From a virus: a stretch of 64,000 bases of DNA. Each line of letters begins with the position of its first letter. The first letter of the stretch is position 1. The translations under genes and the position numbers were made by a program. The notes below the pieces were generated by a model that had not been told where the DNA came from, made no database searches, and saw only the letters and a program-made list of their open reading frames with translations. Shown here piece by piece: positions 1 to 64,000 of this stretch. The stretch is taken from positions 19,221 through 83,220 of the IMG/VR virus record IMGVR_UViG_3300023174_000129; one strand, 5' to 3'.

Positions 1-1180
1 GAATAGTAATTTTGGAAATTGATGCATCATTTTCATATTTAAGATACAATTCTTCAAATTTATCATTATCGTAACCAAAATAATCATACAATTCAGGAAC
101 GTCATTTGCCGAAAATAATGTTATATTTTCTTTCTTCACGAATCTTGTATAAAATAATCTACACAATTGTATTGAATGGTCCATTCTTCTAACACGTGCT
201 AATTCATTACCAGCATTGTTTTTCAACACAAGTATATCCATTATTTCTTTATGCCAAAATGGATAGTGTGCTGTTGCTGCACCACCTCTAATACCACCTT
301 GTGAGCATGATTTAACAGATGATTCAAACATTTTCAAAAATGGAATAATACCAGTATGTATTTTTTCACCATTATTTACAGATGCTCCAATTGCTCTTAA
401 ACGAAAATTTAAACCGATACCAGCCCTATTTGAAATATACCTTAATACAGCATGATTAGATGCAGCAATTGAATCTAAATCGTCAGCCACGTCAACTAAA
501 ACACATGATGCAAATTGACGATTTGGTGTTCTAACTCCCGCTAAAATAGGCGTTGGTAATGAAATCTTTTGTAAAGAAAGCATTTCATAACATCTTTTTA
601 CCTTATCTAATTTATCTTCTTTAGTATAATTAGCAAAAAGAGTCATAGCAATTAAAATATACATAAACTGCGGTGTTTCATAATGCTTGCCAGTTTTTCT
701 ATCTTGCACTAAATATTTATCCATCAATTGTTGAATACCTGAATAAGTAAGGTCTTCGTCTCTTTTATGTTTGATGAATTGTTCTATTTTATCCATTTCT
801 CTTTCAGAGTATTTAGTTAAAATACCAGAATCATATACCCCTCTATCAGCATTTTCTTTAATAAAAGTTTTTAATCTTGGAAAAATATTATAAGTATTAA
901 ATACTTCTTTTCTTAAAAGAAAATTAATTAATTTAGAAGCAACATATTGATAATTTGGTGTTTCTTCTGTAATCATGTTTACGGCTGATTGAATTAGAAC
1001 TTTATGAATTTCAATAGCAGTAATACCATCATAAATCTGAAGTTTTGCATTCATAGCAACATCAGATGCAGATACATTACTAATATCATCTGTAGCCCAT
1101 ATCAGAACTTTATTTATTTTTTCATAATCCAAAAGCTCGCGCCTGTTGTCTCTCTTGACAACATAAATTTGTTTTGTCAT
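1..1180 (-). CDS. nrdA: Ribonucleoside-diphosphate reductase, large subunit (class Ia), C-terminus outside window
   Basis: Reading back from the ATG at 1180, about 393 codons are visible and the frame runs off the left edge. It reduces ribonucleoside diphosphates to deoxyribonucleotides for phage DNA synthesis, working with a small NrdB subunit that is not in this window. The first ~90 residues (MTKQIYVVKRDNRRELLDYE) look like an ATP-cone allosteric domain. The catalytic barrel begins with LPTPILAGVRTPNRQFASC, whose cysteine matches one of the pair of redox-active barrel cysteines, followed by SNRAGIGLNFRLRAIG and SQGGIRGGAATAHYPFWH, all diagnostic of NrdA. A TATATT-type AT box precedes the start. 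Not seen: the radical-transfer tyrosines and C-terminal cysteines, which lie outside. Confidence 0.94.
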   Translation of the reverse strand, partial: MTKQIYVVKRDNRRELLDYEKINKVLIWATDDISNVSASDVAMNAKLQIYDGITAIEIHKVLIQSAVNMITEETPNYQYVASKLINFLLRKEVFNTYNIFPRLKTFIKENADRGVYDSGILTKYSEREMDKIEQFIKHKRDEDLTYSGIQQLMDKYLVQDRKTGKHYETPQFMYILIAMTLFANYTKEDKLDKVKRCYEMLSLQKISLPTPILAGVRTPNRQFASCVLVDVADDLDSIAASNHAVLRYISNRAGIGLNFRLRAIGASVNNGEKIHTGIIPFLKMFESSVKSCSQGGIRGGAATAHYPFWHKEIMDILVLKNNAGNELARVRRMDHSIQLCRLFYTRFVKKENITLFSANDVPELYDYFGYDNDKFEELYLKYENDASISKITI

Positions 1181-1303
1181 ATTTTATTATATTTTTTTAT
1201 TTCGGAAAATATCCATTAACAACCTTTGCAAAAAATTGTTAATTATATATTGATTATTTTTATATCAAAAAAATCGAATGTTGCTTTTTTTTCAAAAATC
1301 AAA

Positions 1304-2236
1304 TTATAAAAAATCTATATTATTTAATTTATTTAAATTATATTTAAATTTAGTATTATTAAGTATTTTCGTAATTTGTGTTAATTCTAAATTATAAATC
1401 TTTTCATATGAATCAACTATGATCAAATTATCATCAATTTCTATAACTACACCAGTAATTATAATATTTTGATTTATTTCATTATCAAACCAACTAAATT
1501 CAACTTCGGTTCCATTATTTATATTTCTAAATGAAACTTCTGGATTTGTGCTATATTTTCCAATATGTTCTTGTAATTCTTCAATAATTAAATTTCGCCA
1601 TTTATTATCTAATAATTTAAACATATTAAATAAATTATCTGAAAAATATACTGCTAATTCGTTAAAAAGTTCGACATTAGTGAAACTTTCATTCTTTAAA
1701 TGTGTCTTCAATAAGAAATAATAATTATTAAAATCAGATTTTGAAGGTTTTCTTCTATTATTTAAAAAATTTAATTCGGTATTATGCATTAATACCTCAT
1801 ATACTTTTTCTTTAATTCGTTTTTCTTTTATATAGTTCTCATTATCAATTGATTCAAACCAATAAAGTGAGCCTTTATCAACTTCAAAGTTTTCATTAAA
1901 ATATGATGAATTTGCTTCAAATTCATCGTCCATTAAAGGGTCTTCCTTTTTCCCCTTAAATATAGAATCATATTTTAAACTATGTTTTCCTTGTATTTTA
2001 TGTTTAGACATAACAATATCTTCATCTTCAATAACATCAGTTATATCCGAATCTAAATTATCTTCTATTGATAATTCTTCATCTTCTTCAATATTAACAT
2101 CGTCTAAAATATCATCATCAATTTCCAATATTAATTCTATATTGGAATCTTCTAATAATTCGTCCTCAATTTCATTCATTTCTTTATCATTTTCATTTGG
2201 ATCAATAGGATCGACATTATTTAGGTTATTATTCAT
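1304..2236 (-). CDS. Acidic protein of unknown function
   Basis: A 310-residue protein not recognised. Residues 1-75 are extremely acidic (long D/E runs such as EIDDDILDDVNIEEDEE), followed by a short basic patch (MSKHKIQGKHSLKYDS). The middle is predicted helical, and residues ~215-295 look beta-rich with alternating hydrophobics (NIIITGVVIEIDDNLIIVDS), like a small barrel. The acidic tail could mimic DNA or bind a basic partner, but that is inference. It lies between nrdA and the replicative helicase on the same strand, suggesting a replication-cluster role. Confidence 0.75.
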   Translation of the reverse strand: MNNNLNNVDPIDPNENDKEMNEIEDELLEDSNIELILEIDDDILDDVNIEEDEELSIEDNLDSDITDVIEDEDIVMSKHKIQGKHSLKYDSIFKGKKEDPLMDDEFEANSSYFNENFEVDKGSLYWFESIDNENYIKEKRIKEKVYEVLMHNTELNFLNNRRKPSKSDFNNYYFLLKTHLKNESFTNVELFNELAVYFSDNLFNMFKLLDNKWRNLIIEELQEHIGKYSTNPEVSFRNINNGTEVEFSWFDNEINQNIIITGVVIEIDDNLIIVDSYEKIYNLELTQITKILNNTKFKYNLNKLNNIDFL

Positions 2237-2320
2237 TTTAATAAAATAATTTTTTTTAAGGTTTATATTAAATTTAATAGAGGAAGTTTCTAACTATTAT
2301 ATATTAAATTTAATATTTAA

Positions 2321-3661
2321 TTAAGCATCTATAAATTGATCATTTTCCAGATTTAAGAATATAGGATTCAAATTAATTTTAATTTGTGATTTTAAAAAAT
2401 CACCATCTCTTTGTTTCAACATTTTCAATCTATAAAGATTTTGCCTTTTCATTTCTTCATTTCGTATAATTGCGAAGAAAGTATCCGCCGTTTCTGGTAT
2501 TGCTTTACTTTCTGGCACACTTTCCAAAGATATATTTGTTGCATTCCATGCTTCTTTAGCAACTTGTAATGCACTAATAACAGGAACTTTCCATTTTGAT
2601 CCAAGTGCTCTCATACCTTCTGCTAATAATTTACCTTTTGTGTAGAGTGTATCACCATTACCGTTTGATTTTGGCGGAACCATTAAAGTTAAATAATCAA
2701 CAATAACTAAATCAATTTTAATTCCTTTTCTATCTTTTAATTTTTGTAAAAAATTATCAAAATCATTTACATTAGCAGTTCCAGCCGCCCAAAATTTAGT
2801 ATAAATTTTGCCAATTTTCTTTTCAAAAAGATCAGTACCACCACCAGAAGATTTTTTTAATCCTTCAATTTTCTTTCTCATAAATTCCGTATCTAATGAT
2901 ATTGTATCATAATCATTAACAGGAATCTTTAATCTCATAGCACCAACCCTTTTTAATACTTTTCTTTCAGACATCTCTAATGTGATATACAATACATTAT
3001 ATCCTTGATTTGCCGAAGCAACTGCTAAATTCTGCATCCATAATGATTTACCAGAATTTGTTTCACCCATTAGCATATTTAATGTTCCTATATCCCATCC
3101 ACCACCTAACATATGATCAAGCGTTGAAAATCCTGATTTTATTTTAAATTTGGATGAATCTTGAACATGTGCCTCAACATCATCAAAATCAGAACCCATA
3201 TCATCGCCATCGTTAATAAAATTAACAGAAGACATATTATCCACTATTTCTTTTATTTTTTGAGCTGTTTCATATGTAGTTTCAAAATCATTAATAGTAT
3301 CTAAATTTCTTGTTTCTTCAACAATATCAACTGTACCCGCTTTTAAACGATTCGATAAAATCCAAGCATTAAATCTTGGTATAATAAAATTAACTTCATC
3401 ATATTCTCCTAAATCAACCGTAAGCATACTTTTAAGCATATCACGAGTGATTAATCCATCTTTATCATCAAGATTAACCATTTCTAATATTTGTTTTGGA
3501 GATGGAAGTTCAATATCACTGTCAGTTAGCATATATTTTCTAATGACGGTGTAAACAAATTGAATCTCATTATTCTTGAAGAAAAATGGTTCAATTAAGT
3601 GGAAAAATTTTTTATTTTGCAGTATATAGCCAAAAAATATCTTTTCAATGCCGATTGTCAT
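2321..3661 (-). CDS. 41: Replicative DNA helicase, DnaB/T4 gp41 family
   Basis: A 446-residue RecA-fold hexameric helicase that unwinds DNA at the phage replication fork. Residues 1-150 are a helical N-terminal domain; the motor begins near 175 (SGFSTLDHMLGGGW). Walker A is GETNSGKS at about 199-206, Walker B IDLVIVDYLTLM at about 316-327, and an arginine/lysine region follows (LYRLKMLKQRDGD). Length matches T4 gp41 (~475). The pattern G-F-x-x-L-D-x-x-L-G-G-G-W is typical of DnaB and gp41 proteins. It lies downstream of a 195-residue unknown on the same strand, which could be a loader or accessory factor. Confidence 0.92.
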   Translation of the reverse strand: MTIGIEKIFFGYILQNKKFFHLIEPFFFKNNEIQFVYTVIRKYMLTDSDIELPSPKQILEMVNLDDKDGLITRDMLKSMLTVDLGEYDEVNFIIPRFNAWILSNRLKAGTVDIVEETRNLDTINDFETTYETAQKIKEIVDNMSSVNFINDGDDMGSDFDDVEAHVQDSSKFKIKSGFSTLDHMLGGGWDIGTLNMLMGETNSGKSLWMQNLAVASANQGYNVLYITLEMSERKVLKRVGAMRLKIPVNDYDTISLDTEFMRKKIEGLKKSSGGGTDLFEKKIGKIYTKFWAAGTANVNDFDNFLQKLKDRKGIKIDLVIVDYLTLMVPPKSNGNGDTLYTKGKLLAEGMRALGSKWKVPVISALQVAKEAWNATNISLESVPESKAIPETADTFFAIIRNEEMKRQNLYRLKMLKQRDGDFLKSQIKINLNPIFLNLENDQFIDA

Positions 3662-3713
3662 AAATTAATATAAATAATTTTAATAGTTATTATATTACTT
3701 CATGATTTTTAGT

Positions 3714-4301
3714 TTATTTCGAAAACTCATTTATCGTCATGACCTTTGAGGCTTGTGATATATTTTTATTATTAACAATGTCTTTGTCTTTCAAATATGT
3801 AGTAATAACTTCTAAATCAGATAAACCAACTTTATTTTTCTCTACAAAAGATAATACGGAATCTAATGAGTTGGCTAATTTTAATATGGATTTGAAACAA
3901 TTTGATAAGTTTTTAACTATATTATTTCCAACACCATTTAATTTAAGTTCCTCTAAAATAGATTTAATTTCTTTTTCAAAATCTTCTTTCTTAAATTTAT
4001 TATCAATTAAAAATTTACTATTATTTAATTGAGACGCTGAAAATCCAGCCACACACAACAAAGTAATTATTTCTTCGTTTGCTTCAATATTAAGATTTGA
4101 ATTTTTAACTAATTCTTCCGTAATTTTTTCTAAAATACCTAATTTATCTTCATTATTTGTAATAAAGATTTTATGTATTTTTAATTTATCTAAATAAGTA
4201 TTTTTTGGTAATGAAAATTTATTCTTTTCCAAAACCGTATCTAATAAATATGATATAAAATTAGTAGCTAATTCAATTTGTCTATAATTTAAAAGTCTCA
4301 T
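3714..4301 (-). CDS. Helical protein of unknown function upstream of the helicase gene
   Basis: A 195-residue, mostly alpha-helical protein starting MRLLNYRQIELATNFISYLL. No recognisable motif; a cysteine pair region (LLCVAGFSASQL) and regularly spaced leucines suggest a helical bundle. Only 53 bases separate it from the helicase gene, so they are probably co-transcribed. In T4 the helicase works with the loader gp59; position makes a loader or fork accessory a reasonable but unproven guess. Its start shares a divergent AT-rich palindrome with the gene at 4331. Confidence 0.7.
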   Translation of the reverse strand: MRLLNYRQIELATNFISYLLDTVLEKNKFSLPKNTYLDKLKIHKIFITNNEDKLGILEKITEELVKNSNLNIEANEEIITLLCVAGFSASQLNNSKFLIDNKFKKEDFEKEIKSILEELKLNGVGNNIVKNLSNCFKSILKLANSLDSVLSFVEKNKVGLSDLEVITTYLKDKDIVNNKNISQASKVMTINEFSK

Positions 4302-4330
4302 TAATTATATATTAAATTAATATATAATAA
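4302..4330. promoter_or_regulatory. Divergent palindromic late-type promoter
   Basis: The 29 bases between two divergent start codons contain TTATATATTAA (4305-4315) and its exact reverse complement TTAATATATAA (4317-4327) around one base. Each gene therefore reads TTAATATATAA a few bases before its ATG, the same box seen before many other genes here. Probable bidirectional phage promoter; start sites are not shown. Confidence 0.55.
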
Positions 4331-5005
4331 ATGAAAACTTTTATAGAATTTATAAACGAATCTTTATCACATCTTCGAAATTTTTTAATAAAAAATTTCG
4401 AAGATGAGGAATATTACTTCAGAAGTGGAACTCTTTATTTAAGAATAAACAGATTTAATTATGAAAAAATTTTAAATATAATTAAAACTATTGAAAAAAC
4501 ATATAAATATTTTTTATCTGGCTACCATACAGGACATTATGAAAATGATGGAGAAGATGTAGATTTTAACGAATTTAGGCGAGATATCAATAAGATAGTT
4601 AAAAATTTAATAAAAGAAACAGAGTTAGAAGATTCGAATGATGAATTAATAACACTACATTTTGAACCTTATTATGGTGATAAGATTTATGATATACCTG
4701 ATATATTATATCATGTTACAGATGAATATAATATTCATAATATTAAATCGAAAGGTTTAATACCAAGGAATACTAACAAAATATCTTATCATCCAAAAAG
4801 AATTTATCTTTTAAAAGATAAAAAAGATGCAGATATGCTAATACAAAATGTAAATTTTGATGTTGATTTTCCAGTAATATTAACAATTGATGTTAGTAAA
4901 ATAAAATCAAATTTAAATTTTTATTCCGATGTAAATTATCCAAATGGTTTATTTATAGATCAAAGAATTAGCCCAAAATATATAATTAATTATGAAGAAT
5001 ATTAA
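4331..5005 (+). CDS. ADP-ribosyltransferase-fold protein with capsid-targeting-like leader
   Basis: A 224-residue protein. The leader MKTFIEFINES closely resembles the T4 internal-protein capsid-targeting sequence (MKTYQEFIAE), and INE|S fits the T4 gp21 cleavage rule [LI]xE|[AGS]. Residues ~122-224 look like an H-Y-E-type ART or RNA 2'-phosphotransferase fold: LYHVTD (126-131), a helix then KGLIPR (141-146), HPKRIYLLKD (154-163), and a final strand with RISPKYI. The expected role is NAD-dependent transfer of ADP-ribose or a related reaction. The middle (22-120) is unassigned. Convergent with the helicase at 5035, sharing a hairpin terminator. Host target unknown. Confidence 0.7.
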   Translation: MKTFIEFINESLSHLRNFLIKNFEDEEYYFRSGTLYLRINRFNYEKILNIIKTIEKTYKYFLSGYHTGHYENDGEDVDFNEFRRDINKIVKNLIKETELEDSNDELITLHFEPYYGDKIYDIPDILYHVTDEYNIHNIKSKGLIPRNTNKISYHPKRIYLLKDKKDADMLIQNVNFDVDFPVILTIDVSKIKSNLNFYSDVNYPNGLFIDQRISPKYIINYEEY

Positions 5006-5031
5006 AAAACCTGTTAAAAATAACAGGTTTT
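5006..5031. terminator. Bidirectional terminator
   Basis: AAAACCTGTTA and TAACAGGTTTT form an 11-bp stem with a short A-rich loop between two convergent genes, with T-runs on both strands. Confidence 0.8.
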
Positions 5032-5034
5032 ATT

Positions 5035-6702
5035 TTATTTAGAATTTATATTAATTATCGATTCTAAAAACCACGAAGGAAAATAATGACTAGAATTTCG
5101 CAAAACATCTCCAAAACAAGAATCAATTATTATCGTATCGGCATAATCTGTATGCGAACGAACCGAACGACCAGACATTTGAATTAAATCAGCAACCGTT
5201 TTATATGTATAATACTCTGGATATATTTTTTGTCTCATTTTATTTTTCTGCGATGCCAAAGAAGGATAAGGTATTTTTGATATTACCTGAAATCTACTTC
5301 TATCATGATCAAAACTAACACCAGTAGAAACAGAAGGACTAACTAAAATGGTTGGCTTTTCAGATTCAAAATGCATTTTTATAATTTCCTCTTTATTTGA
5401 CGAACTATGAAATAATAATCGTTTATCTTTAACCGAATCTTCTATCCATTTTGCTAACTCAAATGAATTAGTATGTATAATACCTTTTACATCGGAATAT
5501 TTCTTTAATAATTTCTTGAAAAATGGTATATAATTCTTAAAAGTATCCTCTTTTTTAGTATATGACATTTTACCGAGTGGCATATAATAAACCTTTCTAT
5601 TCTCCATAGGAAATGGCGATGGTGCTGAATAATAAACCGATCTATCAATATCAATTCCATTAAGTGTAGAAAATATATTTTTATCTAAAATTGTTCCAGA
5701 CATTAAAATTACCATATCATAATTGTCCCAAACATATTTTTTCAAATAATCTTTTGCCCATATTGGTTCCAATGATAATTCATTTATTTTGCTTTTTTCA
5801 TTATATTGTGATTCAACGACCCAATTTGTAGGATTTTCGTCATATTCCTTTATAAAAACATCTATTTTTGTTGAATACTGTCGCAAATCTGTCACTAACT
5901 GCATGAATTTAATATCTTCTGATTCTATATCAAGAACAGAATTAATTTTCATATCTCTCATATCTTTTTTACCAGAATAAGATGTGCCACGACCAGACGA
6001 TAAAGCTGCTTCAATTTCAGCCATAGTTTCTTGTATCTGAATCAAAAAATACCTTAAAAAATCAATATAAGTTTCTATATTTACTACATTTTTTAATTCT
6101 TTAATAATTTCTACCTCATTAAAAAAATGAAACTTCTTTATTATTGTTTCTGTTATCTTAATAGAAATAAAATCTGACATTACATCATCCATTAAATGGC
6201 ATTCATCAACAATTAACAATCTTGAATCTCTATCTTTTAACATAGAATGCCCATAAATAGCATTAATTAAATAAAGATGGAAATTAGTTAAACTAACCTC
6301 GGAAAACATATATTGTTTTTTAGCAAAATCATGAGGACAAAATTCACATTTAGTTTTATTTAACCTATTAAATTCTTTACCTTTTTCGCAAGAACATGCA
6401 TATTGCACACAATTATAATTATCTTTACCTCTTAAAGATTTAATCTCATCATAAGTGGTTTCATATTGATCTTGAAGTATTTTACCAGCAGTAATTATAT
6501 CAACCTTTGCACCAGGCAAAACATGTGTTGTTATATAATCAGACACCATAACAGCAAAATGCGATTTTCCAATTCCAACCGCCATATTAAATAAGAAAAA
6601 CTTATTATCAGGCTTTTTATCTATAACCTTTTTAAGATATTCAAGAGCTTTGTTCTGCTCAATTCTGGGCGTATATTTAATTAAATCTTTTTTTATTGAC
6701 AT
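5035..6702 (-). CDS. DinG/XPD-like superfamily 2 helicase with iron-sulfur cysteines
   Basis: A 555-residue ATP-dependent helicase. Walker A is MAVGIGKSH (~40-48). A cysteine cluster C98, C103, C105, C119, C122 lies between Walker A and Walker B, as in the 4Fe-4S domain of DinG/XPD enzymes. The DEAH-type box is VDECH (165-169); motif VI QMSGRSVRSHTD is near residue 515, and a DGVSFDHD-like motif V appears as STGVSFDHDRSRF. Such enzymes unwind D-loops, R-loops or forked DNA in 5'-3' direction. Likely used in phage recombination or replication; a role like T4 Dda or UvsW is possible. The start is set by ATG 6702; no better upstream start. Confidence 0.86.
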   Translation of the reverse strand: MSIKKDLIKYTPRIEQNKALEYLKKVIDKKPDNKFFLFNMAVGIGKSHFAVMVSDYITTHVLPGAKVDIITAGKILQDQYETTYDEIKSLRGKDNYNCVQYACSCEKGKEFNRLNKTKCEFCPHDFAKKQYMFSEVSLTNFHLYLINAIYGHSMLKDRDSRLLIVDECHLMDDVMSDFISIKITETIIKKFHFFNEVEIIKELKNVVNIETYIDFLRYFLIQIQETMAEIEAALSSGRGTSYSGKKDMRDMKINSVLDIESEDIKFMQLVTDLRQYSTKIDVFIKEYDENPTNWVVESQYNEKSKINELSLEPIWAKDYLKKYVWDNYDMVILMSGTILDKNIFSTLNGIDIDRSVYYSAPSPFPMENRKVYYMPLGKMSYTKKEDTFKNYIPFFKKLLKKYSDVKGIIHTNSFELAKWIEDSVKDKRLLFHSSSNKEEIIKMHFESEKPTILVSPSVSTGVSFDHDRSRFQVISKIPYPSLASQKNKMRQKIYPEYYTYKTVADLIQMSGRSVRSHTDYADTIIIDSCFGDVLRNSSHYFPSWFLESIININSK

Positions 6703-6881
6703 ACTATTTATAGTATTAAAAAATTAGAATGTTTTTTCTCATTTATTAAGCAATATCAAACTTATCCGGGTTGAAAATATTATAATGTGATTCCTTAAAT
6801 ATATTTTCCTGTATGATATAATGCATAAGCAAATTTACAAAAAATAATTCAATTTACAAAATATCATTTAATATATAATAA

Positions 6882-7682
6882 ATGAAATATATTAAACTTT
6901 TTGAAAATTATAATAAAGATAGAAGTGGAATCACATTCACGGATGAAGTTACTAATGCTTATTCTGGACAAGTTAATTGCACAAGCACAATCTCAAAAAA
7001 TGGTAAATTTATTGGATATGTTGATTATGTTTTATATGATAATGAATTAACAGTTAGTTATATTTCAATAGATGAAAATGAAAGAAGATTAGGTTATGCT
7101 TCGCTATTAATGAATCATATAAGAAAAATAAATCCAAAATATACATATAAACCTTCATATACAACAGATTTAGGAAATCAATTCAAAGAAAAAGATTATA
7201 TGATATATTATCATGGTGGCGATTTAGATAAAAATTTCAAATATCATAAAAAAGGAAGATATGAATATGGCGTTGGTTTATATGCAACAGAAAGATTAGA
7301 TACAGCTATGTTATATAAAAAAGGTGGTGGTAGAAAAATATATCAATTAATAGTCGAAAAAGGTAATGATATAAATGATGTTAAATTTGATACAGATAAA
7401 TGCATTGAATTTATCAAATATTATGCTAAAGCCGATAAAAAGAAAGAATTAATAGAAATAATAAATAAAAAAAGCCAAGAAAATAAAATTCCAGGCTATT
7501 TCTTTCAAAATATGATTTTAAATCACGAAGCCATAACAGCTACCAAAACAATACTTTTAAGGAACTTTTTAGTTAAAAATGGTGCAGATTATGAAATACA
7601 CGATAAAACATTTGGATTCCATGAAAAAATGATTGTAATATTTAATATGGATAAAATTGCAAAAACTATTCAAATTAGATAA
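6882..7682 (+). CDS. GNAT acetyltransferase plus ART-like fusion with capsid-targeting-like leader
   Basis: A 266-residue two-domain protein. The leader is MKYIKLFENYN, with LFE a candidate protease site. Residues ~25-85 form a minimal GNAT acetyltransferase domain, with acetyl-CoA-binding motif A ERRLGYASLLM (67-77). Residues ~105-266 look like an ART fold: IYYHGGD (108-114) and YEYGVGLYATERLDTAMLY (127-145), matching the H-Y pattern of H-Y-E enzymes. Both domains modify proteins or small molecules by group transfer. A TTAATATATAATAAATG promoter/start arrangement precedes it. It overlaps the end of the convergent purM-like gene by 13 bases. Confidence 0.72.
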   Translation: MKYIKLFENYNKDRSGITFTDEVTNAYSGQVNCTSTISKNGKFIGYVDYVLYDNELTVSYISIDENERRLGYASLLMNHIRKINPKYTYKPSYTTDLGNQFKEKDYMIYYHGGDLDKNFKYHKKGRYEYGVGLYATERLDTAMLYKKGGGRKIYQLIVEKGNDINDVKFDTDKCIEFIKYYAKADKKKELIEIINKKSQENKIPGYFFQNMILNHEAITATKTILLRNFLVKNGADYEIHDKTFGFHEKMIVIFNMDKIAKTIQIR

Positions 7683-8665
7683 TTAATATAGTTAACTTCA
7701 TTAGTTCCTTCAATTATTTCACCAATTTCATAAGCATTAATTCCATATTCTATTGAATCTGATATTATCGCATTTGCATGCATTTCATCAACAACTAAAA
7801 CCATGCCAACACCACAATTAAATGTTCTTAACATCTCAACATCATTTAAATTAGCTGCTTCTTTAATTAATTTAAATACTGGTAATATATCAATTTTATC
7901 TAAATAGATATTTGCATCTACATTATTTAATATTCTATTTAAATTTTCTTTAATACCACCACCTGTTATATGAGCCATTCCATTTATATTATATTTTAAT
8001 AATTCTTTTACTAAATTATAATAACAAGTATGTGGTTTCAATATCGCTTCTAAAAAATTATCATCATTTATAATAGGTATTAATTTTCTAATTAATGAAT
8101 AACCATTTGTATGCGGACCATTTGATGCTAAAGCAATTATTTTATTACCAATTTTAATATTAGAACCATCAATTATTTTATCTCTTTCAATAATTCCTAT
8201 AATACTTGATGTTAAGATATAGTTTCCCGAAGATAACACACCTGGTTGCTCAGATGTTTCACCACCAATTAAATTACATCCTTGTGCTTTACAAGCATCT
8301 GACATACCTTTAACTAATCTTTTAATAATATCTGGTTGTAATTCACCACATATTATAGCATCTTGAACAACTAAAGGTGTAGCTCCCATAACGATAATAT
8401 CATTAATTAAATGGTTAATCATATCATAACAGATAGATTCAACTTTATTATTATCAATTGCTAATTTTTGTTTTGAACCAGGTTCTTCTGTTTTCATAAC
8501 AAGAATTGGATCTTTGTAATTATTTAACCCTAAATCAATTAAAGATGCAAAGGCACCTACTTTATTCAAAACTTTTTTATTATCAGTATCTAATATAGAT
8601 TTCATTTCAGTTTTAACACTATTCGCTTTATCTATATTTACACCCGAATCTTTGTATGTAATCAT
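7670..8665 (-). CDS. purM: Phosphoribosylformylglycinamidine cyclo-ligase (AIR synthetase)
   Basis: A 331-residue protein that would convert formylglycinamidine ribonucleotide plus ATP to aminoimidazole ribonucleotide in purine synthesis. The start MITYKDSGVNIDKA is the classic PurM opening (YKDAGVDI). Other family signatures are INDIIVMGATPLVVQD, CNLIGGETSEQPGV, IALASNGPHTNGYSLIRK and HITGGGIKENLNRIL. Length is normal (~340), so it is probably active. An auxiliary metabolic gene boosting purine supply during infection; purM is also known from cyanophages. It follows the acetyltransferase gene by two bases on the same strand. Confidence 0.93.
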   Translation of the reverse strand: MITYKDSGVNIDKANSVKTEMKSILDTDNKKVLNKVGAFASLIDLGLNNYKDPILVMKTEEPGSKQKLAIDNNKVESICYDMINHLINDIIVMGATPLVVQDAIICGELQPDIIKRLVKGMSDACKAQGCNLIGGETSEQPGVLSSGNYILTSSIIGIIERDKIIDGSNIKIGNKIIALASNGPHTNGYSLIRKLIPIINDDNFLEAILKPHTCYYNLVKELLKYNINGMAHITGGGIKENLNRILNNVDANIYLDKIDILPVFKLIKEAANLNDVEMLRTFNCGVGMVLVVDEMHANAIISDSIEYGINAYEIGEIIEGTNEVNYINYLI

Positions 8666-8667
8666 AT

Positions 8668-9093
8668 TTAATTTTCTTTTAACATCATAACAGGATTACC
8701 ACCAGACATTCCTATTATTTCAAAACCATATCCCTCATACCACTTAACTAAATCAAATTTATTGTCTGCCAATAAATCAGCTATTAATATAATAGATTTA
8801 GCTTCTGACGCAGCATCAAGGAATGTTTCCATAGCTTCATTACCATATCCTCTATTTCTATAATCTGATTCAACATTTATATTTTTTAATATAGCAACTG
8901 GAAATTCGATTAAATTTTCATCAATATTTAATTTAACTCTTTCAAGATAAAGCCAATTATCTAAATATTCTTTTTTAAAATGTATAATACCATGCACCTC
9001 GCCGATATATTCGTCTTCAGAAATAGGTATATCAATAACTATTGATTCTTCATTTGATTCTTCATAAGATTCAAAATATTTTAAATACTTCAT
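8668..9093 (-). CDS. GNAT acetyltransferase with capsid-targeting-like leader
   Basis: A 141-residue protein. The leader is MKYLKYFESYEESNEES, with YFE|S as a possible processing site. The rest is a complete small GNAT fold: strands around FKKEYLDNWLYLERVKL, motif A NINVESDYRNRGYGNEAM (acetyl-CoA pyrophosphate loop RNRGYG), and motif B LVKWYEGYGFEIIGM. It would transfer acetyl groups to an amine, substrate unknown. It sits directly upstream of purM on the same strand behind an AAATATATAATT box. Confidence 0.8.
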   Translation of the reverse strand: MKYLKYFESYEESNEESIVIDIPISEDEYIGEVHGIIHFKKEYLDNWLYLERVKLNIDENLIEFPVAILKNINVESDYRNRGYGNEAMETFLDAASEAKSIILIADLLADNKFDLVKWYEGYGFEIIGMSGGNPVMMLKEN

Positions 9094-9122
9094 GTAATTA
9101 TATATTTATATAATAAATAGGA

Positions 9123-10103
9123 TTAATCTATTTTTTTCTTCTCCCAAAAAATTGGATATTCTTTTTTTCTTAAAGTAATACTTTCTCCTATAATATTTTC
9201 TATAATTACCGTCTGTTTATTTCTCTTCAAAAGTTTATAATCTAAATAAATATCACCTTCTTTAATTTTAAAAGAATTATTTAATACCTTATCTTTTTCT
9301 TCTTTAAATTTAAAAATATATTTTTTTGGAGTTTTTACTATACCTCTACAAGTTTTGCCAATTAAAGATTCGGAAATATTTAATTCAATAGATGCTTCTT
9401 TTATTGAATTAAATTCTTTTATAAACTCACCATCTATTGAAAATTGTAAAACTTTTTTACTATTAAATTCTGCACTCTTTTTGGACATAGCCGTTTGAAC
9501 AACAGCTGCATTTCTTTTATCCTTTATCTTTTGTATAGTTTCCAAATCGTGTTTTCTACCAAACATAGGATGTTTTAGTCCAGAAACTCTTATTGATTGT
9601 TCCTCTTTAACTTTTTCTGTATGGGGTTTACCAAACATAGGATTGTTTTCTCCTTTATTTATTTCTTTTAATTTTTCTTTTGTTTCTTCGGTATGTGCGT
9701 TATGTAGATTTTGAGATTTTTTAGTTTTTGAAATTTTCAATTTAGTTTCTTTGGAGTGTGGAGAAGTTAATCTTCCATCACCACCATCAGTTAAATTAGT
9801 CAAAGGACCTTTATTCAAATCTCTTCTTCCGATTTTTGAAATTAATTGTTTTTCTATTTCTAGTGCTTCTAAATTTTCTAAATTTTCGAATAATTTAAAT
9901 CTTATAACATTACCACCTTTTTCTTTTATTGACTTTATTTTACTGCTTTTAAAAACACCTTTAGTGCACATAGAGTTTATTATTCTATCATCACTTCCTT
10001 TTCCTATATAAAAAGGTTCATAATCAAATTCTAAATCTTCATAAATAAACTTACCAGATTTAGTATCATCTAAAAATACATAAATATAATATTTCTTTCT
10101 CAT
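9123..10103 (-). CDS. GIY-YIG homing endonuclease with NUMOD modules
   Basis: A 326-residue free-standing homing nuclease. The GIY-YIG domain is N-terminal (YYIYVF ... FEPFYIGKGSDDR, with FYIGKG as the YIG element). Then come NUMOD3-like repeats (ENNPMFGKPHTEKVKEE and LKHPMFGRKHDLETIQK) and a NUMOD1-like module (VLQFSIDGEFIKEFNSIKEA), which bind DNA. It lies immediately after the truncated DNA polymerase gene, the position expected for a nuclease that split that gene. Confidence 0.9.
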   Translation of the reverse strand: MRKKYYIYVFLDDTKSGKFIYEDLEFDYEPFYIGKGSDDRIINSMCTKGVFKSSKIKSIKEKGGNVIRFKLFENLENLEALEIEKQLISKIGRRDLNKGPLTNLTDGGDGRLTSPHSKETKLKISKTKKSQNLHNAHTEETKEKLKEINKGENNPMFGKPHTEKVKEEQSIRVSGLKHPMFGRKHDLETIQKIKDKRNAAVVQTAMSKKSAEFNSKKVLQFSIDGEFIKEFNSIKEASIELNISESLIGKTCRGIVKTPKKYIFKFKEEKDKVLNNSFKIKEGDIYLDYKLLKRNKQTVIIENIIGESITLRKKEYPIFWEKKKID

Positions 10104-10131
10104 AAAATATATATTAAAAGACTTTGCTTCC

Positions 10132-11661
10132 CTATATCATATTTTCAATTTCTTCTTCTAAATTTTTTATTTTATCTTGTAATTTCTTATACTCCTCTTT
10201 TTTTGACATCATTACTTTTTTTGCCTTCTTCCTATCCGCATAAACATCTTCAAGCATTCTCAAAGTAGGAGAACGATGTTTTTTGAAAACAACACCATTC
10301 ACACACACCACATGTTTAGATAAATCAATAACTGTGCCATTAGTGCACACATTTTTATATTCGGGATTTTGAAGTCCAACAAAATTTTCAGGAGCAATAT
10401 AGAATTCCAACTGAGTTGTTGGATAAAGCGAAGCGAAGTCATAACAAACAACCCATTGTTGCATACCAGTCACCGGGTCTTTAACCCATCCACCAGCAAG
10501 TCCAGCTTCACCGTCATCAAAAGATGCTCTATCTTCATTTTTAAATAGAACGATATTTTCCATATCTCTAAATCTATCTCTTAGAACGCCTTCTGTTATT
10601 GCTAATGATGCTAACGCTCCTTTAGCCTGATTAATTACATCTTTAATTTGTATTTTAGATAATGAAGAAACCGCAAATATTATTGATGCGTAATTTTTAG
10701 ATTCATGTATCTTTTGAACCAACACAGAGTCAACTGTGTTGTAATACATGAATTTCTCAAAATCTTCTTCATATAATTTTGATAAACTGCCAGTATATTT
10801 AATCTTATTAACACCTACTAATTTACTTGATACATAATCCAAAGAAGACGATTCTTTTACCTTAATAGAAGTATCACATATTTCATATAACTGCATATAA
10901 TCAAATACCAACCTATGTGCTGGCAATTCATATTTAGTCATAAAAATATGATTTAATCTTTTAGTAGGTGAGGAAATATTTGGATCAATTGTTAGTTGTT
11001 CACCATTAACAATTTTATTAATTTTTCTGGCACGATTTACTAAATACATCCAGTCATAACCAATAAAATTCCAACCTGTAATGCAAGTCATTTTAGGTAT
11101 CATATCATAAAAAAATGATCTGAGCATATCAAATTCATCATCATATTTAATATACTTGAATTTATATTGACTATTATATTTTTCAAAATATTCATTTGTG
11201 CCATCAATAATTCTTTTTTGCATATCTTGTGGCATTTCTTTTAAACCCATTAGAATTATTTTATCAGCATATACCACAGATATAGAAAGTATTTGACCAT
11301 TTGGATCCTCAGGTTGAGAATAACCACCTGTAATCGGGTCAAGATCAGTTTCTATATCGACAAAATATATTTCAGGTTCATTATATTCAAATATTTCTTG
11401 CTTTTCTGATTCTGGCAAAGCATCTAAAAACTCATAAATAGCGTATCGATCAGGATAACCTGCAGGCACTCTTTTAACAGGTTTGCCTTCCCATGAAGTA
11501 AATAAAGGATGTTTTTCAGGATCAGACGAATCACAGTTTTGATATTTCATTGGATTTGCCCAATCGTAATATTTTAATTTTATTTTACCAGTTTTATCAA
11601 CAAATGATAAAATTAACTTTTTTGTGTGACTTAAATATTGTGAATCTATTAACATAGACAT
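10132..11661 (-). CDS. 43A: DNA polymerase family B, N-terminal half (exonuclease and palm motif A only)
   Basis: A 509-residue protein covering the first ~55% of a T4 gp43-type polymerase. Exonuclease motifs are FVDIETDLDPITGGY (Exo I), GWNFIGYDWMYL (Exo II) and YNTVDSVLV (Exo III). Polymerase motif A is YDFASLYPTTQ. The protein then stops after a coiled helix (KKLQDKIKNLEEEIENMI) in the fingers, before motif B (Kx3NSxYG) and motif C (DTDS), which occur nowhere in this window. A GIY-YIG gene follows. Aeromonas T4-like phages have gene 43 split at a similar place into two subunits, so the missing half should be elsewhere in the genome. No intein sequence at the break. Confidence 0.9.
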   Translation of the reverse strand: MSMLIDSQYLSHTKKLILSFVDKTGKIKLKYYDWANPMKYQNCDSSDPEKHPLFTSWEGKPVKRVPAGYPDRYAIYEFLDALPESEKQEIFEYNEPEIYFVDIETDLDPITGGYSQPEDPNGQILSISVVYADKIILMGLKEMPQDMQKRIIDGTNEYFEKYNSQYKFKYIKYDDEFDMLRSFFYDMIPKMTCITGWNFIGYDWMYLVNRARKINKIVNGEQLTIDPNISSPTKRLNHIFMTKYELPAHRLVFDYMQLYEICDTSIKVKESSSLDYVSSKLVGVNKIKYTGSLSKLYEEDFEKFMYYNTVDSVLVQKIHESKNYASIIFAVSSLSKIQIKDVINQAKGALASLAITEGVLRDRFRDMENIVLFKNEDRASFDDGEAGLAGGWVKDPVTGMQQWVVCYDFASLYPTTQLEFYIAPENFVGLQNPEYKNVCTNGTVIDLSKHVVCVNGVVFKKHRSPTLRMLEDVYADRKKAKKVMMSKKEEYKKLQDKIKNLEEEIENMI

Positions 11662-11691
11662 GTATATTCATGAAAAAAATTAAAGTTTAAT

Positions 11692-11717
11692 AAAAAAAAA
11701 GATTGAAAAATCAATCT
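11692..11717 (-). terminator. Rho-independent terminator after the macro-domain gene
   Basis: On the minus strand AGATTGA-TTTT-TCAATCT is followed by a run of eight or more T. It lies between the macro-domain and polymerase genes, separating the two transcription units. Confidence 0.7.
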
Positions 11718-11719
11718 CC

Positions 11720-12298
11720 TTAATTTGTTATTTCTTCCATATGATTTATATTTGCCCTTAACAAGGTAGATGGAAATACTTTTTTATTTTCATAAAAATC
11801 CTCATATGCCATCCTCATTTTTTGAGCACACATCTTATACGGAACATATCCCGTTCCAGTTCCAAGACCTGGTATTACACAAGAAGCATTTTCTGAATAT
11901 CTTTTAACCCCTAAAAATATAGCTTTTGCTGAAAGATATACATTTGGTGTGCCATTTAAATATAATGGGACTCTCATAGTTGGCGCTAATAGTATTTTTG
12001 GGTATTGTGTAAAATCAGTATCTATTAAACAAGATTGTCCAACTAATATTTCACCATCATATTCTTCTTGTATTCTTCTTTGGAACTCTTCTTGAATATG
12101 CCATCCCATTCTATTACTATAAGCCAATTCAATACCACCATTCATAAACCCAAAAGAGTTTGCTGGTGAGGCAACAATATCGGCTGATTTATCAAATATA
12201 TCACCATGATAGAATTCAAAATTAGCATAATTTTTAAATTCTTCATACCATGCATCAACCATTTCTTTATTCCTATCGATTAATATAAATTTATTCAT
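11720..12298 (-). CDS. Macro domain protein (ADP-ribose binding or hydrolysis)
   Basis: A 192-residue single-domain macro protein. FEFYHGDIFDKSADIVASPANSFGFMNGGI carries the typical strand, the VxxAN-like SPANS substrate loop and the glycine loop MNGGI; the second phosphate-binding loop is CVIPGLGTGTGYVPYK. Macro domains bind or remove ADP-ribose. In this genome, with three ART-like proteins, it could reverse or protect from ADP-ribosylation, or counter host NAD-based defences; this is inference. Closest architecture is the phage and bacterial macro group with an Asn-to-Ser-Asn variation (SPANSFG). A TATTAATATACAC box precedes the start. Confidence 0.85.
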   Translation of the reverse strand: MNKFILIDRNKEMVDAWYEEFKNYANFEFYHGDIFDKSADIVASPANSFGFMNGGIELAYSNRMGWHIQEEFQRRIQEEYDGEILVGQSCLIDTDFTQYPKILLAPTMRVPLYLNGTPNVYLSAKAIFLGVKRYSENASCVIPGLGTGTGYVPYKMCAQKMRMAYEDFYENKKVFPSTLLRANINHMEEITN

Positions 12299-12327
12299 AT
12301 AGTGTATATTAATAAATTAGAATTAGT

Positions 12328-12846
12328 TTAATAAAACTTATCAACGAATAATTTACAATATTTTTTAAAAATTTTATTATCAACATCATGATCAATATCC
12401 TCACTTAAAATATCAATTCCTTTTAAAGTTTTCTTTATCAAATTATTATCAACAGATTTATCTTTTTCACCTATTAAAACTAATTTCTTTTTATATGTAG
12501 ATTTATCTTTAACATCGTTAGGTATTTTTTGTAATTTAATATCTTTTTTATCAAAAGAAGGCATAAGTAATAATGCTGGTATTTGTTTAAAATTTGACAG
12601 TTCATTAGCCATATATCCGCCAACAGAATGTCCTATAACACCATCAATATTAATTTTAGAAATAATATCCCAAACATCATCTTTTCTATAATCAACAAAA
12701 ATAGACACATAATCAAATCCTAAATCATTAACAATTTTTTTATATTGCTTTTTAATTTGATTTTTATTATGTTTTTGTGCATCTAAACCATGTATATACA
12801 ATATTGTTTTTTGCTTAAAGTTATTATATTCTATTAGATATTCCAT
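12328..12846 (-). CDS. Small alpha/beta hydrolase (RBBP9/YqiA-like esterase fold)
   Basis: A 172-residue protein. ILYIHGLDAQ is the oxyanion-hole strand; GVIGHSVGGYMANEL contains the nucleophile elbow GHSVGG with the catalytic serine; a late aspartate (GEKDKSVD) and histidine (DIDHDVD) complete a plausible triad. Substrate unknown; small esterases of this type cleave carboxylesters. The N-terminus MEYLIEYNNF weakly resembles the leader on other cargo proteins, without a clear cleavage site. Same strand as the macro gene, 29 bases away. Confidence 0.75.
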   Translation of the reverse strand: MEYLIEYNNFKQKTILYIHGLDAQKHNKNQIKKQYKKIVNDLGFDYVSIFVDYRKDDVWDIISKINIDGVIGHSVGGYMANELSNFKQIPALLLMPSFDKKDIKLQKIPNDVKDKSTYKKKLVLIGEKDKSVDNNLIKKTLKGIDILSEDIDHDVDNKIFKKYCKLFVDKFY

Positions 12847-12863
12847 ATTAGTATATATAAAGA

Positions 12864-13661
12864 TTATATATAACTTTTCTCTAATAATTTAAAATTTTTA
12901 GAAATGCCTTTATATAAAATACCTTCAACAGATACTCTTTTTGGACCCTTTAAATTATTTTCCACATTATATTTTTCTACATACTCTGATAATTCTTTTA
13001 TTGTTTCAAATATTAAAATTGAATCTCCAAATTGTATTGTATAAATTTTTGAATTAGGATTTCCTTTACCCGAATTATTTTCGGACATTTTTTGTTTAGA
13101 TTTTTGTGTATGCTTTCGTCCAGGTCTTCCCTTTAATTTTTCTTTAATTTTATTTTTTACTTCTTCGGTTCGTGGAACTCCTTTTCCATAACCAATATGA
13201 CCTATAAGCCCTTTACTTACTTTAGATTTGAAATCATCTGTCTTCAGATAATCTTGAAATTCTTTATTATTCTTTAAAGAAATAGATGTTTTTATCTTTG
13301 ATTCTTCTCTATGTTTATAACCACTTTGCCCTTCACCACCATCAGATAAATTCGTTAAAGTTCCACCGTTTTCTTCTCTACCTATTAATTTAATTAACTT
13401 TATTTCTTCTGTTAATGCTTGTTCTTCTGTTAAAGAAGTTTTAATTATTTTATAGATAGGTTCGAAACCTTCGTTCAAAATTAATTTTAGTTTATTATGA
13501 AAATATGTTTTGCTCTTTTTACAAAGATATAAATGTCGTTTAACTCTATCCTTTATTCCTTTACCAACATATATTGGCTCATAATCAAATGTTATATCTT
13601 CAAAAACAAAGTTGCCAATTTTTCTTGGGTCTAAATAAATATAAATGTAATAATCTTTCAT
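12864..13661 (-). CDS. GIY-YIG homing endonuclease
   Basis: A 265-residue nuclease when started at the ATG at 13661 (MKDYYIYIYLDPRKIG); a longer frame to 13724 exists, but the internal start aligns with the related protein at 9123 and has a TTTAATATATATA box just upstream. The GIY-YIG core is YYIYIYL ... YEPIYVGKGIKDRVKRHL, followed by LSDGGEGQSGYKHREESK and NUMOD3-like basic repeats (RPGRKHTQKSKQKMSENNSGKGNP). It lies between the hydrolase and the tRNA-synthetase-like gene with no obvious interrupted neighbour. Confidence 0.88.
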   Translation of the reverse strand: MKDYYIYIYLDPRKIGNFVFEDITFDYEPIYVGKGIKDRVKRHLYLCKKSKTYFHNKLKLILNEGFEPIYKIIKTSLTEEQALTEEIKLIKLIGREENGGTLTNLSDGGEGQSGYKHREESKIKTSISLKNNKEFQDYLKTDDFKSKVSKGLIGHIGYGKGVPRTEEVKNKIKEKLKGRPGRKHTQKSKQKMSENNSGKGNPNSKIYTIQFGDSILIFETIKELSEYVEKYNVENNLKGPKRVSVEGILYKGISKNFKLLEKSYI

Positions 13662-13710
13662 AAGTATATATATTAAATTATATCCTGCCTGATTTAGAAG
13701 TAAAGCATAA

Positions 13711-13738
13711 AATAAAAGAGCCAATTGGCTCTTTTATT
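13711..13738. terminator. Terminator after the tRNA-synthetase-like gene
   Basis: A perfect palindromic hairpin, AATAAAAGAGCCAA with its reverse complement, followed by a T-run on either strand, lies just after the stop codon of the gene ending at 13740. Confidence 0.8.
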
Positions 13739-13739
13739 T

Positions 13740-14570
13740 TTAAACTAATTCTAATTCTTCTTGCTTTAATAGTTCATATGCTCTACTTAACCTAGTCATT
13801 CCTATTCCTCCGCCTGAACGCTCAAAGAAATTATATGTAAGGAAATCTTCTAATTCTTTTTCAACTCTTTCTTTTCCGAATAATTGGAATAATTTTGCTG
13901 CATATTCACCATCCATTATTGTATAGAACATTTCCCTCATTTCTTCTGGATTACAAGACCTTTCGGCGGAACCAATAGTTTCTTGTCCGTATAAGATAAC
14001 ATCTATTTTATTAAATATACTGTCACCTTTATATCGCATGTTCCAAAACGGACTTGTCCTGCGTGGAAACTCTTGTAAAGAGATACATTTTCCAAGTTCG
14101 TTTTTCATTCTTGTCTCATGTTCATCTTCTAAAATTTGAACACCGCCATATTCTTCACATATTTCGTCATACTTGACTTCAACTGGTGAACCAAAACCAA
14201 GATAATTTAGTAATTGGTTTTCAAGTTTTTTTAATTCTTCAAATCCGCCTTTAAGTTCAAATTCAAACATAGGAAATATTTTTGCATGTCGTCCTGAAAT
14301 TGGATTTTTCTCATCTCTATAAGATGTAGTTAAACAGAAACAACCTGGCCATTCTGGGTTTTTTAATAGTTCTTCTTCAAGATCCATTTGTCCTGTTTGT
14401 TTAAGTGGCCATACCTGTCCGTCTAATTGGAAAGTCATGACTGAATGTGGATTTTCACATGCTGCAAGGATAGAAGTTCTTGATTGAGTTGGAACTTCGA
14501 TGAAACCTTTTTCCAAGAAAAAGCTTCTCATTTTTTGAACGAGTTCATTGTAAATTTTTGTGTTTGTCAT
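13740..14570 (-). CDS. Class II aminoacyl-tRNA-synthetase-like protein (Asp/Lys/Asn type core, no anticodon domain)
   Basis: A 276-residue catalytic-core protein. Motif 2 is TTSYRDEKNP with FPMFEFE, and motif 3 GGGIGMTRLSRA, the ATP-binding elements of class IIb synthetases; IGSAERSCNPEEMREMF is characteristic. The N-terminal anticodon-binding domain is missing, as in the amino acid--tRNA ligase-related proteins common in Bacteroidota, which this closely resembles. It probably activates an amino acid with ATP; the acceptor is unknown (tRNA, protein or metabolite). Base composition is visibly less AT-rich than its neighbours, suggesting recent acquisition from a host. Confidence 0.82.
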   Translation of the reverse strand: MTNTKIYNELVQKMRSFFLEKGFIEVPTQSRTSILAACENPHSVMTFQLDGQVWPLKQTGQMDLEEELLKNPEWPGCFCLTTSYRDEKNPISGRHAKIFPMFEFELKGGFEELKKLENQLLNYLGFGSPVEVKYDEICEEYGGVQILEDEHETRMKNELGKCISLQEFPRRTSPFWNMRYKGDSIFNKIDVILYGQETIGSAERSCNPEEMREMFYTIMDGEYAAKLFQLFGKERVEKELEDFLTYNFFERSGGGIGMTRLSRAYELLKQEELELV

Positions 14571-14582
14571 AAGGGATTTTTT

Positions 14583-14603
14583 TTTTGAGGCATTTTTTGA
14601 TGC
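14583..14603 (-). promoter_or_regulatory. 5' leader hairpin before the synthetase-like gene
   Basis: The transcript leader can fold GGGGCAU with AUGCCUC around a short A-rich loop, ending about 12 bases before the ATG and followed by an A-run. It could protect or modulate the mRNA; this is only a structural observation. Confidence 0.3.
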
Positions 14604-14684
14604 CCCAAATATAGATATGATTATTTAATCTTTTTATATATTACTTTTTAAAAATAAAGTTTAGATATTTTTAATATATAATTA

Positions 14685-15122
14685 ATGAAGTATATTAAAT
14701 ATTTTGAAAATTATTCTGCAATAGTTATTGGTGATAAAATAATAACACGAAATGACTTAAATAAAATTTTAAAAGGATATATAACTTGTGCCTTGTGGAC
14801 AGATGAAGAAGAACTTAAAACTCAAAATGCACAAATTGATGTAGATATTGAAAATGTAGATTATAATTCCTTAATAGCATCATATAATGATATTAAAAAA
14901 TTTATTGAGTTAGCTGGTTCTGATAATATAAATTATGCAATTGAAGCTAATGGTTTAGAAAGATTAGGGCATGATATATGGCTAACCAGAAATGGACATG
15001 GTGCTGGTTTTTTTGATCACAATTATGACGAAGATGTTGAGAAAAAACTAATCGAATCAGGCAAAAGTTTAGGTAGTAAGCATATATACATAAATGATGA
15101 AAATAAAATAGATTTTGAATGA
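14685..15122 (+). CDS. Conserved phage protein (TRNGHGAGFFD motif) with capsid-targeting-like leader
   Basis: A 145-residue protein. The leader is MKYIKYFENYS. The C-terminal part, HDIWLTRNGHGAGFFDHNYD followed by a helix and LGSKHIYINDENKI, matches a short conserved domain seen in many phage proteins of unknown role (usually FWLTRNGHGAGFWDR). The leader suggests that this copy travels in the capsid. It is translationally coupled to the next gene by a 4-base ATGA overlap. TTAATATATAATTAATG precedes the start. Confidence 0.75.
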   Translation: MKYIKYFENYSAIVIGDKIITRNDLNKILKGYITCALWTDEEELKTQNAQIDVDIENVDYNSLIASYNDIKKFIELAGSDNINYAIEANGLERLGHDIWLTRNGHGAGFFDHNYDEDVEKKLIESGKSLGSKHIYINDENKIDFE

Positions 15123-16975
15123 AATTATTAAAAAAATACTTTGATTTTATAAATGAATCATTTGATTTAAATTCTTTCTTAAAAAAAGAAAACATTCCTG
15201 ATATAATTAAGGAAAAATCTATTGAATATATCGATGATTGGTATAAAGATATTAAAAATCCAAGAAATGATGTAAGTCGTGATAAATTAATTTTATGGTT
15301 TGCTCGTAATATTAGGAATAAAATATATGAAGATTGGAAAATAATTTATAATGCTAAATTCAAACAAGAAGATATAAACAACTCACCAATTTTAGATATT
15401 ATCTATTATTTAACAGGACGCAAAATTACAGATGAAAATAAAAATAAAGTTTTAAGTGATGTTAATAAAGATATTAATACAATACTTAAACATAATTACA
15501 CTCAATTAAATACTATCAGAGATTATATTTTTTCAAATGTTAGAAATGAAAATATTTGGAAAATAAATTATAATTCAACATTTAAAGAAATGTATGAAAT
15601 ATCAGATGATTGGCATAAACAATTAAAAGCATCTGGATCAGTTACAGAAGAACATGGTTATAAATTAATTCAATATCCTGATGGATTTTATTGGATAGAT
15701 TTAGAAACTAACAATTGTGATGTAGAAGCTGAAGCAATGGGACATTGTGGTAGAAGTTCTGCTGATACATTAATATCTTTAAGACAAAGGAAAAAAGATG
15801 GTAGTGTTGAACCATTTGTAACTATAGCTATTGACTATAATGGTGCTATACAAACTGATGAAAATGGAGAATTTAACATCAAAAATGTTAAACCAGATGA
15901 ACTTTACACAAAAATATATCAATGCAAAGGTAAAAATAATAAAAAACCTATTGCTAAGTATTATCCATATATAGTTGATTTATACTTAAAATATAAAATT
16001 GGAACAAAAATGGGTAATGAATATATGGAAAGTGAAGATTTTCATATTAGCGATGTTGAAGACGAAAAATTAATTGAAAGAATTATAAAGGAATATCCAA
16101 TATTACTTGAAAATTATCTATTATTATCAAATAAAAAAATTGGAAAATTAATTGTTGATAAAGGATTATATAATGTGAACACTCATTTAGTAAGTAATTT
16201 ATATTTTTTAATGCTAAATGATATAATAACAAAAGAAGATTTTGTTAAACAATATCCAAAAGATTTCGTTTTAAAAGATGATGTTATTTATTTATATTTT
16301 AGGAAAGATAATGATAAGTGGAAAGATATAACGATACAAAATTTAGATTTTATGTATTCCACAAACAATAATAATGGTAGAAATTATTCAAGTAGAGATA
16401 TAATAAATAGTTTGCACGAATATTATTATAGCGGTAATAATATTAAATTTCGTGATTTATATTTAAATTATATAACAGATGATGCAAAAGCTGCTATAAT
16501 AAATAAAATAGAAGAAATTAAAAACACATTATCGGAGGAAGAACAAGAAGAATTTGATGAATATGATTCTTGGGAAGATAAGGTAAAAAATATTGATGCT
16601 TTATATTATATTAAAATTGCAATTACTGATGCGTATTCTACGGCCCAAGATTCTGCAGATGAAAATGAACAATATAAAGAATGTTTAAAACCATTATTAA
16701 ATTTTTTTAATATGGATAAATTAATTTATCATGATGAAGGATTATTATTTGAAATCAATCCTGCTTGGTTATTAAGATATGATAAATATAATTCAGATTA
16801 TAATTTTTTATCCAATAAAATATTAAAAAGTTGGTTTAGTGAAGAAGGAGATAATTATGAAATTGAACCAGAAGATGAATTATTAAAAATTAATATACCT
16901 TATTATGGATGGAATGGTGATATAGACGAAAAATATCTCGAAGAAGTAATAATTGATAGACTTGAAGATATATAA
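15119..16975 (+). CDS. Large PcfJ-like protein with capsid-targeting-like leader
   Basis: A 618-residue protein. The leader MKLLKKYFDFINES ends in INE|S, an ideal T4-type head-protease site. The central region (about 165-290) has LIQYPDGFYWIDLETNNC, AMGHCGRSSADTLISLRQ, PFVTIAIDYNGAIQ and YQCKGKNNKKP, a pattern like the PcfJ-like domain (cysteine/histidine box, SLR, then a Q-x-x-G-x-x-N motif). The remainder, residues 300-618, resembles no domain I know and is acidic and helical. At this size it would be a major internal head protein if packaged. Coupled to the preceding gene by overlap. Confidence 0.68.
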   Translation: MKLLKKYFDFINESFDLNSFLKKENIPDIIKEKSIEYIDDWYKDIKNPRNDVSRDKLILWFARNIRNKIYEDWKIIYNAKFKQEDINNSPILDIIYYLTGRKITDENKNKVLSDVNKDINTILKHNYTQLNTIRDYIFSNVRNENIWKINYNSTFKEMYEISDDWHKQLKASGSVTEEHGYKLIQYPDGFYWIDLETNNCDVEAEAMGHCGRSSADTLISLRQRKKDGSVEPFVTIAIDYNGAIQTDENGEFNIKNVKPDELYTKIYQCKGKNNKKPIAKYYPYIVDLYLKYKIGTKMGNEYMESEDFHISDVEDEKLIERIIKEYPILLENYLLLSNKKIGKLIVDKGLYNVNTHLVSNLYFLMLNDIITKEDFVKQYPKDFVLKDDVIYLYFRKDNDKWKDITIQNLDFMYSTNNNNGRNYSSRDIINSLHEYYYSGNNIKFRDLYLNYITDDAKAAIINKIEEIKNTLSEEEQEEFDEYDSWEDKVKNIDALYYIKIAITDAYSTAQDSADENEQYKECLKPLLNFFNMDKLIYHDEGLLFEINPAWLLRYDKYNSDYNFLSNKILKSWFSEEGDNYEIEPEDELLKINIPYYGWNGDIDEKYLEEVIIDRLEDI

Positions 16976-16977
16976 AA

Positions 16978-17000
16978 AAAAGCGGATTAAATCCGCTTTT
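16978..17000. terminator. Bidirectional terminator
   Basis: AAAAGCGGAT and ATCCGCTTTT form a 10-bp stem with a 3-base loop between two convergent genes. Confidence 0.8.
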
Positions 17001-17571
17001 AAAATTCTATATCATAATATTCTATTTGTTCATCATTTCTTCGATTCGTTAAAACTAATTCCGATCTTCTAATTAATTCATATTCATAATGTCTTCCTAT
17101 TTTAAATAGTTTCCTAATAAAAGGTATATCATCTGAATCATAATTAATTCTATCTTCGTCAACCATTAAACAAAGACATTTAGTATCATCTTCAGCATTA
17201 TAATTCGTTACAACAGGTTCATCATTTTCATAATCAATATGACCTGCTCCTTTTTTTGCATAACATATAAATGTTGTTTCTAATTCTTCCTCTGTTGGTG
17301 TGTGAGTTATATTTACCACATCACCTGGTTCAATTTTTGTTTCTTCTGATAAATAAACTCGAATCCAAAAATAAACTTTTTGTTTATCTATTTTTAAATT
17401 AATTTTATCATAATCAGAATGTTCAAAATCAATTACATCTAAATCTAATTGCTTTACCTGTTGAACTAAATAATCATAATTTGTTTCCATATTTGTATTT
17501 GTTGTATATTTATTTTTTAATTGATTCCTTGGACTAAACCACATATCATCATAATTTGTTATAGTATTCAT
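16999..17571 (-). CDS. Protein of unknown function
   Basis: A 190-residue protein not recognised. It is beta-rich and acidic, with VYFWIRVYLSEETKIEPGD and DDTKCLCLMVDEDRI as hydrophobic cores and no enzyme motif. An alternative start at MWFSPRNQL is possible but less well placed. The upstream region is a tandem TTTTTAATTA repeat followed by a TATATAATT box shared with the divergent gene at 17649. Confidence 0.6.
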   Translation of the reverse strand: MNTITNYDDMWFSPRNQLKNKYTTNTNMETNYDYLVQQVKQLDLDVIDFEHSDYDKINLKIDKQKVYFWIRVYLSEETKIEPGDVVNITHTPTEEELETTFICYAKKGAGHIDYENDEPVVTNYNAEDDTKCLCLMVDEDRINYDSDDIPFIRKLFKIGRHYEYELIRRSELVLTNRRNDEQIEYYDIEF

Positions 17572-17648
17572 AAAATTTAATTATTTTTAATTATTTTTAA
17601 TTATATATCAAATAAGGAGGTTCTCCTTATAAAATTAATATATACTTC
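17572..17648. promoter_or_regulatory. Divergent promoter region with tandem AT repeats and a small hairpin
   Basis: The interval holds three near-copies of TTTTTAATTA, a GATATATAATT box pointing left, TTAATATATA pointing right, and a hairpin ATAAGGAG-GTT-CTCCTTAT (17612-17630). The AAGGAGG inside the hairpin looks like a Shine-Dalgarno site but is 19 or more bases from the start and paired. Confidence 0.4.
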
Positions 17649-18335
17649 ATGAAAATTTCCGAAATTAATACATTATTCAAAGAGATATTTGATGAAGAAG
17701 AAGGGTTGGTTAAAACAATAGATACAGTTTATGAAAAATCTAAAGATGAAGATTTTTTAAAACTTGTTATATCAATACATGATTTACAAGTTCAGGATAC
17801 TTTAATTATACACACAAAGTTTATATTTAAAACTAATTTAGAAAAAACAGATTTAGTATCCAATTCTTTTATTTATCTGTATGATATAAATTGCATTTAT
17901 CATTCGGTTGAATTTAAAGATAGTTTTGATTTAGAGAAAAAACTTAAAAAAATAATAAATTCAAATAAATTTGGAAAAGATATACAAACTCTTTCTGAAT
18001 TTATTGATACACCTGGTTTATTATTATCGCATTATTTTAGAGAAAATAATATAGAAAATTTTAGCATTGGAAGTGTAAATTACAACCCTAAATTTAAAAC
18101 ACGACCATGTGAAGAAACTACATTTGATTTTGATATAAATGTTGTAAATGATAATAATGATTACAATTTTAATTTAACCATCTCAAAAGAAAAAGATATT
18201 TATGATAAAATCTTTTATAGATTTATTTTTTCATTATTAGATACTACAAAAACAATTGATATAGACAAATTAACTAATATTCATTTTTTAATAGGACACC
18301 AAATAGTAGATATGTTAAATGCTATTTTAAAATAA
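17649..18335 (+). CDS. Protein of unknown function
   Basis: A 228-residue protein starting MKISEINTLFKEIFDEEEG. Alternating strands such as DTLIIHTKFIFKTN, SFIYLYDINCIYHSV and YNFNLTISKEKDIYD suggest an alpha+beta fold, but no known motif is visible. It precedes the zinc-binding protein at 18348 by 12 bases and is probably co-transcribed with it. Confidence 0.62.
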   Translation: MKISEINTLFKEIFDEEEGLVKTIDTVYEKSKDEDFLKLVISIHDLQVQDTLIIHTKFIFKTNLEKTDLVSNSFIYLYDINCIYHSVEFKDSFDLEKKLKKIINSNKFGKDIQTLSEFIDTPGLLLSHYFRENNIENFSIGSVNYNPKFKTRPCEETTFDFDINVVNDNNDYNFNLTISKEKDIYDKIFYRFIFSLLDTTKTIDIDKLTNIHFLIGHQIVDMLNAILK

Positions 18336-18347
18336 AATATATACATT

Positions 18348-18833
18348 ATGGAAAAAACAAACACACCTCAATACAAAACTCAATATGTAAATCATTTTAG
18401 AGATTTTGATGCAAAAAAAGAAAAAGAAGGATTGAAAAAAGTTAAAAGATCATTTCCTAAAAATGAAGATGATATATACGAACTTCCAAATAATAATAAA
18501 CCACATTTTAACAATGTAACTAAAACAATGCAATTTTTATCTAAAGATGAAATAAAAGATAAAATTGAAGCAATTGAAGATATGGAAGATAAAAAAGAAT
18601 CTAAAATATTTAATTGGACTAAATTTAATGAAATGCACAGCGATGCTTCAAATGCATTTAAACAAGCCGATTATTGCGAAGGATGTGGTGCGGATATAAG
18701 TGAAGATGAAGAAAATTGCACATGTGACCGTAATTTTGATGATGAATTTGATGAAAGAGAAGAACATTTTCCAACACCAGATGATGCGAGATTTCCATAT
18801 GATAATGAATCAGATTTTGATATTACAAACTAA
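18348..18833 (+). CDS. Acidic protein with a small zinc-binding motif
   Basis: A 161-residue, strongly charged protein. Residues ~108-126 contain CEGCGADISEDEENCTC, four cysteines spaced as in a zinc ribbon or knuckle. The N-terminal part is lysine-rich, the C-terminal tail acidic (FDDEFDEREEHFPTPDDARF). Function unknown; could be a structural or adaptor protein. A perfect terminator follows the stop codon. Confidence 0.6.
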   Translation: MEKTNTPQYKTQYVNHFRDFDAKKEKEGLKKVKRSFPKNEDDIYELPNNNKPHFNNVTKTMQFLSKDEIKDKIEAIEDMEDKKESKIFNWTKFNEMHSDASNAFKQADYCEGCGADISEDEENCTCDRNFDDEFDEREEHFPTPDDARFPYDNESDFDITN

Positions 18834-18869
18834 AATAAAAAACCTCTCAAATGAGAGGTTTTTTATTTT
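18832..18869. terminator. Bidirectional terminator
   Basis: An 18-bp perfect stem (AAAATAAAAAACCTCTCA and its complement) around two or three bases lies between convergent genes. Confidence 0.85.
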
Positions 18870-19434
18870 AGTTGAAAAATATCCTAGCACTTATTACATC
18901 GCAACAATGACAAAAAGCACTTAATGGTGTCATTACTCTTTTATCTTTTCTATAATCTTCGCCTTCACCATGAATATATTTCAATGCTAATTTATGTTCA
19001 TCAGTTAATTTTATATTAAATTTATTAATTAAATTTTCTCTTATGTCATCATCTGAATCAGTTTCATATTCATAAATTTCTTCCTCTATCATACCATTTT
19101 CGTCTATAACACCTGTTTTAACTAAAACTGGTGTATATTTAATTGGTTTCTCAATATCATGTAAAAATAACACCAAAATAGCATCTGATAAACTAAAATC
19201 TAATTTTCCCTTTAATGATAAATATTTAAACATTTTAGAAGAATAATCTAAAATATCTGATATATGTTTATAATAACCACCTTCATATGCCTGATGATTA
19301 GAAACTGAACCAGGAGCATCAGGATATTTTTCTATAAAATAATCTAATAAATTAAGACATTTAAAATTATTATCATCGTCTATATTAAGAAGATGTGAAA
19401 TAATGTTGTTAATTTCTGGTTTAAGAGCAAGCAT
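18868..19434 (-). CDS. HD-domain phosphohydrolase
   Basis: A 188-residue protein with HD-superfamily metal ligands: NHQAYEGGYYKHISDIL supplies early histidines, VLFLHDIEKPIKY the HD pair, ALKYIHGEGEDYRK a later histidine, and FCHCCDVISARIFF a final C/D region. Such enzymes remove phosphates from nucleotides or cyclic nucleotides; the substrate is unknown. It could act in nucleotide salvage with the MazG- and RpiB-like genes nearby. TTAATATATAATT precedes the start. Confidence 0.75.
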   Translation of the reverse strand: MLALKPEINNIISHLLNIDDDNNFKCLNLLDYFIEKYPDAPGSVSNHQAYEGGYYKHISDILDYSSKMFKYLSLKGKLDFSLSDAILVLFLHDIEKPIKYTPVLVKTGVIDENGMIEEEIYEYETDSDDDIRENLINKFNIKLTDEHKLALKYIHGEGEDYRKDKRVMTPLSAFCHCCDVISARIFFN

Positions 19435-19458
19435 ATTTTTTTAATTTTGAATTATATA

Positions 19459-19743
19459 TTAATTAAAATTTTTTGTTTCAGTCATAAATTTAAAAAAAGT
19501 TTCAAATTTAATAGCAGTAAAATCAATAGCAGTAAGATTTATCGGTATAATTACAAAATCAAAAATTGATTTATAACGGTCATCTTTTTTTGATTTCATA
19601 AAAGAATAAATTAAATAATTCATGGCATAGATTGCATAGTCGCTATCATCAATAATTGCTTTTTTATCCGAAAAATTAATTATTTCAAAATTTTTATTTT
19701 TATATTCAGAAATTACATCTTTATACATTTGTTTTATATTCAT
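19459..19743 (-). CDS. Small protein of unknown function
   Basis: A 94-residue protein starting MNIKQMYKDVISEYKNKNFE; hydrophobic and aromatic rich, helical. It overlaps the methyltransferase gene by 4 bases (ATGA), indicating translational coupling. No domain recognised. Confidence 0.6.
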   Translation of the reverse strand: MNIKQMYKDVISEYKNKNFEIINFSDKKAIIDDSDYAIYAMNYLIYSFMKSKKDDRYKSIFDFVIIPINLTAIDFTAIKFETFFKFMTETKNFN

Positions 19744-21101
19744 CTAAAATCTATTAATTTTTTATCTTCATCATTAAGATTAAACCATTCAGCAATACTA
19801 TCATTATTCCACATTCTATCAAATGGAACTAATGGAATCCATTTAATTGTTTCAGAACTAACATCTTGACTTACTTTTCGAACCGATAATAAATAATTAG
19901 CAAAATTGGTTTTTAAATAACTCATTATTGATTCTGCTTCTTCTTCCGTATCTGCTATAAAAGAAATATATGTATCATTATAAAATTCACCTGGTTTTGA
20001 TATAAAAATATTGCCAAACCCACTACCAGCTTGTCCATTTGCTCTTGGCGTTAAAACCCTCCATTTAGTAGAATCTTGATTTTTTAAAGATGTTTTATCA
20101 ATCCATTTAATAAATCCTCTTTTTTGTGATACAAAACATTTAACATAATTACTATTTATTTGTGTATCTTCTAATCGAATATCATTAGTATCAATTTTAT
20201 ATAGTGATCTTGGATTAAAAATAGTCTGAATACTTTCCTTATTTAATATTTTTGTTAAAAATTGTAGCGATTCTGTTTTTGAAACAATAACATCTAAATT
20301 AGTTAAATCAATATCAACACCATTGAATAAACAATTGCCATTATAAGCCATAACATACCGAAAATAAGAAACACCACCAGAAATTCTAACATTATTTCCA
20401 AATACTTCTCTTTCATTTTGAAAATGTTTTATATATGATATTTTTTTTGATTGCATCATTTTCTTTCTAAATGCATCAAGTCCTTTACCACCAGCAAACC
20501 ATCTTGATGGTGTAATGAATGATAAAACACCATTAGTATTTAATAATTTAATAGATTCTTCTATAAATAAATTGTAAATAGGTTTAGCAGATGCTTTAGC
20601 ACCACTATCCTTAATTTGATAAGGAGGATTGCCAATTACTCTATCAATTTTATCTATTTTCCATACATTTTTTAAATGCAATCTAAATCCTTTATCTAAA
20701 TAAGAACCTGTAAAATAATTTAATTTATATTCTGATTTTTGATCAACAAAATATAGGTATGAAAACATATTCATCGGTTGAATCTCACACACATATATCA
20801 TATTTTCAACTATCCATTTATATCTTACCACTTCATCTTGGAATCCTTCAATATCTTTTAAACCAATTAAAAGTTTTTTAATTAAAGTTAAAGTATAATT
20901 TCCAATACCATTGGCTGGGTCAAGCCATTTAAGATTTGGATTTTTAAAATCTTCTTCTAAAAAACAATTATCTAATTCTTCTTCAATTAACCAAATAGGA
21001 GTAAATACTTCTGCATATTTTATTTTAGATGCTTCATCAATATCTAAATATGGTGTTGCCATATGTTGTAAAATTGCATCTATACGATTATAAATTGTCA
21101 T
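19740..21101 (-). CDS. Adenine-specific DNA methyltransferase (Eco57I/TaqI-like)
   Basis: A 453-residue N6-adenine methyltransferase. AEVFTPIWLIEEELDN opens the catalytic domain, WLDPANGIGNYTLTLIK is motif I (AdoMet binding), and VIGNPPYQIKD motif IV with catalytic NPPY. GVLSFITPSRWFAGGKGLDAFR is also typical of the family. The C-terminal ~180 residues should be target recognition. Probably protects phage DNA from host restriction; no cognate nuclease is adjacent. It overlaps the upstream synthetase-like gene by 14 bases. Confidence 0.9.
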   Translation of the reverse strand: MTIYNRIDAILQHMATPYLDIDEASKIKYAEVFTPIWLIEEELDNCFLEEDFKNPNLKWLDPANGIGNYTLTLIKKLLIGLKDIEGFQDEVVRYKWIVENMIYVCEIQPMNMFSYLYFVDQKSEYKLNYFTGSYLDKGFRLHLKNVWKIDKIDRVIGNPPYQIKDSGAKASAKPIYNLFIEESIKLLNTNGVLSFITPSRWFAGGKGLDAFRKKMMQSKKISYIKHFQNEREVFGNNVRISGGVSYFRYVMAYNGNCLFNGVDIDLTNLDVIVSKTESLQFLTKILNKESIQTIFNPRSLYKIDTNDIRLEDTQINSNYVKCFVSQKRGFIKWIDKTSLKNQDSTKWRVLTPRANGQAGSGFGNIFISKPGEFYNDTYISFIADTEEEAESIMSYLKTNFANYLLSVRKVSQDVSSETIKWIPLVPFDRMWNNDSIAEWFNLNDEDKKLIDFR

Positions 21102-21642
21102 ATTTAATAATTGCTTTTGTTAATCTTGGTTCGGCAAGGCCTGTTCCGAATACCCATTCTATATTTTTATATGTTCTTGTTCCGTATGAACCTAATTCAA
21201 TTCCTGATAAACTTTCTATATCATATAATTCATCTGCTAATTCAATAGTTCTTGTTTCAATAAACTCTTCAAAAAATAGTTTAGCACATTTTATCATCTT
21301 ATTTAAACCATTTATATTTGGTTCCAAAGTATCTATTAATTCAACTTTCATAAAATAATTTGAATGTAAATCATCAACTATTTCATCACGAAAACAAGGT
21401 GTTATACCACAATATTTACCAATAGGTAATTTATTATCTTTTATCATTTGTAAAAATGATTGTTCACCGGATGCTACTAATGCTTTATCGTATATAAAAA
21501 AATCCTTTTTATCTAAAGGTTTTGTTATAATAGTTGTTGTTTTATCAACTGTCCAATCTAAATCAATATACTTATATCCATTTGCATTGTAATAAGTAAT
21601 TGCTGACATTAATCTTTGCCAATTTATTTTACCTTCTTCCAT
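21088..21642 (-). CDS. Minimal class II tRNA-synthetase-like protein
   Basis: A 184-residue protein with only the class II core elements: motif 2-like CGITPCFRDEIVDDLHSNYF and motif 3-like EWVFGTGLAEPRLTKAI (GxGxxxxR), with ELGSYGTRTY before it. It is much shorter than any real synthetase and has no anticodon domain. It may activate an amino or other acid as an adenylate; substrate unknown. It lies in an overlapping run with MazG-like and RpiB genes upstream and a methyltransferase downstream. Unrelated in detail to the synthetase-like protein at 13740. Confidence 0.65.
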   Translation of the reverse strand: MEEGKINWQRLMSAITYYNANGYKYIDLDWTVDKTTTIITKPLDKKDFFIYDKALVASGEQSFLQMIKDNKLPIGKYCGITPCFRDEIVDDLHSNYFMKVELIDTLEPNINGLNKMIKCAKLFFEEFIETRTIELADELYDIESLSGIELGSYGTRTYKNIEWVFGTGLAEPRLTKAIIKYDNL

Positions 21643-21877
21643 TTTTAAATGCTCTTTTGGTTATATCTGAAAATGTTTTTAAATCTTCCATATTTATATT
21701 TTGATTTATGCAATATTCTTCAATTGCGCCATATAAATCAGATAATTCAACCATTATTAATATTTTTGATTTTTGTCCTTCAGCATCTTTTAATTCATCT
21801 AATTCTTCTTGAATTTTAGAAATTGTTCCAAGTTTACCCTTCTGTATATCCGATATATGATAACCTATGATACTCAT
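21629..21877 (-). CDS. MazG-like nucleotide pyrophosphohydrolase
   Basis: An 82-residue protein. KIQEELDELKDAEGQKSKILIMVELSDLYGAIEEYC has the EExxE...ExxD metal-binding pattern of all-alpha NTP pyrophosphatases. Such phage enzymes clear non-canonical nucleotides or alter (p)ppGpp. It overlaps its neighbours on both sides (4 and 14 bases), so the run is one operon. Confidence 0.8.
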   Translation of the reverse strand: MSIIGYHISDIQKGKLGTISKIQEELDELKDAEGQKSKILIMVELSDLYGAIEEYCINQNINMEDLKTFSDITKRAFKNGRR

Positions 21878-22314
21878 ATATTAAAGTTAATTTTATCAAT
21901 TCTTTTTTGATGTCTTCCGCCTTCAAATTCAGTTTCTAAAAAAACTTCAACTATATTTAAAGCTTCTTCTGTTGTTATAAACCTTGCTGGTAAGCATAAA
22001 ACATTTGCATCATTATGTTGTTTTGCTAAAATAGCTATCTCGGCTTTCCAACACAAAGCGGCTCTTACTCCTCGCCATTTATTTGCTGTCATACAAATAC
22101 CATTTCCAGTTCCGCATATTAAAATTGATAAATCAGTTTCACCTGATGTTAATGATTCCATAACTCTATGTGCATAATCTGGGTAATCAACAGATTCTCC
22201 TGTATCTGTTCCAAAATTAATTACTCCATATCCTTGTTCAGTTAACATATTAACTATTGCTGTTTTTAATTCTGGTCCAGCATGATCGTTTCCAATTGAG
22301 ATTTTTAGCGACAT
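21874..22314 (-). CDS. rpiB: Ribose-5-phosphate isomerase B
   Basis: A 146-residue RpiB/LacAB-family isomerase interconverting ribose 5-phosphate and ribulose 5-phosphate. Signatures are ISIGNDHAGPELK at the start, the active-site loop SILICGTGNGICMTANK (catalytic cysteine), RAALCWKAEIAILAKQHNDANVLCLPAR and EFEGGRHQKRIDKI. Full length for the family (~145), so likely active. It would feed the phosphoribosyl pathway that PurM and RNR draw on. It overlaps the MazG-like gene by 4 bases. Confidence 0.93.
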   Translation of the reverse strand: MSLKISIGNDHAGPELKTAIVNMLTEQGYGVINFGTDTGESVDYPDYAHRVMESLTSGETDLSILICGTGNGICMTANKWRGVRAALCWKAEIAILAKQHNDANVLCLPARFITTEEALNIVEVFLETEFEGGRHQKRIDKINFNI

Positions 22315-22319
22315 TTTTA

Positions 22320-23264
22320 TTAATTTAATTTTTCTCCTGTTTCTGGATTATAGTTTAAAATAAGTAATTCTTTACCTTTTGCTTGCTCACCTTTATCAGA
22401 TGCATTATTTCCACCATGTGCTGAACTTCTAAATACTTCTTTTTCAAACCACATATATTTATCTTTTGGTAATAATTCCTCTAATAATGGGAAATAATAA
22501 TATGATAAAGACCATCTTGCTTTAGATTTCTTAATTAATTCTAACAATCTTCTATGTGAAGCGGGTCCAAAAACACCATCAGAATCAGCACCATACCAAA
22601 ATAATCTTTTAGCATCATCTTCGCCATTTTCATCTGGTCTAAAATATGGTGGATCTAAATAAATATAAGTATCTTCTGCATCATATTTTAAAATTAATTC
22701 CTCAAAATCAATATTTAAAAACTCTGTAATCGATTGTAATTTAGCTGTATATGTATTCTTTTTTAATTTTTTAATTAAAGTTTCTAATTTAAGTGTATCT
22801 TTATCTTTTTTATACCCATTAAAACCAGCTCCTCTTGGATAAACCGAATTGTGAGCAGAAGTAATTAAAAATGCATACATAGATGCTCGCTTAAAATCAC
22901 CTATCTCAAAATCCATATTATCTAAAAAATCATTTTTAATATATTCTTTATAAATTGCTTTATAGAATTCCCATTTTTCTAATGGATCTGTTAAATCAGT
23001 TTTTAATTTTATTTCTATAAACTTTTCTAAAATTGGAATAAACTGTTCTGGTTGAGAACAACATTTATATAAATTAACTTGATGTTTATTTTTATCATTA
23101 TAAATAACCGTTTCGAAATTTAAGTTAGGATCATCCATATAAGTTCCCATACTTCCTGAAAAAGGTTCTAAATAAGTTTTAATACCATCTTTTGGTATTT
23201 TTGTGTTTATAAAGTCTTGGAAAGCCTTGCTTGACTTACCACCAAAATAAGAAATGCAACTCAT
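22320..23264 (-). CDS. DNA adenine methylase, D12 class
   Basis: A 314-residue Dam-like enzyme. CISYFGGKSSKAFQDF is the conserved D12 opening, YLEPFSGSMGTYM motif I for AdoMet, and YIYLDPPYFRPDE the catalytic DPPY motif; the late YYYFPLLEELLP/KYMW region and HGGNNASDKGEQ are probably target-recognition loops. It methylates adenine N6 in phage DNA, probably as anti-restriction. It stands alone at the upstream end of the rpiB-mazG operon. Confidence 0.88.
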   Translation of the reverse strand: MSCISYFGGKSSKAFQDFINTKIPKDGIKTYLEPFSGSMGTYMDDPNLNFETVIYNDKNKHQVNLYKCCSQPEQFIPILEKFIEIKLKTDLTDPLEKWEFYKAIYKEYIKNDFLDNMDFEIGDFKRASMYAFLITSAHNSVYPRGAGFNGYKKDKDTLKLETLIKKLKKNTYTAKLQSITEFLNIDFEELILKYDAEDTYIYLDPPYFRPDENGEDDAKRLFWYGADSDGVFGPASHRRLLELIKKSKARWSLSYYYFPLLEELLPKDKYMWFEKEVFRSSAHGGNNASDKGEQAKGKELLILNYNPETGEKLN

Positions 23265-23358
23265 TTTTTTCTGTATTTATTTTTATTATAATTATAATTA
23301 TACATGTAATAAAAGTTGTTTTTTAAGAAATAATTTCATATTTTTGTACTAAAAAATA

Positions 23359-23883
23359 ATGCATAATAGAATTGTATTAACAGGTGGGCCAGGAACAGGT
23401 AAGAGTTCCATAATTGATTTACTTTCAGAAAAAGGTTTTAATATTATACCGGAACCAGCAAGAACTTTGATTGAATTTTACAAAAAAAATTCGCCACATT
23501 TACTTCCAAAACTATCTAAAGAAAATAGATTGCTTTTTCAAAAAGCAATAGAAGATATGACTATTCAAAATTTTCATTCTAATATAGAAGGGTTTTTTGA
23601 TAGATCTATATTAGATGAAATTGGATATAGAAATAGGTATGAAATTGAAATAAATAAAGAGTTGGACTATGCCGCTAAAACATATCGTTATAATAAAGTA
23701 TTTATATTTCCATTTTGGAAAGAAATATACAAAACCGATGATGTTAGGCGCGAAACAACAGAAGAAGCAGAATTAATTGGTAAATTTTTACATACTACAT
23801 ATGTTAGTTATGGTTATACACCAATTATAGTGCCAAAATTCACACCAGAAAAAAGACTTGAATTTATCTTAAATAATATATAA
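23359..23883 (+). CDS. P-loop ATPase/kinase (AAA_28, NadR-like)
   Basis: A 174-residue protein. IVLTGGPGTGKSSIIDLL is a Walker A at residues ~5-20; IIPEPARTLIEFY and GFFDRSILDEIGY (Walker-B-like FDRS) are typical of the NadR/Ttd14-like P-loop group, along with VFIFPFWKEIYKTDDVRRET. Such proteins phosphorylate nucleosides or related small molecules; the substrate is not evident. Monocistronic, with its own terminator. Confidence 0.8.
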   Translation: MHNRIVLTGGPGTGKSSIIDLLSEKGFNIIPEPARTLIEFYKKNSPHLLPKLSKENRLLFQKAIEDMTIQNFHSNIEGFFDRSILDEIGYRNRYEIEINKELDYAAKTYRYNKVFIFPFWKEIYKTDDVRRETTEEAELIGKFLHTTYVSYGYTPIIVPKFTPEKRLEFILNNI

Positions 23884-23886
23884 GTA

Positions 23887-23917
23887 ATAAAAACCATCAA
23901 ATGGTGGTTTTTTATTT
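23887..23917. terminator. Terminator between convergent genes
   Basis: AAAAACCATC and its near complement GGTGGTTTTT pair around an AAAT loop, with T-run. Confidence 0.6.
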
Positions 23918-24205
23918 TAATATAATATCATTTATTATTGATAAATAATCGGGATTTATTATGTAATCAAATTGTTTTGGTTGTCCTTTTGGCGCACCTC
24001 TCATACCAGTTGGTAATAAAATTAAATTATCGTCAAATCCACTATTTCTAAATTTTCTATTTATTTCCATAACAAAATTATCACGATATAATTTTTCTTT
24101 TTTTGGTTCTAACGGTAATTCGATAAATTCACCTAACAAAAATGTTGTAAAATCTTTATTATTAATTTTATTATCGTTTGTCAGAATTAATTTAGGCACT
24201 AACAT
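23912..24205 (-). pseudogene. 3' half of a phage gene split by the mobile element
   Basis: This 97-codon frame starts at an ATG inside the left terminal inverted repeat of the mobile element; codons 1-5 (MLVPK) come from the repeat. From TTAATT onward it continues, in frame, the gene fragment at 28959-29432 once the element and one TAATTT copy are removed, giving a 249-residue protein. The fragment contains LEPKKEKLYRDNFVMEIN, TGMRGAPKGQPKQFDYII and ends IINDIILK. Function of the intact protein unknown. The new ATG may allow expression of the C-terminal part. Confidence 0.8.
24188..24193. repeat. Target-site duplication, left copy
   Basis: TAATTT abuts the left terminal inverted repeat and is repeated exactly at 28959-28964 abutting the right one. 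Confidence 0.75.
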
Positions 24206-24221
24206 ACAACTTTACACCAAA
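24194..24221 (+). repeat. Left terminal inverted repeat
   Basis: 28 bases beginning AGGCACTAAC and ending TTTACACCAAA; reverse complement of 28931-28958 with a single mismatch (A/T at the eleventh base). Confidence 0.88.
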
Positions 24222-24273
24222 TAGATAATTTTGAAAAAAAAACTTTTTCATTTTTTCTTCTATAATAAGAAGA

Positions 24274-24410
24274 GAGGCAGCCTGAACGTGATGTATGTTT
24301 CTGGCATAAAACGATTTCAACCAATATTATTATTTAGGGACGGACTGGCCGGATAACCTAAAATTTCAGTTTTATTTTTTCGTCATCAACGGGTACTGCC
24401 TCGCTTTTTT
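24274..24410 (+). ncRNA. Candidate structured RNA in the mobile element
   Basis: A strictly nested series of helices: GAGGCAG (24274-24280) with CTGCCTC (24396-24402); TGATG (24289-24293) with CATCA (24384-24388); ATAAAAC (24306-24312) with GTTTTAT (24369-24375); TTAGG (24334-24338) with CCTAA (24357-24361), enclosing CGG/CCG. A run of six T follows the outer helix, as in an intrinsic terminator. The result is a long irregular hairpin resembling 6S-type architecture. It is richer in G and C than its surroundings and contains no ORF. Identity unknown; a cis leader is less likely because no plus-strand gene follows directly. Confidence 0.55.
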
Positions 24411-24639
24411 ATACCAAAATATCTTTTATTTCAATCTCCAATCCTTTACATACTTCCAAAAGATATACATAAGAAGGATTAAATCCTCCTTTTTCTAATC
24501 TTTGAATTGATTGCCTGTCTTTACCTATTTTATCTGCCACTTCTTGAAGTGATAAACATTTATCGTGCCTAATCTTCCTTATCTTTTCTCCTAATTTAAT
24601 TAGTTCTTCTTTTTGTTCATTATTTATAGGTTGTGGCAT
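24409..24639 (-). CDS. Cro/CI-type (XRE) helix-turn-helix regulator
   Basis: A 76-residue DNA-binding protein with IRKIRHDKCLSLQEVADKIG followed by KDRQSIQRLEKGGFNPSY, the classic five-helix XRE domain (positions ~18-72). It is small, with no extra domain, typical of element-borne autorepressors. It faces away from the membrane-protein gene at 24739; the 100-base divergent region includes TTGACA and a TTTAATTTTG Bacteroidota-like -7 box, so it may control both. Inside the mobile element. Confidence 0.88.
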   Translation of the reverse strand: MPQPINNEQKEELIKLGEKIRKIRHDKCLSLQEVADKIGKDRQSIQRLEKGGFNPSYVYLLEVCKGLEIEIKDILV

Positions 24640-24738
24640 GCGCCAATTTTAGAAGAACTTTAACTTTTCTTTGACATCCGTAAGATTGACAAATCAAAAT
24701 GTTTTGTTTAATTTTGCTAAATTCTGATTATTTTAAAA
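24640..24738. promoter_or_regulatory. Divergent promoter region of the element
   Basis: Between the XRE gene and the membrane-protein gene. It contains TTTGTTTAATTTTGC, resembling the Bacteroidota promoter TTTG...TAnnTTTG, oriented rightwards. It lacks the TTAATATATA box typical of the phage genes, consistent with foreign origin. Confidence 0.4.
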
Positions 24739-25551
24739 ATGCATAAATACGAAGTTCGGTTTAAATACAACAATAAAAGCGGTGGTTGCACTTCGAAAAC
24801 TGCTGTGATCACATTTCCTAAAAGGGTATATTCTTTTTCCGAAGTATATGGAAATGACGGAAAGGGTAATAATGAAATTTTGACTAAAGCTGTAAATGAA
24901 CTTGGATTAAATCCAGATATGGTTGAAGCTATTTCTGATAGAAACAAACTTGATGGTAGTTGGTATAATTTAAAATATTTAGGAGAAGAAAGTGATATTA
25001 ATAATAGTTCATATAATGATTCTAATCAAAGTACAAACTATAATATTGGTTCTGGAATAGGAAATGCTGCGTCGGGAATAGGCGATGGTATTAGTAGTGT
25101 ATTAGGATCATTAGGCACAGGCGCTAGCAAGGCGATTTCTTATTTAGAAGCTGATAAATTAAAACGAGAAGAAAAAGATAGAGAAATAGAAGAATCTATA
25201 AATGTTCAAAATAATGAAATAATAAATTTTACTTTTAGTAATTCAAAAGAAAGCATAGTAAGAGAAATGAGTAAATTACTATCAATGTATAATTCTACTC
25301 CTTTGTCTAATTATTCAACAAAATCTACAATATATTCAAAAATAAATGAAGGAATTATATTACTTAAAGGGCTTAATGCATCAGTAGAAGTGGAACATTT
25401 TGAAGCAGAACAAAAAAAGATAAAACCTAATAAATTATTTGAAGTTTTTTTCTCTATAAAAAGAGAATATAGATTGGCAATTATTTTTTTGAGTTTTTCC
25501 TTTATTTTTCTAATTATCATAAAAGTTTTAGAGTATATCAGACTGCATTAA
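24739..25551 (+). CDS. Membrane-anchored protein of unknown function (element passenger)
   Basis: A 270-residue protein. Residues 1-80 form an alpha+beta domain (MHKYEVRFKYNNKSGGCTSK ... WYNLKYLG). A flexible Gly/Ser/Asn segment (GSGIGNAASGIGDGISSVLG) follows, then a charged helical stretch (EADKLKREEKDREIEE). The C-terminus has one strong transmembrane helix, LAIIFLSFSFIFLIIIKVL, with a short tail, so the bulk is probably cytoplasmic with a tail anchor. No known family. Element passenger, possibly under the adjacent XRE regulator. Confidence 0.68.
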   Translation: MHKYEVRFKYNNKSGGCTSKTAVITFPKRVYSFSEVYGNDGKGNNEILTKAVNELGLNPDMVEAISDRNKLDGSWYNLKYLGEESDINNSSYNDSNQSTNYNIGSGIGNAASGIGDGISSVLGSLGTGASKAISYLEADKLKREEKDREIEESINVQNNEIINFTFSNSKESIVREMSKLLSMYNSTPLSNYSTKSTIYSKINEGIILLKGLNASVEVEHFEAEQKKIKPNKLFEVFFSIKREYRLAIIFLSFSFIFLIIIKVLEYIRLH

Positions 25552-25629
25552 ATAAAAAGGTTTTATATCTGAATTATTTTCTGCAACAACTATAAGTTTT
25601 TTGTTTTTTAACTTTCAAAATCAATTTTT

Positions 25630-25764
25630 ATGTCGTATCAATGTCAAAAATGTGGCACCACATCATATAGTGGTCCAAATGGTATTCAACGTAACTGTTC
25701 ATCTGGTGGAAAATGCGTGTGGGTAAAAATTTCAAGATTTGTAAAACACATTTTATCTTGGTAA
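25630..25764 (+). CDS. 44-residue zinc-ribbon protein (element passenger)
   Basis: A short frame reading MSYQCQKCGTTSYSGPNG then RNCSSGGKCVWVKISRF. Cysteines 5, 8, 23 and 29 form a CxxC...C...C zinc ribbon. It ends directly before a strong terminator hairpin, supporting it as a real gene. Role unknown; possibly nucleic-acid binding or an immunity-type small protein. Confidence 0.6.
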   Translation: MSYQCQKCGTTSYSGPNGIQRNCSSGGKCVWVKISRFVKHILSW

Positions 25765-25765
25765 A

Positions 25766-25797
25766 AAACAAACCGATATAACTATATCGGTTTGTTT
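25766..25797 (+). terminator. Terminator after the zinc-ribbon gene
   Basis: A 14-bp perfect stem AAACAAACCGATAT / ATATCGGTTTGTTT with a 4-base loop follows the stop codon. Confidence 0.85.
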
Positions 25798-25819
25798 TAA
25801 ATTTTACAACAAAATATAA

Positions 25820-25845
25820 TTTTCATACTATATGTAGTATGAAAA
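25820..25845 (+). promoter_or_regulatory. Start-codon hairpin, copy 1
   Basis: TTTTCATACTA and TAGTATGAAAA pair as an 11-bp stem with a 4-base loop. The right arm contains the ATG of the gene at 25839. An identical pair of arms sits at 28073-28099 before another gene of the same element. Confidence 0.6.
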
Positions 25846-26249
25846 TTATTAAAAAACTTTTGTTGAAATTTGCTTTATTTATTCTAAAAATAATTGGTAT
25901 GCCATATTCTATAAATCAAATAGAAAATCTTAAAAAACTATTAGAAACATCACTTTTTAAACATTTAGGAGTTAATTTAAGTGTTAAAACAATTTCATAC
26001 AATCCAGATGATACAAGAAATAGTATTACCAAAATTGTTTTTGAAGTTACATTTTCGGATAATAATAAAATGGAAATTAGTATTGAATTTGATATAGAAA
26101 ATAATTTAGTTAATGTAAGTTATATAAATAGCACAATATACGATATACATTTATTAGCAAGTATATTACAGGCAATATCTCTAAATATAAGAATGTATGA
26201 AAAAGAAATTATCAATTCATTTTTACAACTTATTCCAAAACAAGTTTAA
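25839..26249 (+). CDS. Protein of unknown function with hydrophobic N-terminus (element passenger)
   Basis: A 136-residue protein. The N-terminus MKIIKKLLLKFALFILKIIG is basic then hydrophobic, like a membrane anchor or amphipathic helix. The rest is an alpha+beta region (KIVFEVTFSDNNKMEISIEF). Its start codon lies inside a hairpin shared with the gene at 28093, whose protein also begins with a basic hydrophobic helix. Not recognised. Confidence 0.55.
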   Translation: MKIIKKLLLKFALFILKIIGMPYSINQIENLKKLLETSLFKHLGVNLSVKTISYNPDDTRNSITKIVFEVTFSDNNKMEISIEFDIENNLVNVSYINSTIYDIHLLASILQAISLNIRMYEKEIINSFLQLIPKQV

Positions 26250-26275
26250 TAATAATGTGAAGATAAAATACTATC

Positions 26276-26653
26276 TCATTTATAGGTAAATACATCGCCT
26301 GCAATCTTAAACTCTCCTAACATAATTATATCAAGACCGATTATTACATCGCAGTCCGTTCTTGAAACCGGAATAAGTGGTGATTCGACTCCAAAAGGTT
26401 TTATTTTATCTGATAAGAAAATTGCACAGTAATAAATACCAGTTTCTAAAAATTGACTTTGTATATTACCTATTTTTATCTTTTCGCCGGTTAAATCAAG
26501 TTGAAGTTCCTTAACTACTTTTTCCGATATTAAAGTTCTTGAAGAACCAGTGTCCCAAACCGCAACATATTCAATAGCCGAATATGGATTATTTGGTTTA
26601 TATACCCAAACATTGCTTCTTATTTTATCTCCTATTATTTTTTCATTTACCAT
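26276..26653 (-). CDS. Retropepsin-like aspartic protease
   Basis: A 125-residue single-domain aspartyl protease. EYVAVWDTGSSRTLISEKVV contains the catalytic DTGS; CDVIIGLDIIMLGEF is the conserved late strand (IIGxD) of retropepsin-like proteins; EKIKIGNIQSQFLETGIYYCAIFL forms the flap region. It is likely to work as a homodimer. It might process a neighbour; it directly follows the small gene at 26662 on the same strand. Unusual in phages. Confidence 0.8.
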   Translation of the reverse strand: MVNEKIIGDKIRSNVWVYKPNNPYSAIEYVAVWDTGSSRTLISEKVVKELQLDLTGEKIKIGNIQSQFLETGIYYCAIFLSDKIKPFGVESPLIPVSRTDCDVIIGLDIIMLGEFKIAGDVFTYK

Positions 26654-26661
26654 TTTAAAAT

Positions 26662-26946
26662 TTATAGATTCTGTATTTCAATATTATCATAATAAATAAT
26701 TTTACTATTTGTTAAAGGTTTAACTATTATCAAACCTTTCTCGGCTGTCTGTGCTATTATTTTTCGATTTTCATTAAGGTTTTCTTCTCTTGTTAGTTCT
26801 TGTTTTGTCAAATCAAGACCTATAATTTGTGCGTTTTTTATTTGCTCTGATGTTAGATTAGAATTGTCAACAATGAAATTTTTATCTATATTATGTTTAT
26901 CTTCGTAAACGGGCGAAAATTGGTTATATGTTATTAAATGTTTCAT
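26662..26946 (-). CDS. Small protein with capsid-targeting-like leader
   Basis: A 94-residue protein starting MKHLITYNQFSPVYEDKH, similar to the leader on phage cargo proteins, with VYE|D as a weak candidate site. The rest (NRKIIAQTAEKGLIIVKPL) has no known motif. It lies eight bases upstream of the aspartic protease gene in the same transcription unit. Although inside the mobile element, the phage-like leader and TATATTATATT promoter box suggest a phage-derived passenger. Confidence 0.5.
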   Translation of the reverse strand: MKHLITYNQFSPVYEDKHNIDKNFIVDNSNLTSEQIKNAQIIGLDLTKQELTREENLNENRKIIAQTAEKGLIIVKPLTNSKIIYYDNIEIQNL

Positions 26947-26970
26947 ATTCTATATATTATATTTGCAAAT

Positions 26971-26995
26971 AGGATTAGAGTTGTATAAGTGCCTA
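26971..26995. repeat. Degenerate internal copy of the terminal repeat
   Basis: GATTAGAGTTGTATAAGTGCCT resembles the right terminal repeat (…AAAGTTGTAAGTTAGTGCCT) in the same orientation, two bases shorter. It may mark the end of an older unit within the element. Confidence 0.35.
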
Positions 26996-27033
26996 AACAT
27001 TTTGTGGATAATTTTTTTTTAAAATCCTTGTTT

Positions 27034-27063
27034 TAGTGTAAAGTTCTTCTTATCTTTACACTA
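27034..27063. repeat. 10-bp inverted repeat at the transposase start
   Basis: TAGTGTAAAG and CTTTACACTA are perfect complements separated by 10 bases and end at the transposase ATG. GTGTAAAGTT is shared with the terminal repeats, so this may be a transposase-binding autoregulatory site. Confidence 0.5.
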
Positions 27064-28070
27064 TGTTAGAATTAAAGCCATTTAGAAGCATTTTAGATTT
27101 ATTAAGACAATTTCCTGACGAACAAACCTGTATTAATCACCTACAAACATTACGCTGGAACGATAATGTTATTTCTCCATTTGATTCAACCTCCAAAATC
27201 TATAAATGCTCCAATAATAAATATAAGTGTAAAAATACTGGTAAATATTTCAATGTTTTAACTAATACTATTTTTGAAAACACTAAAATACCTTTACAAA
27301 CTTGGTTTCTTGCTATTTACCTTTTCACTACACATAATAAAGGTATTAGTAGCTATACATTAGCAACTGAATTAAATATCACTCAAAAATCAAGTTGGTT
27401 CTTGTTGTCAAGAATTAGATATGCTATGGAACATGATAACTTTCTAACTAATTTTGACGGTTCAATAGAACTTGACGAAACTTATATCGGTGGTAAAAAC
27501 AAAAATAGACACAATGATAAAAAAGTAGAAGGTTCACAAGGTAGAAGCGGTGAAGATAAACAACCTGTTTTTGGAATGTTTAAAGATGAAGTTTCTGAAA
27601 TAGTTTATAGACCAAATAAAAACAATAATGAATTAGCGGTAAAAGAAAAAGTAATTATTAATCCTGCTATTGTAAGAGTAGAAGTAGTTAATAATGTAAA
27701 AAGAGAAACAATTTTACCGATTATTAAAAACAAAGTTGTAGATAATTCAATAGTAGTTACTGATGAATATAGAATATATAATCGTTTAAGTGAAAATTAC
27801 GATCATAAAGTAGTTTATCATAAAATAAGTAATTATGTAACAAATGAAGGTTTCACAACTAATAGATTAGAAGGTTTTTGGAATATATTAAAGAAAGCGT
27901 GGACTACAACTTATATGGGTCGTGTAACAGGCAAACATTTACATAGATATTGTAGAGAAACAGAATATAGATTTAATACAAGACATTTAACTGCTTCCGA
28001 GAAATTCAATTTACTATTAGCCGGAACAGAAAAAAGATTAAGATATGTTGATTTGATAAACAACAAATAA
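27063..28070 (+). CDS. IS1595-family (ISXO2-like) transposase
   Basis: A 335-residue DDE-type transposase. The N-terminus has the short zinc-ribbon-like region CSNNKYKCKNTGKYFNVLTN typical of the family. The ISXO2-like catalytic domain has IELDETYIGGKNKNRH (D138), VVTDEYRIYN (D234) and NRLEGFWNILKKAW (E270 with downstream lysines). C-terminal TEYRFNTRH is also characteristic. Intact and probably functional; it cuts at the terminal inverted repeats of the surrounding element. Confidence 0.92.
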   Translation: MLELKPFRSILDLLRQFPDEQTCINHLQTLRWNDNVISPFDSTSKIYKCSNNKYKCKNTGKYFNVLTNTIFENTKIPLQTWFLAIYLFTTHNKGISSYTLATELNITQKSSWFLLSRIRYAMEHDNFLTNFDGSIELDETYIGGKNKNRHNDKKVEGSQGRSGEDKQPVFGMFKDEVSEIVYRPNKNNNELAVKEKVIINPAIVRVEVVNNVKRETILPIIKNKVVDNSIVVTDEYRIYNRLSENYDHKVVYHKISNYVTNEGFTTNRLEGFWNILKKAWTTTYMGRVTGKHLHRYCRETEYRFNTRHLTASEKFNLLLAGTEKRLRYVDLINNK

Positions 28071-28072
28071 TA

Positions 28073-28099
28073 TTTTCATACTATAAAATAGTATGAAAA
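28073..28099 (+). promoter_or_regulatory. Start-codon hairpin, copy 2
   Basis: TTTTCATACTA and TAGTATGAAAA pair around a 5-base loop. The right arm contains the ATG at 28093. The arms are identical to those at 25820-25845. Confidence 0.6.
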
Positions 28100-28338
28100 A
28101 AATTAGGTATTTTATTAAAAAACTGCTAATGAATATTGATATTGATTTTTACATAAATACTAATAATAATTGGAACTTATTAAAGAGAGATACTTTATTA
28201 AGTATGCCTAATATTGGTGAAAAAGTAACTTTATTTACCGATAATAAAGAAGAAACATTTATTGTAGTTGATGTTGAACATAAATCTGGTAAAAATAATA
28301 TCGTATTATTAAGAAAATCAAAATCACTAATTCCATAA
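28093..28338 (+). CDS. Small protein of unknown function (element passenger)
   Basis: An 81-residue protein. A basic N-terminal helix (MKKIRYFIKKLLMN) precedes a beta-rich segment (GEKVTLFTDNKEETFIVVDV) resembling a small barrel. Not recognised. Its start is inside the duplicated hairpin. It is followed two bases later by the next gene. Confidence 0.55.
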   Translation: MKKIRYFIKKLLMNIDIDFYINTNNNWNLLKRDTLLSMPNIGEKVTLFTDNKEETFIVVDVEHKSGKNNIVLLRKSKSLIP

Positions 28339-28340
28339 AT

Positions 28341-28700
28341 ATGCAACATAATATTAGGCGTAATAAGATTATTTTTGATTTATTAAGTCAACAGAAAAAA
28401 AGATTAGATTGGAATATATCAATCAATGATATGTTTAATAGATATATTTTTGAAAACTTGAATATATCAGATAGTAGGGAGATATTGAGTAAAATTAGTG
28501 GTGATATACAACCAAGTATATTAGATAATGATTCGGTATTACTTGAAACATTAAAGTTGATAGGTTTAATGGAATCTTGTGTTACAAAAGTTGAATTGTT
28601 ATTTCTATTAGAAAGAAGGAAGGAAATTAAGTATGGTAAGCCATTAACAGAATTTGATAAAATATTAAAGGCAATAATGACGGTTTCAAATGTAAAATAA
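28341..28700 (+). CDS. Helical protein of unknown function (element passenger)
   Basis: A 119-residue helical protein (LSQQKKRLDWNISINDMF ... CVTKVELLFLLERRKE). No motif recognised. Tightly spaced with its neighbours, suggesting a downstream operon with the transposase. Confidence 0.5.
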   Translation: MQHNIRRNKIIFDLLSQQKKRLDWNISINDMFNRYIFENLNISDSREILSKISGDIQPSILDNDSVLLETLKLIGLMESCVTKVELLFLLERRKEIKYGKPLTEFDKILKAIMTVSNVK

Positions 28701-28715
28701 ACAACATTTAAGTAT

Positions 28716-28928
28716 ATGGCAAATAAAGTGATAGAACTTGTGAGTTTTTCATCACCACCACACGCTAAACATATTCTTGTAAAGAAAAGTGATGGTGAAT
28801 TACAAATTCATTTATTAGATAAATTTTATAACAACCAAGGTGGTATTGTATTGTCCGAAGCTAATGCTAAGTTGCTAGTTAAAGAATTAATGGACGAACT
28901 ATATGGTGAGTTCGAAATGCCTAAATAA
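28716..28928 (+). CDS. Small protein of unknown function (element passenger)
   Basis: A 70-residue protein starting MANKVIELVSFSSPPHAKHI, with a strand-rich first half and a C-terminal helix (SEANAKLLVKELMDELYG). It ends two bases before the right terminal repeat. Not recognised. Confidence 0.5.
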   Translation: MANKVIELVSFSSPPHAKHILVKKSDGELQIHLLDKFYNNQGGIVLSEANAKLLVKELMDELYGEFEMPK

Positions 28929-28930
28929 TT

Positions 28931-28958
28931 TTTGGTGTAAAGTTGTAAGTTAGTGCCT
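28931..28958 (-). repeat. Right terminal inverted repeat
   Basis: Begins TTTGGTGTAA and ends TTAGTGCCT; complements 24194-24221 with one mismatch. It also supplies the stop codon of the truncated gene at 28950. Confidence 0.88.
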
Positions 28959-29432
28959 TAATTTAATTAAATCTTTTTCTTTTTGACGAAAAAAAGATTC
29001 TTGTTTTCTTTTGGTATTTGAATAAAAATTCAAATAAAATCTCTCAAATCCTCTTTTTGGTCCAATAGCTTTTATATTATCCGTCCCACCATTTGGTTTA
29101 TCAATTATTAAATTACCGATTCCATCAGAATTTACTATCGAATCTTTTTGGAAAATATATTTTCCAAATTTAAAATCATTTAAGACAATAAAAATTCCTT
29201 TCGGAATAGAAATTATATCTTGCATCATTACATCTTTTGCTTTAACTTTTAAAGCAAATTTAGGATCTGTTTTTTTAACTTTTGATAATTTTTTAGCATA
29301 TTTAATATATTCCATATCAAAATCTAAATTTACATCCTTTGGACGAGAAAAATAATTTTTAAAAGTTGCTTCAGAATCATCACCAACTATAAAATCGTCT
29401 TTGTATTCTTCAAATAATTTTAAATATTTCAT
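28950..29432 (-). pseudogene. 5' half of a phage gene split by the mobile element, with capsid-targeting-like leader
   Basis: A 160-codon frame starting MKYLKLFEEYKDD, with LFE|E as candidate processing site. Its last codons, AGG CAC TAA, are supplied by the element, so the phage part ends at KDLIKL (28959). Joined to 24187-23912 it gives a 249-residue protein. The visible half has KKTDPKFALKVKAKDVMMQD and PKGIFIVLNDFKFGKY. Function unknown; the leader suggests it belongs to the packaged cargo set. Confidence 0.8.
28959..28964. repeat. Target-site duplication, right copy
   Basis: TAATTT, identical to 24188-24193. Confidence 0.75.
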
Positions 29433-29445
29433 ATAGTATATATAA

Positions 29446-29471
29446 AAAAACCTATCTAAAAAGATAGGTTT
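29446..29471 (-). terminator. Terminator of the tmRNA gene
   Basis: On the minus strand AACCTATCT and AGATAGGTT pair around a T-rich loop, followed by seven T, directly after the mature tmRNA end. Confidence 0.8.
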
Positions 29472-29472
29472 T

Positions 29473-29831
29473 TGTGGAGCTGCCCAACAGCGAGATGGGG
29501 TGTTACTAGCTAACTTAAATTACTCTTTCACAAGCTTAGATTATTTTTCTAAATTATCAAAATATTAAGTTTATTTAATACTAAAAACTAAAAAATTAGC
29601 AGGTTATTAAGTAACCACTCTTTAACTTTTGAACAGAGTTACCTGCGGAAATCCTTAGGCGAAAGCCACTTCGTTTACCTTTAAGATGTTGTTTGACATA
29701 GCAAAAATTAAATCTTCGCTAGTTGCAGTTTCGTTTGCATTTATTTTTCGTTGCTTCTTATTAATCGGGTGCAACCACCGATGCTTGCGTCATAACTCAC
29801 TTTACACTAATAGGCTAATCAATTCAGCCCC
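29473..29831 (-). ncRNA. ssrA: Transfer-messenger RNA (tmRNA)
   Basis: The RNA starts GGGGCUG (29831-29825) and ends CAGCUCC-A (29482-29475), forming the 7-bp acceptor stem with one G-U pair. The resume codon follows AAAUAAAU as GCA AAC GAA (from 29738), like the E. coli GCAAACGA context. The tag reading frame has 27 codons, starting ANETATSEDL and ending VNEVAFA, with TAA at 29657-29655. A GGC-UUUC-GCC hairpin surrounds the stop, and GCAGGU/ACCUGC pairing follows as expected for a pseudoknot. The T-arm is a poor match and CCA is not encoded. Rescues stalled ribosomes; the phage copy may supply its own degradation tag. Confidence 0.82.
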
Positions 29832-29916
29832 ATAAGTAAGAATTATATTACAAATATACGAAGTAGTTTTGAAATAACAAAATTTTATTCGTATATTTTT
29901 TATTATATATTATAAT

Positions 29917-30165
29917 TTATTTTGTTTTCTTTGGTTTTGATGGCTTTTTTACAGTTTCGGTTTCTTGTGTAGCAATTTGCCACCCATTATTCAAATAGTG
30001 TGTTAAAAAATCATCAACATCTTTTTGAATAATCATACTCTTTTTAGTTACTTTTCCTGTTTTTTCTGTATAAAGTATCCATACAAACCAATCATCATCA
30101 GGTTCAGATGGTTTAAACCAAATTGTATATTTGGATCTTGGTTTAATTAATTTTATTTCTTTCAT
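29917..30165 (-). CDS. Small basic protein of unknown function
   Basis: An 82-residue protein when started at MKEIKLIKPRSKYTIWFKP (ATG 30165); a frame to 30210 exists, but it would lie wholly within the neighbouring gene and adds an unlikely cysteine-rich start. It has a compact beta-type core (WFVWILYTEKTGKVTKKS) and a lysine/proline tail (VKKPSKPKKTK). Not recognised. It overlaps the upstream gene by 23 bases. Confidence 0.6.
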   Translation of the reverse strand: MKEIKLIKPRSKYTIWFKPSEPDDDWFVWILYTEKTGKVTKKSMIIQKDVDDFLTHYLNNGWQIATQETETVKKPSKPKKTK

Positions 30166-30427
30166 AAGTACAAAATATGACAGGTATTTTTTTATACATC
30201 CACATTTCAAATGTGCATGAAAAATCTGGCATATAATTAATTTGTATATTTTTTAATTCCTCCATTATATTCATAATAGAAAACATTGTTTCACATTTCT
30301 GCAATTCTCTTTCAATAATTATTCGACTAAATTTATCTACATAAATACATAAATTTTCTTGTTCCTTCCGAATAAGGTTTGCTATTTCTTTTATTTCGTC
30401 TAAATCTTGTATTAATTCTATTTCCAT
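30143..30427 (-). CDS. Small helical protein of unknown function
   Basis: A 94-residue protein starting MEIELIQDLDEIKEIANLIR. Predicted two long helices; no motif recognised. Two bases downstream of the metallopeptidase gene on the same strand and overlapping the next one, so probably an operon. Confidence 0.55.
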   Translation of the reverse strand: MEIELIQDLDEIKEIANLIRKEQENLCIYVDKFSRIIIERELQKCETMFSIMNIMEELKNIQINYMPDFSCTFEMWMYKKIPVIFCTYERNKIN

Positions 30428-30429
30428 AA

Positions 30430-31812
30430 TTATTCAATTTCTATATTCATTAATATATTACCAGAAGAATCATCCGTTAAGTATATATACGGATTCAAAT
30501 CATATTTTTTAAATAAATTATTTAAATTTGATATATCTTCATAATTTTCCATAAATGGTGATTCTGCTGTCTTTAATTGCATAAAAATTCTATCATTCGA
30601 AGCCTTTAATTTAACATCGTTATAAAATGTTAATCCTTTAAATTCAGTTAACATATCATAATTTCTTTCAACTATTTCAGTATTATATCCAATTTTTCTA
30701 TTTACAACTAAATTTTCCCAATCGATATTAATACATGCTTGACATAATTGTTCTAAAAATGTTATATTAACATATTCTCCAGTTGTATGCTCTTTAAAAT
30801 AACCAACAGAAACATTAGTGCACTCATTTATTACACCAATAAAATTTGCCGAATCTGTAAAAGAACCTGTATCATCTAATTCATAATGTAATCCTTGATT
30901 AATTAATTCTTCACATAAACTATTAGCAAAAGCATCAGAACAAGTCCTTGTTAAACTTTGATGTGTAATAATTGAATGATAATTTCTTCTATCAAAAGAT
31001 ACGCATTTAGTAATGCCTTTTATATGCTCACATTTATCATAATTTTTTGAAACTAATCCAGATCCTATACCACCAACTTCTTCGCCTATAAAGAAATAAT
31101 ATAAACCAGGTATATTATGTGCTATCATATATAACATGACAGCTACTCCTGCTTTATCATCCCCACTTAAAATGGTTTTACCATCAGAACAAAAGAAAGA
31201 CCATTCATCTTTTTGAAATGAAAGTAAATTAACTTTTTCTTGTATTTTGCATGCCGAATCAAAATGAGAGGTAAACATAGTATTACTATCTCCAATTTTT
31301 ATATAATAATTACCATAATCGTCTAATTGTAATGGTAAATCAATAAATTTAAGAATCTCATCTTCTGTTCCATATGGATATGTTTGATAACATAACGATT
31401 TAAATGTATAAGCAACATCTTTTGGATTATAGATAAAATCTGGTTTATCAAAAATTGACATATCAATTGTTTGATACTCCAAAGTTTCATTATTTAATAC
31501 TTTCTGATTATAATCAAAAATAAATATACTAATTTCATTTTCAGTAAATTTAAATTTCGTAAAAAATCTATCCAAAAAATCTCGTATAGCTATTTTTTCA
31601 TAGGCTCTTTTACAATCAAAATAAGCTTTAAAATAAAATTTCGAATCTAAATCAAGCAAGCTAATACCTGTTTCAGTTTCATTCATAAATGAACCTAATA
31701 TAGCATAAGATATATTATCTGATATTTCCATTAATATACCTTCTAATCTTTTTGTATAAGTAAATGTTGTTTTAGATTGATTTTTTTGTTTATATTTTCT
31801 TTTTCGACTCAT
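30430..31812 (-). CDS. Zinc metallopeptidase, M20/M28 co-catalytic type
   Basis: A 460-residue protein when started at MSRKRKYKQKN (ATG 31812); the frame continues to 31845, but the extension is hydrophobic and unlikely. The peptidase domain starts near 140. Metal ligands are suggested by FTSHFDSA (H, D), ILSGDDKAGVAVMLYMI (bridging D), FFIGEEVGGIGSGLV (catalytic E plus E), VSFDRRN (D) and FKEHTTGEYVNITFL (H). Such enzymes are aminopeptidases or carboxypeptidases. The N-terminal 140 residues are of unknown fold. Unusual in T4-like phages. Confidence 0.8.
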   Translation of the reverse strand: MSRKRKYKQKNQSKTTFTYTKRLEGILMEISDNISYAILGSFMNETETGISLLDLDSKFYFKAYFDCKRAYEKIAIRDFLDRFFTKFKFTENEISIFIFDYNQKVLNNETLEYQTIDMSIFDKPDFIYNPKDVAYTFKSLCYQTYPYGTEDEILKFIDLPLQLDDYGNYYIKIGDSNTMFTSHFDSACKIQEKVNLLSFQKDEWSFFCSDGKTILSGDDKAGVAVMLYMIAHNIPGLYYFFIGEEVGGIGSGLVSKNYDKCEHIKGITKCVSFDRRNYHSIITHQSLTRTCSDAFANSLCEELINQGLHYELDDTGSFTDSANFIGVINECTNVSVGYFKEHTTGEYVNITFLEQLCQACINIDWENLVVNRKIGYNTEIVERNYDMLTEFKGLTFYNDVKLKASNDRIFMQLKTAESPFMENYEDISNLNNLFKKYDLNPYIYLTDDSSGNILMNIEIE

Positions 31813-31923
31813 ATAACAAAGATAATGAAAAAAAATTAAACACACAAAACTATTTATTAATAATGTCTTTTATCGAAGATCGGCAACATCATGATATAAT
31901 AATTACTATTTAATATATATACT

Positions 31924-33204
31924 ATGGTTATTTTAAATGATATAAACAATCAGTTATTTTTAGATAACATCTTAGATAAAGAATTTATTGTATATGAAGA
32001 TGTTAAAGGAACTTCAATTTATGTTAAATGGGATGGTGAAGATTTTATAATAAAACCTGATTTAAAAGCTGATCCTATAAATTTTATTGATGATTCAATT
32101 GATACTTATTACGGAAAATCATATTATTATTTAAATAGTTTAGATTATCGTATAAAATCGCTTTTAAATAAAAAATGGTGGTTTAAATTTGAATATTTTC
32201 CAACTGATTTAAATACATATAACAGAAAACCTAAACATAATTTAATACTTTCGTCTATTATTAAAAAAGGCAAAGAAGATTATAATATTGAAGAAATTGA
32301 AGAATATTCTAGATTATTTAATGTTGAATCTTTGCCATTTATATTTAAAGGTAAATTATCAGATAGACAAATTGAGGCTATTAAATACTTCTTAAATACT
32401 TCTGAAGAAGATTTAGATTATGTATTTGGTGAAAAATCATTTTCGTTCTTTTTTTATAAATTATTAAATCCACAATTATTTGGTTCTTTTTTAATGGATA
32501 ATGAGTTTAATGTTAATGTGGATAAAATTGTTTTAAGATCTAATGATGAGCAATTAAATTTTGCTATATTAAATCCTTTATATACCAAAATAAGTAAATC
32601 TAATTTAACAACTTATTTAGAGGAATATTGCCTTATTCTTATTAATTTTGTTAATTTTTCACAAAGTATTAATTTACAAGATATAAAATTAAAAGGTGAA
32701 AAAAGAAATGACATTTATACATATTTGATTTGTAGATTATTTAATATGTATATAGCAGAGGTTGGTGATGATATTTTAAAATGGGATATTATTATTCCGG
32801 AGTTTTTTAATAAAGATAAATTTAGAATTAATAAAGAAATTATTTTAAATAAAATTGCCAAAGAACATTTATTAGAACCTAAATTTGAATATATTTTTAA
32901 ATGTATTTATTTTTCTTTTAAATTCAAATTAAAAGAACCATTTGGTTTGATAACTGATAACATGTTAACTATAATTAATAAATTTATAAATGATATAGGA
33001 ATGTGTATTGATGTATTTTTAAATAAAAAATCTGAATTTGAATTACAAAAACGTGGACTTATTAATGCGTCAGATTTTTTTGATATTAAATATGATAGTG
33101 ATTCTATTGGTACTGTTTATCCTGATATTTATGATGAAATAAAAAGAGGTGGCGAAGAAAAGAAAAAAAAGAAAGAACCTATTTCTAAAACTCCATTAAA
33201 GTAA
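31924..33204 (+). CDS. Protein of unknown function with possible degenerate ligase-like start
   Basis: A 426-residue protein. EFIVYEDVKGTSIYVKWDGE (residues ~20-40) resembles motif I of nucleotidyltransferase ligases (ExK/HxDG), and FKFEYFPTDLNTYN and DKIVLRSNDE could be later motifs, but the adenylated lysine is not at its usual position. The C-terminal half is helical, ending in a lysine-rich tail (GGEEKKKKKEP). It may be an inactive ligase relative or something unrelated. TTTAATATATATA precedes the ATG. Confidence 0.6.
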   Translation: MVILNDINNQLFLDNILDKEFIVYEDVKGTSIYVKWDGEDFIIKPDLKADPINFIDDSIDTYYGKSYYYLNSLDYRIKSLLNKKWWFKFEYFPTDLNTYNRKPKHNLILSSIIKKGKEDYNIEEIEEYSRLFNVESLPFIFKGKLSDRQIEAIKYFLNTSEEDLDYVFGEKSFSFFFYKLLNPQLFGSFLMDNEFNVNVDKIVLRSNDEQLNFAILNPLYTKISKSNLTTYLEEYCLILINFVNFSQSINLQDIKLKGEKRNDIYTYLICRLFNMYIAEVGDDILKWDIIIPEFFNKDKFRINKEIILNKIAKEHLLEPKFEYIFKCIYFSFKFKLKEPFGLITDNMLTIINKFINDIGMCIDVFLNKKSEFELQKRGLINASDFFDIKYDSDSIGTVYPDIYDEIKRGGEEKKKKKEPISKTPLK

Positions 33205-33421
33205 TTTATCTTTTCAATATATTTTTCTAAAATAATAATTCTATAAATGGTGGTATTTTACCACCATTTTTTAATATTTTAAATTCAAAAGTTCAATTAT
33301 ATATTTTTTCTTTTAATAATATAAATTTATTGAGAATTTCATATAAAGACAATATTAATAAGGTATTAGAAAAAAAATTAAACTAAAATAAAATTAGATA
33401 TAAAAATTAAAAATAAAAATT
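33205..33421. other. Intergenic region with terminator, no gene
   Basis: Between the unknown gene and the restriction-modification locus. It contains the hairpin AAATGGTGG-TATTTTA-CCACCATTT (33246-33271) followed by a T-run, then AT-rich sequence with AAAATTAAAAATAAAAATT before the methyltransferase ATG. No TTAATATATA box is present, in contrast to the typical phage genes. Confidence 0.6.
33246..33274 (+). terminator. Terminator
   Basis: A stem AAATGGTGG/CCACCATTT followed by TTTTT, 40 bases after the stop at 33204. Confidence 0.75.
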
Positions 33422-34492
33422 ATGAATAAATTTATAAGATATATTGGTTCAAAAGAACCGTTAATTGAGTTTTTACTTGAAAACTTCAATAAGTATGCTG
33501 GAGATTTTAATTCTTTTGGAGATATGTTTGCGGGAACTAATGTAGTGTCAAAATATTTGTTGCCACATGTATCAGACATATCATCATATGATATGTCTTC
33601 ATACTCCGAGATTTTAAATTCTTTTGTTAATCCAAAAATAACAGATGATTTCATATCATATTTATATGAGTTAGATAAATGCCAATTAGTAGAAGGAATT
33701 ATATTTAATGAGTTTTCTGTTAATGGAAAACCAGAAACTATTGATTATAAAAAATTTGAATCGCAGGGCAAAAATTATCGTATGTTTTTTAATGAAAATA
33801 TTGGTAAAAAAATAGATGCCATAAGAGAAAAAATATCATTTGATTTTAATAATAAATTAATTAATGAAGAAATTAAAAATATGTCACTTGCATTATTATT
33901 AAAATTTGCAGATATTAATGCAAATACCACTGGTGTATATGGCGCTTACTTAAAAAAGGAAAATAAAAAGCCAAAAGATTTCATAAACAATGAAATTATA
34001 TCAGAACTTAAAAATATTAAATTTTATGAAAATAAAGTTGTTTCATTTAAAAAAATGAAAATCTCCGATTCTGTTAATGATATATCATACAAAGATATAA
34101 TATATTTTGATCCACCATATACTACCAGAAAATATGAAACTAATTATCATATAATAGATTATATTTCAAATTTGAATTTTTCTATTCAAGATATTAAGTA
34201 TAATACTATTACAGGTCTTCCTTTAAATCAACCTGAAAATCCATTTGGGACAGTTAAAAACACAAGTAAAGCATTCGAAGACATGATTGTAAAAACAATC
34301 GATAAATGTAGGTTTATATTCATAAGTTATAGTACACAAGGACTATTGAATCAATCTGATATTGAAAACATATGTAATAAACATAATTTTACTTTAAATA
34401 CTGAAAAGAAAGAATATAAAAAATATAAATCGCATAATAATGATGTCCAAGGAAATTTGGAAGAATTATTATGGGTAATAAATAAAAAATAA
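33422..34492 (+). CDS. DNA adenine methyltransferase 1 of a type II restriction-modification system
   Basis: A 356-residue D12-class enzyme. MNKFIRYIGSKEPLIEFLLE is the conserved opening, FGDMFAGTNVVSKYLL motif I and IIYFDPPYTTRKYETNYHII the catalytic motif (DPPYxxRxYxxNYH), typical of methyltransferases of type IIS and related systems. It is followed after 3 bases by a second D12 enzyme and then a candidate nuclease. Two methylases suggest an asymmetric target with each strand modified separately. Confidence 0.88.
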   Translation: MNKFIRYIGSKEPLIEFLLENFNKYAGDFNSFGDMFAGTNVVSKYLLPHVSDISSYDMSSYSEILNSFVNPKITDDFISYLYELDKCQLVEGIIFNEFSVNGKPETIDYKKFESQGKNYRMFFNENIGKKIDAIREKISFDFNNKLINEEIKNMSLALLLKFADINANTTGVYGAYLKKENKKPKDFINNEIISELKNIKFYENKVVSFKKMKISDSVNDISYKDIIYFDPPYTTRKYETNYHIIDYISNLNFSIQDIKYNTITGLPLNQPENPFGTVKNTSKAFEDMIVKTIDKCRFIFISYSTQGLLNQSDIENICNKHNFTLNTEKKEYKKYKSHNNDVQGNLEELLWVINKK

Positions 34493-34495
34493 AAT

Positions 34496-35440
34496 ATGAA
34501 TAAACTATTTGATTGGATAGGAGGTAAAAAATGGCTTGCTTCTAAATTAGAAACTACATGTAGAGAATTATTAATTAATAATTCTAATATTGAATATTAT
34601 GTAGAGCCATTTTGCGGAAGCATGGGTTCCGTTATTGCATCTCTTAAAGTTTTCAAGAAATTTGGTATAAAAAAAATAATATTAAATGATATAAATACTA
34701 ATTTAATAAATGTTTATTTAATGGTAAAAAATAAACCTAATGAATTATTTGAATTGATAAAAGAAATTGAGGAAAAACATGAATCTCTAATACCAGATAG
34801 ATGTTTTGGATTAAATAAAACTAAAGATAAGTTAATTCTTAAAGAATTAATGAAGGACGCTAATGATTATTATATAAATATAAGAATTCAGTATAATAAG
34901 TTAAAAAATTCATCTATAGATGATGATATATTGAAATCTTCGGCACAATTTTTATTTTTAATGTATCGGGCTTTTAATGGTGTTTATAGAGAGAATAAAA
35001 AGGGTGAATTTAATACCCCATATGGATGGACAAATAAAAAAATAAATTTAAATAATAAATATGAAAATATCATAAGCTTTCACAATTTATTTAAAGAAAT
35101 GGATATTATATTTTATAATATGAATTTTAATGAATTTTTGGAGAAATGTGTAAAAATACAAAATAAATGTCTATTTTATTTTGATCCACCTTACTTAAAT
35201 GAAGATCTAAAAGAAAATGATTACAATAAAGACGGGTTTGGTTTAAATGAGCAGAAAATATTATTGGATTATGTTGATAAATTTGATAATATAATTTATA
35301 GTAATCATAATTTAGAATTGTTTAAAACATTTTTCAATAAAGAAAAATATTCTATTGAAGTTGTTAAAAGGAAAAACACCATGAGTTCCGATAACTCTAC
35401 AAGAGTTAATGATGCTGAAGAAATTTTTGTTTATTCATAA
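34496..35440 (+). CDS. DNA adenine methyltransferase 2 of a type II restriction-modification system
   Basis: A 314-residue Dam-like D12 enzyme. LFDWIGGKKWLASKLE is the N-terminal AdoMet loop, YVEPFCGSMGSVIAS motif I, LMYRAFNGVYRENKKGEFN the family target region, and LFYFDPPYLNEDLKE the DPPY motif. The C-terminus DNSTRVNDAEEIFVYS lies within a 23-bp perfect inverted repeat that overlaps the stop codon. A decayed copy of a closely related gene is found at 40200-40346. Confidence 0.88.
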   Translation: MNKLFDWIGGKKWLASKLETTCRELLINNSNIEYYVEPFCGSMGSVIASLKVFKKFGIKKIILNDINTNLINVYLMVKNKPNELFELIKEIEEKHESLIPDRCFGLNKTKDKLILKELMKDANDYYINIRIQYNKLKNSSIDDDILKSSAQFLFLMYRAFNGVYRENKKGEFNTPYGWTNKKINLNNKYENIISFHNLFKEMDIIFYNMNFNEFLEKCVKIQNKCLFYFDPPYLNEDLKENDYNKDGFGLNEQKILLDYVDKFDNIIYSNHNLELFKTFFNKEKYSIEVVKRKNTMSSDNSTRVNDAEEIFVYS

Positions 35441-35459
35441 ACAAAAATTTCTTCAGCAT
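35412..35459 (+). terminator. 23-bp perfect inverted repeat at the methylase stop
   Basis: ATGCTGAAGAAATTTTTGTT... pairs perfectly over 23 bp with the sequence to 35459 around a TC loop, followed by TTTAAAA. It ends the methylase gene and lies 23 bases before the nuclease ATG, so it may act as a partial terminator that lowers nuclease expression. Confidence 0.75.
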
Positions 35460-35482
35460 TTAAAAAGAAAAAAAATAAATTT

Positions 35483-36826
35483 TTGTATATGAATTTATAC
35501 TTACAAGGAGAAGAAGCCCCACACCAATTTAATCATGCAAATGTTATAGAGTGGATTTCTAATCTCAAAAAAACAAATATTAACATTACTGATGCTGGTT
35601 TAATATTTAAACCAATAAATAACATTACTTATAAAATTGAAGGAATTACATCTACTTCGTATAATAATTTTTATTATACTTTATATAACAGTAAAAAAGG
35701 CAGTTTAGTTGATGGATTAATATTTGAGAGTGAAAAAATGCCTTCTCCCGAAGAAGATATACCAATAGCTGCTTTCGAAATAACTAAAAATGATGGTTCG
35801 CAGCAGGGAAATATGTATGACCAGAGATGTGCTAAACAAGTTCCAATAATAGAAAAATATGGTAATATTCCGTATTTATTTTTGATAGCAGCAACAAAAT
35901 TTACAATCGTCGAGACCGAAAATAGCTTCAGACAATCTCATAATTGCTCTATCGCCACTATAATTGCTATAGGAGGTGATGTATGTATCAGTAAAAATGA
36001 TAAAATTGGATATACAAAGTATAATCCTTCTTTTGTTTATGATTCTATTGAAAATATAGAAAAACAAGAAAATAAAAAGAAAAAAAACGGTGGAGTTCCT
36101 TCAAGAGTCAATTTAAAAGATAATAAAGTTTATATACAAGCAAATTTATATAAATTTAATAAAAAAACACAAAAAGAAGAATCACATGATCCAAATATAG
36201 GTTATATATCTGGTAGAGCTTTTCTGATAAGAAAATATGATGATAATATTGAGATATGTATAGTTGAGCATAAAAAAAATTTTTACTACTTTCAAAATAA
36301 AGATAACAAATTCACAAATATTCTCAAATTAGTTGGTGTTACTATTTTATTTGAAAATGGTATAAAATTAAAGATAGAAAGGGAAAATAAATTCAATAAA
36401 ATATATTGGAATTACGCTGAAGGTATAGAAAAAATAGCAACTATTCGTTTAGAACAAATGATAAAAGACAATAAGGATTATGAAGTATTATTTTCTAATC
36501 ACGGAGGCTGTGAAAAATCAGACACATTTATTAATGGAATATCAAGCCAAACGAAACGAACTTCGGGATTGCCTGATTTAGTTTTCTATCAAAAATTACA
36601 AAATAAATTATATGTTATTGAAGGAGAAAAAAGCGAAAATTATAAAAAAGGCATTTTACAAATGAATAAAAAAGAATATGATGAATTTATAGATAGAGAA
36701 TTTTTGACTAAATTGCCACCTAATGTAAAAATTATTAAAAAAATATGCACATATGGTTCATTTAATAATGAAAAAGATGTAATATACAATATTACAAAAG
36801 AAGGCGTAATTAATTCTTTTTTATAG
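35483..36826 (+). CDS. Probable type II restriction endonuclease (PD-(D/E)xK)
   Basis: A 447-residue protein with no exact family match by eye. RTSGLPDLVFYQKLQNKLY followed by VIEGEKSEN fits PD-x(n)-ExEK, the nuclease core, near residues 360-385. An additional conserved-looking segment is IPIAAFEITKNDGSQQGNMY. Position after two DNA methyltransferases on the same strand is the main reason for calling it the cognate nuclease. Alternative: another methylase-associated protein. Start is MNLYLQ (35489) or MYMNLYLQ (35483). Confidence 0.7.
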   Translation: MYMNLYLQGEEAPHQFNHANVIEWISNLKKTNINITDAGLIFKPINNITYKIEGITSTSYNNFYYTLYNSKKGSLVDGLIFESEKMPSPEEDIPIAAFEITKNDGSQQGNMYDQRCAKQVPIIEKYGNIPYLFLIAATKFTIVETENSFRQSHNCSIATIIAIGGDVCISKNDKIGYTKYNPSFVYDSIENIEKQENKKKKNGGVPSRVNLKDNKVYIQANLYKFNKKTQKEESHDPNIGYISGRAFLIRKYDDNIEICIVEHKKNFYYFQNKDNKFTNILKLVGVTILFENGIKLKIERENKFNKIYWNYAEGIEKIATIRLEQMIKDNKDYEVLFSNHGGCEKSDTFINGISSQTKRTSGLPDLVFYQKLQNKLYVIEGEKSENYKKGILQMNKKEYDEFIDREFLTKLPPNVKIIKKICTYGSFNNEKDVIYNITKEGVINSFL

Positions 36827-36890
36827 TGAAAAATAAGCTTATTTTTTTAAACTTTTTTTTCTTTTTTTTTATAAAATAAAAAGAAAAAAA

Positions 36891-37358
36891 ATGAGTAAAT
36901 TTAATAAAACTAATTTTGTAATTGAGATGGCTTTAAATTGGGTTGATGGTCCAACGCTTATAAATGAATTATACAATAATCATAAACATGAAGTCGAAAG
37001 AAAAAAAGATTCATATAAAATGAAAAATGTTACAAAAACAGATACAGAAATAAAACATCAATTAAGTGCGGAATTAACTGCCGTTTTTTCAAATAAAAAA
37101 GATTTTTTTGATTATGACGAAACCCAGAACTATAAAAGATGGAAATTAAATCAAAAAGGTTTAAATTACTATAATCAAAATATAAAACCTAAAATTATAG
37201 CACAACACCTGCAACAGCAAAGTATAACTAAAGTGGTAAATCCACTATTAAATATTTTGAATAGTAATCAGTTGGTAGATTGTATAAATAAAAATTTATC
37301 TAAATTAGACAAAATACAAATAGAAAAATTAAGGGAAATAGTTTCTGAATTCTATTAA
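36891..37358 (+). CDS. Protein of unknown function after the restriction gene
   Basis: A 155-residue, basic, helical protein starting MSKFNKTNFVIEMALNWVDG. KRWKLNQKGLNYYNQNIKPK could be a DNA-binding or wing-like segment. No known domain. Position at the end of the restriction-modification locus, before a terminator, suggests an accessory part, but this is only context. Confidence 0.55.
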   Translation: MSKFNKTNFVIEMALNWVDGPTLINELYNNHKHEVERKKDSYKMKNVTKTDTEIKHQLSAELTAVFSNKKDFFDYDETQNYKRWKLNQKGLNYYNQNIKPKIIAQHLQQQSITKVVNPLLNILNSNQLVDCINKNLSKLDKIQIEKLREIVSEFY

Positions 37359-37398
37359 ATAGAAAACAGGAAGTTTAAACTTCCTGTTTTCTATTTTT
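37358..37398 (+). terminator. Terminator of the restriction-modification locus
   Basis: AAATAGAAAACAGGAAGTTT and its complement form a long perfect stem with T-run after the stop codon. Confidence 0.85.
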
Positions 37399-37415
37399 AA
37401 AAGACTAAAAAAGAT

Positions 37416-37562
37416 TTGATTAATACAAAATGGATTATCTATGAAATAGATACTGATAAAACTAACATATCTTTATATAAAGACCCAAATTATATTAATG
37501 GATATTATACAACTGATAACATATCGCCTAATTCTATAAAAATAGTTTCAAAAGAAAATTAA
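37416..37562 (+). pseudogene. Possible short or truncated reading frame
   Basis: A frame open from a TAA at 37398 encodes ...DLINTKWIIYEIDTDKTN and SPNSIKIVSKEN, then stops two bases before the next gene. There is no ATG; a TTG at 37416 would give 48 residues. It could be a remnant of a gene cut at the terminator or a small gene with an unusual start. Confidence 0.3.
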
Positions 37563-37564
37563 TT

Positions 37565-38704
37565 ATGCACAAAATAAACAATTTAGGTCAAGTTTTTACT
37601 CCAGAACATATTGTATCAAAAATGATTGGTTTGATTCAAAATGACAATTCTATTTTAGAACCATCGTGTGGAGATGGTATATTTCTTAAATATTTAACAA
37701 ATAAGAATATAACTGCAATTGAATTTGATGCACAACATTGCCCTATTAATGCATTAAACATAGATTTTTTTGATTATGATATTAATAATAAATTTGATAC
37801 TATAATTGGCAATCCACCTTATATAGCTGGTAAAAATATAATTAATTCAACATTATCTAAAATTAATAGTGATTTAATCACTCATGGCAAATCTAATTTA
37901 TATCTTTATTTTATAGAAAAATGCATTAATCATTTGACAGAAAATGGTGAATTAATATTTATTACACCAAGGGAGTTTATTAAAACTACATCTTCAATAA
38001 AATTAAATAATTATATCTATGAAAATGGAACAATAACAGATTGGTATGAGTATGGCGATGAAATTGTATTTGAAGGATATTCTCCATCAGTTGTTATTTG
38101 GAGATTTCAAAAGAATAATTTTAGTCGAAAAACTAATACTAATTTAGGTGAAAAGATTTTCACAAATTCAAATGGGCAATTACTATTTTTAGATAGTAAA
38201 ATAACTGGAACTAAATTAGGTAGTTTATTTGCTATAAAAGTTGGAGCTGTTAGTGGTTCGGATAAATTATTTGAGAGTAATGATGGAAATATGGAGTTTG
38301 TTTGTTCTTATACAAATAAGACTGGAAATTTGAAAAAAATGTTTTATAACATTAAAAATGATTATATTTTTTCAATAAAAGACGAATTAATGAAACGGCG
38401 AATAAAAATTTTTACCGAAGATAATTGGTGGACTTGGGGAAGAGATTTTTACAAATCAGATAGAAAAAGAATATATGTTAATGCTAAAACAAGAAATGAT
38501 AAACCGTTTTTTATACATGATTGTAAAAATTATGATGGTTCTATATTAGCATTAATACCATTGACAGATGAAATTGAAAATAATATAGAATTTTATTTAG
38601 AAAAATTAAATTCTTGTGATTGGGAAACTTTAGGATTTAAAGTTGGTGGTAGATATATTTTTAATCAAAAAAGTTTGGAAAATATAATTTTAGATTTAAT
38701 ATAA
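37565..38704 (+). CDS. Adenine-specific DNA methyltransferase (TaqI/HsdM-like)
   Basis: A 379-residue N6-adenine methyltransferase. NNLGQVFTPEHIVSKMI opens the domain, SILEPSCGDGIFLKYL is motif I and TIIGNPPYIAGKN motif IV with NPPY; GELIFITPREFIKTTSS is a conserved downstream segment. The C-terminal half should recognise DNA. No nuclease is adjacent. It overlaps the convergent methyltransferase gene by 9 bases. Confidence 0.9.
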   Translation: MHKINNLGQVFTPEHIVSKMIGLIQNDNSILEPSCGDGIFLKYLTNKNITAIEFDAQHCPINALNIDFFDYDINNKFDTIIGNPPYIAGKNIINSTLSKINSDLITHGKSNLYLYFIEKCINHLTENGELIFITPREFIKTTSSIKLNNYIYENGTITDWYEYGDEIVFEGYSPSVVIWRFQKNNFSRKTNTNLGEKIFTNSNGQLLFLDSKITGTKLGSLFAIKVGAVSGSDKLFESNDGNMEFVCSYTNKTGNLKKMFYNIKNDYIFSIKDELMKRRIKIFTEDNWWTWGRDFYKSDRKRIYVNAKTRNDKPFFIHDCKNYDGSILALIPLTDEIENNIEFYLEKLNSCDWETLGFKVGGRYIFNQKSLENIILDLI

Positions 38705-40123
38705 ATAATCTTTCAAATTTTTACTTGTTATCGTTAAAAATACATCATTAGAATCCTTTTTATCAGTTAAAGTTTTATTATTTAATTCTAAATAATTTAT
38801 AAATTCTTTTGATTTTATAACTTCTATAAATTCATCAAATTTATCTTCTTTTACGTCAACTAAAATACCAGATAAATTCAATATATCTTCATTTATATCT
38901 ATAAAATATATACCTTTTGATTTTAAGAAAGTTAATGGTAATAAAATTCTTTTACCATTAACTTCTTTTAATAAACCCTGTTTTCTACCATAAGCATACC
39001 ATTCATTATATTTATCAGCTTTACCTGCATCTCTTTTTAATAGTTCTTCTTTTATTGATAAAAAATAATTATAAGTATTTGGATAATTTAATTTTAATCT
39101 TTCTTGATTTATTATTTCTGAATTCTCATAAGGATATATAATCCAACTATAATCATCAGATGATTTAGATTTTGTAGCTTTAATAACTTTTTTACATATC
39201 TCTTTTTCTATTTTAAAACCATTTTTATAACAAAATTTTTCATCATAAGAATCAATTTTATAAAGATTGTCTTTTAATGTGGCTATACCAACGCTACAAT
39301 AATTTATTAAATCATATAATTTATTTGTGCCTATATTTAATTCTTCAAATATCCATTTATCATCAGATAAATATGTTTTATCTTTTGTAATATTATTATA
39401 TTCTAAATTATCTGTAATATTACCACAAGTTAAAATGCAAGTATAAGTTGATATTGTTTCCCATACTTTTTTTAAACCAAAATCATATAACCAATTAATT
39501 CTTGGTTTTAAAAGATGTCTTAAAAATTTACCTGATTTAGATTTTATAAAAGAATTTGGAATAATAAATCCTATTTGTTGTGCTGATTTTAATGCCTTTT
39601 CAATAAAAGCAAAATATAAATCTACATTACCTAATTTAACAGAATCTAATTCTAATTTTAATAAATTTAAATAATTTTTATCTAAATTTTGTATTCTTAC
39701 ATAAGGAGGATTTCCAAAAATTATATCATATTGATTGTTCTGTAAAAGAAAATCACCACAAATTATATTTTTTGGATCAATAGTTATAGAATATTCATCA
39801 AAGTAAATATCTAATAATATTCTAAATTCGGCAATAAAAGTTTCGTTTATATCATAACACCATAAATTATTTTCAACAAATAAAGCAAGTGATTCTGGTG
39901 TTTCTCCATTTTTTCTAAAATATTCTAATAAACAAAATATAAAAATACCTTTACCAACACTTGGTTCGCATATTTTTTGATTGATTTTTGGCTGTAATCT
40001 ATTAATAATTTTGTCGCATATTTCTTTATTTGTAAAAACAACGCCTTCTTTTTTTATTAGATCCTTATTTTTATCATCGAAATAACAACTTCTATTTAAT
40101 ATATCTTGTATCATGTAATACAA
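38696..40123 (-). CDS. Adenine-specific DNA methyltransferase (Eco57I-like)
   Basis: A 475-residue N6-adenine methyltransferase. KKEGVVFTNKEICDKIINRL, KICEPSVGKGIFIFCLL (motif I), ICGDFLLQNNQYDIIFGNPP with catalytic NPPYVRIQ, and IGFIIPNSFIKSKSGKFLR are the core. Start MYYMIQDILN could be at the first or fourth codon. The long C-terminal domain has no nuclease motif I can see, so a pure modification enzyme is most likely. Convergent with the gene at 37565. Confidence 0.88.
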   Translation of the reverse strand: MYYMIQDILNRSCYFDDKNKDLIKKEGVVFTNKEICDKIINRLQPKINQKICEPSVGKGIFIFCLLEYFRKNGETPESLALFVENNLWCYDINETFIAEFRILLDIYFDEYSITIDPKNIICGDFLLQNNQYDIIFGNPPYVRIQNLDKNYLNLLKLELDSVKLGNVDLYFAFIEKALKSAQQIGFIIPNSFIKSKSGKFLRHLLKPRINWLYDFGLKKVWETISTYTCILTCGNITDNLEYNNITKDKTYLSDDKWIFEELNIGTNKLYDLINYCSVGIATLKDNLYKIDSYDEKFCYKNGFKIEKEICKKVIKATKSKSSDDYSWIIYPYENSEIINQERLKLNYPNTYNYFLSIKEELLKRDAGKADKYNEWYAYGRKQGLLKEVNGKRILLPLTFLKSKGIYFIDINEDILNLSGILVDVKEDKFDEFIEVIKSKEFINYLELNNKTLTDKKDSNDVFLTITSKNLKDYLY

Positions 40124-40199
40124 ATATACAAAAATAAACTTAAAAACAAAAAAACAAACAATAATATAAATTATTATGATATGTTTTTTGGTGAAATGC

Positions 40200-40346
40200 T
40201 CACTGTAGATAAAAAACTTTTTGATTAGATAAACGGTAAAAATGGCTATACTCTAAATTAAATAATAAGTTAAAATAATATTAGATAATAAGAATAATTC
40301 AAGAGGTGAGGATGCGGCAGAAATTTTAGTTTCATCAATCGTTTAA
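40200..40346 (+). pseudogene. Internally deleted remnant of a D12 DNA adenine methylase
   Basis: The first part, AAACTTTTTGATTAGATA...GGTAAAAATGGCT...CTAAATTA, matches the start of the methylase at 34496 (AAACTATTTGATTGGATA, GGTAAAAAATGGCT, CTAAATTA) with stops. The last part, AATAATTCAAGAGG...GATGCGGCAGAAATTTTAG, matches its end (DxxEDAAEILVSS versus VNDAEEIFVYS). About 85% of the gene is missing between them. A decayed paralogue, not a deletion of the intact gene. Confidence 0.72.
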
Positions 40347-40392
40347 ATGTAAACAAATAATGGAACATACCATATAAATTAAAAAAGTTTAT

Positions 40393-40629
40393 ATGGCTAA
40401 AAATTTATTTGAGAAAGCAAGAGAAGAAGCATTGTATAAAACATGTGAGGGTTGTGGTGAAAAAAAATCTATTGATGAATTTAAAAAAACAAACAAATAT
40501 TGTAATAATTGCCCCCATGTCAAGGAAATAAGAGAAAAATATAAAAATAAATATTTAGAAAACAATAATACAGAACCTATTTCAGATATAGAAGATATAG
40601 ATTTAGATGAATTTTTCAAAGATATGTAA
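40393..40629 (+). CDS. Small zinc-finger protein
   Basis: A 78-residue protein. CEGCGEKKSIDEFKKTNKYC with NNC forms a CxxC...CxxC zinc module like the recognition knuckle of phage HNH/endonuclease-VII-type proteins, but no nuclease motif follows. The tail is acidic. Probably a nucleic-acid or protein adaptor. Followed 2 bases later by the next gene. Confidence 0.65.
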   Translation: MAKNLFEKAREEALYKTCEGCGEKKSIDEFKKTNKYCNNCPHVKEIREKYKNKYLENNNTEPISDIEDIDLDEFFKDM

Positions 40630-40631
40630 TA

Positions 40632-41084
40632 ATGGATAGAAATTTTATAGAAGAAGAAATAAGAAATATAATCGATAAATATATCGGTAGATATAATTCT
40701 GATTATGTTAAAACAAATATTAAAAATGATATAACACATTATTTAACAGAATTGATGTCAGAAAATATCATTTCAAATTATGGAGATATTAATATTATAG
40801 GAGATAAAGATTGTATTAAAGTAAATATAACACCAAATATAGTATTCACCGAATATATAATAAAATATATTTATACTGCTGAAACAAATTTTTTCGTAAA
40901 TGGTTATATATATGATATTTATTTTAATAATTTAAGTCCTAAATATATAAAATTAAATGATAAATTAGTAATTGATTTAAATACGAATCTGCATAGAGAA
41001 GTAATAATATCTATGATAGATAAGGAATTCGTTGAATTATCAATTTATAGAAATAATAGAATTGATGAAATATTAAAGGACTAA
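40632..41084 (+). CDS. Protein of unknown function
   Basis: A 150-residue protein starting MDRNFIEEEIRNIIDKYIGR, N-terminal helices then a beta-rich half (NFFVNGYIYDIYFNNL). No motif recognised. Its end overlaps the convergent acetyltransferase gene by 12 bases. Confidence 0.55.
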   Translation: MDRNFIEEEIRNIIDKYIGRYNSDYVKTNIKNDITHYLTELMSENIISNYGDINIIGDKDCIKVNITPNIVFTEYIIKYIYTAETNFFVNGYIYDIYFNNLSPKYIKLNDKLVIDLNTNLHREVIISMIDKEFVELSIYRNNRIDEILKD

Positions 41085-41435
41085 TTGGTAATTATTATAA
41101 TCGTCTAATAAACCTTTTAATTCAAATCCTAAACTTTTATAAAGATTGTTGGCAACATCATTAGTTGTTTCAGTATTTAATTCCATAATTTTACAACCTT
41201 TTTGTTTTGCTCTATCAATTGCAGATTTCATTAATTTTTTGCTATAACCTTTTCCTCTAAATTTTTCCAAAACAGCTACAGAAAAAACTGATGCTTTATC
41301 ATCTGATGAAAAACATAAAATTAAGCTACCAACTTGTTTATTATTTTCTCTTATATAAATAAGTTCTGAATCGAGATGTATACTATTTACATCCACAAAA
41401 TAATTATTTTCTGTAATTTGACTAAATTTATTCAT
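41073..41435 (-). CDS. GNAT acetyltransferase
   Basis: A 120-residue compact GNAT enzyme. SVFSVAVLEKFRGKGYSKKL is motif A with the acetyl-CoA loop RGKGYS; NTETTNDVANNLYKSLGFEL is motif B. Complete for a single domain; amine substrate unknown. The start MNKFSQITENNYF distantly recalls the cargo leaders (ITE|N), weaker than the others. Confidence 0.85.
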   Translation of the reverse strand: MNKFSQITENNYFVDVNSIHLDSELIYIRENNKQVGSLILCFSSDDKASVFSVAVLEKFRGKGYSKKLMKSAIDRAKQKGCKIMELNTETTNDVANNLYKSLGFELKGLLDDYNNYQLVL

Positions 41436-41485
41436 AAATTAAACTTTTTATAAAATATATATTTAATATAAAAACACAATTTTTA

Positions 41486-42694
41486 ATGTTGAAAGATTCT
41501 ATAAAATCTAAATTAGAAACAAAAAAGTATTCGCTACAATTTCTACCAGAATCAATAAAAGATATAACAACTGAAAAATCGGTTTTTTATAATGGTAAAA
41601 AACTTAAACCATCATTTATAATCGATATCATACATAATTTACTTTTAAGATATTATTTTAGAAAAGAAAATGCATTTCCACTTTCGTCAACTATTCTCAA
41701 AGAAAAATATGGTTATTTATATAACTATTATATGGATTATTTAGTTAGTAAAAATATATTACATATAATAAAAGAATATAAAATCGGTAAAAATACACGA
41801 ACATATAAATTTGATGATTCTATTTTAGATGAAACCATTTTAAGATATAAAAATGATAACCAATCTTTATTAAAAAAATATAAAAAAGCTGTTAGTGCTA
41901 TTGATAATAATGATATTTTAAAAAATTCTATTTATCCAGAGATAAAACAAAAATTAGTATCTGATTTATTTACCACTTCAATTGAATTTGATAAAGCATT
42001 ATATTATTTAAATAATACAATTCAAGATAAAGATTCTTACAATAAGAATAAATATTCCGTAGAATCTATACATGACCGACATATATTTTACCATTTTGAT
42101 TGTTATGGAAGATTGCATACTAATTTCACTATTTTAAAATCATTTATAAGAAAAAATTGTCTTTTAATTAAAAATAAACCAACTTGTGAAATAGATATTT
42201 CTAATTCACAACCACTTTTTTTAACTAAAATAATACATGAAGAAGGTATAGGATTATCAAATACACATGAGTTTAAAGTTTTTAGTTATCTTGTAATACA
42301 TGGTAAGTTTTATCAATTTTTAATGGATAATTCAAATATCAAAGATAAAAAAACATGTAAAGAATTAGTTTATGTAACATTATTTGGTAGAAATGGAAAA
42401 TCTATTAACAATCCATTTGCTAAACTTTTTCCAAAAATATATAATTTTCTAATCGATTATAAAAAAACATATGAAGATTACCGTATAGTTTCACATAAAT
42501 TACAAAATTTAGAATCACAATTTATATTTAATAAAGTAATAAAAACTTTGTCAATAATTAATCCTGATATAAATGTAATAACCATACATGATAGTATTAT
42601 AGTTCAGGAACAGCATAAGCAACAAGTGCAATCTTTAATGAATTCTATGTTATTAAATGAGTTTGATTTTATAGATAGGGAATATACATTCTAG
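41486..42694 (+). CDS. Family A polymerase palm-like protein
   Basis: A 402-residue protein with the three polymerase A palm motifs in order: motif A CEIDISNSQPLFLTK (D237), motif B KTCKELVYVTLFGRNGK (K289, Y296, G301), motif C INVITIHDSIIVQE (H368, D369). Upstream, YGRLHTNFT is also conserved in this group. It has no 3'-5' exonuclease and no clear thumb. It may be a polymerase, primer maker or terminal transferase of a poorly described Bacteroidota/phage family. The genome also has a split family B polymerase, so the roles must differ. Confidence 0.72.
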   Translation: MLKDSIKSKLETKKYSLQFLPESIKDITTEKSVFYNGKKLKPSFIIDIIHNLLLRYYFRKENAFPLSSTILKEKYGYLYNYYMDYLVSKNILHIIKEYKIGKNTRTYKFDDSILDETILRYKNDNQSLLKKYKKAVSAIDNNDILKNSIYPEIKQKLVSDLFTTSIEFDKALYYLNNTIQDKDSYNKNKYSVESIHDRHIFYHFDCYGRLHTNFTILKSFIRKNCLLIKNKPTCEIDISNSQPLFLTKIIHEEGIGLSNTHEFKVFSYLVIHGKFYQFLMDNSNIKDKKTCKELVYVTLFGRNGKSINNPFAKLFPKIYNFLIDYKKTYEDYRIVSHKLQNLESQFIFNKVIKTLSIINPDINVITIHDSIIVQEQHKQQVQSLMNSMLLNEFDFIDREYTF

Positions 42695-42724
42695 TTATAA
42701 ATAATTATTTTTAATATATAGTGT

Positions 42725-43294
42725 ATGATTAATCTTAATGATATAAACTTATCATATATTATAGCATCACCTGAAATTGAAGGTTTAAGCCAAACTGAAA
42801 ATATACATAGGAACAATACTTTTGTAAATATGTTATATTCTTTGAATTATTCTATTATTCCAATTTGGGGATTTCAAAATGCTATTTATGAAAAATATTA
42901 TATTGCTATTAGTAGCGAATCTAATGATATTTTTGAAAAAGAAACTAGATTAATTATCAATCAATTTTGTTTTAATGAATTAGTAGTTAAATTCAAAGGT
43001 GAATCTTTATTAACAAGAATTTTATGGAATGGTGAAAAATTTCCAATAGAAGTTAAATACTATGATAATAGTATGGATAAAAAAGTATTTATCCATGAAG
43101 GCGTTACATTTACTTTAAATGAGCAGAAAAGATATTACTTTCCTTCAAAAAAAGAACATTTAAAAGAAGGTATGTTAATTGAATATTTCAATAATAATTT
43201 ATGGACACAAAGAAAAATTAATAATTTAGATTTAGAATATGAAAAAATGTATAAATTATTAATGAAATATGAAAAAATAAGAGTTAATTATTAA
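42725..43294 (+). CDS. Conserved phage-type protein of unknown function
   Basis: A 189-residue protein. YIIASPEIEGLSQTENIHRN and LNYSIIPIWGFQNAIYEKYY resemble a widespread phage protein of unknown role. The C-terminal third is charged and helical. The stop overlaps the ATG of the next gene by one base (TAATG). TTTTTAATATATAGTG precedes its start. Confidence 0.6.
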   Translation: MINLNDINLSYIIASPEIEGLSQTENIHRNNTFVNMLYSLNYSIIPIWGFQNAIYEKYYIAISSESNDIFEKETRLIINQFCFNELVVKFKGESLLTRILWNGEKFPIEVKYYDNSMDKKVFIHEGVTFTLNEQKRYYFPSKKEHLKEGMLIEYFNNNLWTQRKINNLDLEYEKMYKLLMKYEKIRVNY

Positions 43295-45267
43295 TGAAAT
43301 GGCTTAAATATTTTAAAATAAATGAAGATCAACAAAATCCAAAAGAAATTGCTGATAAATATTATAAAGATATACCAACAGACATATTAAGTAAATTTGT
43401 TGAAGCTGATCCAACTTCTGTTATTAAAGACGGTAAAGTCAAAAAAATTGGTTCTTATGTTAAATTTTTAGCTAAAATTTATAGAAATAAATCTTTATTG
43501 TTAGAAGATTTACCAAGAGCAAAACAATATTTAACAATTTATCATAATAATAAAGCTAATTTAAAGGATAAAGATATATTAAAATTCGATTCATTATCTG
43601 ATTTAGCTAAAGCAGTAAGGCAATATTTAGATATTGAATCTGGTGAATTAACACCATTTTTAAAACAACTACCAGAAAATTCATATAAATTATTATTTGA
43701 AAATAATGATTGGCGAGTATATAAGCCATTAACAGAACAAGCAGCAGCAGTATTAGGAATTGGAACATCGTGGTGCACATCATGGGGAAAATACGCTGTT
43801 GAAAAAGATAAACAATCATTAACAAGCCAGTTTTACAAATACAAAAATAATCTATTAGTATTCGTAAATAATAATATAGATAAACCAGAGTGGCAATTAC
43901 ATTTAGAAACTAAACAATTTAATGATAAATGGGATAAAAACCGATTTAATAATGCATTACCAGAATTATTAGAAAATAATATTGATTTATGTTATGCTAT
44001 ATTTCCATACTTAAAAGATTTAGAAAATTTTGAGAATCTATCTTCAGCAACTAAGTATTTATATTTATATCCAGATACAATTCATAATATAGTTAAAGAA
44101 AAGATATCTTCTACATTACCAATCAATATTTTTAAAAAATTTAGTGTAATGTGGAATATTGAATCCTCAGATGAAGATAAATCACTTAATTTATTACGGC
44201 TATTGAATATATCAAATATAATAAAAGATGAATTTGAAGATGAAGCTTCTGCTTTTGTTGAGTTCTATAAAAAAAGCGATCATATCGAATTTAAATATAA
44301 ATTATTAAAAAAACAATTAAAAAATTATTATGAATTAGAAGGTTATTTAAGATATTGTAATAATCCTATATGGAATGATACTTTTTGGGATATCAGTAAT
44401 ATTAATATTAGTGATATAATAACTGAAAAAGAGTTATTCGGAAAAGGTTTATTTGATGATTTAAAAAATATAAATTTAGAGTGGATAAATACTTATGATA
44501 AATTAAAAGAATATTTGACAGAAGAACAATATAAAAAATTAATTAAAATATTTAATGATAAATATATAGAAGAATATAATTCTCAAATAGAAGATTTAGC
44601 AAAAAGTATTGGTAATAAAGTTACTAATATTATTGAAATGTCAGATAAGGATATACAAATAGATGAGGATATTTTCTTAAACTCATTATTATCACTTTAT
44701 ATTTACAGAAATCAACGAGTAAATGAGCCTGATATTTCATTAGAAGATGTTATAGATTATATTTTTGATGATAATGATATACCAGGTGATCATGATAGTT
44801 TTACAGATACGGTATATCAAGATTTTGAGTTTGATAATACTAAAGTTTTATATGAAACACAAGTATTGGTTTATGATTTAATCGTAGATAGAAAAGATGA
44901 ACTAACAGAATTAAATAAAACGGATGAAGAAAAAGAAGCTGAAAAGCAAGAAGAATTAAGAAAAACAGAAGAATTAAAGCAAAAAATGTTAAAAGAATTT
45001 GATATTGCTTTAACTAATTTAGGATTTAAAGATTGGCATATAGAAACTGATTATTATATTATTGATTTAGATAAAGATAAATTTACTTCAAATCTTGATA
45101 ATACATCTGGCTCTTTTTGGGCAAAAGTTGTATTTAAAAATAATAACAACAAAGTTGAAGAAGGATTTGTAAGTCTACATTATTTAAATACTGTTATAGC
45201 AAAAGAGTTGAATAGAAAAATAATAAATGAATATAATGTTTTTAGACAAAGATTATGGATTAAATGA
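43294..45267 (+). CDS. Large GxxWCT-motif protein with capsid-targeting-like leader
   Basis: A 657-residue protein. The leader MKWLKYFKINEDQQN has INE|D as a candidate cut. Residues ~125-215 carry WRVYKPLTEQAAAVLGIGTS followed by WCTSWGKYAVEKDKQ and FYKYKNNLLVFVNN, a G-x-x-W-C-T domain present in many phage virion-associated proteins of unknown biochemistry. The remaining 440 residues are helical and acidic. Same general plan as the protein at 15119 (leader, cysteine domain, long helical tail). Its end overlaps the next gene by 41 bases. Confidence 0.66.
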   Translation: MKWLKYFKINEDQQNPKEIADKYYKDIPTDILSKFVEADPTSVIKDGKVKKIGSYVKFLAKIYRNKSLLLEDLPRAKQYLTIYHNNKANLKDKDILKFDSLSDLAKAVRQYLDIESGELTPFLKQLPENSYKLLFENNDWRVYKPLTEQAAAVLGIGTSWCTSWGKYAVEKDKQSLTSQFYKYKNNLLVFVNNNIDKPEWQLHLETKQFNDKWDKNRFNNALPELLENNIDLCYAIFPYLKDLENFENLSSATKYLYLYPDTIHNIVKEKISSTLPINIFKKFSVMWNIESSDEDKSLNLLRLLNISNIIKDEFEDEASAFVEFYKKSDHIEFKYKLLKKQLKNYYELEGYLRYCNNPIWNDTFWDISNINISDIITEKELFGKGLFDDLKNINLEWINTYDKLKEYLTEEQYKKLIKIFNDKYIEEYNSQIEDLAKSIGNKVTNIIEMSDKDIQIDEDIFLNSLLSLYIYRNQRVNEPDISLEDVIDYIFDDNDIPGDHDSFTDTVYQDFEFDNTKVLYETQVLVYDLIVDRKDELTELNKTDEEKEAEKQEELRKTEELKQKMLKEFDIALTNLGFKDWHIETDYYIIDLDKDKFTSNLDNTSGSFWAKVVFKNNNNKVEEGFVSLHYLNTVIAKELNRKIINEYNVFRQRLWIK

Positions 45268-45685
45268 TTACAACATGCCTATTTTACCATATAGGATGAT
45301 GGGTAGTTATGAATATACAGAAACAGATATAATTAATTTAACTGAGGAGAAAATAATTATATTAAATGATATTTTCATCAAAAACAATAAAGAAACATTT
45401 ATTCAAAAGATAATGACTAATGGTAAAACTTATAGAATAGATTATAATGAGAAGAAATTAATTGAAGAACCTGAAACATATGCTGATTATATGAAAGTCG
45501 ATATTTACAAAGTATATAATGAATATGGAAAAGCAATAGTTGATAATTATTTAAATATATATTCATTTAATGATGGTAAATATGGTGCTGATATACATTA
45601 TATGAAACAATCAAAATCTTCAGTTTGTGAAGATTTTGATGGTTTGTTAAAATATTTATATGATTTAAAATTTACTATTTTATGA
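45227..45685 (+). CDS. Protein of unknown function
   Basis: A 152-residue protein (MNIMFLDKDYGLNDYN ...). The start overlaps the preceding gene by 41 bases; a later ATG (45236) is equally possible. Beta-rich first half, KTYRIDYNEKKLIEEPETYA in the middle, no recognised motif. Convergent with the glycosyltransferase gene (6-base overlap). Confidence 0.5.
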   Translation: MNIMFLDKDYGLNDYNMPILPYRMMGSYEYTETDIINLTEEKIIILNDIFIKNNKETFIQKIMTNGKTYRIDYNEKKLIEEPETYADYMKVDIYKVYNEYGKAIVDNYLNIYSFNDGKYGADIHYMKQSKSSVCEDFDGLLKYLYDLKFTIL

Positions 45686-46444
45686 GTATTTATTTAAATG
45701 ACCTATTTTTGGTAATACTAAATTAATATGATTTTGTAATTGTTGCTTTGATGCATTACTAAAATGATTTAATATTTCCATATTTCTTTGATATAATTTC
45801 ATATCAATTTTAGATTTCTCGTGATAAAAATGATAACATTTATTAGGTAATGTTGTATGAGTTAAAAAGTTTTTAACCATTACATCTAAATAGTTATCTT
45901 CTGCTCCCCAACCTATAAAATCCTCGTTATGTCCGCCTATTTTATAAAATGCTTCTTTTTTCATCATAAAAATACCACCCATCATAGGAACTTTTTGTAT
46001 ATCATCAGCTGCTTCGCCTCTACCGATTCTATTAATCTGTAAAATCGAATTTAAATCCATCATTCCTTCTTGTGGTGTTAAATCAATTACTGAATTATAT
46101 GGATTAACACAATCATAAAAATCTAATGTTTGAACTGCTTGTAAAAACGCTTGTGGGTGCATTATTAAATCAGAATCACCATATATTATGATTGGTGTAT
46201 CACAATATCTTAAAGCAACATTAAATGCCCATGCTTTGTTAAAAGGAAGGTCTGTTTTTAAAAAAATATGTTTTGCCCTTAAATTAAGTTCGGATATTTT
46301 TGATTTTTTATCTTGTTCAACTATAACAACATTTAAGCCTTGAAATGGAGTAAGCCATTCTAAAACTCTTTTAAGATTATGAAGTCGGTCTGGCTTATGT
46401 TGATAAGCAATTACATATGTTATTTTTGGTATATTTTGTAACAT
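45680..46444 (-). CDS. Glycosyltransferase, GT-A fold (family 2/7-like)
   Basis: A 254-residue glycosyltransferase. ITYVIAYQHKPDRLHNLKRV is the nucleotide-sugar-binding start, PIIIYGDSDLIMHPQAFLQ contains the DxD metal motif, and VPMMGGIFMMKKEAFYKIGG followed by FIGWGAEDNYLDVM is the acceptor-site signature of galactosyltransferase-type enzymes. It would transfer a sugar to DNA, a virion protein or host glycan. No modified-base synthesis gene is nearby, so virion or DNA modification cannot be chosen. Confidence 0.87.
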   Translation of the reverse strand: MLQNIPKITYVIAYQHKPDRLHNLKRVLEWLTPFQGLNVVIVEQDKKSKISELNLRAKHIFLKTDLPFNKAWAFNVALRYCDTPIIIYGDSDLIMHPQAFLQAVQTLDFYDCVNPYNSVIDLTPQEGMMDLNSILQINRIGRGEAADDIQKVPMMGGIFMMKKEAFYKIGGHNEDFIGWGAEDNYLDVMVKNFLTHTTLPNKCYHFYHEKSKIDMKLYQRNMEILNHFSNASKQQLQNHINLVLPKIGHLNKYS

Positions 46445-46490
46445 TATTTTTTTATTTTTTATATTATATAAAAATAAAAAGGTTTAAAAA

Positions 46491-46510
46491 AACCACCATT
46501 TATGGTGGTT
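46491..46510 (-). terminator. Terminator
   Basis: AACCACCAT/ATGGTGGTT stem followed on the minus strand by seven T, after the stop at 46515. Confidence 0.75.
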
Positions 46511-46514
46511 AAAA

Positions 46515-46700
46515 TTAACTTTTAATAAGACCCGGATTAGAATATCCTTTTTGTTGTACTATTTCTAATAATTGTTCAGGAGTTAATTGAGTTTTATCCC
46601 AACCTTTTTTCCTTGCATATTCAGATATGAATTTTTCTCTTAACATCGATAAATCTTCTTTTGCGAGATTATTGCTGCTTTTAATTAAATTTTCGTTCAT
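46515..46700 (-). CDS. Small helical protein of unknown function
   Basis: A 61-residue protein with EDLSMLREKFISEYARKKGW and QLTPEQLLEIVQQKGYSNPG, two helices with a tryptophan turn. Flanked by a terminator and an AT-rich promoter region, so a genuine gene. Function unknown. Confidence 0.6.
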   Translation of the reverse strand: MNENLIKSSNNLAKEDLSMLREKFISEYARKKGWDKTQLTPEQLLEIVQQKGYSNPGLIKS

Positions 46701-46807
46701 ATAACACTTTTTTCTTATATATTAAAATAAAATATATCATTTTGTTTGTATTGTTGCTTCTTTTTATTACTTTCGTAATAGTTTTATAAAATTAAAAAAA
46801 TTTTTAA

Positions 46808-47437
46808 ATGGTAATCGAGTGTAAAGGAAAAATTCTTTTTCAACCAGAAAATAAAACAAAAAAACACGAAAAACAAGATTGGAAAAAAGTAGCCATGATA
46901 ATGCTTGATTGTGATTTAGATAAATATTATGCATGGTTTCTTAGTAATAGATTTAATTTAGAGTTTGTAAAACCTCTAAGAGGAGGTCATGTAACTTTTA
47001 TATCCGAAAGAATTAGTAATGAAAAATTTAATAAACTTGCTAAAAAATATAATGGTCAAGAAATCACTTTTTTCTATGAAATTGAACCTAGAACTAACAT
47101 AAAACATTGGTGGTTAAGAATACATAGTCCAGAAGCAGAAGCAATAAGACAAGAAATCGGTTTAAATAAAGAACCATATTTTGGTTTACACTTAACTATT
47201 GGTTATATGAATGAAAAAAATATGGAACATTCTGAATATATTTTTAATTCTATTAAAAGGTTTAATTTAATTAGTTCGGAGCCAAGAAAAGAATTAGAAA
47301 AGCATAAAATAGTTAAAGCTATTTATACAAAAAATTCTAACACAAAAGCAAAAGAAGAATTTGAGTTTAATGGTAAAATGGTATATTATAAAAATAGTCA
47401 TTATTGTGATAATAAAACAAAATTAAATAATTTATGA
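46808..47437 (+). CDS. 2H phosphoesterase-family protein
   Basis: A 209-residue protein with two HxT motifs, GGHVTFISE (~residue 60) and GLHLTIGYM (~residue 127), the paired catalytic signature of the 2H (LigT/CPDase) superfamily. These cleave 2',3'- or 2',5'-linked and cyclic nucleotides. T4 Acb1 (gene 57B), which destroys CBASS cyclic nucleotide signals, belongs to this superfamily, so an anti-defence role is possible. RNA end repair is an alternative. It overlaps the next gene by 4 bases. Confidence 0.78.
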   Translation: MVIECKGKILFQPENKTKKHEKQDWKKVAMIMLDCDLDKYYAWFLSNRFNLEFVKPLRGGHVTFISERISNEKFNKLAKKYNGQEITFFYEIEPRTNIKHWWLRIHSPEAEAIRQEIGLNKEPYFGLHLTIGYMNEKNMEHSEYIFNSIKRFNLISSEPRKELEKHKIVKAIYTKNSNTKAKEEFEFNGKMVYYKNSHYCDNKTKLNNL

Positions 47438-47733
47438 TATTAAAAATTAATTTCATTAAAAGAATTAATGGTGATATTGATGTTAGAAAAGTTAGAAAAG
47501 TTAAATTAGAAAGTATTAAACCAAAATTTAATTGGAGTATTCGTAATTTATCATATGTTAAAATATATGATAAATTACATAATCAAAATTATTTGATGGA
47601 TTCTGGTTGGCAAAGAGTTTATTTTTTCAACACAGAAATTACACATAACTATAATAAAATAGAATATGAAGAGTTATTAAAAATAGCTCAACCATTTATT
47701 CGTGATATAAAAATAAAAGAAATTTTAAGTTAA
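47434..47733 (+). CDS. Small basic protein of unknown function
   Basis: A 99-residue protein (MILKINFIKRINGDIDVRKV ...), beta-rich and lysine-rich. No recognised motif. Coupled to the 2H gene by ATGA and to the glycosylase gene by 1 base, so one operon of three. Confidence 0.55.
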   Translation: MILKINFIKRINGDIDVRKVRKVKLESIKPKFNWSIRNLSYVKIYDKLHNQNYLMDSGWQRVYFFNTEITHNYNKIEYEELLKIAQPFIRDIKIKEILS

Positions 47734-47734
47734 T

Positions 47735-48502
47735 ATGCCAGAATGGGCCGAAGTTAGAATTAGTGCTGATTATATTAATGCTAATTCAGAAGGAAAAATA
47801 TTTGATAAACTTTTTCATGTTGAAAAAGGTAATATTGCTAAATTAGATTTAGATTATTCTAATTTTACAATTAATGCTGATACTAATGGTAAAGAATTAA
47901 TTTTAAAATTAAATAATCAAATACCTATTTATGTATTTATGGGAATGAGTGGTGGTTGGAAATTTATTCCAACTAATTATTGGAATTCAATTAAATTTAC
48001 TCGTTTAAGATTTGATGAAATAAATGGTAATACTTTATCTTTATATGGTGGATTTTTAGGACCAAAATATTCAATAAATAAACCTTTTAAAGGCTCTAAA
48101 AGAGGACCAGATGTTGTTAAACAACATGAATTATTTAAAGTTAATATATTAAATAATTTAGATAAAAAAGTTTTTAAAAAGCCAATTTATGAAGCATTAT
48201 TAGATCAGGAATATTTTAATGGTATTGGTAATTATTTGCGTTCTACAATACTTTTTTATTTAGATGAAAATCCATTTTTAGATGCTAAAACTTTAATACA
48301 AAATCGACCTGATATATTAGATTTGTGTAAAGAAATTCCATTAAAAGCGTATGAATTAAATGGTGGACAATTAAAAGATTGGAAAAATCCATTTATTTTA
48401 GATTCTACTGAATTTGATGATTGGGTTTTTTATCAAAAAGGAGAATCAATTAAAGATTCAAATAATAGAACATTTTGGTATAATAATAAATGGAAGCAAT
48501 AA
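47735..48502 (+). CDS. Fpg/Nei-family DNA glycosylase lacking zinc-finger cysteines
   Basis: A 255-residue base-excision repair enzyme. The N-terminus MPEWAEVRI carries the catalytic P and E (after Met removal), as in MPExxEV of Fpg/Nei. FNGIGNYLRSTILFY is the helix-two-turn-helix DNA-binding element, preceded by IYEALLDQ. The C-terminal finger region (WVFYQKGESIKDSNNRTFWY) lacks the four cysteines, so it may be a zincless finger, as in NEIL1. It removes oxidised bases from phage DNA. Downstream partner of the 2H phosphoesterase. Confidence 0.85.
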   Translation: MPEWAEVRISADYINANSEGKIFDKLFHVEKGNIAKLDLDYSNFTINADTNGKELILKLNNQIPIYVFMGMSGGWKFIPTNYWNSIKFTRLRFDEINGNTLSLYGGFLGPKYSINKPFKGSKRGPDVVKQHELFKVNILNNLDKKVFKKPIYEALLDQEYFNGIGNYLRSTILFYLDENPFLDAKTLIQNRPDILDLCKEIPLKAYELNGGQLKDWKNPFILDSTEFDDWVFYQKGESIKDSNNRTFWYNNKWKQ

Positions 48503-48515
48503 ATTGCTTCCATTT
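48488..48515. terminator. Terminator overlapping the glycosylase stop codon
   Basis: AAATGGAAGCAAT and ATTGCTTCCATTT form a 13-bp perfect stem around AA. Confidence 0.8.
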
Positions 48516-48544
48516 ATTTATTCTTATTATTTTTATTATTATAT

Positions 48545-49228
48545 TTAATTAATACTCCAAAGATATACTTCATTACCACCTGTTACTGGCCCAAGAGGTG
48601 CATAATTAACTACAAGTGTATAGTTATTTAAACCACCAGAAAAAGTCGTACCACCTGAAGAAGTCGCAAAACTAGAACCACCTTGTGTTATTGTAGTGCT
48701 AATTGTTGCACCATTATATAGATTTCCAGTATTTGTTGGTGCTGTAAAAATCAATGAACTACCACTGACTGTTCCGGTAAAGTTGGCAGCTGCGCCAGTA
48801 AATGAAAATGTTGTTGTAGCTAAAAATTGAGTTGATGTTGAACCACCTAATGCTGAAACAGCGGTTAAATTGACAATATTTACACCTCTCAAATTCATTG
48901 TTAAATTGGTTGTAGCTGACACAGTACCAGTAAATGTATAAGTTAAAGTTGGTTGTGTATAAGTTGTTGTTGATGAAGTGCCTAATGAACCCAATCTAAC
49001 TTTTATGTTATCATTAGGTAAGTCATCACCTATATTAGGTGTACCAAAAGTAAATAATCCTTGATAAGAATTACTATTTGTAACACTGATGACAATTGAG
49101 TTGGAAAATCCATCTACTGAAAAGGTAGCTGTTGTGGCTGTGCTTCTTAATTTAAAATAAGAAAAATCAAAGCTCAATGTAGGTCCAGCATAAGTTAAAT
49201 TATTAATATTGAAGTAAGGTCTTGACAT
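48545..49228 (-). CDS. Probable capsid decoration or structural protein
   Basis: A 227-residue protein dominated by Ser, Thr, Gly and Asn with alternating beta strands (STSTQFLATTTFSFTGAAAN), like Ig-like virion decoration proteins. The start MSRPYFNINNLTYAGPTLSF is related to the next upstream protein (MSLPLYLINSMTYSGGTVSL), indicating duplication. Position directly downstream of the major capsid gene supports a head role. Not assignable to Hoc or Soc. Confidence 0.65.
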   Translation of the reverse strand: MSRPYFNINNLTYAGPTLSFDFSYFKLRSTATTATFSVDGFSNSIVISVTNSNSYQGLFTFGTPNIGDDLPNDNIKVRLGSLGTSSTTTYTQPTLTYTFTGTVSATTNLTMNLRGVNIVNLTAVSALGGSTSTQFLATTTFSFTGAAANFTGTVSGSSLIFTAPTNTGNLYNGATISTTITQGGSSFATSSGGTTFSGGLNNYTLVVNYAPLGPVTGGNEVYLWSIN

Positions 49229-49287
49229 AGTTAATTATTATTTTGTTATAGTATATATATTATTTTAAAAATCAATTTTTTCATATT

Positions 49288-49704
49288 TTATGTTCTAAAA
49301 ATATAATTTCGAACAACTCTATTTACTTGATATAAAGTTCCATAATTTCCTGCATTATAAATACCTGTTATATAAGGATATCCACCATTATTTAATGAAG
49401 AGCCACCAGTGATTCCTACAAATTGTGGAGTATTATTTGGATAATTAGTATAAGGTCCTTTTAAAAAAGAAAAAGTTAAATTATATGTCGTAGATGCCGA
49501 CACACTCATTGCAAATGAATATGTTGCATTTAAATTAAATGATTGTGTATATGAAAGAGTTACACCGGTGTAAAATCCTGAAATGCTAATTAAAGCGTTT
49601 GAACTCGTTGAAACTCCGCATAAAAAATTAGAATAGTTAGCATTTAATGATACAGTTCCACCGGAATAAGTCATTGAATTTATAAGATAAAGTGGTAAAG
49701 ACAT
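49288..49704 (-). CDS. Probable capsid decoration or structural protein, paralogue
   Basis: A 138-residue beta-rich Ser/Thr/Asn protein. MSLPLYLINSMTYSGGTVSL and the following SNALISISGFYTGVTLSYTQ align with the N-terminal half of the 48545 protein. It ends GTLYQVNRVVRNYIFRT. Sits between the capsid gene and its paralogue, each behind an AATATATA box. Confidence 0.62.
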   Translation of the reverse strand: MSLPLYLINSMTYSGGTVSLNANYSNFLCGVSTSSNALISISGFYTGVTLSYTQSFNLNATYSFAMSVSASTTYNLTFSFLKGPYTNYPNNTPQFVGITGGSSLNNGGYPYITGIYNAGNYGTLYQVNRVVRNYIFRT

Positions 49705-49737
49705 ATTTTATTACTTTTTATTATATATTAATTTATT

Positions 49738-49775
49738 AAACTAAAAAAGTCCTCAATTGAGGACTTTTTTAGTTT
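49738..49775 (-). terminator. Terminator of the major capsid gene
   Basis: An 18-bp perfect stem (AAACTAAAAAAGTCCTCA and complement) with a 2-base loop, 17 bases after the capsid stop. Confidence 0.87.
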
Positions 49776-49791
49776 AATAAAACCATATTTA

Positions 49792-51600
49792 TTAGTTAAG
49801 ATATTGTGCGCTATCTTTAACAACAATTGTCATAAATTGTTTTTGTGGATACCAACCAACTTCTGCTACTGCGTAACGGCTTCTTAAAAGCATTCTTGGA
49901 GCAAATGTTGCTTCAGAGATGATGCTGATTGATTGTGCCATTAAATAAGGAACAAAAATGATACCTGGTTGATCTGGGTTATTCTTTCTACCAATAACAA
50001 TTCTATTGTCATCATATTTCATATATGGGTCAACATATATTTGAATATCGCCAATTTGACCTACTGGGTAAAGTTGTCCAGAGCTATTTAATTTAGATTT
50101 AAGAGGGTTAATTGTGTAACCAGCAATATCCATTAAAGAAGCTGCAAGAGCACCATTTGTTACTGCAAATTGAGCAGGACCAACACGACCTTCAGTTGCT
50201 ACATAGTTAGAAGCGTGAACCATTTTAGTGATTAATTTACGTTGAACAGCGTGAGTTGTTTCACCACCAGGACCAGCTTGTACATATGCTGTATCTAAGT
50301 CAAAAATTGTAGCACCTGAAATTGAGTTATAAGCAGTGTTGCCAGAATAAAGAGGAGCAGAAGCTCTATTTAAACCACCCATTTCAAAGATTTTACCTAC
50401 GATTTGTTTAGAAATTGTTTGAGATAATTCATTAACAAGAATTGATTCCATTTTTTGAACGATATCCATACCTGTGTTAGCTTTAATATCTTCAATTTCT
50501 GTTCTTCTTAATGCAGAAGATACTTCAATTGTACCAACAGCGATTGATTTAGAAGAAATTTTTGGACCAATTTGACCTGCATAGATGTTTTCTTCTTGTG
50601 CACGATCCATTGGGTATCTACCACCACCAGTGAAGTTAGAAACATAACCTGGAATATGATCTTCTAAAGCTGAAACTAAAGAAATATTTGCTCCAGTAAA
50701 TGTTTGTCCAAATATTTGTGTAATTTGAGAAAGCATTGAAGCAGTTGCAGTAAATGTATTTCTTGTTGAATCAAATCCCCAAACAGTATTAGCACTTGTT
50801 GTAGAGTTAATATAAGGATAAGATAATGTTTGAGCTGTATTAGATTGTTTAAATGATCTAAACATTGGGAAACCATCAATTCTTGAATATCCTAAAAATT
50901 CAACAAGACCACTTAAGTTTGCGCCTGCAGAAACACTTGAATCAACAGTTGTCCAAAATGTATTAGAAAGTCCTGTAACACCACTATTTGAGAATGTACC
51001 TGGGTTATTGTTTATTTTTGTGAAAATTCTTGCTGGCGTACCATCAACTTTTGTTAAACCACCTATTGATTGAATAATAGAAGCAGCGGATAAAGCTGTT
51101 GAAATAGTTCCATTTATCGTTGTTGTGTTAGTAGTTAATGATAAATCTAATTTAAAGATAGTTGGTCTTTCATCAGAGCTACCCATACTATTTTCATCAT
51201 ATTGGAAATCAATATAAAGTAAGTCCATTTTAGGACCTGGAGTTGGTTTTACAGCAACTAAATCTAAACCAATAGTTTGAGCTGCAATTTTCATAGCAAC
51301 TGGTAATAAGTTTTGACCTAAGTCACCAGAACCTAAAGTTCCACCATTACCAGAATTAGCTACGTTTGTTCCCCAGTTAGTACCAATTGTTGTACCTGGT
51401 AATAATGATGCTTGAGGAGCAGTGATAGTACCTAAACCACCTACGTTTGATACGTTTGCATAAGCATTTTCGTTAATCGCATGGTATTCGGCATATTCTG
51501 ACATCCAGCTGATCTTATCAGCATCTTTAACACCCATGTTCTCCAATACAGGAGTCCATTTGTTAATAGCTTTTTGATTGTCTATACGAATGTGATTCAT
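49792..51600 (-). CDS. 23: Major capsid protein (T4 gp23-like)
   Basis: A 602-residue capsid protein, close in size to T4 gp23 (521) with insertions. KAINKWTPVLENMGVKDADK is the typical start, and YAEYHAINENAYANV has INE44|N as the likely maturation cut for the head protease, analogous to gp23 cleavage after Glu65. Later gp23-like parts are AEVGWYPQKQFMTIVVKD, SAALRRTEIEDIKANTGMD-like SSALRRTEIEDIKANTG and FEMGGLN. The order protease, capsid, portal (with a small insertion) follows T4. A long AT-rich leader with an ATATATAC box precedes the gene. Strongest structural call in the window. Confidence 0.92.
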   Translation of the reverse strand: MNHIRIDNQKAINKWTPVLENMGVKDADKISWMSEYAEYHAINENAYANVSNVGGLGTITAPQASLLPGTTIGTNWGTNVANSGNGGTLGSGDLGQNLLPVAMKIAAQTIGLDLVAVKPTPGPKMDLLYIDFQYDENSMGSSDERPTIFKLDLSLTTNTTTINGTISTALSAASIIQSIGGLTKVDGTPARIFTKINNNPGTFSNSGVTGLSNTFWTTVDSSVSAGANLSGLVEFLGYSRIDGFPMFRSFKQSNTAQTLSYPYINSTTSANTVWGFDSTRNTFTATASMLSQITQIFGQTFTGANISLVSALEDHIPGYVSNFTGGGRYPMDRAQEENIYAGQIGPKISSKSIAVGTIEVSSALRRTEIEDIKANTGMDIVQKMESILVNELSQTISKQIVGKIFEMGGLNRASAPLYSGNTAYNSISGATIFDLDTAYVQAGPGGETTHAVQRKLITKMVHASNYVATEGRVGPAQFAVTNGALAASLMDIAGYTINPLKSKLNSSGQLYPVGQIGDIQIYVDPYMKYDDNRIVIGRKNNPDQPGIIFVPYLMAQSISIISEATFAPRMLLRSRYAVAEVGWYPQKQFMTIVVKDSAQYLN

Positions 51601-51784
51601 AATTTTTTTTTATTTTTTTTTTATAAAGTATATATAACTCTTAAAAGCCTTATTTTTTAAAGGGTGGCTTTTTTATCGTCCTTTTACCTTATTAGATACA
51701 CATTGCTGTGTTTAATAATATATATCAAACAAATAATCCTCCCTTTTTAAGTAGAGGATTATTTATAGTATAATTAATTTAAAA
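51601..51784. promoter_or_regulatory. Capsid gene leader and scaffold terminator
   Basis: The capsid side holds GTTATATATACTTTATAAA, a strong AT box 30-40 bases before the ATG, and an A/T-only leader. The hairpin AAATAATCCTC / GAGGATTATTT (51731-51764) with 12-base loop terminates the upstream protease-scaffold transcript. No gene fits here. Confidence 0.6.

Positions 51785-64000: not shown

Follow-up and report, generated by a model that had tools for sequence, protein, structure and literature searches.

A probable restriction-modification cassette with a BsmI-like nuclease and a phage-lineage Dam methylase in an exchange slot of a huge Mahaphage-like virus

The window, i.e. the whole stretch of DNA analysed, covers 64 kb (64,000 nucleotides) of the 83,220-base IMG/VR record IMGVR_UViG_3300023174_000129; the record represents about 83 kb of a genome that is probably longer than 600 kb. 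The cassette described here spans 3.4 kb and consists of MTase A (33422..34492), MTase B (34496..35440) and nuclease R (35489..36826), three intact reading frames that are all present on the plus strand where the earlier note had listed them. MTase A is a D12 adenine methylase with the motifs FAGTN and DPPY (MethyltransfD12, Pfam PF02086, E 3.8e-18). MTase B starts 3 bp past MTase A and is a Dam-type D12 methylase (MethyltransfD12, E 6e-28), in agreement with the two D12 methylases that had been recognized. A long hairpin formed by an inverted repeat (35412..35459) lies across the stop of MTase B, ahead of the nuclease gene, and the region 35400-35490 folds at -29.6 kcal/mol; the hairpin is a candidate attenuator and might keep R below the level of A and B. 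The slot that holds the cassette is bordered on the left by gene X (31924..33204, plus strand), with 49-92% identical homologues in 29 IMG/VR relatives and a 53% identical one in LR756502, and on the right by gene Y (41486..42694, plus strand), with 40-95% identical homologues beside X in relatives. An intrinsic terminator follows gene X (33245..33269, plus strand; 11-pair stem and T run, -13.5 kcal/mol). Three sister phages, the IMG/VR records G001, G002 and G003, served for comparison, the DNA around the cassette being 90-93% identical to G003. To the right of R and outside the cassette lies a gene for a 155-aa protein (36891..37358, plus strand; 83% identical in G002, 48% in G001), which was rejected as a nuclease partner, since it has no family match and sister phages have it without A and R. 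It is followed by an orphan-looking Eco57I/TaqI-type adenine methylase (37565..38704, plus strand; PF07669 E 8.8e-21, PDLC03282 E 1.7e-123; 92% identical in G003) and by a second Eco57I-type methylase on the minus strand (38696..40123; PF07669 E 5.1e-20; 94% identical in G003, 68% in G002).

The start of R is placed at ATG 35489 in preference to TTG 35483, because homologues begin MNNLW and R from 35489 begins MNLYL. Residues 85-441 match positions 115-460 of the 465 in the PADLOC REase_II profile PDLC03445 (E 8.8e-18), and tblastn of R gave 25-27% identity over 85-96%. Searches with R in Pfam, PHROG, NCBIfam and PDB sequences returned no useful match, and single-sequence scans of viral and genome contigs returned no relative. 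A single sequence being insufficient, relatives were recovered with an alignment seeded by plasmid and phage homologues; they number 139 in bacterial and archaeal genomes (80 kept) and 5 in IMG/VR, a sample gathered by conserved peptide patterns that favours conserved members. Among 86 aligned R sequences, the invariant or nearly invariant residues fall into two sites, with S74, D77, E99, T101, K102, N110, Q114, R115 and K118 in site 1 and N339, H340, G342, P364, D365, E380, G381 and G390 in site 2; D77, E99, T101 and K102 of the first and P364, D365, E380 and G381 of the second never vary. The PD...ExEK core that had been read in the product of the frame at 35483 is present in site 2 as P364 D365 ... 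E380 G381 E382 K383; site 1, with D77 ... E99-x-T101-K102, is conserved equally to the P364-K383 site and had been overlooked.

An AlphaFold (AF2) model of R built on a 57-sequence alignment has a pLDDT of 84 and a pTM of 0.86, and its predicted fold, on which the earlier note had let the nuclease assignment depend, is PD-(D/E)xK. The best solved match by far is BsmI (9f38; Foldseek E 1e-10; Z 13.1, 391 aligned, rmsd 4.7) with an alignment that covers R residues 2-447, and the next unrelated structure reaches only Z 6.8. The first half of R is near SfsA (Z 6.8) and XPF (Z 6.5), the second near SdaI (Z 6.6) and McrBC (Z 6.1). R is thus predicted to join two different PD-(D/E)xK halves in a single chain, arranged in the order seen in BsmI, although identity is about 12%, R has 447 residues against 676 in BsmI, and BsmI was missed by the sequence profile. 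The titles of the BsmI entries in the PDB (9f38, 9ez5, 9ez7, 9ezd) name the wild type and mutants that nick either the top or the bottom strand, which gives each strand an active site of its own. Type IIT enzymes, Mva1269I and others, have two different catalytic sites and an asymmetric target, and cut inside or very near it (PMC4081073). Fold and motifs suggest that R acts as an enzyme of this type, the likeness to Mva1269I being drawn from the description in PMC4081073 and not from a sequence comparison. The presence of two separate adenine methylases is consistent with an asymmetric recognition sequence (PMC4081073).

MTase A matches PDLC03257 (E 1.9e-54) and positions 1-339 of PDLC03287 (E 1.9e-35). 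Systems of the PDLC03445 family with two adenine methylases are found on Bartonella and Psychrobacter plasmids, in Streptococcus phage Javan105 and in 139 bacterial and archaeal loci. They share with the window the families of the nuclease and of MTase A and the three-gene module, but at 25-30% identity (MTase A is at most 31% identical to family A), and the second methylase of the window is a phage Dam instead of a family B member. The gene order is B-A-R on the Bartonella plasmid and B-A-R with a doubled R or a fused methylase on the Psychrobacter plasmids, and in Javan105 R occurs with A and B close by. MTase A stands beside R in 76 of 85 homologous loci, the remainder being mostly cut by contig ends; A is accompanied by a Dam-type B in 59 of the 85 (fused in one of them) and by a different DPPY methylase, separate or fused, in about 15. 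A and R are thus the constant parts and the second methylase is replaceable, its swapping being normal for the A-R module. In the fused two-D12 methylases (PDLC03287, 646 positions) the first half corresponds to family A and to MTase A of the window and the second half to family B, but MTase B of the window was not listed as a match to PDLC03287 at E 0.1. Neither A nor R turned up in the close relatives tested, and R was also missing from five huge phages whose genomes are complete or near-complete. Agrobacterium jumbo phage Atu_ph07 was discarded as a carrier: it has a related MTase A, but the next gene is no restriction enzyme by PADLOC.

MTase B scores 127.9 bits with TIGR00571 dam, above the cut-off of 114.85, which assigns it to the Dam family by a curated profile; its best match is to a Dam profile other than PDLC03287. 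In the sister phages a lone Dam gene sits between homologues of the genes at 38696 and 40393, intact in G001 and G002 and frameshifted, with an internal duplication, in G003. MTase B is 58-60% identical to the intact resident Dams of G001 and G002. In a maximum-likelihood tree, MTase B and the phage Dams form one group (99/99) and family B a separate clade (100/99), which rules out MTase B as a member of family B; a first tree had a very long branch, and this was broken in the second by adding the G001 and G002 Dams. At the corresponding position the window retains a deletion remnant of the resident Dam gene (40214..40345, plus strand), whose DNA matches one end of the G003 Dam (L199:9783-10770) at 80% and the other at 89%, the roughly 840 bp in between being missing. 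Placement in the phage Dam group together with a remnant at the ancestral position thus identifies the Dam of the cassette as of phage lineage, the resident copy being gone. MTase B belongs with the orphan Dams of huge phages (G001, G002 and, more distantly, the Lak phages), but differs from them in that it sits inside a restriction-modification (RM) operon. It may have been recruited into an incoming pair of A and R, or may be part of an older phage hybrid that was exchanged whole.

The carrier is related to huge phages. In its major capsid protein it shares 64% and 63% identity with LR756502 (642 kb) and LR745206 (635 kb), and 47-48% with LR756501 and LR756504 (636 and 735 kb), and neighbouring structural genes are conserved. 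These sizes agree with the four largest genomes of PMC7162821, which are assigned there to the Mahaphage clade and have predicted Bacteroidetes hosts. Capsid identity to phages of 635-735 kb argues that the window is a huge-phage fragment. With the neighbouring structural genes, it points to a Mahaphage-like virus in close kinship with the 634-735-kb phages, a kinship judged on the capsid and its neighbours. The sequence GATC occurs 74 times in the window, against 166 expected, and is likewise scarce in relatives, some of them cassette-free.

X and Y are adjacent, with a gap of <0.5 kb, in LR756502 and in 22 of the 29 relatives that have both, some of these records being near duplicates. Inserts of 1.8-10 kb between them occur in G001, G002, G003, G006, G017, G041 and G043, and the insert of the window measures 8.3 kb. 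DNA comparison shows that the segment found only in the window (about 33423-36808) coincides exactly with A-B-R: G003 is homologous up to 33422, G002 again from 36809 on, and the flanks are 83-93% identical to these two. Within A-B-R only B has similar DNA elsewhere, namely the resident Dams (66-71%). The G003 slot holds an N6_N4 methylase and a protein with a match to the MamI restriction endonuclease family (PF09567) that scores 25.3 against a Pfam cut-off of 25. In the G002 slot a methylase (PDLC03255) adjoins a 177-aa protein, a PD-(D/E)xK nuclease by its model (pLDDT 85, pTM 0.81), which resembles Eco15I (Z 10.5), DpnI (Z 9.2) and NhoI (Z 9.0), and whose IMG/VR relatives mostly adjoin, or are fused to, a similar methylase. 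The slots of G006, G001 and G017 contain lone methylases. This variety of methylases and RM pairs across sister slots makes the slot a hot spot for both. That each of three sister phages has an unrelated RM pair there suggests that huge phages keep and exchange RM systems, probably for use against one another.

The earlier note had proposed a recent import from the lack of a phage promoter box. The import is backed by the sister-phage comparison, in which the unique segment equals A-B-R; the missing box lends it no support. The phage box TTAATATATA is found in 20 of 87 upstream regions (1.45 expected), with strong matches close to the capsid region, and is indeed absent upstream of A, B and R. 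Most other genes of the window likewise lack it, only about a dozen carrying a strong box, and for this reason its absence was discarded as proof of import.

How the cassette moved is hinted at by its left flank. The segment 33304..33422 (plus strand) also occurs upstream of the G003 cassette (83% DNA identity to L199:2700-2820), and the corresponding G003 segment matches (E 5e-6) a putative endonuclease of G017. This 301-aa protein with zinc-finger-like repeats occupies the slots of G017 and G043, and C-terminal fragments of the G017 type are left in those of G002 and G003. A stretch of 21 residues upstream of the window cassette (about 33321-33383, plus strand) matches the G002 fragment by blastx (E 0.001) and is a putative C-terminal remnant of the endonuclease that is whole in G017. 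Movement of the cassette by conversion of the homing-endonuclease type is plausible on these traces, if weakly supported. It would also be compatible with a selfish passenger that entered by such gene conversion and stays in place through addiction without benefiting the phage, the putative endonucleases in G017 and G043 and the remnants in the window, G002 and G003 being what favours it. Addiction, however, needs a persistent replicon, which is hard to picture in a virulent phage, and the occurrence of three different RM pairs in one slot would suggest selection for having one; a purely selfish origin is regarded as very unlikely.

The reading preferred here, and considered probable with some reserve, is that the exchange slot of this Mahaphage-type huge phage houses A, Dam and R as an RM cassette, with R cutting by its two halves and A and Dam protecting. 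On this view R would work as a monomer, in the manner of BsmI and other type IIT endonucleases, recognizing an asymmetric site and cutting the two strands with different PD-(D/E)xK halves. MTase A would methylate adenine on one strand of this site, and the phage-lineage Dam would take over from the usual second methylase on the other strand, which would shield the phage DNA. DNA without these marks would be cut by R inside the infected cell, most likely that of competing phages or plasmids, possibly that of the host. That host DNA is the target instead of competitors, for takeover or nucleotide recycling, has a precedent in the restriction enzymes of chloroviruses (as summarised in PMC7253447), but cassette exchange between sisters looks like a turnover driven by competition and a host with matching methylation would be immune, so that this use is thought unlikely. 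The Dam could also be a bystander that merely lies between A and R, these two forming the working system and A alone protecting the site. Its phage lineage does exist without A and R in sister phages; it is nevertheless enclosed in the cassette, 3 bp after A and before R, a second methylase is nearly always present in the loci of the family, and the window, which has the cassette Dam, has lost the resident one. A bystander role is accordingly held to be rather doubtful.

The activity of R itself is the other point of contention. In the sample described above, which favours conserved members, R departs at 35 of 80 columns conserved at >=97%, compared with 15 for the next most divergent member and a median of 0. 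In site 1, E100 (98% conserved, two residues ahead of K102) is replaced by isoleucine; one relative has valine there, and L077 lacks E100; site 2 reads E-G-E(-K) in R against E-G-K in 92%, and six intact relatives also have E at 382. Given such divergence R may be a nickase or a dead enzyme. More fully, it could be a strand-specific nickase or a decaying enzyme with site 1 (E100I) or both halves impaired, in a cassette that is maintained only because its methylases serve as an anti-restriction island. The changes E100I and K382E stand against strong conservation in the family, two further methylases lie in the slot, and the resident Dam genes are decaying in G003 and in the window, all of which fits. 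The reading frame of R is nonetheless intact, the other invariants are kept (D77, E99, T101, K102, N110, Q114, R115 and K118; N339, H340, P364, D365 and E380), and both substituted positions vary in the relatives just named. MTase A also departs, at 26 of 65 conserved columns, and therefore R is not alone in its divergence and displays no clear special decay. Loss or halving of the nuclease activity is for these reasons judged improbable, and the active RM cassette is retained as the working interpretation.

Complete RM systems are rare in phages: 831 genomes yielded 9 of them, compared with 143 lone methylases (PMC4176335). As they are rare but known, the kind of system is known as well, and the new parts are the hybrid make-up and the cassette exchange. 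The main interpretation of the earlier note was mostly right, with parts now better resolved: its complete type II RM system is complete-looking, with two methylases and a PD-(D/E)xK nuclease, but the second methylase is a phage Dam and not the usual partner. Virus-encoded pairs of methylase and nuclease are also known as complete systems from chloroviruses and Marseilleviridae, where exclusion of other viruses has been proposed, and in giant viruses such systems are able to act against viral competitors (PMC7253447); those are eukaryotic viruses, and the marseillevirus case concerns GATC systems with a single methylase. More tentatively, and with less confidence than the RM function itself, one lineage of huge phages may reserve this slot for whole RM systems that sister phages trade like cartridges. 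The phage would have enlisted its own Dam to protect the second strand against an imported single-chain type IIT enzyme, and the outcome would be a restriction system of mixed phage and bacterial origin for warfare between phages. A hybrid of this kind would show a route by which a restriction enzyme may be adopted safely, the phage already owning part of the antidote.

The complete module of the D12 adenine methylases A and B and the BsmI-like nuclease R, with the usual family B as second methylase, is present on four IMG/VR contigs (L094, L095, L096 and L098), and phage-borne copies of A, B and R are therefore not unique. The AlphaFold model of R also matched BFVD entry A0A5J6VIV0 (TM 0.79, E 7e-25, 20% identity). 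This entry, an uncharacterised protein from a Megaviridae environmental sample, is either an R-type enzyme of a giant eukaryotic virus or stems from a misassigned contig. The slot holding A, B and R in the window is occupied in relative G041 by a RuBisCO-large-chain-like protein (L207:589-1818; PF00016, E 8e-32). Gene X, which borders the slot, is broken up by stops in relative G003 (L199:236-1521). The window of this huge phage also harbours an IS1595-type transposase (27063-28070, plus strand; PF12762, E 3.9e-32) and GIY-YIG/NUMOD homing-endonuclease-like proteins (9123-10103 and 61659-62828). GATC occurs 74 times in the whole window versus 166 by Markov expectation (45%), and is low in the relatives as well, despite the presence of Dam-type genes. 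The box TTAATATATA was found in upstream regions of the window, is strongest close to structural genes, and probably serves this group of phages as its late promoter.

Many otherwise unrelated window proteins have a similar short N-terminus, such as MKYLKLFEEY or MKYIKYFENY; ORFs with leader-like N-termini start at 4331, 6882, 8668, 14685, 28950, 43294 and 61077. One leader-type protein (61077-61655, minus strand) showed a weak ADP-ribosyltransferase match under the cut-off (PF18760, E 0.025). The internal proteins of T4 have capsid-targeting leaders. The leader stretch of the window proteins is reminiscent of these, and by this analogy the proteins bearing it could be packed in the head and injected.
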